Below are positions 1-38,284 of a DNA stretch of 38,284 nucleotides, piece by piece. The position numbers and the translations under genes are program-made. The stretch spans positions 1 through 38,284 of the forward strand of contig JAPUHN010000080.1 of assembly GCA_027297685.1 (NCBI GenBank). Reading direction: 5' to 3'. This DNA is from Alphaproteobacteria bacterium. GTDB taxonomy: Bacteria; Pseudomonadota; Alphaproteobacteria; UBA6615. Every line of letters starts with the position of its first letter. Position 1 is the stretch's first letter. The notes under the pieces were generated by a model. That model made no database searches. It was given only the letters and a program-made list of their open reading frames with translations, and was not told the origin of the DNA.

Positions 1-190
1 CCGGCACGAACACGGCGAGACAGACAAGCCAAGCGACGTGCAGCGCAACCATCAGCGGATAATGTCCGGCGCCGTGTTCGACACCGCCCGCGGCCAGCAA
101 TCGCCGCGTGTTGATCCGCGCGACGGCCAACTCGACCAGCCTTTGCAGCACGATCAGCGCGACCAGGATATGCCAGACGGAAACGATCAC
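1..190 (-). CDS. Isoprenylcysteine carboxyl methyltransferase family protein (partial, N-terminus only)
   Basis: The reading frame starts with GTG at 190 on the minus strand and runs off the left edge of the window. The start overlaps the stop codon of the polyketide synthase gene (GTGA), so the two are probably translationally coupled. About 63 residues are visible. They begin with a hydrophobic segment, followed by RLVELA, NTRRLLAAGG, EHGAGHYPLM and a second hydrophobic helix. This is the N-terminal pattern of the small ICMT-like membrane methyltransferases that often sit beside bacterial type III polyketide synthases. In known cases such as Bacillus BpsB they O-methylate alkylpyrones. The catalytic SAM-binding part lies outside the window, so the family call rests on the N-terminus and the context. 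Confidence 0.7.
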   Translation of the reverse strand, partial: MIVSVWHILVALIVLQRLVELAVARINTRRLLAAGGVEHGAGHYPLMVALHVAWLVCLAVFVP

Positions 191-1260
191 GCCGCGTCCA
201 GCAATGCGAAGGAAGCGGTAAAGCCTGGCCCCAACGCCGACATCAGCAGGCGGCCCGCCGGCGCCTCGGACATCGTGCGTTCGAGAACGAATAGCGCCGT
301 CGCCGCCGACATGTTGCCATAGTCGCGCATCACCGCGCGCGACGCCACGAGCGCGCCCGGCGCCAGGCCGAACACGTCCTCCAGCGCATCGAGAACCTTG
401 GCCCCTCCCGGGTGGCAGATATGGCAGTCGATGTCGGCCGCGGTCAAACCGTTGCGTTCGAGAAACGCCGTCGCCGGCGCCGGCAGATTTTCCCGGACGA
501 AACCGGGAATATCGCGCGACAAGAGCACGCCGAGGCCGTCCTCACCGATCGACCAGCCCATGATGTCGAGCGAATTCGGCCAGGTATGCTCGGCCCAGTC
601 GACGATCGCCGGTCCTGTGATGGCGCCCGGGTCGCCGCACTGCACCAGCGCGCCGGCTGCGCCGTCACCGAACAGCGCGGTCGAAATGATGTTGCTCTTC
701 GACGTGTCGTTGGCTTGAAACGTCAGTCCGCACAACTCGACCACCAGCAGCATCACCCGCGCGCCGGGCCGACTCAACGCCAGTTGCGCGGCGCGCGCCA
801 GGCCCGACACACCGCCGGCGCAGCCGAGCCCGAACACCGGCAAACGTTCGACGTCGCGGCGAAACGCCATGCGCTCGATCAACAACGCGTCGAGACTGGG
901 GGTCGCCATGCCGGTGGTCGACACGACAACCAGCGCGTCGATGTCGCCGGCCGTCAGCTTGGATTGGTCGAGCAACGCTCCGACCACGCGTTCGAGCAAG
1001 CGCACCGCGTTTTCAATGTAGAGGTCGTTGCGCTCGCTGAAGGTATGCGGCTGGCCGTACCACTCGATCGGCACGCACGAATAGCGGGTCGCTACTCCGG
1101 CGTTGGCGTAGACCGGCGCAAAGCGGTCGAAGTCGGGGACGTCGGGCGCGAAGATCTCGGCCGCCCGGGCGACCACGTCGGTCTGGCGCAGCACAAATTC
1201 GGGAACCGCCGTCGCCACCGCGAATATGCGCGCCTGCATGACTTTCGAAGAATTCGCCAT
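187..1260 (-). CDS. Type III polyketide synthase (chalcone/stilbene synthase-like)
   Basis: This 357-residue protein has the length expected of a bacterial type III polyketide synthase. Such enzymes extend an acyl-CoA starter with malonyl-CoA and cyclise the product to alkylresorcinols or alkylpyrones. The Cys-His-Asn triad is visible: Cys147 in GLGCAGG, His283 in CHICHPGG and Asn316 in YGNMSAAT. The glycine-rich C-terminal GPGF loop of the thiolase fold is also present. The ATG at 1260 overlaps the TGA of the upstream exporter gene (TGATG), and its own stop overlaps the start of the methyltransferase-like gene. The three form a tight operon suggesting synthesis, methylation and export of a polyketide lipid. 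The product cannot be predicted from sequence alone. Confidence 0.92.
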   Translation of the reverse strand: MANSSKVMQARIFAVATAVPEFVLRQTDVVARAAEIFAPDVPDFDRFAPVYANAGVATRYSCVPIEWYGQPHTFSERNDLYIENAVRLLERVVGALLDQSKLTAGDIDALVVVSTTGMATPSLDALLIERMAFRRDVERLPVFGLGCAGGVSGLARAAQLALSRPGARVMLLVVELCGLTFQANDTSKSNIISTALFGDGAAGALVQCGDPGAITGPAIVDWAEHTWPNSLDIMGWSIGEDGLGVLLSRDIPGFVRENLPAPATAFLERNGLTAADIDCHICHPGGAKVLDALEDVFGLAPGALVASRAVMRDYGNMSAATALFVLERTMSEAPAGRLLMSALGPGFTASFALLDAA

Positions 1261-2183
1261 CAAGGGCTCGGTGTCGACGTTTGCGGCGCTCGGGTGGCAC
1301 GCGAGTCGCTGCGTTCGCGGACCGCCAGATAGGTGGCGCCAGCGAAGATCATGATGCCGCCGGTCCAGGTGAAAACATCCGGTACTTCGGCAAATAATGC
1401 AAAGCCGAGGATCGAGGCCCAAACCAGCCGGAAAAAATCCACCGGCAACACCACCGTGGTATCGGCGAGCCGTAAAGCCTGCGCCAGCGTCAGATGCCCC
1501 GCCGTCCCGATCATCCCCATAATGAACATCAGGCCGTACTGTTCCAGGGTCGGCCAGCTCCAGAAGAATACCGCCGGTATCAGGGACATCGGCACCATAA
1601 ACACGACCATGTAAACGACTATGGTCGGCGGCGCGTCTCTGCGCCCGAGCGACTTGATAACGACGAGGATGGTTCCCCAGAGAAAGGCCGACGCGAGGAT
1701 CAGCAATGGGCCAGTATCGAGTTCGACAAAACCCGGCCGCAATATCACCAAGGTGCCGGCGAACCCAAACATCATTGCAGCCCATCGCCGCCAGCGGAAG
1801 ACCTCGCCGAGGAATACAACGGCAAGCGCGGCGGCAAACAGCGGCGCCGCGAAGGCTAACGCGTTGGCGGTCGCCAGCGGAGTCGTTGAAATGCCCAAGA
1901 AGAACATCATCATCGCGCATACATGGCCTAGCGACCGCACGATATGGACGCGAATTCGGTCGGTTCTGAACAGCCCCCAGCCGTAGCGGGCGAGCAAGAA
2001 AATCGCGATCGGCACGCCGAAGAAGTTTCGGAAGAAGGCAACTTCGAAGGGATGCAACTGCGTGGTCAGTTCGCGGATGAACGTGTGCATCGACACGATC
2101 ATGATGGTCGTCAAAAACATCCAGGCCATGCCCTGGACGTTGGTCGGCAAGCGGTCCAGCACCGATGTGTTCAATACGCTCAA
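1260..2183 (-). CDS. DMT-superfamily (EamA) transporter
   Basis: The protein of about 307 residues is strongly hydrophobic, with two repeats of around five membrane helices. This is typical of EamA/RhaT-type drug/metabolite transporters in the inner membrane. The first half ends with the conserved FLGE..RWRRW loop, and the second half has the matching LRLADTTVVLPVDF and FTWTGGIMIFAGATYL segments. It is the first gene of the operon and overlaps the polyketide synthase by TGATG, so exporting the product or a precursor is a plausible role but is inferred. The start is uncertain. The codon at 2183 is TTG without a clear ribosome-binding site, and GTG at 2162 or ATG at 2129 are alternatives. Confidence 0.85.
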   Translation of the reverse strand: MSVLNTSVLDRLPTNVQGMAWMFLTTIMIVSMHTFIRELTTQLHPFEVAFFRNFFGVPIAIFLLARYGWGLFRTDRIRVHIVRSLGHVCAMMMFFLGISTTPLATANALAFAAPLFAAALAVVFLGEVFRWRRWAAMMFGFAGTLVILRPGFVELDTGPLLILASAFLWGTILVVIKSLGRRDAPPTIVVYMVVFMVPMSLIPAVFFWSWPTLEQYGLMFIMGMIGTAGHLTLAQALRLADTTVVLPVDFFRLVWASILGFALFAEVPDVFTWTGGIMIFAGATYLAVRERSDSRATRAPQTSTPSP

Positions 2184-2291
2184 ACGTTATACTCCAGTGG
2201 CGCCGGCAGCTCGGTTGTGCGCCTGCTGCGATTACCGCAAGATGGCGGGACTGACATACAAGCCCAGCGGGCAAGCGGGGAAACAAGAACG

Positions 2292-2606
2292 ATGATCACG
2301 GCAATTGTCCAGTTCAAAGTCGCCGACGGCGTAAGTCGTGACGAAATATTGACCAACATGCGAAACGTCGCCCCGCGCTTCGAGGCCGTACCCAGCCTGA
2401 TCCGCAAAAATTTTCTGCTCGACGAAGAACGCGGCGGCGGCGTTTATACGTGGGAGACGCGCGAAGCGGCGGAACAATTTTACGCCGAGGGCGGCGCCTG
2501 GCGCGAAGCCATTCGCAATTTGTACGGCGTCGACCCGGAAATCACATGGTTCGAGACGCCGATCGTCGTCGACAACGCCATCGGCGAAATAAAAATGTCC
2601 GCCTGA
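2292..2606 (+). CDS. YdhR/antibiotic-biosynthesis-monooxygenase-like dimeric alpha-beta barrel protein
   Basis: The protein is 104 residues. It opens with an ITAIVQFKV strand, followed by a helix (SRDEILTNMRNVAPRF), a strand pair (LIRKNFLLDE, GGGVYTWE), a helix starting REAAEQFYAEG, and a final EITWFETPIVV strand. This matches the YdhR-like branch of the dimeric ferredoxin-like barrel family, whose members are putative small monooxygenases or heme/aromatic binders. The ATG at 2292 has a GGGGAAA ribosome-binding site just upstream. A longer upstream extension of the frame lies over the divergent exporter and is ignored. The gene lies 48 nt before an MDR oxidoreductase and is probably co-transcribed with it. 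The substrate is unknown. Confidence 0.75.
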   Translation: MITAIVQFKVADGVSRDEILTNMRNVAPRFEAVPSLIRKNFLLDEERGGGVYTWETREAAEQFYAEGGAWREAIRNLYGVDPEITWFETPIVVDNAIGEIKMSA

Positions 2607-2654
2607 ACCACCATCGAACCGCCGCGCTCGGCCGGTCACGGAGAAAACCCTGCC

Positions 2655-3656
2655 ATGGGCTCGATAAAGAAAGCCGTCCAATTCGCCCGCACCGGAAATC
2701 CACCCGACGTGGTCGAAGTGATCGATTTGGAAACCCCGGCGGTCGGTCCCGGCGAAGCGTTGATCGACATAGAAGCGGCGGCGATCAATCCGGCGCACCT
2801 GCTGACCCTGTCCGGCAGCTACGGCGTTCAACCGGAATTGCCGGCGATTCCCGGCGCCGAAGGGATCGGTAAGATCGTCGAGGTCGGCAGCGGCGTCACC
2901 AACGTCAAGCCCGGCGACCGGGTGATGATCCCGCCTTATACTGGCACATGGCGTCAACAGGCCGTGGTGCAGGCTGACCACATCTTGGTGTCGTTCCCGC
3001 CTGAGGGCGATCCGATACAAATGGCGATGATCATGGCCAACCCGCCGACCGCTTGGCTGCTGCTGAAAACCGTGGTCGATCTGGAACCTGGCGACTGGGT
3101 GATCCAGAACGCGGCCAACTCGGCGGTCGGCCAATACCTCATGCAGCTTGCCCATATATACGGCTACAAGACAGTCAACGTAGTCCGCCGCGAAGGCTTC
3201 GACGACCTCGTCGCCAAATCCAATGGCGATATTTGTGTCGTCGACGGCGCCGATCTGGGCGAGCGGGTCAAGGCCGCGACTGGCGGCGCCGATATCAAGC
3301 TCGGCATCGACGCCGTGGCCGGCGAGGCAACGCAACATTTGGCCGATTGCCTGGTCGAGAACGCGACGATCGCCAATTACGGACTGCTGTCGGGTGCTCC
3401 ATGCCACTTGTCGCCCAATGATATTATTTTCCGCAATATCAACCTGAAGGGCGTGTGGCTGACGATGTGGCTGCGCGGCCGGGACTCGACGCCGGAGCAA
3501 CGTGCCGCCGTCTACGATGAACTGCGCGGCTATATTATCGAAGGCCGCATGCATGCCGAGGTCGAGGCGACTTACACGCTGGCGCAGATCAAGGACGCCG
3601 TCGCTCACGCCTTGCGTCAGCGCGGCGGTAAAATCGTCATCCTGCCGAACGGTTAA
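2655..3656 (+). CDS. Zinc-independent MDR-family reductase, 2-enoyl thioester reductase-like (MECR/ETR type)
   Basis: The 333-residue medium-chain dehydrogenase/reductase has an N-terminal GroES-like domain (IEAAAINPAHLL, IPGAEGIGKIVEVG, VKPGDRVMIP) and a Rossmann domain (GDWVIQNAANSAVGQYLMQLA). The QNAANSAVG segment and the WLLLKTVVDL stretch before it resemble the NADPH-dependent trans-2-enoyl-CoA/ACP reductase group. No zinc-binding cysteines or histidines are evident. The ATG at 2655 follows a GGAGA ribosome-binding site. It probably reduces an enoyl thioester or a quinone-like substrate in the cytosol, and the exact substrate is not determined. It forms a likely operon with the genes on either side. 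Confidence 0.8.
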   Translation: MGSIKKAVQFARTGNPPDVVEVIDLETPAVGPGEALIDIEAAAINPAHLLTLSGSYGVQPELPAIPGAEGIGKIVEVGSGVTNVKPGDRVMIPPYTGTWRQQAVVQADHILVSFPPEGDPIQMAMIMANPPTAWLLLKTVVDLEPGDWVIQNAANSAVGQYLMQLAHIYGYKTVNVVRREGFDDLVAKSNGDICVVDGADLGERVKAATGGADIKLGIDAVAGEATQHLADCLVENATIANYGLLSGAPCHLSPNDIIFRNINLKGVWLTMWLRGRDSTPEQRAAVYDELRGYIIEGRMHAEVEATYTLAQIKDAVAHALRQRGGKIVILPNG

Positions 3657-3670
3657 GAGCGAGCGCGCGA

Positions 3671-4156
3671 ATGTCCGTCCAGACTTGTCGAATTGGCTTC
3701 GCCCTGGCCGCTCTCAGCGTATTGTTGCTAATCGGAAGCGGCGCTTCTGCGCAGACACGCCCGGTAGAACTTGCGGCCTCTGACGATCGCCTGGCTGAAC
3801 CGCCTCCGCCGGGCTCGGACACCGTGCGCACCGGCACCTTGCGCGACGGCGACCCAATCCACCGCGGCTCCGGCACCGCGCGCTTGTTGAAACTGTCCGA
3901 TGGGACCCACATCGTGCGGCTCGAAAACCTCGAAGTCGTCCGCGGCCCCTCCCTATTTGTCTATCTGGTCGCCCACGAAGACCCGTTATTTCCCGAAGAC
4001 GTGACGGCGGGTTTCCGCAATCTCGGCAGGCTCAAAAGCCGATTTGGCGACCAAAATTACCCGGTTCCTGAAAATACCGACCTCTCCGCCTACGGCAGCG
4101 TCGTGGTGTGGTGCGACACCTTCAAAGTGCAATTCGCCGTCGCCGCGCTGGAATAA
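3671..4156 (+). CDS. Exported DM13-domain protein
   Basis: The protein has 161 residues with a clear signal peptide: a basic start, a hydrophobic core (FALAALSVLLLIGSG) and a cut near ASAQ. The mature part contains a DM13 domain from about residue 75. Visible signs are GTARLLKLSDGTHIVRLENLEV, FVYLVAHEDP, the KSRFGDQNYPVP block and the closing SVVVWCDTFKVQFAVAAL. The cysteine in VVWCD is the conserved DM13 cysteine proposed to take part in redox or electron transfer. The gene begins 14 nt after the MDR reductase, so an operon link is likely. A periplasmic redox role is inferred from the family. Confidence 0.85.
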   Translation: MSVQTCRIGFALAALSVLLLIGSGASAQTRPVELAASDDRLAEPPPPGSDTVRTGTLRDGDPIHRGSGTARLLKLSDGTHIVRLENLEVVRGPSLFVYLVAHEDPLFPEDVTAGFRNLGRLKSRFGDQNYPVPENTDLSAYGSVVVWCDTFKVQFAVAALE

Positions 4157-4219
4157 TATATACTCGGATTGGCTCGTTCCGGCATGATCGTTCCAGCCAA
4201 GTGGAAAATCGATTAGTCG

Positions 4220-4519
4220 CTAATCACCCGATCGCAGCGCGTCGATGCGGCGATTGATCGGCGTGATCATCGTCGAGAACCGCACCGCCAGCCAGTCGAG
4301 AGGCCGCGACCAATCGAGCTTGGTGAACACCAGCAGGAACGGCAGCATGGTGAGCGCGGCAAGGAGCAGACCGGCAGTCTCTCCGGCGCCGAACAGGCGC
4401 GGCCACCACAGTCCGAACTGCAGCACCGCGTAGACCGCCAGCCCGACGAACGCTGCCGTCAACAATGCGAACAGCGCGGTCAAGAACCAGCGCAGCCAAC
4501 ACAGCGCACGCAGGCGCAT
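4220..4519 (-). CDS. Small membrane protein of unknown function
   Basis: The protein is 99 residues starting at ATG 4519, placed 16 nt after the stop of the SDR gene on the same strand. It has two long hydrophobic segments (ALCWLRWFLTALFALLTAAF continuing into AVYAVLQFGLWW, then AGLLLAALTMLPFLLVF), followed by a basic-amphipathic tail with DWLAVRFSTMITPINRRIDALR. The N-terminus is arginine-rich, consistent with a cytosolic start. I do not recognise a family. A longer frame reaching 4630 overlaps the SDR gene and its extra part is low-complexity, so the shorter form is preferred. It is probably co-transcribed with the SDR. Confidence 0.55.
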   Translation of the reverse strand: MRLRALCWLRWFLTALFALLTAAFVGLAVYAVLQFGLWWPRLFGAGETAGLLLAALTMLPFLLVFTKLDWSRPLDWLAVRFSTMITPINRRIDALRSGD

Positions 4520-4535
4520 CGGATCGAACTTACGC

Positions 4536-5264
4536 CTAGAACTTCTCGACCCAGGGCCGCAGTTCGACCTCCCAGGTCCAGGCGCTGCGGTGCTGGCGGT
4601 GGACATCGAGGTAGGTGCGGGCAATGGCATCGGGATCGAGCAAACTGTCGGTCACCTCGCCGGTATGGCCTGCCGCGGCTAGATTTCGCGCCCCACGCGG
4701 GTCGTCAGGACCTTGGCGAATGCCGCCATCGATGACGAAGTGGCCGATATGAATGTTCTGTGGCGCCAATTCGCGGGCCATCGACTGGGCCAGCCCGCGC
4801 AGACCGAACTTGCCCATGGCGAACGGCGCCGACTGGGGATAGCCCTTAATGCTGGCCGAGGCGCCGGTGAAGAATATCGACCCGCTGCCACGCGGTAGCA
4901 TCAGTTGCGCCGCCTTCTGGCCGACCAGAAATCCGGCGTAACAGCTAACGATGACTGCATTCAACACAGCCTCGCGGTCGACTTCGGTGATCGGTCCTCG
5001 GGCTCGCCCGCTGGCGTTATAGACGACAATATCGGGGACTCCGAGATCGGCCCCGACGGCGTCGAAAAGCTGATCGACTTGTGCGCCGTCGGTCGCGTCG
5101 CAGGAATAGGCTTTGGCACCGGTTTCTTCGCATATTGGCGCCAATTTCTCGGTATTGCGCGCCGCCACTGCCACCGTCGCGCCTTCACTTGCGAATAAAC
5201 GCGTCAACGAAGCGCTGAGACCGCTGCCCGCGCCAACAATTAATGCAATTTCCTGTTCGGCCAT
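4536..5264 (-). CDS. Short-chain dehydrogenase/reductase family protein with Phe in place of the catalytic Tyr
   Basis: The protein has 242 residues from the ATG at 5264, which has a good AGGGG ribosome-binding site. A start at 5288 is possible but lacks one. The N-terminal Rossmann motif is GAGSGLS (residues 11-17), followed by the NAS turn (VYNASG, about 82-86), Ser136 in TGASAS and Lys152. The usual YxxxK is PFAMGK here, so Phe148 replaces the catalytic tyrosine. The DNA reads TTC at that codon. The C-terminus (GHFVIDGGI) resembles a group of SDRs that share this ALAQSMARELAP helix. The missing Tyr suggests an altered or non-redox role. It probably forms an operon with the small membrane protein downstream. 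Confidence 0.85.
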   Translation of the reverse strand: MAEQEIALIVGAGSGLSASLTRLFASEGATVAVAARNTEKLAPICEETGAKAYSCDATDGAQVDQLFDAVGADLGVPDIVVYNASGRARGPITEVDREAVLNAVIVSCYAGFLVGQKAAQLMLPRGSGSIFFTGASASIKGYPQSAPFAMGKFGLRGLAQSMARELAPQNIHIGHFVIDGGIRQGPDDPRGARNLAAAGHTGEVTDSLLDPDAIARTYLDVHRQHRSAWTWEVELRPWVEKF

Positions 5265-5450
5265 GTTTTGCCCCTGTTGTTGCCGCAACCGGGTAGAAAA
5301 TCACCGAATGCCGCGCCTGATCGCTCTTTATACCGTCAATTCAACATCCACTTGAAGTAAGAGCCCGATGCTCAAAGAAAAGAAATTCACGAAAAATTCG
5401 TCATTGCGGTGCTTGCATCGGCGGTAGACGTTCTCCAGTTTACGGGCACC

Positions 5451-6872
5451 ATGTCGGAAACAACGGTCAGTAACGGGTTTCTCATGCGCACCCGCGGCTT
5501 ATTGCGGCGCGCGCTGCAAGACGTCGTCAGCGTGGCCAGCCGCGATCGCAGCACGCCGTTGCGCCCGGACTTGCCCGACGACGACCTGAAACTGCTGCGC
5601 GAACGTATCGACGCCAGCTTGTCTGGCCGTGGTGGAGAGGCGTCGGCGCGCGGCAATGCGGCGCAATTGGGACGCTATTATCTCGACCTGAACGACGACG
5701 GCAGGACGCGGTTTTTCCAACTGCTCGCCGAGAATTATGGCGTCGACGGTGACGGGCTGACTCAGGCGATGGACAACGTCCGGACGGTCGAGGACAACCC
5801 CGCGGCGTATGCTCGCGCGGTGGATCGGCTGCGCGAATACCTTCAACCACCGAGGATGCATTTATTTAGGCAATTTAATAGCTTAAGCCATGGAGTTAAA
5901 TTTTTAGTCGATATGCGGGCCGACCTTCGTGGCCTGCTAAAAAACCATCCCGAACTGCGGCCCGTCGAAAGAGAATTGTGGTCCTTGTTGGGCGGTTGGT
6001 TCGACGCCGGGTTTCTCGAGTTGCGTCACGTCACATGGGCCGCGCCGGCCGATCTGCTGGAAAAACTGATTGCCTACGAGGCGGTGCACGAGATCCGATC
6101 GTGGACCGACCTCAAGAACCGCCTCGAATCGGACCGCCGTTGCTATGCGTTTTTCCATCCGAACATGCCCGACGAGCCGCTGATTTTCGTCGAGGTGGCC
6201 TTGGTGGACGGCATGGCCGACAATGTTCAGGAGCTGCTCGACGAATCCGCGCCATCGGGTGACCCGGAGAACGCCAATACAGCCATTTTCTATTCGATAT
6301 CCAACGCCCAACAGGGATTGTCCGGCGTCAGTTTTGGTGACTTCCTCATCAAGCAGGTAGTCGACGACCTGTCGCACGAACTGCCCAACCTGAAAACCTT
6401 CGCCACCTTATCGCCGATCCCCGGCTTTCGCGGTTGGCTCGACTCGCGGTTCGAAGCCGGTGCAGAACTGCTCAACAACGATCAGCAGGTTCGGCTCGCC
6501 GCACTGGCCGGCGACACCGGCGACACCCCGCCATTACAGGCGCTGCTCGATCGGCCCCACTGGTATCAGGACGAAGACACCACCGCCGTTTTGCAGCCGA
6601 TCCTGTTCCACTTGGTGGCCGGCTACTTGCTCTACCAACGCCGGGAGTCGTCAGGCACCGCGCTAGATTCGGTCGCCCATTTTCATCTGAGCAACGGCGC
6701 CCAGGTCGAGCGCGTCAATTGGTTGGCCGACCGTTCCGAACGGGGCATGCAGCAATCGGCTGGAATGATGGTGAATTATCTCTACGCCCTCGACCAGATC
6801 GAGGATAACCATGAGGCCTATGTCACGGGCGGCGAAATTCCCGCGTCGAACGCGGTTAGAAACTTACTTTAG
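5451..6872 (+). CDS. Malonyl-CoA decarboxylase
   Basis: The protein is about 473 residues and is similar over its whole length to the MLYCD family, which converts malonyl-CoA to acetyl-CoA and CO2. The N-terminal helical domain (to about residue 170) is followed by the GNAT-like catalytic domain. Recognisable blocks are CYAFFHPNMPDEPLIFVEVAL, NTAIFYSISNAQQGL, LPNLKTFATLSPIPGF and, near the end, VAHFHLSNGAQVERVNW with the histidine of the active-site region. The tail MVNYLYAL is typical. The start is uncertain: ATG at 5451 is chosen, but an in-frame GTG at 5409 would add 14 residues. Neither has a strong ribosome-binding site. It is a single gene flanked by oppositely oriented neighbours. A role in malonate use or fatty-acid balance is inferred. 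Confidence 0.92.
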   Translation: MSETTVSNGFLMRTRGLLRRALQDVVSVASRDRSTPLRPDLPDDDLKLLRERIDASLSGRGGEASARGNAAQLGRYYLDLNDDGRTRFFQLLAENYGVDGDGLTQAMDNVRTVEDNPAAYARAVDRLREYLQPPRMHLFRQFNSLSHGVKFLVDMRADLRGLLKNHPELRPVERELWSLLGGWFDAGFLELRHVTWAAPADLLEKLIAYEAVHEIRSWTDLKNRLESDRRCYAFFHPNMPDEPLIFVEVALVDGMADNVQELLDESAPSGDPENANTAIFYSISNAQQGLSGVSFGDFLIKQVVDDLSHELPNLKTFATLSPIPGFRGWLDSRFEAGAELLNNDQQVRLAALAGDTGDTPPLQALLDRPHWYQDEDTTAVLQPILFHLVAGYLLYQRRESSGTALDSVAHFHLSNGAQVERVNWLADRSERGMQQSAGMMVNYLYALDQIEDNHEAYVTGGEIPASNAVRNLL

Positions 6873-6912
6873 CATTTATGATAAGCGGCCGCGCAGCGAC
6901 CTCAGGCTTTTC

Positions 6913-7494
6913 TTAGCCTGACGAGCGCCTGCTTTCGGCGTTGAGATAGAAGATGTGGCGGCCGATCTGCGGCCCCGCGACGAACGCTTCGCGCCAATAG
7001 GGCTTGACGTACTCCGCGTGGTACCAAAGCGCGCCACCGGTCGGGTCTTGGGTCTGGCCATTGTAAATGAACCAGGCAATCAGGCGGGCCGCGTTCCAGG
7101 CGACTTCGTTGCGGGGCTGGTCGCTGCGCCCGTCGCACCACCACGAGAACTGACAGCGGTGGCGCCGCTGCTCGCCGCCCTGACGAATAACACTACAAAC
7201 CGTATCTGGGAAACGCTTGCTGGCGACGCGATTTAGCACCACATGGCCGACCGCCAACATGCCGTCGGCCGGCTCGCTGCGCGCCTCGAAATAGATGTTT
7301 TGTGCAAGGCAGGTGATTTCGTCGCTGAGTGCGATCTGCTTCGAGAGGGAGATGGGGAGAACGTGGCTCGGCGTCACCACCGCAGAGTCCGCTGACGATG
7401 GCGTGGCAACCGCTAGTGCCGCCACGCAACAGCCGGCGATAAGGGCGGCTTTACCTGAAAAGCTTTTTGCAAACCTGGCACAAAGTCCCGTCAC
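6913..7494 (-). CDS. SleB/CwlJ-type cell wall hydrolase (exported)
   Basis: The protein is 193 residues. It starts with a basic N-terminus and a hydrophobic segment (AALIAGCCVAALAVATPSSADS) that should act as a signal peptide or membrane anchor. The Hydrolase_2 domain follows, with NIYFEARSEP (Glu70 is the likely catalytic acid), GMLAVGHVVLNRV, FPDTVCSVI and CQFSWWCDG. Family members cleave peptidoglycan as lytic transglycosylases. In non-sporulating alphaproteobacteria they are thought to act in wall turnover. The gene is single and divergent from imuA across an AT-rich intergenic stretch. Confidence 0.88.
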   Translation of the reverse strand: MTGLCARFAKSFSGKAALIAGCCVAALAVATPSSADSAVVTPSHVLPISLSKQIALSDEITCLAQNIYFEARSEPADGMLAVGHVVLNRVASKRFPDTVCSVIRQGGEQRRHRCQFSWWCDGRSDQPRNEVAWNAARLIAWFIYNGQTQDPTGGALWYHAEYVKPYWREAFVAGPQIGRHIFYLNAESRRSSG

Positions 7495-7534
7495 GCGTTC
7501 AGTTCCTCTCGGATCACAAAAGTAAACGAAGTGT

Positions 7535-7680
7535 TAATAGATTGGTCATAGCTAAGGCAAAACTCAATTAAAACAATATAGAATACAAATAATATTATTA
7601 TAAAATTTTATCTATTAACCATAATTCCAATCTTAAGATACTATTACCATTATATATTTTTAAATTACTTGGTTAATGCA
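7535..7680. other. AT-rich intergenic stretch between sleB-like gene and imuA
   Basis: The 293 bp between the divergent hydrolase gene and imuA hold no convincing gene. About 140 bp of it is markedly AT-rich, with runs such as AATATTATTATAAAATTTTA, in otherwise GC-rich DNA. It probably holds the promoters of both neighbours. No specific -35/-10 pair is claimed. Confidence 0.5.
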
Positions 7681-7759
7681 AGACAGCATACGAAACATAT
7701 GCTGCACGTCTTCAAACGAAGACAGGGACCTACGTTGACTCGATGCCTCTACCTCATTA

Positions 7760-7774
7760 GAACAAAACAGGAAC
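7760..7774 (+). promoter_or_regulatory. LexA (SOS) box upstream of imuA
   Basis: The sequence reads GAAC, seven bases, GAAC. This is exactly the alphaproteobacterial LexA operator spacing (GTTC-N7-GTTC on the other strand). It ends 13 nt before the imuA start, where LexA would block the promoter or early transcription. Control of imuA-imuB-dnaE2 by LexA is well established in Caulobacter and relatives, so the assignment is supported by motif, position and the downstream genes. Confidence 0.88.
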
Positions 7775-7787
7775 ATATGGATATCCC

Positions 7788-8633
7788 ATGGCGATCGATG
7801 ATGCAACCCTGAATCGCTTGCGCGGGCGGATCGCCGCTCTCGAAGGTGCCCCTCTCGAAGGCGGCGGCGGCAAGGGCCACGGCGTGATTTCCTTCGGCCT
7901 CCCCGCCGTCGACGCGCATTTGCCCGCAGGCGGGCTGGCCGGCGGGTGCGTGCACGAAATTGCCGGTGATAGTGGTAGCGGCAGCAACAGCGGCAGCGCC
8001 ACGGCCTTTGCCGCCGCCCTTGCCGGCCGCGCGCAACGGCTTCACCGGCCGCCTGTCGTTTGGATCGCGCCGCGGATCGGCCAACGCGAAAGCCTGTACG
8101 GTCCGGGGCTGGCCGCATTCGGCCTCGATCCGGCGGCACTTATCGTCGTCCGGGTGCCCGCGCACGGCCGCAATGGCGCAGCGCAAGCGCTATGGGCAAT
8201 GGAGGAGGCACTCCGCACACCGGCCATCGGCGCGGTTTGCGCGGAAATCGATGCCGTCGACCTGACGGCGAGCCGCCGCCTGCAACTGGCGGCCGAAGCC
8301 GGCGACACCTTCGGGTTGTTGCTGCGCGGCGCCGGCGGCGGCGCCGTGCCGCCGATCGCCAGCACCACCCGCTGGCGCGTCACTGCGGCGCCTAGCGGTC
8401 CCACTTGGCCGGTCGCTCTGCTGGGGGCAACCCGCTGGCGGGTGGACTTGCTGCGCGCGCGCGGCGGACGGCCCCATCATTGGCTATTGGAATGGCGTCA
8501 TGACCCGAATTTTGAAACGGCGGGTGGTTTCGCTCTGGCTGCCGCGCCTGGCGACCGACCGGTTGTGCCGGCGGCGGCCAGCGTCGACGACCCGCCGCCC
8601 GAGCGTATCGCCCCCCTCGCCCGCGCCGGCTGA
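7788..8633 (+). CDS. imuA: ImuA, RecA-like accessory protein of the mutasome
   Basis: The 281-residue protein resembles ImuA/SulA-like RecA-fold proteins of the error-prone repair cassette. Visible segments are the LPAGGLAGGCVHEIAGD region, the FAAALAGRAQR helix, VVWIAPR, GPGLAAFGLDPAALIVVRV, WAMEEALRTPAIGAV and ASRRLQLAAEAGDTFGLLL. Together with ImuB and DnaE2 it supports translesion synthesis and damage-induced mutagenesis. The ATG at 7788 follows an AGGAA sequence that is part of the LexA box, with rather long spacing. The end of the gene overlaps the start of imuB by 134 nt in another frame, which is common in this cassette. Confidence 0.9.
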   Translation: MAIDDATLNRLRGRIAALEGAPLEGGGGKGHGVISFGLPAVDAHLPAGGLAGGCVHEIAGDSGSGSNSGSATAFAAALAGRAQRLHRPPVVWIAPRIGQRESLYGPGLAAFGLDPAALIVVRVPAHGRNGAAQALWAMEEALRTPAIGAVCAEIDAVDLTASRRLQLAAEAGDTFGLLLRGAGGGAVPPIASTTRWRVTAAPSGPTWPVALLGATRWRVDLLRARGGRPHHWLLEWRHDPNFETAGGFALAAAPGDRPVVPAAASVDDPPPERIAPLARAG

Positions 8634-10272
8634 ACCGCCGGCCACCGGCAAGCCGCACATCACTGTCGCCACGGAGGGCGGCGGCACCTTGCGGCTCGCC
8701 GCCGTCGACTTGGCAGCGCAGGCAGCGGGTCTGTTTCCCGGCCAGAGCTTGGCCGACGCGCGGGCGCTCGAGCCCGGCGTATTGGTCGACGACGCAGATC
8801 CGGCCGGAGACCTGGCGGCCCTGGCATCGTTCGCCACCTGGTGCAGCCGCTATACACCGTGGACCGCGGTCGACGGCCTGGAAAGCGGCGGCGCGGGCGG
8901 CCTATGGCTCGACATCACCGGATGCGCGCACCTGTTCGCCCCTAATGAATCGGTCCAGGACAAACGGGGCCAGGGCAAATGGGGTCGGGGCGAACGGGGC
9001 GAAGCCGCCCTGCTCGACAACCTTGTGCGCCGGTTCGCCGCCGCCGGCTACACCACGCGCGCCGGTCTCGCCGACACGCCGGGCGCCGCCTGGGCCGCCG
9101 CCCGTTTCGCCTGCCCGGCCAGCGGCGCCGACTTCATCGTGCCGCCCGGCAAACAGCACGACGTCCTGGCCGCACTACCCATCGCCGCGCTGCGCTTGCC
9201 GGCAGAGACGGTGGCTGGCCTCGACCGGCTGGGGCTACGGCGCATCGGCGATCTGACGGCGCTGCCGCGCGCCAGCCTTGCCCGGCGTTTCGGCGAGGCG
9301 GTCACGCGGCGGCTCGATCAGGCGCTTGGCCGCATCCCGGAACCCCTGTCACCGCAACCGCCGATGCCGTCCTGGCGGGTCTGTGCAAACTTTGCCGAGC
9401 CGCTTGGCGAACCGGCGTCGGTCGCCGCCGCGGTTCACCGGCTCACCGAAGCCCTGTGCGACAGACTTGCCACCGCCGACCGCGGCGCACGGCGGCTCGA
9501 ACTGGCGCTCTACCGTGTCGGCGGCGGCGCTAGAATTGACACCGGAGGGATCGGAACAGACCGGGTCGACACCGTCGCCGTCGGCACCAGCTGGGCGAGC
9601 CGCGACGCCGGCCATCTGCTGCGGCTCATCAACGAGCAGCTCGACCGGCTGCCGGAGACGTCCCCAGATTCCTCCGCATCTGTCGAACAGGCCATCGAAT
9701 ATCTGGCGTTGACCGCCGTCGCAACCGAGGCCCTGCCGGCGGCGCAAACCTCCTATATCGGCGGCGCTGGCCCGGCATCGGACACCACCGGCCTCGAACA
9801 GTTGATCGATCGCCTCGCCGGCCGCCTTGGCGCCGGCAATGTGGTGCGTTTCGAGAACCGGGAAAGCCACCTGCCCGAACGTGCCCAGGCCGCTGTCCCC
9901 GCTCTGGGGGTAACCGGGCGCCGCGCCGCACCGCCGCCGCAATCACCACGACCAACAATGCCGTGTCCGCGCCCGCCCCGCCTATTGCCCCGCCCAGAAC
10001 CGATCGCCGCCATCGCGCCGGTGCCCGACGACCCGCCGGTGCTGTTTCGCTGGCGCCGCCACAGTCACCGCATCGTCCGCGCCGAGGGGCCGGAACGGCT
10101 GGCGCCCGAATGGTGGCGGCGTATCCCGTTGGCGGCCTCTCCACCGGGAAGCCACACGCGCGATTACTACCGGGCCGAAGACGGCGACGGCCGCCGCTTC
10201 TGGCTCTACCGCGAGGGACTTTACGATAGCGGCGAGCCGCCGCGCTGGTATCTGCATGGGTTTTTTGGCTGA
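8500..10272 (+). CDS. imuB: ImuB, catalytically inactive Y-family DNA polymerase-like mutasome protein
   Basis: The 590-residue Y-family polymerase-like protein starts MTRILKRRVVSLWLPRLATDRL. This replaces the metal-binding acidic motif of active Y polymerases with the ImuB-type LWLPRL. Further family marks are LWLDITGCAHLFAP, YTTRAGLADTPGAAWAAARF, a helix-hairpin-helix region (LDRLGLRRIGDLTALPRASLARRFG) and the C-terminal WLYREGLY and RWYLHGFFG. ImuB bridges DnaE2 and the sliding clamp. Residues about 150-168 after HLFAP form a Gly/Arg-rich, low-complexity insertion not expected in the family. The start overlaps imuA by 134 nt. The stop is separated from the dnaE2 ATG by one base. Confidence 0.92.
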   Translation: MTRILKRRVVSLWLPRLATDRLCRRRPASTTRRPSVSPPSPAPAEPPATGKPHITVATEGGGTLRLAAVDLAAQAAGLFPGQSLADARALEPGVLVDDADPAGDLAALASFATWCSRYTPWTAVDGLESGGAGGLWLDITGCAHLFAPNESVQDKRGQGKWGRGERGEAALLDNLVRRFAAAGYTTRAGLADTPGAAWAAARFACPASGADFIVPPGKQHDVLAALPIAALRLPAETVAGLDRLGLRRIGDLTALPRASLARRFGEAVTRRLDQALGRIPEPLSPQPPMPSWRVCANFAEPLGEPASVAAAVHRLTEALCDRLATADRGARRLELALYRVGGGARIDTGGIGTDRVDTVAVGTSWASRDAGHLLRLINEQLDRLPETSPDSSASVEQAIEYLALTAVATEALPAAQTSYIGGAGPASDTTGLEQLIDRLAGRLGAGNVVRFENRESHLPERAQAAVPALGVTGRRAAPPPQSPRPTMPCPRPPRLLPRPEPIAAIAPVPDDPPVLFRWRRHSHRIVRAEGPERLAPEWWRRIPLAASPPGSHTRDYYRAEDGDGRRFWLYREGLYDSGEPPRWYLHGFFG

Positions 10273-10273
10273 C

Positions 10274-13200
10274 ATGCCCGCCCCCTCGCCCGCCTATGTC
10301 GAACTACAGGTCACCAGCAATTTCAGCTTTCTGCGCGGCGCCGCCCATCCCGAGGAACTGGCCGCGCAGGCAGCCGCGCTTGGCCACCCGGCGATCGCGA
10401 TTACCGACCGCAACACGCTGGCGGGCGTCGTGCGCGGGCATTTGGGAGCAAAGACCGCCGGCATCCGGCTGATCGTCGGCGCCCGCCTCGACCTTGCCGA
10501 CGGTCCCTCGCTAATCTGCCTGCCGACCGGCCGCGCCGCCTATGGCCGCCTGTCGCAACTGCTGACCCGCGGCAAGCGGCGCGCGGCAAAGGGCGAGTGC
10601 TATCTGACCCGCGCCGATTTGGTGACCGGCGGCGTTTTCGCGCGCGGCGCCGGGCAGATCCTGCTGGCCCTGCCGCCCGATGAGCCCGATGACGAATTTG
10701 TAGCTTTTTTGAATGCGTTAAGAATCGAACTTAAATCGGAATGCTACCTCGCGGCGAGCCACCGTTATGGCGGTGACGATGTCCGCCGGCTGGCTCGACT
10801 GGCCGAACTAGCAGCCACTTGCGGGACGCCGATGGTCGCCACCAACGACGCCCATTATCACGTGCCGGAACGCCGCGCGCTGGCCGACGTGGTGACTTGC
10901 ATCCGCGAACACTGCACGATCGATACCGCCGGCTGGCGGCTCGCCGCCAATGCCGAGCGCCATCTCAAGCCAGTCCATGAGATGGCGCGGCTGTTCCGCG
11001 ACTATCCGCACGCCGTCACCCGCACGGCCGAGATCGCCGAACGCTGCCGGTTCAGCCTCGAGGCGCTGCGCTACGACTATCCGATCGATCCGGTGCCGGG
11101 CGGCGACACCCCCGACGAGGCCCTGGCGCGGCTGGCCTGGGCCGGCGCCGCCGAGCGCTATGGCCCGAAACATTACCCCGATGGCGTGCCCGAAACGGTA
11201 CGCAAACAGATCGCCCATGAGCTCGAACTCATCACCGAGTTGCGCTACGCCCCCTACTTTCTCACCGTCCACGACATCGTCCGCTTCGCCCGCAGCAAAG
11301 ATATTCTGTGCCAGGGCCGCGGCTCGGCGGCGAACTCGGCGGTCTGCTACTGCCTCGGCATTACCGCTGTCGATCCGGCGCGCCTCGATCTGCTGTTCGA
11401 GCGCTTCGTCTCGGCCGAGCGCAACGAGCCGCCCGACATCGACGTCGATTTCGAGCACGAGCGCCGCGAGGAGGTGATCCAGTACATCTATCAAAAGTAC
11501 GGCCGCGCCCGCGCCGCCCTCGCCGCCACCGTGGTCAGCTACCGCGCGCGCAGCGCCATGCGCGAAGTCGGCAAAGCGTTTGGCCTGTCGGAGGACACCG
11601 TGGGGGCGCTGGCGGGCCAGGTCTGGGGTTGGTCGAGCGAGGGTCTGCCCGACGCGGTGGTGCGCGACCTTGGCCTCGACCCCAGCGACAGGCGGCTGGC
11701 GCTGGCGCTCCAACTGGCCCACGAGCTGATCGGCTTCCCCCGCCACCTGTCCCAGCATGTCGGCGGTTTCGTGATTACCGCTGGACGGCTCGATGCCCTG
11801 GTGCCGATCGAAAACGCCGCGATGGACGATCGCACCGTCATCGAATGGGACAAGGACGACCTCGACGCTCTCGGTATCCTAAAGATCGACGTACTGGCGC
11901 TAGGCATGCTGACCTGCGTGCGCAAGGGCTTCGACCTGCTGCGGCAGCACTATGGCCGCGACCTCGATCTGGCCACGGTGCCAGCCGAAGAGCCGGCGGT
12001 CTACGACATGCTGTGCCGCGCCGACTCGCTCGGCGTGTTCCAGGTCGAGAGCCGCGCCCAGATGGCCTTTCTGCCGCGCATGAAGCCGCGCAACTTCTAC
12101 GATCTGGTGATCGAGGTGGCGATCGTCAGGCCCGGCCCGATCCAGGGCGACATGGTCCACCCCTATCTGCGGCGGCGCAACGGCGAGGAACGGGTGGTGT
12201 TCCCATCGCGCGAGTTGGAACAAGTACTTGGCAAGACCCTCGGCGTGCCGCTGTTCCAGGAGCAGGCGATGAAGATCGCCATCGTCGCCGCCGGCTTCAC
12301 TCCCGGCGAGGCCGACGGCCTGCGCCGCGCCATGGCGACCTTCCGCAAGACCGGCACCATTCATACCTTTCAGCAAAAGATGATCGGCGGTATGGTCGCG
12401 CGCGGCTACGACGCCGATTTCGCCGAACGCTGCTTCCACCAGATCGAGGGCTTCGGCGATTACGGCTTCCCGGAAAGCCATGCCGCTTCGTTCGCGCTGC
12501 TGGTCTACGTTTCCGCCTGGCTGAAATGTTATTACCCGGACATCTTCGCCGCCGCCCTGCTCAACAGCCAGCCGATGGGCTTCTACGCGCCGGCGCAGAT
12601 CGTTCGCGATGCAAGCGACCACGGCGTCGAGGTACGCGGCCCCGACATCAACCACTCCCACTGGGACCACACGCTGGAACCGATGGTGCCCGTGTTGCGC
12701 AACAAAAAGCCCTCCCCCTTGAGGGGGGAGGGTTTGGGTGGGGGTGGTAGGGTAACTCCCAATATGACAGGTGGACAAGAGGCTTCGAATCCCCCTCCCC
12801 CTACCCCCTCCCCCCAAGGGAGGGGGTTTAAAGAAGGCACCCTGTCCGACCACCGCTTCGCCCTACGCCTTGGCCTGCGTCAGGTGAAGGGCCTGAAGGA
12901 AGAAGCCGGCCGGGCGATCGTCGCCGCGCGCAGTAAAGGTTATGCCTCGGTCGGTGAGCTGTGGCGGCGCGCTGCCGTGACCACGGCGGCGCTGACGGTG
13001 CTGGCCGACGCCGACGCCTTCGGCTCGCTGGGTCTCGAGCGGCGCGGCGCGATGTGGGCGATCCGCGCGCTCGGCCACAATGGGCGCGAGACCGCCCAGG
13101 GGCTGCCGCTGTTCGCCGCCGCCGATGATCGCCACCTCCGCCGCCACCCCACGCCCGCGGCGGATAACGAACCGGTGGTGATCTTGCCGGTGGAAAGCGA

Positions 13201-13708
13201 TGGCGAGGCGGTCGCCAACGACTACGCAGCGCTTCGCCTGTCGCTCAAGAACCACCCGCTGACGCTATTGCGCGACGTCCTGGACGGCTTCGGTGTCGTC
13301 CGCAACGAAACCCTGGTCGAGTGCGCTAACGGCGCGGCGGTCACCGTTGCCGGCCTAGTGCTGGTGCGCCAGCGCCCCGGCAGCGCCAACGGCGTAATCT
13401 TCATAACCCTGGAAGACGAAAGCGGCGTCGCCAATGTCATCGTCTGGCCGGATGCGTTCGCGCGGTTCCGCAAGGTCGTGCTATCGGCGCGGCTGCTGCG
13501 CATCGACGGCACCTTGCAGCGCGAAGGCATCGTCACCCACGTCATCGCCAAGCGGATCGTCGATATGTCGGCGCAGCTCGACGCGCTGGGTACCGGCGAC
13601 GCGGTCGACCCGCCTCAAGCGCCACCGCAGCGCCGCCTCGCGCCGCCGAACCCGGCCCGTCACCCGCGCAACAACCACATTCGCATCGCCTCGCGGGATT
13701 TTCATTGA
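10274..13708 (+). CDS. dnaE2: Error-prone DNA polymerase DnaE2 (with an in-frame repeat insertion)
   Basis: The C-family polymerase alpha subunit of the SOS mutasome has 1144 residues from ATG 10274. An ATG at 10256 would overlap imuB and is less likely. An N-terminal PHP domain (YVELQVTSNFSFLRGAAHPEE, ITDRNTLAG) precedes the polymerase core with the catalytic aspartates in PPDIDVDFEHERREEV. Next come the HLSQHVGGF and FQVESRAQMAFLP blocks, the HhH region (LGLRQVKGL) and a C-terminal OB fold (VTVAGLVLVRQRPGSANGVIFITLEDE). Between LEP and HRFALRLGLRQVKGL lies an extra stretch of about 43 codons made of a palindromic repeat (see 12704-12832). It keeps the frame, so the protein is probably still functional. 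Confidence 0.95.
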   Translation: MPAPSPAYVELQVTSNFSFLRGAAHPEELAAQAAALGHPAIAITDRNTLAGVVRGHLGAKTAGIRLIVGARLDLADGPSLICLPTGRAAYGRLSQLLTRGKRRAAKGECYLTRADLVTGGVFARGAGQILLALPPDEPDDEFVAFLNALRIELKSECYLAASHRYGGDDVRRLARLAELAATCGTPMVATNDAHYHVPERRALADVVTCIREHCTIDTAGWRLAANAERHLKPVHEMARLFRDYPHAVTRTAEIAERCRFSLEALRYDYPIDPVPGGDTPDEALARLAWAGAAERYGPKHYPDGVPETVRKQIAHELELITELRYAPYFLTVHDIVRFARSKDILCQGRGSAANSAVCYCLGITAVDPARLDLLFERFVSAERNEPPDIDVDFEHERREEVIQYIYQKYGRARAALAATVVSYRARSAMREVGKAFGLSEDTVGALAGQVWGWSSEGLPDAVVRDLGLDPSDRRLALALQLAHELIGFPRHLSQHVGGFVITAGRLDALVPIENAAMDDRTVIEWDKDDLDALGILKIDVLALGMLTCVRKGFDLLRQHYGRDLDLATVPAEEPAVYDMLCRADSLGVFQVESRAQMAFLPRMKPRNFYDLVIEVAIVRPGPIQGDMVHPYLRRRNGEERVVFPSRELEQVLGKTLGVPLFQEQAMKIAIVAAGFTPGEADGLRRAMATFRKTGTIHTFQQKMIGGMVARGYDADFAERCFHQIEGFGDYGFPESHAASFALLVYVSAWLKCYYPDIFAAALLNSQPMGFYAPAQIVRDASDHGVEVRGPDINHSHWDHTLEPMVPVLRNKKPSPLRGEGLGGGGRVTPNMTGGQEASNPPPPTPSPQGRGFKEGTLSDHRFALRLGLRQVKGLKEEAGRAIVAARSKGYASVGELWRRAAVTTAALTVLADADAFGSLGLERRGAMWAIRALGHNGRETAQGLPLFAAADDRHLRRHPTPAADNEPVVILPVESDGEAVANDYAALRLSLKNHPLTLLRDVLDGFGVVRNETLVECANGAAVTVAGLVLVRQRPGSANGVIFITLEDESGVANVIVWPDAFARFRKVVLSARLLRIDGTLQREGIVTHVIAKRIVDMSAQLDALGTGDAVDPPQAPPQRRLAPPNPARHPRNNHIRIASRDFH
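12704..12832. repeat. Palindromic repeat element (REP/BIME-like) inserted in frame in dnaE2
   Basis: Two G/C-rich arms lie in inverted orientation at about 12704-12747 and 12791-12832, separated by about 43 bp. Each arm is itself a hairpin: the left reads CCCTCCCCCTTGAGG followed by GGGGAGGG, and the right mirrors it. The element replaces nothing visible and adds about 43 codons in frame, giving the peptide pattern PSPLRGEGLGGGG, then PPPPTPSPQGRGF. Base composition and strand-symmetric structure differ sharply from the surrounding coding DNA. Confidence 0.8.
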
Positions 13709-13807
13709 ACCGTTGGTCAGCTCCATCCGCGCCGGCGCACTGCCCCGCCTTGCCAAAACCCAGTACGCCAGCCATGAATGCCACCCAACTACAACGGAGC
13801 GAAAACC

Positions 13808-14269
13808 ATGACCACCGTCGCCCTCGCCCTCCACATTCTCGGCGCCGTTGTGTGGGTCGGCGGCATGTTCGCGATCTATGTCTGCCTGCGACCAGCGCTG
13901 GCGGTACTGGAACAGCCACCGCAGCGCCTGGCGCTAATGCGCGCGATGCTGCAGAAATTCTTCCCCTGGGTGTGGATGTCGATCGTGTTGCTGCTCGCCA
14001 GCGGCTACTGGGTGCTCTTCACCGTCCAGGGCGGCTTCGCCTTCGCCGGCGTGCACGTGCATATCATGCAGGGCGTCGCCTGGGTCATGATACTCCTGTT
14101 CGGCTGGCTCTATTGGGGCGCGTGGGCGGATTTCCGCGACGCGGTCGACGACGCCAACTGGGAGCAGGCGGCCGGAGGATTGAACCGCATCCGCCAGATC
14201 ATCGCCATCAACCTGCCGCTCGGCCTGGTGGTGGTGGTGATCGGCGCCAGCGGGCGGTGGTGGGTATAA
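13808..14269 (+). CDS. CopD-family integral membrane protein
   Basis: The 153-residue protein has four hydrophobic segments. It begins MTTVALALHILGAVVWVGGMF, a first helix with a conserved His and Trp typical of the CopD-like membrane family. Then come FPWVWMSIVLLLASGYWVL, HIMQGVAWVMILLFGWLYW and a C-terminal LPLGLVVVVIG helix. Members are linked to copper handling or heme-dependent membrane redox, but no function is proved for this type. The ATG at 13808 has GGAG eight bases upstream. The longer frame from 13778 is not favoured. It lies between dnaE2 and the convergent proV gene and is probably not part of the SOS operon. Confidence 0.75.
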   Translation: MTTVALALHILGAVVWVGGMFAIYVCLRPALAVLEQPPQRLALMRAMLQKFFPWVWMSIVLLLASGYWVLFTVQGGFAFAGVHVHIMQGVAWVMILLFGWLYWGAWADFRDAVDDANWEQAAGGLNRIRQIIAINLPLGLVVVVIGASGRWWV

Positions 14270-14271
14270 AC

Positions 14272-15324
14272 TTATTGTGCCACCTTGGCGGCGCCGCCGT
14301 TGTTGGCCCGGCGCACCATCGACGCCATCACATCGGCAGTGCTGACAACGCCGACGACCTGGCCGGAGGCTTCGATCACCCGGGCCCAGCCTGAGCGTTC
14401 GTTTGCCATCAACCGCGCCACGTCCTCGAGCAACGTGTCGGCATCGACCGCAGGGCCTTCGGCCTCGTCGGTCGGCGGGCGCATGATGGTGCCGACCTTG
14501 ATGACCTTGCCGCGATTGATGTCCTTGACGAAATCGGCGACGTAGTCGTCGACGGGATGCAGCACGATCGACTGCGGATCACCCTGTTGAACAATCTCGC
14601 CATCGCGCAATATGGCGATCGAATCACCGATCCGCAGCGCCTCGTCGAGATCGTGGGTGATGAACATAATGGTTTTCTTGAGCTCGGCCTGCAGATCGAG
14701 CAGCACCGATTGCATGTCATAGCGGATCAGCGGATCGAGCGCCGAGAAGGCTTCATCCATCAGCAGAATGTCGGCATCCGTGGCAAGCGCACGACCGATG
14801 CCGACGCGCTGCTGCATGCCACCGGAAAGGTGACCCGGGTAATGATCTTCGTACCCGGCGAGCTCGATGCGCTCGATCCAGCGGGCAACGCGACGTTTGA
14901 TTTCGTCATCATCGAGGCCCTGGATAGTGAGGCCGTATGCGATATTTTGCACCACCGTGCGATGGGGCATTAGGGCGAAGCTCTGGAACACCATCGACGC
15001 TCTGTTGCGGCGAAAATCGCGCAGTTCCTTATTCGACATCTCGAGCACGTTCTGGCCATCGACGATGACGCTGCCGGCGGTCGGCTCGATAAGGCGGTTG
15101 ATATGACGGATGAGCGTCGATTTGCCCGAACCGGACAACCCCATCACCACCTGGATCGACTGGCCGGGCATATCGAGGCTGATGTTCCTGACGCCCAGCA
15201 CATGGCCGTGTTCGTCGAGCAGGTCTTGCTTGGAGATGCCGTCGCGGACCAGACCGATCGCCCGTTCGGGGTTTGGCCCGAAGACTTTGTAAAGGTTTTC
15301 GATCCGGATCTTCGGATCAGCCAT
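14272..15324 (-). CDS. proV: Glycine betaine/proline-type ABC transporter ATP-binding protein
   Basis: The 350-residue ATPase is of the ProV/OpuAA type. It carries Walker A GLSGSGKST (62-70), Q-loop VFQSF, signature LSGGMQQ (166-172) and Walker B ILLMDE (186-191). A C-terminal CBS region from about 275 to 345 (TIMRPP, VVGVVSTADVMASM) is used in this family to sense ionic strength or nucleotides. The N-terminal KVFGPNPERA start is characteristic. The ATG at 15324 overlaps the 3' end of the permease gene by 8 nt. It energises uptake of an osmoprotectant or a related quaternary amine. The substrate is set by the binding protein and is not certain. Confidence 0.93.
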   Translation of the reverse strand: MADPKIRIENLYKVFGPNPERAIGLVRDGISKQDLLDEHGHVLGVRNISLDMPGQSIQVVMGLSGSGKSTLIRHINRLIEPTAGSVIVDGQNVLEMSNKELRDFRRNRASMVFQSFALMPHRTVVQNIAYGLTIQGLDDDEIKRRVARWIERIELAGYEDHYPGHLSGGMQQRVGIGRALATDADILLMDEAFSALDPLIRYDMQSVLLDLQAELKKTIMFITHDLDEALRIGDSIAILRDGEIVQQGDPQSIVLHPVDDYVADFVKDINRGKVIKVGTIMRPPTDEAEGPAVDADTLLEDVARLMANERSGWARVIEASGQVVGVVSTADVMASMVRRANNGGAAKVAQ

Positions 15325-16210
15325 GTATCACGCCCCGGCGATGTTTTTGGATGCGCCTGCCATAGGCTTGCGATACCCGGTCGAAGACAATGGCGAGCGC
15401 AACGATCGCCAGGCCATTGAGCAGACCTTGGGTGAAATATTGGTTGGTGATCGATTGCAGCACCGGCTGGCCGAGCCCCCTGACCCCGATCATTGCGGCG
15501 ATCACGACCATGGCGAGCGCCATCATGATGGTCTGGTTCACCCCGGCCATGATCGTCGGCATGGCCAACGGCACCTGCACCCCAACGAGGCGCTGCCATG
15601 GACTGGCGCCGAACGCATCGGCGGCCTCGAGCACTTCTTTATCGACCAGTCGGATGCCGAGATTGGTAAGCCGAATTACCGGTGGAATGGCGTAGATAAC
15701 AACGGCGATGACCCCCGGCACTTTACCGATGCCGAGCAACATGACCACCGGGATCAGATAGACGAAGGCTGGCATCGTTTGCATGACGTCGAGGATCGGT
15801 ATCATGACCATCTGCACGCGGTTGGACCGCGCCATCACGATACCGATGGGGACGCCAAGCACGATCGAGATCAAGGTGCACACGGTAATGATCGCCATCG
15901 TGCGCATGGTGTCCTCCCACATGCCGAAGAAACCGATCAGGAGAAAGGCGACGATGACACCGGCGATCAATTTCCACGACCGCGTCAGCGCCCAGACGAT
16001 CAGGCAAACACCGATAAGGACGGCCCACCAAGGCGCGTTGACGAGCAGCTTTTCGAACCACACGAGGAAAAATAGCAGGGGTTCAAAAAAAGCCTCGATA
16101 TCGTCTCCAAACTCGCGCGAGAAACTGCGATAGGCTTGGTCGAGGCTACGGCGCAAGCCGACCAGCGTTGTGCGGTCGAGCTGGGGAATATCGGTCAACC
16201 AGGAAGGCAT
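15317..16210 (-). CDS. proW: Glycine betaine/proline-type ABC transporter permease
   Basis: The inner-membrane permease has 297 residues. It begins with a soluble helix-rich part (LRRSLDQAYRSFSREFGDDIEAFF), then about six membrane helices. The binding-protein-dependent transport (EAA-like) loop is visible as EAADAFGASPWQRLVGVQVPLAMPTIMAGVNQTIM, and MQTMPAFVYLIPVVMLLGIG is typical of ProW/OpuAB. The ATG at 16210 follows GGGAGA. It pairs with the overlapping proV and the upstream proX in one operon. Confidence 0.93.
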   Translation of the reverse strand: MPSWLTDIPQLDRTTLVGLRRSLDQAYRSFSREFGDDIEAFFEPLLFFLVWFEKLLVNAPWWAVLIGVCLIVWALTRSWKLIAGVIVAFLLIGFFGMWEDTMRTMAIITVCTLISIVLGVPIGIVMARSNRVQMVMIPILDVMQTMPAFVYLIPVVMLLGIGKVPGVIAVVIYAIPPVIRLTNLGIRLVDKEVLEAADAFGASPWQRLVGVQVPLAMPTIMAGVNQTIMMALAMVVIAAMIGVRGLGQPVLQSITNQYFTQGLLNGLAIVALAIVFDRVSQAYGRRIQKHRRGVIHG

Positions 16211-16317
16211 CGTTCGGTCTCCCGTTTATAGGCCGGTGGGGCGCGGTTAGGCGCGGCTATCGAACATGATAATCCCACCGGCAGGCGCGGCGCGGCCACC
16301 GGGTGGATCGGTAACAA

Positions 16318-17334
16318 CTACATGCTGGCGACGGCGGACCGCACCTTCGCCGCGACCTCGGCGGAAACCCATTTCGTCCAGATAAGCTCTTCGGTCTGCA
16401 AGAAACGTATCGCGGCGGTTTCGCCATTGGCCTGGTTCTCGGTCATCCAGGCCAGGAAACCGTTCATGAAGGCGTTGGTGAACGAGCGGCGCTGCAAATA
16501 GGCGAACGCTTGCGGCACCCGTTTGGCAAGATCCGCCGCCACGACCGTCTGCACCAGCGAGGGCGGATACATGGTCGCGTGCGGGTTCTCGCAATCAGCC
16601 TGAGTGATGCAGTCTTCATAGTGCGCCTGGTCAATCCCAGAGCCGAAATCGACCTTCACCATCTCAAAACGGCCGAGCAACGCCGTCGGCGCCCAGTAGT
16701 AACCAAACCACGGTTCCCGGCGGTTGTAAGATTTCTCGATCGATCCGGCGAGGCCGGCGCCGGAACCCGGATCGACATATTCGAACCCGGCATCTTTAAG
16801 CCCCAGCGCGGTAAACAGATGGCCGCTTGTGATCTGACAGTTCCAACCCGACGGGCAACCCATGAACATCGAGCTATCCGGGTCTTCGGGGTTCTTGAAC
16901 ATCGCGGCCTGCGCCTTGACGCCCTCGATCGTCGCCAGCGATGGGTCTTTGTCGACGAGATATTTGGGCACCCAGAAGCCTTCCTCGCCGCCGTCGGACA
17001 ATGACTTTCCAGCAATCACCAAACGGCCTTCAGCCACCCCGGCCTCGAGTGCCTCCTTGAAGGAGTTGGTCCATAATTCAGGAGCGACGTCGGGCTTGCC
17101 CTTTTCCATCATCGATGTCCCGGTCGGCATGGTATCGCCGGGCACCAGCGAGGCGTCGCAACCATAGCCATGGTCGAGGATGAAACGATCGAGCGCCGCC
17201 AGAAACGTTGCGGAATTCCAGTTCATGTCGGCGATGGTAACGCTGCCGCATACTTGGGCATGGGCTGGCGCCGGAGCAAAACCAACAACAACGAATGCCG
17301 CTATGGCCGCGAGGGCCGTTTTCATAAATTCCAC
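16318..17334 (-). CDS. proX: Periplasmic substrate-binding protein, ProX/OpuAC type
   Basis: The 338-residue secreted protein has a signal peptide (KTALAAIAAFVVVGFAPAPAHA, cut before QVCG). The OpuAC-type binding fold shows in VTIADMNWNSATFLAALDRFIL near the start and in WTNSFKEALEAG, WNCQITSG and PWFGYYWAPTALLG further on. The tryptophans and tyrosine in these blocks could form the aromatic cage for a quaternary amine. The start is GTG at 17334 with AGGAG at good spacing. ATG at 17325 is also possible. It is the first gene of proX-proW-proV. The 107-nt gap before proW holds no other gene. Confidence 0.9.
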   Translation of the reverse strand: MEFMKTALAAIAAFVVVGFAPAPAHAQVCGSVTIADMNWNSATFLAALDRFILDHGYGCDASLVPGDTMPTGTSMMEKGKPDVAPELWTNSFKEALEAGVAEGRLVIAGKSLSDGGEEGFWVPKYLVDKDPSLATIEGVKAQAAMFKNPEDPDSSMFMGCPSGWNCQITSGHLFTALGLKDAGFEYVDPGSGAGLAGSIEKSYNRREPWFGYYWAPTALLGRFEMVKVDFGSGIDQAHYEDCITQADCENPHATMYPPSLVQTVVAADLAKRVPQAFAYLQRRSFTNAFMNGFLAWMTENQANGETAAIRFLQTEELIWTKWVSAEVAAKVRSAVASM

Positions 17335-17560
17335 TTTATCTCTCCTCGTCGTTCGCCCTGAGATAGTGACTGCTCCAAGTCGTCACAAATCGAAAACTCT
17401 CGCGGACAAGCAGTTCTGATTATATCCATCCCAACATGCTGCCAGCAGCAACCCGTAGGGTGTCGTCCCGGTGTTACCGCCGCCGAAGAGCGGTGGCTCG
17501 TCCGCCCGCGAGGATGTCTTCCATCGCATGCCTGTTCCACCCGGCACGCGGCGGTGTTGT

Positions 17561-18457
17561 TCAGGCAATATCCTGAAGGACCTGTTCTGCGCGTACACTA
17601 ACCTGGACCGTCATATCGATAAAATCCGCGGTCTGGCCATCGTAGGTCCCCGAGACCGGGATCGCCTGGGCCGGCTCGCGAGCTACCGCGATCGGCACCA
17701 AATTTTGCCCGCCATAGGTGCCGTTGGTGGGGTCGAATTCGATCCAGCCGGCGCCAGGTAGGTAGACCTGGACCCAGGCATGAGTGGCGCCGGCGCCCTG
17801 GATTTCTGTCTGCGCTCCGTCGATCTGCGGATCGTAGAGATAGCCGCTGACGAAGCGGGTCGCAAGCCCAACGCTGCGTACCGCTTCCATCATGAACAAG
17901 GCATAGTCACGGCATGTGCCGGCGCTTCGTGACAGAGTCTCGACAGGGCTTTGCACCCCCGGTTCGTGGCGTTCCTCGTAGAAGAATTCTGCCTTGATCG
18001 CACCGGTAACGGCGATCAGGAATTCCTCGGTATCGGTCATTCCGCCGGCAGTGAGAAAACGGCGCGCCCACTCGGTCACCAGTCGCTCGGGATCGGAATA
18101 GTGGCGTTCGATTGTGCGTCCTAGATCGGGCACCTCGGAGGCCGGATAGCTGAACGGAAGCGTGCGGGCAAATGGTTCGATCGCAAATTCCGGAGCGGTT
18201 ATCGGATAGCGTTCGATCACGATAATCGATTGCAAGTTCAACTCGCTGGCGCGCTCCGCGAAATTCGCCACTGCGACCGAATTGCCGAACACGTCATAGA
18301 GCCAGCGCACCTCGGCGGCGGGACTGATCGTCAGGCGGGCGTCGAGCAACCGCAAATCGTGGCTGTCGCGCGGTCTGAACATCAACCGGTGTTCGCCGAA
18401 TTCCACCGGTTTTAGGTAGCGGTAAGTCGTCTTGTGATCGACAGTTAGGCGCTGCAA
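17561..18457 (-). CDS. Transglutaminase-like cysteine protease family protein
   Basis: The protein has 298 residues: an N-terminal beta-rich domain (HKTTYRYLKPVEFGEHRLMFRPR) followed by a transglutaminase-like core. The triad is visible as Cys182 in SAGTCRDYA, His226 in ATHAWVQVY and Asp242 in EFDPTNG. It starts with TTG at 18457 behind GGAG. It is the third gene of an ATP-grasp/alpha-E/transglutaminase operon seen in many bacteria. In comparative genomics this set has been proposed to build and cut peptide-like or amide-linked products. The substrate is unknown. Confidence 0.88.
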   Translation of the reverse strand: MQRLTVDHKTTYRYLKPVEFGEHRLMFRPRDSHDLRLLDARLTISPAAEVRWLYDVFGNSVAVANFAERASELNLQSIIVIERYPITAPEFAIEPFARTLPFSYPASEVPDLGRTIERHYSDPERLVTEWARRFLTAGGMTDTEEFLIAVTGAIKAEFFYEERHEPGVQSPVETLSRSAGTCRDYALFMMEAVRSVGLATRFVSGYLYDPQIDGAQTEIQGAGATHAWVQVYLPGAGWIEFDPTNGTYGGQNLVPIAVAREPAQAIPVSGTYDGQTADFIDMTVQVSVRAEQVLQDIA

Positions 18458-18547
18458 TAGCCAACTCCGGTGACGCGCGTCTCGGCGCGAAAAACGGGGC
18501 TACCGCTATCAGGTTGCGGCGCACCAGGCAATGCCATGGCGGTGGCG

Positions 18548-19513
18548 TCAGCGGCCACTGAAATACGTCGTCGCGATAGCGCTCGAGACGCCACCTAGCA
18601 AGATCTGCAGCTCGTCCAGGAATTTGTGCAACCGCTGCCGCGTTATCTCGCCTCCGGGACCTGTGTCGAGCGCAAACACCAGCGCGCGACGCGCCGCCTC
18701 GACAGAATCGTGGCGCCGATGGCCGTGGAGCGTCTCCAACTCGATCAGGCGGGTGCTAAGACGCTCCACGCACAGGCCGACGGCTCGCGGAAACTCCCGG
18801 TCGTACAACAGGAATATCGCAATATCGCGCGGCCTCGAACCCGCCGGGTGCCGGCTGCGATAGGCGTGGTAGCCGGCGACCGAGCGCAACAACACATTCC
18901 AGTGCACCGCCTCCATCGCCGCGCCAAGGTCTTCACCGGCGCGCGCGAAGCCCATGTCGAGGATGCGTGTAGTCTGGTCGGCGCGCTCGATATATTTACC
19001 CATCTGGTAGAAACACCACCGTTCGCCGCGCAGAAACGTCCCTTCGGCAATGCCTTCGAACGTTTGGCAAGATTCCTTGATCTCGGAACACAGGCGCGAG
19101 AGGTTGCCGAGCTGCAAAGCGCGCGGGGTCAGTTCGAGCATACGGTTGTGCGAAATATTGAGATGAGTCCACATCTCGGTGCTGATCAAGTGGCGCACCG
19201 AACGCGCATTTTCTCGCGCTTGGAATATCACCGATACGATCGACGACGGGTTGTCGCGGTCGTTGATGTAGAAGGCGACAACGCTCGCCGCATCGATGAC
19301 AGCATAGCGGGCCAGAAAGGCATCGGTGTCGGCATACAATACCAGTACCCGCTGCCAGTCGGGACCCTCTTCGTTCTCGCGCGCATAGGTCTCGTTGATG
19401 TCGAGAATGCGGGCGACGTTTTCGGCGCGCTCCATATAGCGGCCGAGCCAGAAAATGTTGTCGGCGAAGCGTGCGATCAGGTTATCCAATGACCCAGGTA
19501 TCCTTCGAACCAC
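18548..19513 (-). CDS. Alpha-E domain protein (DUF403)
   Basis: The 321-residue all-helical protein has the family's opening FADNIFWLGRYMERAENVARILDINETYAR. Later blocks are SIVSVIFQARENARSVRHLIS, the GTFLRGERWCFYQMGKYIERADQTTRILDM segment (a duplication of the first) and the RYMERAE/KYIERAD pair typical of DUF403. No catalytic motif is known. The protein is always found with circularly permuted ATP-grasp enzymes and probably acts with them. The start codon is GTG at 19513, overlapping the ATP-grasp gene by 32 nt. A TTG at 19489 overlapping its stop is an alternative. Confidence 0.88.
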   Translation of the reverse strand: MVRRIPGSLDNLIARFADNIFWLGRYMERAENVARILDINETYARENEEGPDWQRVLVLYADTDAFLARYAVIDAASVVAFYINDRDNPSSIVSVIFQARENARSVRHLISTEMWTHLNISHNRMLELTPRALQLGNLSRLCSEIKESCQTFEGIAEGTFLRGERWCFYQMGKYIERADQTTRILDMGFARAGEDLGAAMEAVHWNVLLRSVAGYHAYRSRHPAGSRPRDIAIFLLYDREFPRAVGLCVERLSTRLIELETLHGHRRHDSVEAARRALVFALDTGPGGEITRQRLHKFLDELQILLGGVSSAIATTYFSGR

Positions 19514-20927
19514 CGCCTTGTGAGGAATTAACGACCAGCGAACCCCGGCGCAACGCGACGCGCGTCAGCCCGCCCGGCAGCACCCAAGTCGACTCTCCCG
19601 TCACCGCGAATGGCCGCAGGTCGACGTGCCGTGGCTCGACGGCGCGGGCGACCAACGTCGGACACACCGACAGGCTGATCACCGGCTGGCTGATGAAGTT
19701 AGCCGGATCGGCCTTGAGCTTGGCGCGTAACTCACTGAGCGTGCGTTTGCTGGCACTGGGACCGACGACGACGCCGTATCCGCCGGCCTCGCCGACCGGC
19801 TTGGTGACCAGTTCGTCGAGATGGTCGAGCGTCTTTTGCAGACCCGCGGACTCGCGGCAGATATTGGTCGGCACGTTGGCCAAAATCGGTTCCTGGTCCA
19901 GGTAATATTCGATGATCCGCGGCATATAGGCATACACCGCCTTGTCATCGGCAACGCCGGTGCCGACCGCGTTAGCCAGCGTCACATTGCCTTTCAGATA
20001 CGCCTCGAACAGGCCTGCAACGCCGAGCATGCTGTCGGAACGGAAGGCCCGTGGATCGAGGAAATCGTCATTGATGCGCCGGTAAATTACGTGCACCGGC
20101 GCCAGGCCGTGCGTCGTACGCATGAACACATGGTGATTTTCGACCACCAAATCTCGGCCCTCGACCAGTGGCACACCCATCTCGCGGGCCAGGAAGACGT
20201 GCTCGAAATAGGCCGAGTTAAATGCTCCAGGTGACATCAACACGACGGTGGGAGATCCAATACCCGCCGGTGCAACGGCGCTTAATGCAGCGGCGAGTTG
20301 GCGCCCGTAATCGTCGATATCAGCTATATTCATCCCTTCGGCGAGATCGGGAAAGGCGCGCATCATCAAGTGGCGGTTCTCGATCACGTAGGATACACCC
20401 GACGGCGTGCGTGCATTGTCTTCGAGAACCTGGAACTTGCCCTTTTCGTTGCGCACGATATCGGTACCGCAGATATGCACATAGGTGCCCTTCGGCGGAT
20501 CAAACCCACACATCTCGGGCCGGTAGTTGGCGTTGCCCAGCACCAACTCCTTCGGCACCACGCCGTCTTTCAGGATCTTTTCGTCGTGATAGATGTCGTA
20601 CAAGAACAAATTAAGTGCGGCGACGCGCTGTTTCACACCGCTTTCGATAATTTCCCAATCCCTGGGCGATAGCACCCGGGGTATCACATCGAACGGCAAG
20701 ATACGGTCGATCGATTTGCGGTCGGTGTAGACCGTAAATGTGATGCCCAGATTGAATAGCTCGTTCTCGGCGCCGCGTGCACGCGCACGTAACTGCGCTA
20801 TGGCGAGCTCGGCCAACCGATCGCGAATGGGGCGGGTATGGCTGGGTCGACGGCGTCCCGATCGTCCAAAAATTTCACAATAAAACTCGCCTGGATCGTA
20901 ACCGGTAATCGCACCGTCATTCGACAT
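19482..20927 (-). CDS. Circularly permuted ATP-grasp type 2 family protein (DUF404/DUF407)
   Basis: The 481-residue protein has the characteristic blocks of the family: FTVYTDRKSIDRILPFDVIPRVLSPRDWEIIE, GVKQRVAALNLFLYDIYH, GVSYVIENRHLMMRAFPDL, VLMSPGAFNSAYFEHVFLAREMGVPLVEG and FLDPRAFRSDSMLGV. Near the end, ANAVGTGVADDKAVYAYMPRIIEYYL and the lysine-containing VTKPVGEAGGYGVVVG probably bind ATP. The ATP-grasp fold ligates carboxylates to amines via an acyl phosphate. The ATG at 20927 is the first gene of the operon with alpha-E and transglutaminase genes. The product is unknown; a small peptide or amide is inferred. Confidence 0.9.
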   Translation of the reverse strand: MSNDGAITGYDPGEFYCEIFGRSGRRRPSHTRPIRDRLAELAIAQLRARARGAENELFNLGITFTVYTDRKSIDRILPFDVIPRVLSPRDWEIIESGVKQRVAALNLFLYDIYHDEKILKDGVVPKELVLGNANYRPEMCGFDPPKGTYVHICGTDIVRNEKGKFQVLEDNARTPSGVSYVIENRHLMMRAFPDLAEGMNIADIDDYGRQLAAALSAVAPAGIGSPTVVLMSPGAFNSAYFEHVFLAREMGVPLVEGRDLVVENHHVFMRTTHGLAPVHVIYRRINDDFLDPRAFRSDSMLGVAGLFEAYLKGNVTLANAVGTGVADDKAVYAYMPRIIEYYLDQEPILANVPTNICRESAGLQKTLDHLDELVTKPVGEAGGYGVVVGPSASKRTLSELRAKLKADPANFISQPVISLSVCPTLVARAVEPRHVDLRPFAVTGESTWVLPGGLTRVALRRGSLVVNSSQGGGSKDTWVIG

Positions 20928-21249
20928 GAAACGATCTTAGCAGAAATATGCTTTCATTAAACGAAGAGGCGCGGGGGCCGTCGGGACGCGCCGCCAAGCT
21001 TTCACCCGAATGCCCCGGAATCGCCACTTTCTCGGGTTTAATTACAGGCTCCTATTTCGGCAATTCTGAGACAGCTGACTGATAGTTGCCAGAAGACCGT
21101 CGGCCCTGGCAGAAAAGCGGAAATGACGGAACACTACAATTTGCTTTCAGTTCGTCTTGGCCTGTTGCGTGTGGTCCCGTTATGATCCGCTCCGACTTGT
21201 GATTTAACCCAAGATTGGCGACCTCATGGAACGCCGACGGAGAACAGAA
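20928..21249. other. Intergenic region without a supported gene
   Basis: This 322-bp gap lies between the divergent ATP-grasp and DUF3105 genes. No reading frame with a ribosome-binding site or recognisable product is seen, and no clear riboswitch or tRNA. It probably holds the two divergent promoters. Confidence 0.5.
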
Positions 21250-21795
21250 ATGGTTTCACGTATTTTATCGGTTACGCTGTTTGCAGCGCTTGGTTTGCTA
21301 TTCGCGTTGCCGGTCTCAGACGCTCAAGGCCAAACCCGCGACGGCGGACGCAACCAGCTGTTTGAATACGACGCCAATCATCCCGCCTACCGGGACATCC
21401 AACGCGAGGAATCGCTGGGCCGCGAACACATCGAAGGACCGGTCGACTACGGCACCGATTTCCCGACTTCGGGTCCGCACGCGCCGTCTCCTGCCCGACC
21501 GGGTTTTTATAACGACCCGCTGCCCCTGGAATCGCTGGTCCACGCGATGGAGCACGGTAATGTCATTATCTATTACGACGAACCAACCGACGCGGCGATG
21601 AAACTGATCCGCAGTTGGACCGACCAGTATCAAGGCGTATGGGACGCTGTGATAGCGGTACGGCATGACGGGTTGGGCGAGGGCGTCGTTCTGACCGCAT
21701 GGCAGCATCGCCTCGAGCTTTCCAAGATGGATGCACGGGCATCGTTTTTCGTCGACGCCTTCCGCGGCCGTGGCCCCGAAAATCGCGTCCGTTAG
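21250..21795 (+). CDS. Exported DUF3105-domain protein
   Basis: The protein is 181 residues from ATG 21250, which has GGAGA five bases upstream. A start at 21226 adds eight basic residues before the signal peptide. The signal segment is ILSVTLFAALGLLFALPVSDAQG. The DUF3105 core is recognisable from DYGTDFPTSGPHAP, PLPLESLVHAMEHGNVIIYYDEP and the closing VVLTAWQHRLEL. The HAMEHG motif with paired histidines is conserved in the family, which often has a membrane or exported form and no assigned function. Metal binding by these histidines is inferred. It is a single gene. Confidence 0.82.
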   Translation: MVSRILSVTLFAALGLLFALPVSDAQGQTRDGGRNQLFEYDANHPAYRDIQREESLGREHIEGPVDYGTDFPTSGPHAPSPARPGFYNDPLPLESLVHAMEHGNVIIYYDEPTDAAMKLIRSWTDQYQGVWDAVIAVRHDGLGEGVVLTAWQHRLELSKMDARASFFVDAFRGRGPENRVR

Positions 21796-21939
21796 AACGG
21801 CATCGATGCGAAGCGTCTGCCACCGGGCGGACCCCGCAAACACATCAAAACCATTGACGGGGGGTCTTGCAGGCCTATGTAGCCGTAGTTAGTTTGAAAA
21901 TATTGTAAAAATCCTAAAAACTACACAAAAGGTAGTGTA

Positions 21940-22944
21940 ATGGACGTCCGCGACGGAGTTGTCGGCTCCATCGGAAACACCCCGTTGATCCGCCTGCATG
22001 GCCCCTCGGAGGAAACCGGCTGCACCATCCTCGGCAAGGCCGAGTTTCTCAACCCGGCCGGCTCGGTCAAGGACCGCGCGGCCTGGGCGATCATCAAGGA
22101 TGCCGAGGAAACTGGAACCTTGCGGCCCGGCGGTGTCATCGTCGAAGGCACCGCCGGCAACACCGGCATCGGCATCGCCCATGTCGCCAATGCGCGCGGC
22201 TATCGCACGGTCATCGTCATTCCGGAAACTCAGACCCAGGAAAAAAAGGATGCGCTGCGCCAAGCCGGCGCCGAGTTGATCGAAGTGGCCGCGGTGCCCT
22301 ACCGCGACCCCGACAATTACATCAAATATTCCGGCCGCCTGGCCGAGGAGCTGAATGAAAAGGAACCGAACGGCGCCGTCTGGGCCAATCAGTTCGACAA
22401 CGTCGCCAATCGCCGCGGACATTACGAGACCACCGGGCCGGAAATCTGGCAGCAGACTGACGGCACCCTCGATGGATTCATCTGCGCGGTCGGTACCGGC
22501 GGCACGATTGCCGGCGTTGGCGCTTTTCTGAAAGAACAGAATCCCGACGTTAAAATCGGCCTCGCCGACCCGATGGGCGCGGCGATCTACAACTACTATG
22601 TCAACGGCGAGCTGAAATCGGAGGGATCGTCGATCACCGAGGGTATCGGCCAGGGCCGTATCACCGGGAACCTGGAAGGTGCGGTGGTCGACATGCCCTA
22701 CCAGATACCCGACGAGGAAATGATGCCGGTCCTCTACGACCTGGTCACCAAGGAAGGCCTCAGTCTCGGCACCTCGAGCGGCATTAATGTTGCCGGCGCC
22801 GTCCGCATGGCGAGGGACTTGGGCCCGGGCCATACCATCGTCACGGTGCTTTGCGACAGCGCCCACCGCTACGCCTCGAAAATCTTCAACATAGAATTTT
22901 TAACAGAAAAGGGACTGCCTTTGCCGCCATGGCTTGTTACATAA
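21940..22944 (+). CDS. cysK: Cysteine synthase (O-acetylserine sulfhydrylase family)
   Basis: The 334-residue PLP enzyme has fold-type II motifs. GNTPLIRL occurs at the N-terminus, the PLP-binding lysine is Lys44 in PAGSVKDRAAW, and the substrate loop is EGTAGNTGIGIA. The phosphate-binding glycine loop GTGGTIAGV lies near residue 188, and the C-terminal block is GTSSGINVAGAVRMA. It makes cysteine from O-acetylserine and sulfide. A bias to O-phosphoserine or cystathionine beta-synthase chemistry cannot be excluded. It heads a run of sulfur genes and is 6 nt before the tRNA-editing gene, so an operon is likely. Upstream DNA is AT-rich with a weak AAAGG ribosome-binding site. Confidence 0.9.
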   Translation: MDVRDGVVGSIGNTPLIRLHGPSEETGCTILGKAEFLNPAGSVKDRAAWAIIKDAEETGTLRPGGVIVEGTAGNTGIGIAHVANARGYRTVIVIPETQTQEKKDALRQAGAELIEVAAVPYRDPDNYIKYSGRLAEELNEKEPNGAVWANQFDNVANRRGHYETTGPEIWQQTDGTLDGFICAVGTGGTIAGVGAFLKEQNPDVKIGLADPMGAAIYNYYVNGELKSEGSSITEGIGQGRITGNLEGAVVDMPYQIPDEEMMPVLYDLVTKEGLSLGTSSGINVAGAVRMARDLGPGHTIVTVLCDSAHRYASKIFNIEFLTEKGLPLPPWLVT

Positions 22945-22950
22945 GGGGGC

Positions 22951-23676
22951 ATGACGACCGAAACACTCTTTCGCGACGATCCCTATGCGCGCAACTGCGA
23001 TGCGCAAATCGTCGCCGTTAACGAACGCGGCGGCATAATCCTCGACCGCACCGTGTTTTATCCTACTGGCGGCGGACAGCCAGGCGACAGCGGCGCCCTC
23101 AAATTGGCCGACGGCCAGGAAATTCCAATCGTCACGACCGTCAAGGGCGGCCCCGACGACGGCGACGACACCATTGTTCATGTCCCTGCCGAAGGCAGCA
23201 TAGCGCCGGCTGCCGGCGATCGCGTGACCGCCGAAATCGACTGGGAGCGACGCCACCGCCATATGCGCGTCCATACGTGCCTGCATCTTTTGTCGGCCGT
23301 GCTGTCCTATCCGGTGACCGGCGGCCAAGTGGGCGATGGCAAGGGGCGGCTCGATTTCGATATCCCCGAGGCCGGTCTCAACAAGGACGAGATCACCGCC
23401 AAACTCAACCGGCTGATCGACGAGGATCACCCGGTCGCCGCCGAGTGGATCAGCGACGCCGAACTGGCGGCGCAGCCCGAACTGGTAAAGACCATGAGCG
23501 TGCAGCCGCCGACCGGCGCCGGCCAGGTTCGCTTGATCCGCGTCGAAGGCCTCGACCTACAACCTTGCGGCGGCACCCACGTGGCGCGAACCGGCGAAAT
23601 CGGTGCGGTGACGGTGACCAAGATCGAGAAAAAAGGACGTCAGAATAGGCGCGTTTCCGTTTCGCTTAATAGTTAA
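22951..23676 (+). CDS. Alanyl-tRNA editing protein (AlaX type)
   Basis: The protein has 241 residues with both domains of the AlaX editing family. An N-terminal beta-barrel (TVFYPTGGGQPGDSGAL) is followed by the editing core with the zinc motif HTCLH (His108, His112) and CGGTH (Cys206, His210). AlaX proteins hydrolyse Ser- or Gly-mischarged tRNA-Ala in trans. The gene begins seven nt after the cysK stop with a strong AAGGGGG ribosome-binding site. Its place inside a cysteine/methionine cluster is noteworthy. Removing an aminoacyl-tRNA mispaired by a sulfur amino acid or serine is only inferred. Confidence 0.92.
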   Translation: MTTETLFRDDPYARNCDAQIVAVNERGGIILDRTVFYPTGGGQPGDSGALKLADGQEIPIVTTVKGGPDDGDDTIVHVPAEGSIAPAAGDRVTAEIDWERRHRHMRVHTCLHLLSAVLSYPVTGGQVGDGKGRLDFDIPEAGLNKDEITAKLNRLIDEDHPVAAEWISDAELAAQPELVKTMSVQPPTGAGQVRLIRVEGLDLQPCGGTHVARTGEIGAVTVTKIEKKGRQNRRVSVSLNS

Positions 23677-23683
23677 CATTAAT

Positions 23684-23702
23684 AATATCTTATGAGGATA
23701 TT
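23684..23702 (+). promoter_or_regulatory. Short hairpin overlapping the sseA ribosome-binding site
   Basis: AATATC and GATATT form a perfect 6-bp stem with a 7-nt loop in an AT-rich gap between the tRNA-editing gene and sseA. The GAGG ribosome-binding site lies in the loop and 3' arm, nine nt before the ATG. It could modulate translation or be a chance feature. Confidence 0.25.
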
Positions 23703-23705
23703 CTA

Positions 23706-24563
23706 ATGTCATATACTAATGAAAATGCGCTGGTCGATACCGTTTGGGTTGCCGCCCATTTGGACGACCCGAAAGTTCGCATCGTCGACGCTTCCTGGCA
23801 CCTGCCACCGACCGGGCGCAATGGCCACGATGAATATCGCGAAGCCCACATTCCCGGCGCGGTCTATTTCGACATCGATGCGATTTCCGACCCCGACACA
23901 ACCCTGCCCCACATGATGCCGACAGCCGAGGCGTTCGCCGCTGCGGTAGGTAATCTGGGCATCGCAAATAACCACCGGGTTATCGTCTACGATTCCGAGG
24001 GGCTATTTTCGGCGCCGCGGGCCTGGTGGATGCTCCGCGCGTTCGGCCATGACAATGTGGCGGTGATGACTGGCGGCTTCCGTGTCTGGAAAAGCGAAGG
24101 ACGGCCGGTGAGCGACGAGCCGCCAACCCCGTCGGCGACCGAATTTAACGCGCAGTTGAATACAGACATGGTGCGCTCGCTAGCGCATATGCGCGCCAAC
24201 ATGGACAGCGGCGGCGAGCTCGTGCTCGACGCGCGGGCCGCCAACCGGTTTGCCGGCACCGAGCCCGAGTTCCGCCCCGGCGTGCGGCCCGGCCACATCC
24301 CCGGTTCCGGCAATCTGCCTTACACCGAAATCGTCGACGCTGAAGCCGGCGCATTTGTGTCAAGCGGCGATTTGCGCAACGCTTTCGATGCCCACGGCGC
24401 GACCGGCACACAACCCATCACAACGACTTGCGGGTCGGGCATAACCGCGTGCATCCTCGGGCTTGGGTTACATCTGATCGGCCGCGACAATTGGGCGGTC
24501 TACGACGGCTCATGGACCGAGTGGGGCGGCAGCGAGGATGCGCCAATCGAAGCCGAGGGCTAA
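23706..24563 (+). CDS. sseA: 3-mercaptopyruvate sulfurtransferase (two-domain rhodanese)
   Basis: The 285-residue protein is a tandem rhodanese. An inactive N-terminal domain starts IVDASWHLPPTGRN and includes HIPGAVYFDIDAISD. The second domain has the active loop TTCGSGITA with the catalytic Cys242. The CGSG(I/V)TA loop is the mercaptopyruvate-type signature, as opposed to the CRxGx(R/T) loop of thiosulfate sulfurtransferases. RPGHIPGSGNLPY is also typical. It moves sulfur from 3-mercaptopyruvate, a product of cysteine, to acceptors such as thioredoxin or cyanide. It sits downstream of cysK and overlaps metC by 26 nt, suggesting cysteine breakdown or sulfur recycling. Confidence 0.93.
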   Translation: MSYTNENALVDTVWVAAHLDDPKVRIVDASWHLPPTGRNGHDEYREAHIPGAVYFDIDAISDPDTTLPHMMPTAEAFAAAVGNLGIANNHRVIVYDSEGLFSAPRAWWMLRAFGHDNVAVMTGGFRVWKSEGRPVSDEPPTPSATEFNAQLNTDMVRSLAHMRANMDSGGELVLDARAANRFAGTEPEFRPGVRPGHIPGSGNLPYTEIVDAEAGAFVSSGDLRNAFDAHGATGTQPITTTCGSGITACILGLGLHLIGRDNWAVYDGSWTEWGGSEDAPIEAEG

Positions 24564-25758
24564 ATCGTTGGCAAAGAAAAAGGAGCCGCGCGACGAGACC
24601 AAGCTGGTCAGCGGCGGGCGCGATCCGCAAGCCAATTTCGGCATCGTAAACCCGCCCGTCTATCATGCATCGACCGTTCTTGCGCCGACGTTGGCCCACT
24701 GGCGCAACCGCGATTTCATGAACGACATCGTCTACGGGCGCGTCGGCACGCCGACCCAGCGCGCGCTCGAACAAGCGGTCGCGCTGGTCGAGGGCGGCGA
24801 CCGGGCGATCGCAACGGCATCGGGGCTGGGCGCCATTACGGTTGCCCTATCTGCGTTCACCAAGACCGGCGACCATATCCTGATGACCGACAGCGCCTAT
24901 TTCCCGGCGCGTGCCTATTGCAACAATGTGCTCGCCAAGTATGGCGTCGAGACAACCTTTTACGATCCGCTGATCGGCGGCGGCATCGCCGAGTTGATCC
25001 GCGACAACACCACCGTGGTCTACACCGAAACGCCCGGCTCGCTGACGTTCGAGATGCAGGATGTTCCCGCCATTGCGGCGGCAGCGCACGCGCGCGGCGC
25101 CATCGTCATGCACGACAATACCTGGGGCACACCGCTATTCTTTAAGTCCTTCGAAAAAGGCATCGATGTCTCGATCCACGCCGCGACCAAATACATCGTC
25201 GGCCATTCCGATGCCATGCTCGGTGTTCTGGTAACCACGAACGAGCATTTCGAAACCCTGTTCCACGCTTTTCGCTCGTCCGGCCAGCACGCGGCGCCCG
25301 ACGATTGTTATCTGGCGCTGCGCGGGCTGCGCACCATGGCGGTGCGCCTGAATCAACACCAGGAAAACGCGCTTACTCTCGTCCGCTGGCTGGAACGCCG
25401 GCCCGAGGTCGACCAGGTGTTGTATCCGGCGCTGGAAAGCGATCCTGGCCACGAATTGTGGAAGCGCGATTTTCTTGGCGCCACCGGCCTGTTCTCCATC
25501 ATCCTCGATCGCCACTACGACGACAGCGCATTGGGCGCGATGCTCGACAACATGGATCTGTTTGCCATGGGCGCCAGCTGGGGCGGTTATGAGTCCTTGA
25601 TCCTGCCTGGCGCACCGCCGCGCACGGCGACCAAGTGGGACCCGCCGGGCACATTATTGCGCCTGCATGTCGGCTTGGAACATACCGACGATTTGATCGC
25701 CGATCTCGACGCCGGCTTCGCGCGCCTTAAGGCGGCGGCTCATACCAAGTCTCGCTAA
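24538..25758 (+). CDS. metC: Cystathionine beta-lyase (PLP-dependent, Cys/Met metabolism family)
   Basis: The 406-residue PLP enzyme is of the Cys/Met metabolism group. Blocks seen include NPPVYHASTVLAP, YGRVGTPTQRALEQAVALVEGG, the PLP contact TASGLGAITVAL, YTETPGSLTFEMQDVPAIA and the PLP-lysine Lys218 in SIHAATKYIVGHSDAMLG. The C-terminal part has ASWGGYESL and LRLHVGLEHTDDLIADL. It splits cystathionine to homocysteine, pyruvate and ammonia, and related activities on cystine are common. The start is uncertain: ATG 24538 overlaps sseA by 26 nt, while a TTG at 24568 just behind the sseA stop would remove ten basic residues. Confidence 0.92.
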   Translation: MRQSKPRAKSLAKKKEPRDETKLVSGGRDPQANFGIVNPPVYHASTVLAPTLAHWRNRDFMNDIVYGRVGTPTQRALEQAVALVEGGDRAIATASGLGAITVALSAFTKTGDHILMTDSAYFPARAYCNNVLAKYGVETTFYDPLIGGGIAELIRDNTTVVYTETPGSLTFEMQDVPAIAAAAHARGAIVMHDNTWGTPLFFKSFEKGIDVSIHAATKYIVGHSDAMLGVLVTTNEHFETLFHAFRSSGQHAAPDDCYLALRGLRTMAVRLNQHQENALTLVRWLERRPEVDQVLYPALESDPGHELWKRDFLGATGLFSIILDRHYDDSALGAMLDNMDLFAMGASWGGYESLILPGAPPRTATKWDPPGTLLRLHVGLEHTDDLIADLDAGFARLKAAAHTKSR

Positions 25759-25801
25759 TACGAACTCATTTCACCGCCAAAAGTTTATCCGCCGGAAAGG
25801 C

Positions 25802-25840
25802 GCGGGTTGCGCCACAGTGCTGGTACCGCAAGCAGCCCGC
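25802..25840. terminator. Possible stem-loop between convergent metC and CoA-transferase genes
   Basis: GCGGG and TTGCG on the left can pair with CGCAA and CCCGC on the right, with a bulge. This forms an imperfect stem-loop in the 240-bp convergent gap. No T-run follows, so it is at best a weak or bidirectional terminator. The rest of the gap shows nothing recognisable. Confidence 0.2.
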
Positions 25841-26003
25841 AACGACACCGGCGGTTAAAGGATGGCGGCCTTCGGTGGGACGGATTGACCTCCCGGCCGC
25901 GTTGCGCGGCTTGCCCGATGGCCCGGCATCGCGCTGTGCCGCGCGCCTAACCGGAGGGCCAATCCGCCACCATGAAAGGGGTGCGTATTATCGAGATTTG
26001 GTA

Positions 26004-27959
26004 TTAGTCCGATTTGCCGCTGGAATCACCCAAATTTCTCTGCGCTTCGGCGTGGGTCTCGAAGATATGGGAAGATACCTTGCGGTCGCTCAATTCCTTA
26101 CCCAGCTTCAATCGCATGAAACCGCTGGTCGTGTAACGCGAAACGCTGAGATAGTATTTCTCTTCGACGTAGCGCACCGTGTCCATATAGGCATCCATGA
26201 TCTCCATATCGGCCTCGAAATGGTCGTAATTGACGATCGAATAGACCCGTTTGTCGAGCGGCCCCAACAAGCCGTCAACGGCGGCAATAATGCGGTCGAT
26301 GTCTTCCTGGGAGCGCACACGCATTCCGGCATAATTCATGAAAACCGTATTGGTTTTCGCGTCGTAGGTGAGGCGGTCCTCGATGCGAATGTCGAGCAGA
26401 CGGTCGCGCAGGCCCATCGGCTCGGGCTGGAAGATCGCCGCATCCATCGGCCGCACCTCGCCGACGATCGGCGTGAAGGGTAACAGGTCGAGTACTTGGC
26501 TTTGCAAATCGATTCCCGGCGCGATCTCGGTCAGTTCCAGACCGCCGCGGGTGAGCCGGAAGACGCAACGCTCAGTGACGTAGACCACGTCCTTGTCGTG
26601 CGACGCGGCGAAGGAGCCGCTGAAGGTTATCTGTCCGACGGTGTCGACGAACTTGCTGAACTTGCCCTCTTCGAGAATCGAAATTCCGCCATCGCTGACC
26701 TCGGCCTTGAACCCGCCCGAGGTAAAGGTGCCAACGAAAACCACCTTCTTGCTGTTCTGGCTGATGTTAATGAAACCGCCGCAACCCGACAGGCGCTTGC
26801 CAAACTTGCTGGCGTTCACGTTGCCCACCAAATCGCATTCGGCAAAGCCCAACACCGCGATGTCGAGGCCGCCGCCATCGATCAGATCGAACTGGTAGGG
26901 GTGATCGATGGTCGCGCTAAAATTTAACGCGGCGCCAAAATCCCTGCCGCCGAGCGGCACGCCGCCGATCACACCGGGGTCGATACAAAAGGTCAACAAG
27001 TCCTGAATGCGTTCTTCGCCGGCCACGGCGCCAACGCCGTCCGGCGTGCCGACACCCAGATTGACGATACTGTTGGGCAATAATTCGAACGCGGCGCGGC
27101 GCGCCACTATTTTTTTCTCATCGAGCGGCAGGGGCTGCATTGTCTCCAACGGGACGCGTAACTCGCCCGAGAGAGCCGGGTTGTAGCCGGTGGCGTAGGT
27201 TTGATTGTGAAATTCCGGCGCCGCCACGATCACGGCGTCGACCAGCACACCGGGCACCCGTACGCGTCTTGCATCCAGGCTCCCCGCCTGGGCGATCCGC
27301 TCGACCTGACACAGCACAACCCCGCCCGAATTGTGGACCGCCAGCGCTAGCGACAGGGTCTCTAGGCGCAGCGATTCCTTTTCGATGGTGATGTTACCGT
27401 CGGGATCGGCCGTAGTGCCACGAATGAGTGCGACATTGATCGGAAAGCTTTTGAAAAAGAGCGTTTCCTGTCCGGCCAAGGTCACCAGTTCGACAAGGTC
27501 TTCCGATGCCGCCTGATTGACCTTGCCGCCCTCGATGCGCGGATCGACGAAAGTGCCGATACCGACATTGGTCAGGGTTCCGGGCTTGCCGGCGGCGATG
27601 TCGCGATACAAGTGCGTGATCGCGCCCTCGGGGAAATTATAGGCTTCAATCTTGTTGTCGACGGCGAGCGCCTCGATTTTTGGAATCAAACCGTAGTGGC
27701 CGCCGATGGTGCGCTTGAGCAGGCCTTCATGGCCAAGATAGTTGAGCCCCTTGTCCTTGCCGTCGCCCTGGCCCCCGGCCCAGACCAGGGTCAGGTTTTG
27801 CGGCGCATTGGTCTCGAGGAATCGCGCCTCTAACGAACGAAACAACAACTCAGGGGTACCATTGCCGCCATATCCGGAACTAGCGACCACGTCGCCATCT
27901 TGCACCAGCGCAACCGCGTCTTCCGCCGAAATAACCTTTTTGTATGCCTGGACTGCCAC
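26004..27959 (-). CDS. Single-chain acyl-CoA:carboxylate CoA-transferase (class I) with C-terminal extension
   Basis: The protein has about 651 residues with fused alpha and beta CoA-transferase halves, as in propionate CoA-transferase or E. coli YdiF. The alpha half has SSGYGGNGTPELL and TNVGIGTFVDPR. The beta half has LPNSIVNLGVGTPDGVGAVAGEE and FCIDPGVIGGVPLGG. The latter is where the catalytic glutamate normally sits (E333 in YdiF); here it is Asp327. From about residue 525 an extra domain of roughly 120 residues follows (PMGLRDRLLDIRIEDRLTYD, VYSIVNYDHFEAD), making it longer than the usual 520. The GTG at 27959 with a GGGAGA ribosome-binding site is preferred over a TTG at 27971. It probably exchanges CoA between short-chain acids. 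Confidence 0.85.
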   Translation of the reverse strand: MAVQAYKKVISAEDAVALVQDGDVVASSGYGGNGTPELLFRSLEARFLETNAPQNLTLVWAGGQGDGKDKGLNYLGHEGLLKRTIGGHYGLIPKIEALAVDNKIEAYNFPEGAITHLYRDIAAGKPGTLTNVGIGTFVDPRIEGGKVNQAASEDLVELVTLAGQETLFFKSFPINVALIRGTTADPDGNITIEKESLRLETLSLALAVHNSGGVVLCQVERIAQAGSLDARRVRVPGVLVDAVIVAAPEFHNQTYATGYNPALSGELRVPLETMQPLPLDEKKIVARRAAFELLPNSIVNLGVGTPDGVGAVAGEERIQDLLTFCIDPGVIGGVPLGGRDFGAALNFSATIDHPYQFDLIDGGGLDIAVLGFAECDLVGNVNASKFGKRLSGCGGFINISQNSKKVVFVGTFTSGGFKAEVSDGGISILEEGKFSKFVDTVGQITFSGSFAASHDKDVVYVTERCVFRLTRGGLELTEIAPGIDLQSQVLDLLPFTPIVGEVRPMDAAIFQPEPMGLRDRLLDIRIEDRLTYDAKTNTVFMNYAGMRVRSQEDIDRIIAAVDGLLGPLDKRVYSIVNYDHFEADMEIMDAYMDTVRYVEEKYYLSVSRYTTSGFMRLKLGKELSDRKVSSHIFETHAEAQRNLGDSSGKSD

Positions 27960-28010
27960 GACTCTCCCCAATCGTTGCGGCCGGATATTTTCGTTGGCTC
28001 CATGATGGCT

Positions 28011-28130
28011 TCACCGGCGTAACAAAACTAAACGCAATAATACCGGCGTCAAGGCGGTCGTTACCAAAGCGGTAATCACCAGCGTGAAGAGCAGATGGTC
28101 GACGATGAGGTGGGAGGATGCGAGGTAGGG
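28011..28130 (-). pseudogene. Possible remnant of a CPA2-type cation:proton antiporter C-terminus
   Basis: A short open stretch ends at a TGA at 28011 and encodes a hydrophobic tail (LLFTLVITALVTTALTPVLLRLVL). This resembles the last membrane helix of Kef/CPA2 antiporters (ALVTT..T.PLL). No start, ribosome-binding site or preceding homologous helices are present. The upstream part of the same frame overlaps the glutathione transferase gene and is not coding. It could be a 3' remnant left by a rearrangement, or a chance hydrophobic frame. Confidence 0.3.
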
Positions 28131-28134
28131 ACGC

Positions 28135-29112
28135 TCATCCCCGCCCGTGCGGTTCCATCGGATCGATGATCGGGCCGAGCGGCACGATGCCGAGCGGGTT
28201 GCGCTGCGGACTGGCCGAATAGTAGCCGCGCTTGAAGATATCGAGGTCGCAGGTCTCGGCGACACCGGGCATCTGATAAATCTCGCGCGTGTAGGCCCAC
28301 ACATTCGGGTAATCGAGCAACCGCCGCAGGTTGCACTTGAAGGCGCCGAAATAGGCGACATCGAAGCGAATCAACGTGGGAAACGCGCGAACATCGGCCT
28401 CGGTAAAGCGCTCGCCGCACAAATAGCGATTGTCGGCCAGATGGGCTTCCAGCTTGTCGAGGGTTTCGAACACCTGCACCACGGCCTCGTCATAGGCCTC
28501 CTGGGAACGGGCGAAGCCCGACCGGTAAACGCCATTGTTCAAGGTGTTGTAGGTCAGTTCGTTCCACCGGTCGATTTCGTCGCGCAAATCCTCGGGATAG
28601 AAATCGACATCCGTGTTGGAGAACGCGGCAAACGAGCTATTCATCATGCGGATGATTTCGGCGCTTTCGTTATTGACGATGGTCTCGCGTTCGCGGTCCC
28701 ACAGCACAGGCACGGTGACCCGCCCGGTAACGTGGGGGTCGGCTGCGGTGTAGACCTCGTGCAGCGCTTCCTTACCCAACTCGGTGTCGCGGTAGCTTGC
28801 GTCGTCGTTGTCGAAAATCCATCCCCGGTCGTCGCGGCGCGGCCGAACCCGGTCGAGGGAGATCACGTCATCGAGCTTTTTCAGCTTGCGCATCAGCGCG
28901 GTGCGGTGCGCCCACGGGCAGTTCACGGCGATATAGAGGTGGTAGCGGCCCGGCGCGGCGGCGAAGCCACCGTCACCGCTCGGCCCCGGCGCGCCGTCGG
29001 CGCTCACCCAATTGCGAAAAACCGATTCCGCCCGGTTGAAGCGGCCGCTTGTATCGGTCTTGGCCTTGGCTTCGTCTTCCTCGGTCCAGCGACCGTCGAC
29101 CAGCATTCCCAT
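28135..29112 (-). CDS. Glutathionyl-hydroquinone reductase (Xi-class glutathione transferase)
   Basis: The protein has 325 residues, the usual length of the YqjG/ECM4 group. The active-site cysteine is Cys65 in NCPWAHRTAL. Other family blocks are DRGWIFDNDD, PVLWDRERETIVNNESAEIIRMMN, the long helical GST domain (LYRSGFARSQEAYDEAV-like region) and LCGERFTEADVRAFPTLIRFD with the buried GST hydrophobic core. The enzyme uses glutathione to reduce S-glutathionyl hydroquinones, a step in quinone detoxification. The ATG at 29112 follows an AGGAG ribosome-binding site. It is single, in the same orientation as the CoA-transferase downstream. Confidence 0.92.
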   Translation of the reverse strand: MGMLVDGRWTEEDEAKAKTDTSGRFNRAESVFRNWVSADGAPGPSGDGGFAAAPGRYHLYIAVNCPWAHRTALMRKLKKLDDVISLDRVRPRRDDRGWIFDNDDASYRDTELGKEALHEVYTAADPHVTGRVTVPVLWDRERETIVNNESAEIIRMMNSSFAAFSNTDVDFYPEDLRDEIDRWNELTYNTLNNGVYRSGFARSQEAYDEAVVQVFETLDKLEAHLADNRYLCGERFTEADVRAFPTLIRFDVAYFGAFKCNLRRLLDYPNVWAYTREIYQMPGVAETCDLDIFKRGYYSASPQRNPLGIVPLGPIIDPMEPHGRG

Positions 29113-29345
29113 GGGTATTCTCCTAAAATCAACTTTGCAGAACTTAAGGCGATAGGCGTAAATGGCAACCGGCCGGTCGATAAACCGCCATCGTTACGCT
29201 TGGCGTGAGTCCGCCTGATGCGCTAGAATTTCCATGTTTCGTTATCCGGTCGATCGGACGAACGCCAGGCAGGGCTCGCGAGATCACACAATTGTCGGAG
29301 CAGACTGACGGGCCGCCACGTCGGCGGCTCGTGAAGGGGCGAAAT

Positions 29346-29504
29346 ATGGACGAGAAATTGGCGCAAATTGCGCCGCCAACAACATTGTTCCGGTGCCCAA
29401 GGTGCGACCATGAGCAGGCGACCGAAGAAGAGCCCGAGCGGTGTCCGGTATGCAATTTTCACGGATTGCCGGATGGCCGTTGGATCATGGAATTACGCTC
29501 CTGA
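29346..29504 (+). CDS. Small zinc-ribbon protein
   Basis: The protein is 52 residues from ATG 29346, with AAGGGGCG about eight bases upstream. Two CxxC knuckles, Cys17/Cys20 (CPRC) and Cys33/Cys36 (CPVC), are spaced 12 residues apart and fit a rubredoxin-like zinc ribbon. The rest (PEDG-like tail LPDGRWIMELRS) is not recognised. A longer frame from 29205 has unlikely codon content before this start. It is separated from the thiolase-like gene by 76 nt, and a functional link is not established. Confidence 0.6.
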   Translation: MDEKLAQIAPPTTLFRCPRCDHEQATEEEPERCPVCNFHGLPDGRWIMELRS

Positions 29505-29580
29505 CGCGCTGCCCAGACGGCGGAACGTAGCCGATCGTTCGCCGTTGCCACCGAGTAACTCCGTCACCGGGCGCTAGACA

Positions 29581-30726
29581 ATGAGTTTAAAAAAGGCCTG
29601 CGCGATTGCCGGCGTCGCCGAATCGCGCCTCGGCGTTGTGCCGGACTCGACGGTCATGACCTTGCAAGCCGAGGCGATGGTCGCAGCGCTGGCCGAGGCC
29701 GGGCTGGAAAAATCGGACGTCGACGCGGTTTTCAGCAGCGGCAACTGGGGCCGCCTGCCACAGCTGCAAGCCGCCGAGTATTTGGGCATTCGTCCGAGCT
29801 ATTCCGACAATACGTCGGTCGGCGGCGCGTCGTTCGAATTCCATCTTGGCCATGCCGCCGCGGCGATTCAGGCCGGGCTGTGCAAGGTCGCGGTAATCCT
29901 CTACGGCAGCACCCAACGGTCGCGCCGCGAGCGCCGCATCTTCGAAACCCACACCGACCTCGGCTATCAATACGAGGTGCCCTACGGCCTGCCGATTCCG
30001 GTCGGCGCGTACGCGTTGGCGGCGTCACGGCACATGGCGCAGTACGGCACGACGTCGGAACAGATGGCCGAGCTGGCGGTGGCAACCCGGGCTTGGGCGC
30101 AGTTGAACCCGGCGGCCTATCGCCGCGACCCGCTGACCGTCGACGAAGTGCTCGCCTCCGACATGATCGCCTCTCCGCTGCACCGCCTCGACTGCTGTCT
30201 GGTGACCGACGGCGGCGGCTGCATCGTCGTGGTCAGCCCCGAGATCGCCAAGTCCATGCCCAAGGCGCCGGTTTGGCTGCTCGGCCAGGGCGAGGCCCAT
30301 TCCCACGCGCAAATTTCGGAAATGCCCGAGCTCACAGTCACGCCGGCGGCACAATCCGGCAAACGCGCCTTTGCCATGGCCGGCATCAAGCATGGCGATC
30401 TCGACGTGGTCGAAATCTACGACTCGTTCACCATCACCGTGCTGCTGACGCTTGAATCGCTTGGCTTCTGCAAGCCCGGTGAGAGCGGCGCCTTCGTCAC
30501 CGGCGGCCGCACTGCACCGGGCGGTGAGTTCCCCTTGAACACCAACGGCGGCGGCCTGTCCTATTGCCATCCCGGCCAGTATGGGATTTTTCTACTGATC
30601 GAGGCGGTGCGCCAATTGCGCGGCGAGTGCGGCGATCGCCAAGTAGCCGACGCGACCTTGGCGCTGGCGAGCGGCACCGGAGGCGTGTTGTCCTCCAACA
30701 GCACCTGTATACTGGGCCTCGAGTAA
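29581..30726 (+). CDS. Thiolase-superfamily protein (SCP-x-like, lacking the catalytic cysteines)
   Basis: The 381-residue thiolase-fold protein belongs to the group annotated as lipid-transfer/SCP-x-like thiolases. Blocks seen include DNTSVGGASFEFHLGHAAAAIQAG, LVTDGGGCIVV, EIYDSFTITVLLTLESLGF, the GGLSYCHPGQYG turn and GTGGVLSSNSTCIL at the end. Position 81 has glycine where classical thiolases have the nucleophilic Cys, and the terminal Cys of CxG is also absent. Related proteins with a DUF35 partner, such as the Ltp2 retro-aldolase of steroid degradation, work without it. The DUF35 gene is 19 nt downstream. An aldolase or acyl-transfer role is inferred. Confidence 0.85.
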   Translation: MSLKKACAIAGVAESRLGVVPDSTVMTLQAEAMVAALAEAGLEKSDVDAVFSSGNWGRLPQLQAAEYLGIRPSYSDNTSVGGASFEFHLGHAAAAIQAGLCKVAVILYGSTQRSRRERRIFETHTDLGYQYEVPYGLPIPVGAYALAASRHMAQYGTTSEQMAELAVATRAWAQLNPAAYRRDPLTVDEVLASDMIASPLHRLDCCLVTDGGGCIVVVSPEIAKSMPKAPVWLLGQGEAHSHAQISEMPELTVTPAAQSGKRAFAMAGIKHGDLDVVEIYDSFTITVLLTLESLGFCKPGESGAFVTGGRTAPGGEFPLNTNGGGLSYCHPGQYGIFLLIEAVRQLRGECGDRQVADATLALASGTGGVLSSNSTCILGLE

Positions 30727-30745
30727 GCGACGGGAGTAAGTGACG

Positions 30746-31144
30746 ATGGCCGAAGAACTGCCCGATCCCGATTCCGCGCCCTACTGGGAAGGCATCGCTG
30801 CCGGCGAATTGCGCTACCAACGCTGCGGCGCCTGCGACGCGGCGATCTTCTACCCACGCTCGATATGCCCGGTCTGCGGCACGCCCGATCCCGCATGGCA
30901 GGTGTCGGCGGGCGAAGGCGTCGTCCACGCCTGTTCGGTCATCCACCGCGCACCGCCGGTGCACAAGGACGAAGCGCCCTATGTGGTCGCGCTGGTCGAC
31001 CTCGCCGAAGGCTTTCGCATGATGAGCCGGATCGTCGATTGCGCTCCCGATGCGGTCGCCGTTGGCCAGAACGTTCGCGTCGTCTACCGCGACGATAGCG
31101 ACGGCAAGCCGGCGCCATACTTCGCACCGGCCGGGGAAGTGTAG
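30746..31144 (+). CDS. Zn-ribbon/OB-fold protein (DUF35)
   Basis: The protein is 132 residues. It starts at ATG 30746, nine bases after GGGAG; a GTG at 30740 is also possible. A rubredoxin-like zinc ribbon is formed by Cys27, Cys30, Cys41 and Cys44 (CGAC, CPVC), followed by an OB fold (GEGVVHACSVIHRAP, APYVVALVDLAEGFRMMSRIV). DUF35 proteins bind acyl-CoA next to a thiolase-like subunit and shuttle the acyl group between active sites. The neighbouring thiolase-like gene provides the partner. Confidence 0.9.
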   Translation: MAEELPDPDSAPYWEGIAAGELRYQRCGACDAAIFYPRSICPVCGTPDPAWQVSAGEGVVHACSVIHRAPPVHKDEAPYVVALVDLAEGFRMMSRIVDCAPDAVAVGQNVRVVYRDDSDGKPAPYFAPAGEV

Positions 31145-31151
31145 CCCCGGC

Positions 31152-31841
31152 ATGAAAAAAAAACGCGCTGAGACCCTGGAAGATGCCGTAGCCAACGTCG
31201 AAGACGGCGCCACCGTGCTGCTCGGCGGGTTTGGCGGAACGTCGGTCCCTGAGTTTCTGATCGATGGTGTGTGCGATCGCGGCCTGCGCGAACTGACCAT
31301 CGTAAGCAACAATGCCGGCAACGGTCGCACCGGGTTGGCCCGAATGATAGAGGAAGGTTGCGTGGCGAAATTGATCTGCACTTTCCCCTGGGCCAAGGAT
31401 TCGTTCGTCTTCAAAGAACTCTACGACGCCGGCAAAATCGAACTCGAGATCGTGCCGCAAGGCACCTTGGCCGAACGTATGCGCACCGCGGGCGCCGGCT
31501 TGGGCGGTTTTCTGACGCAGACGGCAGTCGGTACCGACCTCGCCGAGGGCAAACAAGCGCTCACCATCGACGGCAAGGATTACATTCTGGAACTGCCGTT
31601 GCGCGCCGACATGGCCCTGATCAAAGCCTACAAGGTCGATCCCCGCGGCAATCTGGTCTACCGCAAATCCGCCCGCAACTTTAGCCCGATCATGGCGATG
31701 GCCGCCGACCACACCATCGTCGAGGTGGCGGAAGAAGTCGCGATCGGCGACCTCGACCCCGAGGTCATCATCACTCCGGGCGTTTTCGTCGATCGTTATT
31801 TTATCACCGGTCCCTACGATCTCGGCAGAGGAAAGCGATGA
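31152..31841 (+). CDS. 3-oxoacid CoA-transferase subunit A
   Basis: The protein has 229 residues from ATG 31152 with a lysine-rich start. The class I CoA-transferase A pattern is clear: GGFGGTSVPEFLIDGV, NNAGNGRTGLARMIEEGCVAKLI, TLAERMRTAGAGLGGF, ALIKAYKVDPRGNLVYRK and DLDPEVIITPGVFVD. It acts with subunit B, whose start overlaps its stop (ATGA). It lies directly behind the thiolase-like/DUF35 pair, so it may release or activate the keto-acid product of that pathway. The exact keto-acid (adipate-like, steroid fragment or acetoacetate) is not known. Confidence 0.92.
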   Translation: MKKKRAETLEDAVANVEDGATVLLGGFGGTSVPEFLIDGVCDRGLRELTIVSNNAGNGRTGLARMIEEGCVAKLICTFPWAKDSFVFKELYDAGKIELEIVPQGTLAERMRTAGAGLGGFLTQTAVGTDLAEGKQALTIDGKDYILELPLRADMALIKAYKVDPRGNLVYRKSARNFSPIMAMAADHTIVEVAEEVAIGDLDPEVIITPGVFVDRYFITGPYDLGRGKR

Positions 31842-32527
31842 GCGCGCAAATCAACCGGTTGACCCCCCACCTCCTGACAAGAGGCCAGATAGCGGCTTGC
31901 GTTGCCGCCGATCTGGAAGAAGACTGGCTGGTCAATCTGGGCATCGGCATGCCGACGCTGATCCCGGAATATATTCCGCCAGGCCGCGACGTGATGTTCC
32001 ACAGCGAAAACGGCATCATCGGCATGGGACCGCCGCCGGCGCCGGGCGAGGAGGACCAGGATTTGATCAGCGCCGGCAAGGGGCTGGTCACGCTGATCCC
32101 GGGCGGCGCCTACGTGAACCACACCGACTCGTTCGCGATCGCCCGCGGCGGCCGGCTCGACTGTGCGGTGCTCGGGGCGTTTCAGGTCGCCGCCAACGGC
32201 GATCTCTGCAACTGGCGTCTGCCGAACCAGACATCGGGCAGCGTCGGCGGCGCGATGGATATAGCAGTAGGTGCCAAACGGGTGTTCGTGACGATGAGCC
32301 ACACGACCCGCGAGGGCGACGCCAAGATCGTCGCCGAGCGCACCTATCCGCTGACCGCCGGCGGTGTCGTCACCAAGATCTACACCGACATGGCGGTGAT
32401 CGCGGTGACGCCAGATGGATTGGTACTCGAGGCAATAGCGCCGGGCCTGACGGCCGACGATGTGCAGGCGGCTACCGGCGCGCCGCTCGACTCCGCCAAT
32501 GTCGGGACAATCTCCGTGGCGGCCTGA
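31838..32527 (+). CDS. 3-oxoacid CoA-transferase subunit B
   Basis: The protein has 229 residues. The catalytic glutamate is Glu57 in FHSENGIIGMG, the standard SENG motif. Other marks are NLGIGMPTLIPEYIP, ISAGKGLVTLIPGGAYVNH, FAIARGGRLDCAVLGAFQVAANGDL, GAMDIAVGAKRVFVTMSH and the closing LTADDVQAATGAPL. It forms the active site with subunit A and overlaps it by four nt. The operon probably ends here, as a palindromic repeat follows. Confidence 0.93.
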   Translation: MSAQINRLTPHLLTRGQIAACVAADLEEDWLVNLGIGMPTLIPEYIPPGRDVMFHSENGIIGMGPPPAPGEEDQDLISAGKGLVTLIPGGAYVNHTDSFAIARGGRLDCAVLGAFQVAANGDLCNWRLPNQTSGSVGGAMDIAVGAKRVFVTMSHTTREGDAKIVAERTYPLTAGGVVTKIYTDMAVIAVTPDGLVLEAIAPGLTADDVQAATGAPLDSANVGTISVAA

Positions 32528-32551
32528 GCAGCAAAAGTTTTCAAATAGCGG

Positions 32552-32615
32552 CCCTCGCCCTTGGGTAGCCCAGGGTGAGACCCTCATGCTGAGCTTGTCG
32601 AAGTATGAGGGCGGC
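32552..32615. repeat. Palindromic REP-like repeat, probable bidirectional terminator
   Basis: Two hairpins lie between the convergent CoA-transferase and cupin genes. The first is CCCTTGGG..CCCAGGG at 32558-32575. The second is CCCTCAT (32581-32587) pairing with ATGAGGG (32605-32611) around a GCTTGTCGAAG core. The second block is a well-known dispersed repeat of GC-rich proteobacteria. Its position at convergent ends fits a terminator role. Confidence 0.7.
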
Positions 32616-32616
32616 G

Positions 32617-33021
32617 CTAGCCGACCGGGTGTTTCTCGAAATAGTCGATGTCGGCCGGCGTCGCCTGCCACTCGGCGTTGCTCGGCCAGTCGACCATGCG
32701 CGCCGCCATATCGGCGCCATAGCGCACCCGGAACAGCAGCGTGCGTTCCGGTCCGTTGGCGTATTCGTGCACCTCGCCCGGCGGATGCACGATGAACGCG
32801 CCGGGTTTGACCTCGATGGTGCCGTCGGGCGTCGTCATGGTGCCGCCGCCCAGGTAGCAGAAGTAAATTTCCGTCGCGTCAGGATGGCAGTGGTTCGGGC
32901 TCACCTGGCCCGGTTCCCAGCAGGCCACGGTGAAATCGCCTTCGGCCACCGAGCCGAGAATTTTCTCGACGTGGTGCTTGGCGTCGAACTCCTGCTCGTC
33001 GGGAAGACTGAAGGCATACAT
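32617..33021 (-). CDS. Cupin-domain protein
   Basis: The protein is 134 residues from ATG 33021 with an AGGAGAT ribosome-binding site. A longer frame reaching 33129 runs through the tRNA fragment and is not real. The cupin fold shows GQVSPNHCHPDATEIYFCYLGGG (motif 1, with His-x-His and Glu as probable metal ligands) and GAFIVHPPGEVHEYAN (motif 2). Single-cupin proteins of this type are varied enzymes or small-molecule binders, and no substrate is predicted. The gene lies just outside the mobile element. Confidence 0.85.
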   Translation of the reverse strand: MYAFSLPDEQEFDAKHHVEKILGSVAEGDFTVACWEPGQVSPNHCHPDATEIYFCYLGGGTMTTPDGTIEVKPGAFIVHPPGEVHEYANGPERTLLFRVRYGADMAARMVDWPSNAEWQATPADIDYFEKHPVG

Positions 33022-33059
33022 CGGCTGATCTCCTGAAATTCTGCGGTGGCGTGGAGGAT

Positions 33060-33108
33060 TGGCGCGCCCGGCAGGATTCGAACCTGCGACATTCGGCTTA
33101 GAAGGCCG
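33060..33108 (-). other. Attachment-site half: 3' fragment of tRNA-Arg(TCT)
   Basis: Reading the minus strand, the segment has the anticodon loop CTTCTAA with anticodon TCT, a T-arm GCAGG-TTCGAAT-CCTGC, the acceptor 3' half CGGGCGC, discriminator G and an encoded CCA ending at 33060. The 5' half (acceptor GCGCCCG, D-arm) is missing. The anticodon stem loses pairing at its outer base (A at 33109 opposite A). The break therefore lies in the anticodon stem, a typical crossover zone for tyrosine integrases. The integrase gene begins 57 bp further right. Confidence 0.85.
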
Positions 33109-33164
33109 TCGAGCTTCTTTATATTTCAATACCTTAGTTTAGGCATGTCGCGCTGGTGTCGCAA

Positions 33165-34298
33165 TCAGCCCAGCAACCGAGCCTGTATCTCCCGCATCGA
33201 CCGCTTGTCGTCTTCTGGCGTCGAGAATAAATGCCCGTAGCGGTCGAACGTCATGGCCATGCTGGAGTGCCCCATCACGGTTTGCACTCGCTTCGGCTGC
33301 CATCCTTGCTCGATGATTAGCGAGGCTGCGATATGGCGTAGCGTGTGGAATGTGAATTGCGGCTTGCCCTCTTCGTCACAAAGGCCGCACTCCGCCATCA
33401 ATGGCACAAAACCCCGGCGGTATACGTTCGACTGAGCCTCGATATTTCCCCTGCCGTTCGGAAAGACCAAACCAAGCTCGCCATGCGGGCACCGTAGCCT
33501 CCATTCCCTGAGAACGTTGAGGACGATCGGCGCCAGCGGAATCGTCCGCCGTGCCGCTTTCGACTTGGGGCTTCCGATTGTGTTCCATCGGTCTGCCCGT
33601 TGCGTCACCCTGATAGTCTGCTCATCGAAATCGACGTTATCCCACGTTAGGCCCCGAAGCTCCGACGCCCTCAGACCGGTGAAAATTGCCGTCACAATGA
33701 TCGGCCGCCAGCGCCCATCCACCGTATTGATGAGCCGACGAATTTCATCCTTCGAGGGTATTTCGATTGGTTCGTCGTCACGGTCGCTGCGGCGAAACTT
33801 AACCTCGCGGGCCACATTGTGGGCGACCAGACCCTCGCCTTGTGCAAACGAGATAAGTGTCTTCAAATTGGTCAAGACCTTGCGCACCATCTCGCGTGAC
33901 CGGCCATTTTCAAGCATCCATCGGACGAATTTCCTGACCAATTGGGCGTTTATGCGGGCGAGTTTTTCATTGTCAAAGAAAGGACGCATGTGGAGTTCAA
34001 GATGCTGTCGGCGCTGCTGAATCGTTGACCGCTCCAAAGGGTCGGAACCATCCCCGCCTATTTCGCAATGCCGGAGCCACATCTCTCCGGCATCCATAAG
34101 AGTAACGCTGGCGCTCTCTGGGGTGTGTGTGCCCCGGCGAATTTCTGTTTGAGTTTCGGCGCTCCACGAGAGCGCATCCCTCTTGCGCGAGAAGGTCTTG
34201 ATGTGACGTTTCCCTATCTGGTCGGTGTAATCGACTACCCACGCGGTTTTCTTTTCTCCCTGGGGCGTAACCCATTCACGGTTCCTGATACTGGCCAT
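33165..34298 (-). CDS. int: Tyrosine-type site-specific integrase
   Basis: The 377-residue recombinase has an arm-binding start (MASIRNREWVTPQG), a SAM-like core-binding domain (residues about 65-160) and a C-terminal catalytic domain. The active residues are Arg210 (FTGLRASEL), a lysine in SPKSKAARR near 245, His318 and Arg321 (HTLRH), His344 (MGHSSM) and the nucleophile Tyr354 (DRYGHLF). All are present, so it should be active. It lies next to the truncated tRNA-Arg, as expected for the element's left end. Its ATG at 34298 is one base from the stop of the RHH-like gene. Confidence 0.95.
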   Translation of the reverse strand: MASIRNREWVTPQGEKKTAWVVDYTDQIGKRHIKTFSRKRDALSWSAETQTEIRRGTHTPESASVTLMDAGEMWLRHCEIGGDGSDPLERSTIQQRRQHLELHMRPFFDNEKLARINAQLVRKFVRWMLENGRSREMVRKVLTNLKTLISFAQGEGLVAHNVAREVKFRRSDRDDEPIEIPSKDEIRRLINTVDGRWRPIIVTAIFTGLRASELRGLTWDNVDFDEQTIRVTQRADRWNTIGSPKSKAARRTIPLAPIVLNVLREWRLRCPHGELGLVFPNGRGNIEAQSNVYRRGFVPLMAECGLCDEEGKPQFTFHTLRHIAASLIIEQGWQPKRVQTVMGHSSMAMTFDRYGHLFSTPEDDKRSMREIQARLLG

Positions 34299-34299
34299 G

Positions 34300-34908
34300 T
34301 CAGTTTCCCTCCGTTATCTGGACTTCGCCCTTGGGGCGCTTCAGACGTTTGGCGATAGGCCCGAGCAGTGCGCGGATCGGCTCTGCCCGCGTTTCTTCTT
34401 TTTTGGTGACCGTGCGACCCTGTAAAGCATCGACAACACTGCCGCCGATTTCTTGTCCAATTGTCCGGTAGGCTTCGGTGGCTCGGGCATTGTCAAAAAC
34501 AGGCGCGCTCGGATCGCCCTTTGGCTGGGCGGCCAATAGTATCGTCGCAGCGGCTTTTGCCGCTTGCTCGAATGCGTAAGAATCGTTGAACCAATTATCC
34601 GCTGCTTCGAGAGTCCTCTCTTTCACGAAGGCAGCGCCCCGGCCTACATCCTCCATCGCCCAACCGATACTCAACAGCAGGCCCGCCAACCGTGGGCCAT
34701 AGGCTAGTTCAAGAGCGTGAGGCATTAGGTTTTCGTCACGAAAGGACATCTCTAGACGTAACTCTGCCTCTTGGCTTTGTGTGCGCCCACTCTGTTTGGC
34801 AGCCTCGTCAACGCGTCGCTTTATGTCTCCAGTGACCTTGAGTCCCAGTGAGACGCGCTCGCCTGGCTGAGCATTCTTGGTTGGTCTGCCTGTTCGCTTC
34901 TTAGCCAT
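34300..34908 (-). CDS. Ribbon-helix-helix-like DNA-binding protein of the mobile element
   Basis: The protein is 202 residues. A basic N-terminus (MAKKRTGRPTKNAQ) is followed by a beta-strand (ERVSLGLKVTG) and two helices (DIKRRVDEAAKQSGRTQSQEAELRLEMSF), the layout of an Arc/CopG-type ribbon-helix-helix. The remaining 130 residues are helical and not recognised. It is transcribed with the integrase (1-bp gap) and faces the HTH gene across a short region with repeated TATCT-N2-TGATCA. A regulatory role for integrase or excision is inferred. Confidence 0.65.
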   Translation of the reverse strand: MAKKRTGRPTKNAQPGERVSLGLKVTGDIKRRVDEAAKQSGRTQSQEAELRLEMSFRDENLMPHALELAYGPRLAGLLLSIGWAMEDVGRGAAFVKERTLEAADNWFNDSYAFEQAAKAAATILLAAQPKGDPSAPVFDNARATEAYRTIGQEIGGSVVDALQGRTVTKKEETRAEPIRALLGPIAKRLKRPKGEVQITEGN

Positions 34909-34933
34909 AGGGCCTCCGCCGTGAGTTCAATAG

Positions 34934-34993
34934 TATCTTATGATCACTAGAAAGTACTTGCAAGCCTCAACGAACACTATTATCTGTTGATCA
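34934..34993. promoter_or_regulatory. Direct repeats in the divergent control region of the element
   Basis: TATCT-TA-TGATCA occurs at 34934-34946 and TATCT-GT-TGATCA at 34981-34993. They are 13-bp direct repeats sharing eleven bases and set 47 bp apart. They lie between the divergent RHH-like and HTH genes, fitting operator sites for either protein. Confidence 0.5.
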
Positions 34994-35063
34994 TGAGAAA
35001 CAATTTCAACACCCAACAACCACACGCCGTGAGGCGCTACACCCCGAAAGAAGGAGTCCGAAA

Positions 35064-35249
35064 ATGTCAGTTGAAAATATTGAACGGGTGACATGCACCG
35101 TAACCGAGGCGGCAAAAAAACTCGGTATCGGTCGCAATCAAACTTACGCAGCCGTCAAACGCGGCGACATTCCCACGATTAGAATTGGCAAACGCATCCT
35201 GGTACTGGCTAAGGCGCTTGACAGGATGCTGGAAGGTAAAGGGGCATAA
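35064..35249 (+). CDS. Excisionase-like helix-turn-helix protein
   Basis: The protein is 61 residues from ATG 35064 with GAAGGAG eight bases upstream. The excisionase/MerR-like HTH_17 pattern is visible: TVTEAAKKLGIGRNQTYAAVKRGDIPTIRIGKRILV, ending with a short helix (AKALDRMLEG). Such proteins direct excision or regulate early genes. It is divergent from the integrase operon, as is usual in integrative elements. Confidence 0.82.
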   Translation: MSVENIERVTCTVTEAAKKLGIGRNQTYAAVKRGDIPTIRIGKRILVLAKALDRMLEGKGA

Positions 35250-35253
35250 AAAT

Positions 35254-35275
35254 GGCCCCGCTCGAAAGCGGGGCC
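35254..35275. terminator. Stem-loop terminator behind the excisionase-like gene
   Basis: GGCCCCGCT-CGAA-AGCGGGGCC is a perfect 9-bp stem with a tetraloop, five nt after the stop. On the plus strand no T-run follows. On the minus strand it is followed by TTTTT, so it may mainly stop minus-strand transcription or act as an end block. The next 150 bp hold no gene. Confidence 0.6.
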
Positions 35276-35427
35276 GTGCAGGAGATTGGTAAAAATAGTA
35301 CGCCCCCAATACATGGGTGCCTGCACGTGGCTCTACAAGCCCTGACCGCCTGCGTTAGCGGCGTCGCGGCTTTCTTTCAATCATACGCAATCCGGCAATA
35401 TCAGTTGCGCCAAATCGGCAGGGCGAT

Positions 35428-36093
35428 ATGAGCGATTCCACGTCTATCGCCCCCGACGAATTGAATGAGGTCGCCGAGCGAATACGGAATCGTATTCGGC
35501 GATTTACCACGGACATCATCGCGAACGGCGAAGACCTGACCGACATCAAGAGTCGGCTCCCGCACGGTGAATTTATCGGTTGGATTGACCGGGAATTCGG
35601 GATGACCACCAGGACGGCGCAACGGTATATCCAGGCCGCCGAGTGGGCAAAAGGCAAAAACGACATCGTGTCGCATTTGCCGCCGACGACTATTTATCTA
35701 CTGGCCGCGCCATCGACCCCGGCAGAATTCACCGAACGAGTTGTTGCCGATCTCGATGCCGGTCAAGTCATCGATCATGCTGCTTTACAAAAAGAAATCC
35801 GACAACGCCGCGGCGCCGACGACACCCTAGACACCCAACCCGACTATCCGACATTTCGAAAAAAGATCGGGGCTCCTGTTTGCCGGTCGCAAGAGGCGCG
35901 CATCGATGAATTCGAATTACAAATTTACGGCGTCTTCGCGAGGTGCGAAGCACTGGAAGATGTCTATATCGAGCGCGGAAGATCACCCGACTTTGAGGCT
36001 CACTACATTGCCCAATTCGAACAAGCGCAACGCGACCTGAAACGGTTTCTAAACCGCCTCAATGCCACATATTCAGACAGGGGCGACCAGTGA
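35428..36093 (+). CDS. DUF3102-like protein of the mobile element
   Basis: The protein has 221 residues. Residues about 10-75 resemble DUF3102 proteins of phages and plasmids (IIANGEDLTDIKSRLPHGEFIGWIDREFGMTTRTAQRYIQAAEWA). This segment contains a helix-turn-helix-like stretch (MTTRTAQRYIQAA). The C-terminal part is helical and charged, without recognised features. It is the first gene of a run of overlapping genes (GTGA with the next). A role in replication control of the element is inferred from position. Confidence 0.72.
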   Translation: MSDSTSIAPDELNEVAERIRNRIRRFTTDIIANGEDLTDIKSRLPHGEFIGWIDREFGMTTRTAQRYIQAAEWAKGKNDIVSHLPPTTIYLLAAPSTPAEFTERVVADLDAGQVIDHAALQKEIRQRRGADDTLDTQPDYPTFRKKIGAPVCRSQEARIDEFELQIYGVFARCEALEDVYIERGRSPDFEAHYIAQFEQAQRDLKRFLNRLNATYSDRGDQ

Positions 36094-36590
36094 GCCCCGT
36101 CGATCTCTACGGCGAAATGTATCAAGCGCTGTCGCACCCGAGGTCCGCGAATTGGATCGGCGTCGATACCGTCCGCGCCGATGGCGATGGCCTGTATGTT
36201 CCGGATCCCGACGGACCGATCCTCGCCGCCATCGTGGCGGTGATGCCGGACGATGAAATCATCGACCTGGTGGCGATCGATTTGGTGCAGCCGAAGCGGT
36301 GGCGCCGACGCATCGGTGTCGCCAACCTACTCGGCGAGGTGAACCTTATCGGCTTGAGCTTCACCGGCGAGCCGTTGTTGGTTCATGCTAACCCGGCGGA
36401 TTGGTTGAATGCGGGCGGGCGCGGTTGTGCCGTGCTCGAATTTACGCCGAGCGTTTGTGGCCTGCTTCGATCTATTCGCGGCGGGCTCGATGTTGACGAC
36501 GATCCCGACTTTGCCGAACGGTTGGAACGCGAACTCTCCGAGCCCGCGCGGCGCCCAACGATCTATCTCCGCCAACAGAGGGCGGCCTGA
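36090..36590 (+). CDS. Uncharacterised mobile-element protein, possibly Toprim/primase-related
   Basis: The protein is 166 residues and starts with GTG at 36090, overlapping the previous stop (GTGA). It begins MSPVDLYGEMYQALSHPRSANWIGVDTVRADGDGLYVP. The PLLVHANPADWLNAGGRGCAVLEF segment resembles stretches seen beside primase or Toprim proteins of alphaproteobacterial prophages, but no catalytic motif is certain. It overlaps the ATPase gene (TGATG). The coupled DUF3102/unknown/ATPase arrangement suggests a replication module. Confidence 0.6.
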   Translation: MSPVDLYGEMYQALSHPRSANWIGVDTVRADGDGLYVPDPDGPILAAIVAVMPDDEIIDLVAIDLVQPKRWRRRIGVANLLGEVNLIGLSFTGEPLLVHANPADWLNAGGRGCAVLEFTPSVCGLLRSIRGGLDVDDDPDFAERLERELSEPARRPTIYLRQQRAA

Positions 36591-37672
36591 TGGACGAGCG
36601 GGTTTCCCTGGACGAATACCGCCAGAAGTCGCGCCTCAAGCTGGTGCCGTTCGACGACATTAAGTTGGCCACCGACCGAAACTACCTGGTCAAAGGCTGG
36701 GTGCCGGGCGAGGGCCTGGTCATCGTTTGGGGTGCGCCGAAGTGTGGCAAATCATTCCTGACCTTCGACATGGTGATGCACATCGCGCTTGGTTGGAAAT
36801 ACCGGGGCTGCAAGGTGGTCCAAGGCCCGGTGGTCTATCTGGCCGCCGAAGGCGCCCACGGCTTCAAGGCCCGCATCGAAGCGTTCCGGCAGCGCCACTT
36901 GCCAGAGAACCACGAGCCGCCGGCGTTTTATCTGGTCGGCGCCAGTATTGACCTCATCGGCGATCGCACGGAACTGATAGGCGCCATCGAGGTTGCAGGA
37001 TGCGACCCCGTTGCCGTCGTCATCGACACCTTGAACCGGTCCCTGGTTGGTTCCGAATCCCGAGACGAGGATATGGCCAGATATATCCAGGCCGCCGACG
37101 CAATCCGCGAGCGGTTCCACTGTGCCGTTATCATCGTTCACCATTGCGGAATTGCTGACAATCGACCACGCGGTCATACATCGTTGACTGGCGCTGCCGA
37201 TGCCCAGATCGCAGTCAGGCGCGACGGCAACAACAACATCGTCGCCACGCTGGAGTGGATGAAGGATGGCCCCGAGGGTGAAACCCTTACCAGCGCGCTC
37301 GAAGTTGTAGACGTTGGTATCGACGACGACGGCGACCCGATAACCTCTTGCGTCGTTGTCGAGGCCGAGGCATCCGAGGAACGGACATACGAGCGACTAA
37401 CAGGACGCCAACGGCGCGCCGTCGATGCGCTGGCTAATGTCCTGATCGATGCCGGACAGCCGGCGCCGGACGCGACGCACTATCCCAGCGGCGCAACCGT
37501 CGTGCAGGTCGAGACATGGCGTGAGACGCTATTTAAGGCGGGCGTGCTCGATAGGGACGCATCAAACCCTCGCCAACCATTCAAACGGCTAAAGGATACG
37601 CTTACCGAACGTGGCGTTATCGGTGAGTGGAACGGCCTGGTCTGGGTAGTGAGAACCGACGCCGATGTGTGA
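36590..37672 (+). CDS. AAA ATPase of RepA/DnaB helicase type
   Basis: The 360-residue protein has a RecA-like ATPase core. Walker A is GAPKCGKS (48-55), Walker B AVVIDTLNR (about 142-150), a sensor-like VIIVHHCGIADNRPRGHTSLTGAADA region and the strand VVYLAAEGAHG. This is the arrangement of plasmid RepA (RSF1010 type) and phage helicases (AAA_25). The C-terminal part (residues about 265-355) looks like a winged-helix or DNA-binding domain (RQRRAVDALANVL). It starts by TGATG overlap with the preceding gene and is followed at once by an iteron-like cluster, so a role in starting replication of the excised element is likely. Confidence 0.85.
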   Translation: MDERVSLDEYRQKSRLKLVPFDDIKLATDRNYLVKGWVPGEGLVIVWGAPKCGKSFLTFDMVMHIALGWKYRGCKVVQGPVVYLAAEGAHGFKARIEAFRQRHLPENHEPPAFYLVGASIDLIGDRTELIGAIEVAGCDPVAVVIDTLNRSLVGSESRDEDMARYIQAADAIRERFHCAVIIVHHCGIADNRPRGHTSLTGAADAQIAVRRDGNNNIVATLEWMKDGPEGETLTSALEVVDVGIDDDGDPITSCVVVEAEASEERTYERLTGRQRRAVDALANVLIDAGQPAPDATHYPSGATVVQVETWRETLFKAGVLDRDASNPRQPFKRLKDTLTERGVIGEWNGLVWVVRTDADV

Positions 37673-37685
37673 GCCCGTCCTGAGC

Positions 37686-37783
37686 GTCACACCGTCACAC
37701 CCTTTAGGGGTGTGTGACGGATGTGACGGGACGGGCCTGCTGTCACACCGCGTCACTTGTGACGGCAATGTGACGGATGTGAC
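37686..37783. repeat. Iteron-like cluster of GTGAC/GTCAC repeats (candidate origin)
   Basis: Nine copies of GTGAC or its complement GTCAC lie within 98 bp. GTCAC occurs at 37686, 37694, 37742 and 37752. GTGAC occurs at 37714, 37723, 37759, 37770 and 37779. Most are part of TGTGACGG, spaced 8-11 bp. A near-perfect hairpin CACACCC-TTTA-GGGGTGTG lies at about 37696-37714. The cluster begins 14 nt after the ATPase stop. Confidence 0.65.
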
Positions 37784-38177
37784 GGGGTATCAGTTACCTG
37801 GAGAGCCCCGTTCCTGCCACCGGCGCCAAAGCTACAAATTTGCCCGCGCAGTTTACGGATAGGGGGTCAAAATGAAAAACCCGCAGAATACAGACGTTTT
37901 TCTGACAGAGCAGTGCACCAAACTTGGGCAAATCATAGGGGGAAGGTGCTTGGGCGGTGTCCGCTTGCTGTGGACCGGTGCTGCAGTCGCCTTGTCATAA
38001 ACGTCCTGAAAAAAAGTTCTGGCAGTGTTTTTGTATTTCAATGACTTAGCTGAGAAATAGGCCCCAAAACACCCCAAAAACCGTGTCGTGAGACGCCAAA
38101 ACCCGACGATGGAACCGCAATGGCCGACCCGGCCCACAATTTGAAATTTGACGCCGATAAACAGGCCGCGCTTCAGA
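37784..38177. other. Region without a supported gene behind the iteron cluster
   Basis: About 390 bp with no convincing gene. It contains a copy of the TTTGTATTTCAAT..CTTAG sequence at 38030-38054 that resembles one beside the left attachment site. A 22-codon frame at 38120-38188 has no ribosome-binding site and is not supported. The minus-strand frame across it has poor codon content. Confidence 0.5.
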
Positions 38178-38284
38178 ATGAAAAATAATCGCCGGCCACT
38201 TACCGCCGCCGAGAGGCAACGCCGCTATCGTCAGCGTCAAAAGCTTGGCTTGCGAATGTTCTCGGTGGAACTGAATGACAACGA
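38178..38284 (+). CDS. Small phage-type protein of unknown function (partial, N-terminus)
   Basis: The frame starts ATG 38178 and runs off the right edge after 35 full codons. It reads MKNNRRPLTAAERQRRYRQRQ and continues with KLGLRMFSVELND. The TAAERQRRYRQRQ-LGLR pattern is frequent in short proteins encoded early in alphaproteobacterial prophages and islands, with a basic helix and a beta-strand. No function is known to me. It supports that the element continues beyond the window. Confidence 0.6.
   Translation, partial: MKNNRRPLTAAERQRRYRQRQKLGLRMFSVELNDN

Follow-up and report, generated by a model that had tools for sequence, protein, structure and literature searches.

Positions 33060-33108 of the window (the whole stretch of 38,284 nucleotides that was analysed, which is the whole of contig C376 of an alphaproteobacterial genome of 3.84 Mb, assembled in 396 contigs and 97.85% complete) form a real, well-supported integration junction: here an integrative element has entered tRNA-Arg(TCT), and the window shows one of its ends (attL) and the 5.2 kb that come next. 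This is an ordinary integration event, cleanly documented, and the element is of a known kind and cut by the assembly. A satellite-like integrative element is its most likely identity, a reading held here with moderate confidence. The value of the locus is comparative, as it joins a clade of integrases that recombine near the tRNA anticodon with a core of integrase, HTH, hyp166 and helicase genes that recurs in Alphaproteobacteria.

Features of the locus

31838..32527, plus strand: CoA-transferase subunit-like gene of the chromosomal flank (open reading frame; the uninterrupted site of genome G007 has a very similar translation in the corresponding place)
32617..33018, minus strand: cupin-domain gene of the chromosomal flank, adjoining the attachment site (Cupin_2, 40.8 bits)
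33060..33108, minus strand: 3' fragment of tRNA-Arg(TCT), 49 nt, attachment-site core plus chromosomal 3' half (identity to relatives)
33109..33164, no strand: arm of the element, from the core to the integrase gene (43% GC; unmatched in the intact locus)
33118..33142, plus strand: motif TTTATATTTCAATACCTTAGTTTAG, probable integrase/IHF site (repeat)
33165..34298, minus strand: tyrosine integrase, complete, 377 aa (Pfam Phage_integrase, 88 bits; PHROG integrase, E=1.5e-69)
34300..34908, minus strand: weak RHH/TraY-like protein, 202 aa, directly upstream of the integrase gene (TraY, 20.1 bits, cut-off 21.3)
35064..35249, plus strand: HTH_17 excisionase/AlpA-type protein, divergent from the integrase gene (HTH_17, 45.9 bits; NCBIfam excise, 35.9 bits)
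35252..35431, plus strand: small open reading frame of 59 codons, its stop overlapping the next start (ATGA)
35428..36093, plus strand: DUF3102-like protein, 221 aa (DUF3102, 23.1 bits, cut-off 24.4; PHROG families of unknown function to E=8.5e-13)
36090..36590, plus strand: hyp166, a 166-aa protein without assigned family (relatives in integrase-HTH-primase/helicase units)
36590..37672, plus strand: AAA_25 RepA-like replicative helicase, 360 aa (AAA_25, 120.8 bits)
37686..37786, no strand: repeated TGTGACGG units, candidate origin or control region (direct repeat, 76% identity)
38030..38054, plus strand: second copy of the arm motif in the element interior, no tRNA beside it (80% identity over 25 nt to 33118-33142)
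38178..38284, plus strand: basic small open reading frame, start only, cut by the contig end (open frame)

The attachment junction in tRNA-Arg(TCT)

The tRNA fragment matches exactly (49/49 nt) the end of the 77-nt intact tRNA-Arg(TCT) gene in five of the six relatives compared (G004, G020, G023, G006 and G015), and identity to the relatives' intact genes stops at 33108. The break falls in the anticodon stem, at the second base of its 5' strand. Position and exact match thus agree with the preliminary description, which had read a 3' tRNA-Arg fragment with a 49-bp core, broken in the anticodon stem, near a complete tyrosine integrase; the integrase was likewise confirmed by both profile searches, and the spacing between the two needs correction, being 56 bp (33109-33164) rather than 57 bp. 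No intact tRNA-Arg continues across 33109, and no intact tRNA could be found by ARAGORN anywhere in the window.

The same neighbourhood is uninterrupted in G007, which marks the junction as a real attachment junction. In that genome, the CoA-transferase gene, the cupin gene, an intact tRNA-Arg(TCT), a small gene (which we take to resemble an ETC complex I subunit, the gene labels in G007 being our own) and tRNA-Pro(TGG) follow in series with no insert. The cupin gene shares 80% DNA identity with its G007 counterpart and has the same order ahead of tRNA-Arg(TCT), and the gene at 31838..32527 probably belongs to the CoA-transferase family. The CoA-transferase - cupin - tRNA order is common to both genomes up to the tRNA fragment and divergent beyond it, with one or two extra open reading frames in G007 between the first two genes. 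In addition, tRNA-Arg(TCT) and tRNA-Pro(TGG) were found together in several further relatives. The earlier claim that an integrative element has its left end here, in tRNA-Arg(TCT), is therefore upheld by the uninterrupted G007 site, the exact tRNA identity and a complete related element (L122, see below).

The other end lies beyond position 38284, the contig end, which leaves 612 bp after the helicase gene. The last 685 bp have no match in the other contigs of the home genome, an exact 40-mer from the contig end is absent from the viral contigs, and searches with the right-flank DNA of G007 and with the next conserved gene (GspD-like) returned no continuing contig in the bin. Neither an intact tRNA-Arg(TCT) nor tRNA-Pro(TGG) is present among the 32 tRNA matches of the home genome (30 of which were typed by anticodon). 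The absent second tRNA copy is most simply explained by an assembly gap, and because the right flank and tRNA-Pro(TGG) are absent as well, the missing copy is uninformative about the element itself.

Further 3' fragments of tRNA-Arg(TCT) were observed as a tandem pair at 7284-7323 and 8668-8714 of L068 (G010:C46) and at 2675-2720 of L071 (G016:C231), and elements seem to have inserted into this tRNA gene repeatedly in the family.

The integrase clade and its arm motif

The integrase translation shows the catalytic Arg, HxxR, His and Tyr motifs, and relatives with 35-56% identity were detected in 8 other genomes among the 385 sampled. The most instructive of them lies in a complete element of 10.5 kb (L122, G064:C1, 6851-17422), whose integrase is 45-46% identical to that of the window and sits near the fragment end in the same orientation to the tRNA. 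The ends of this element are 50-bp direct repeats at 6851 and 17373, corresponding to the 3' half of a CAT-anticodon tRNA (tRNA-Met). Since these repeats cover the same portion of the tRNA as the window fragment, the recombination site can be placed near the anticodon loop. On the other hand, L122 differs from the window in its CAT-anticodon tRNA, its Cas9, Cas1 and Cas2 genes and the lack of the window's replication genes. It is thus a mobile element, targeted to a tRNA gene, that carries a CRISPR-Cas9 locus with an apparent CRISPR array (judged by eye only), and one relative in the integrase clade moves such a locus.

The fragment - arm - integrase layout of the window recurs at tRNA-Arg(TCT) in L068 (G010) and at a tRNA of anticodon TGT in L127 (G346). 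A related integrase (53%) was also observed on contig C179 of the home genome (L130, about 2175-3161), where it is cut by the contig end and adjoins the 3' fragment of a CAT-anticodon tRNA in the same layout. With the window and C179, the home genome holds no fewer than two elements whose integrases belong to this clade.

A motif close to TTCAATGACTTAGC is present in the short arm (core or tRNA to integrase) of most loci with related integrases. By searching for the 15-mer with up to 4 mismatches in arm intervals drawn by hand, 10 matches were found in 2.9 kb of arms versus 21 in 137 kb elsewhere (a ratio of 22), a count in which the window and contig C322 are not independent, as the motif was derived from these two loci. 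Shuffled arms gave a mean of 0.86 matches and a maximum of 5. The motif resembles the IHF consensus, which is WATCAANNNNTTR, and is probably a binding site for IHF or the integrase. Its copy at 38037 was considered as the right end of the element and rejected, as it has the orientation of the integrase-side arm and no adjoining tRNA sequence. In C322 of the home genome (L132, 143-157), the motif lies 5 bp past an intact tRNA-Arg(CCG) and 140 bp from the contig end, and possibly belongs to a third element of this genome.

Genes of the visible part

The integrase gene and the gene of the weak RHH protein lie side by side on the minus strand, 1 bp apart, and from this pair the genes of the HTH_17 protein, the 59-codon frame, the DUF3102-like protein, hyp166 and the AAA_25 helicase diverge. 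These plus-strand genes are tightly packed: successive frames overlap at 35428 (ATGA) and at 36090, and the last two have one base in common at 36590. Among the gene assignments made from the sequence earlier, the excisionase-like HTH (over the cut-off for both HTH_17 and NCBIfam excise) and the ATPase (AAA_25 at 36590-37672) hold. The RHH-like and DUF3102-like genes are present as open reading frames, but their family labels fall below the respective cut-offs. No match to the 202-aa RHH-like protein was found in PHROG, NCBIfam or PADLOC, nor to the frame at 38178..38284 in phages or plasmids.

The 59-codon frame is 54% identical over 56 aa to its counterpart in L143/L159 of G030, where place and overlap are the same. 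Within it, 27 bases (35345-35371) are identical to about 1705-1731 of L143, an element that is otherwise different and lies in another family. This stretch was considered as a general conserved element and rejected, since a 20-nt pattern from it occurs exactly only in the window and L143 among the sampled genomes; most looser matches look like background, and the two with one mismatch whose loci were inspected (L173 and L174) encode none of the proteins of the element.

A recurrent unit around hyp166, and the helicase

Relatives of hyp166 were identified in 5 other genomes among the 385, and a shorter match in a Xanthobacter plasmid (L104) was found at a looser search space; searches of the phage and plasmid records gave no match. 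L143 carries a hyp166 that is 64% identical to that of the window. Where their surroundings are readable, the relatives are flanked by an integrase gene, an HTH gene or both and, on the other side, by a replication protein, the latter being an AAA helicase in L134 and L104, a DUF3987 protein in L145 and a DUF3631 protein in L146. As in the window, hyp166 in L144, L134/L135, L145, L146 and L147 follows the order HTH - hyp166 - replication protein, with an integrase as neighbour and, in several cases, a tRNA next to it, whereas the integrase is of another type where tested and the replication proteins are mostly different. L144 is complete, with 9.0 kb between 16-bp repeats of the 3' end of tRNA-Ser, and the five of its proteins that were tested showed no structural family; integrase and HNH domains were found. 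Terminase small-subunit-like genes occur near two hyp166 relatives, in L146 and weakly in L134, which fits satellites and defective prophages alike. A single-sequence fold of hyp166 was uninformative (pLDDT 33.6). As a separate observation, the hyp166-AAA unit of L134 (G083:C19, 6305-17966) adjoins CRISPR-Cas-looking genes, identified by eye only.

The AAA_25 relatives in L107, L108 and L104 adjoin restriction or defence-like genes (Beta_protein, sce7726, NaeI, GmrSD, Vsr/methylase or Mrr), a placing that may be analogous to that of defence genes in PICMIs (PMC10803314). When plasmids were searched with the DNA of the whole element, the match was limited to 342 bp within the helicase gene (65%).

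These observations tentatively suggest an undescribed group of small, tRNA-using satellite-like elements in Alphaproteobacteria, in which hyp166 stands between an HTH of the excisionase/AlpA type and a replication protein that can be exchanged (AAA_25, DUF3987 or DUF3631), and which may ferry anti-phage cargo; such a group is a possibility well short of an even chance. If the core belongs to phage satellites, it would provide a searchable marker for such elements in Alphaproteobacteria.

What kind of element

A satellite-like element is favoured over a full prophage because the layout is a compact integrase - HTH - replication series in which no repressor or recombination gene was recognised. 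The earlier suggestion that this may be no full prophage but a phage satellite or a plasmid-like island is thus favoured, but not proven. In the proposed course of events, the tyrosine integrase would join attP and attB at the core near the anticodon loop; the 3' half of the tRNA that the element brings along would make the gene whole again at the far end, and the displaced 49-nt 3' fragment is the one that remains at the integrase end. The HTH_17 protein is probably a directionality factor or an activator for excision, the DUF3102-like/hyp166/AAA_25 operon may serve as a replication module for the excised form, and the TGTGACGG repeats are a possible replication origin. Such an element would be moved by a putative helper phage or conjugative element.

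The strongest competing explanation, to which we give somewhat more than one chance in four, is the left end of a full or decayed temperate phage with its structural genes beyond the contig end. The helicase points in this direction: it matches phage primase/helicase PHROGs, is 34% identical to p101 of Rhizobium phage 16-3, also an AAA_25-type replication protein, and is 44% identical to one in a phage (viral) contig, L079, where an integrase, a primase and the small and large terminase subunits run in one direction. No structural, lytic, terminase, portal or capsid genes were recognised in the visible 5.2 kb, but the lack of portal and terminase there is uninformative, since the contig ends 612 bp after the helicase gene and the terminase of L079 lies 2.9 kb past its helicase. 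What does weigh against a prophage is that the 5 kb shown hold no recognisable repressor or recombination gene, and that a search of 50,697 phage records gave no match to hyp166, which has no confirmed relative in viral contigs either. Moreover, no PF04860 portal and a single weak terminase-like match, outside the window, were detected in the bin, although the missing part may be unbinned. Rhizobium phage 16-3 itself differs in being a full phage, and p101 (54081-56249) is the longer protein.

It is considerably less probable, at roughly one chance in ten, that the element is plasmid-derived or conjugatively mobilised, with a RepA-like helicase replicating the excised form autonomously. The helicase is weakly similar to RSF1010 RepA (1g8y, E=2.6e-5), a related integrase - HTH - hyp166-like - AAA module lies on the Xanthobacter plasmid, and the RHH-like protein gives a sub-threshold TraY match; however, this match concerns a common fold, no relaxase or transfer genes are visible in the part at hand, and the closest helicases accompany primases in phage- or island-like settings. 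Finally, a chance tRNA-like sequence or an assembly chimera, for which the fragmented assembly and the missing right flank might speak, is very improbable and already contradicted by the exact tRNA identity in five relatives, the synteny of the left flank with G007 and the recurrence of the fragment - arm - integrase layout in independent genomes.

Comparison with described elements

Islander genomic islands occupy tRNA genes, and an anticodon-centred attP defines their 'A' class (PMC4383910). The element in the window shares with them the tyrosine integrase, the displaced 3' tRNA fragment and the core near the anticodon loop; of the Islander definition of a tRNA-targeted element, which asks for an integrase inside, a displaced tRNA fragment at one end and an intact regenerated tRNA at the other, the first two parts were found. 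Unlike those islands (PMC4383910), the window shows one end only, and the regenerated tRNA is absent from the assembly.

The PICMI satellites of Vibrionaceae are modelled as an integrase and AlpA (PF05930 or PF12728) with a primase carrying DUF3987 and DUF5906, located next to fis (PMC10803314). The window resembles them in its small layout of integrase, AlpA-type HTH and replication genes and in the small gene abutting the integrase gene (PMC10803314), and both PF00589 and PF12728 were found over cut-off. In contrast to PICMIs (PMC10803314), its site is tRNA-Arg(TCT) instead of fis, and AAA_25 takes the place of the DUF3987/DUF5906 primase in the visible part. By these two tested features, the element is not a PICMI. 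A further point of reference is provided by Gram-negative PICIs, which have no structural or lytic genes and a size of 12-15 kb (PMC6092414). They are also marked by an integrase, a replication module and an AlpA-type regulator, and by a helper phage that induces and packages them; the window offers an integrase, an HTH_17 protein and a helicase in the 5.2 kb visible.
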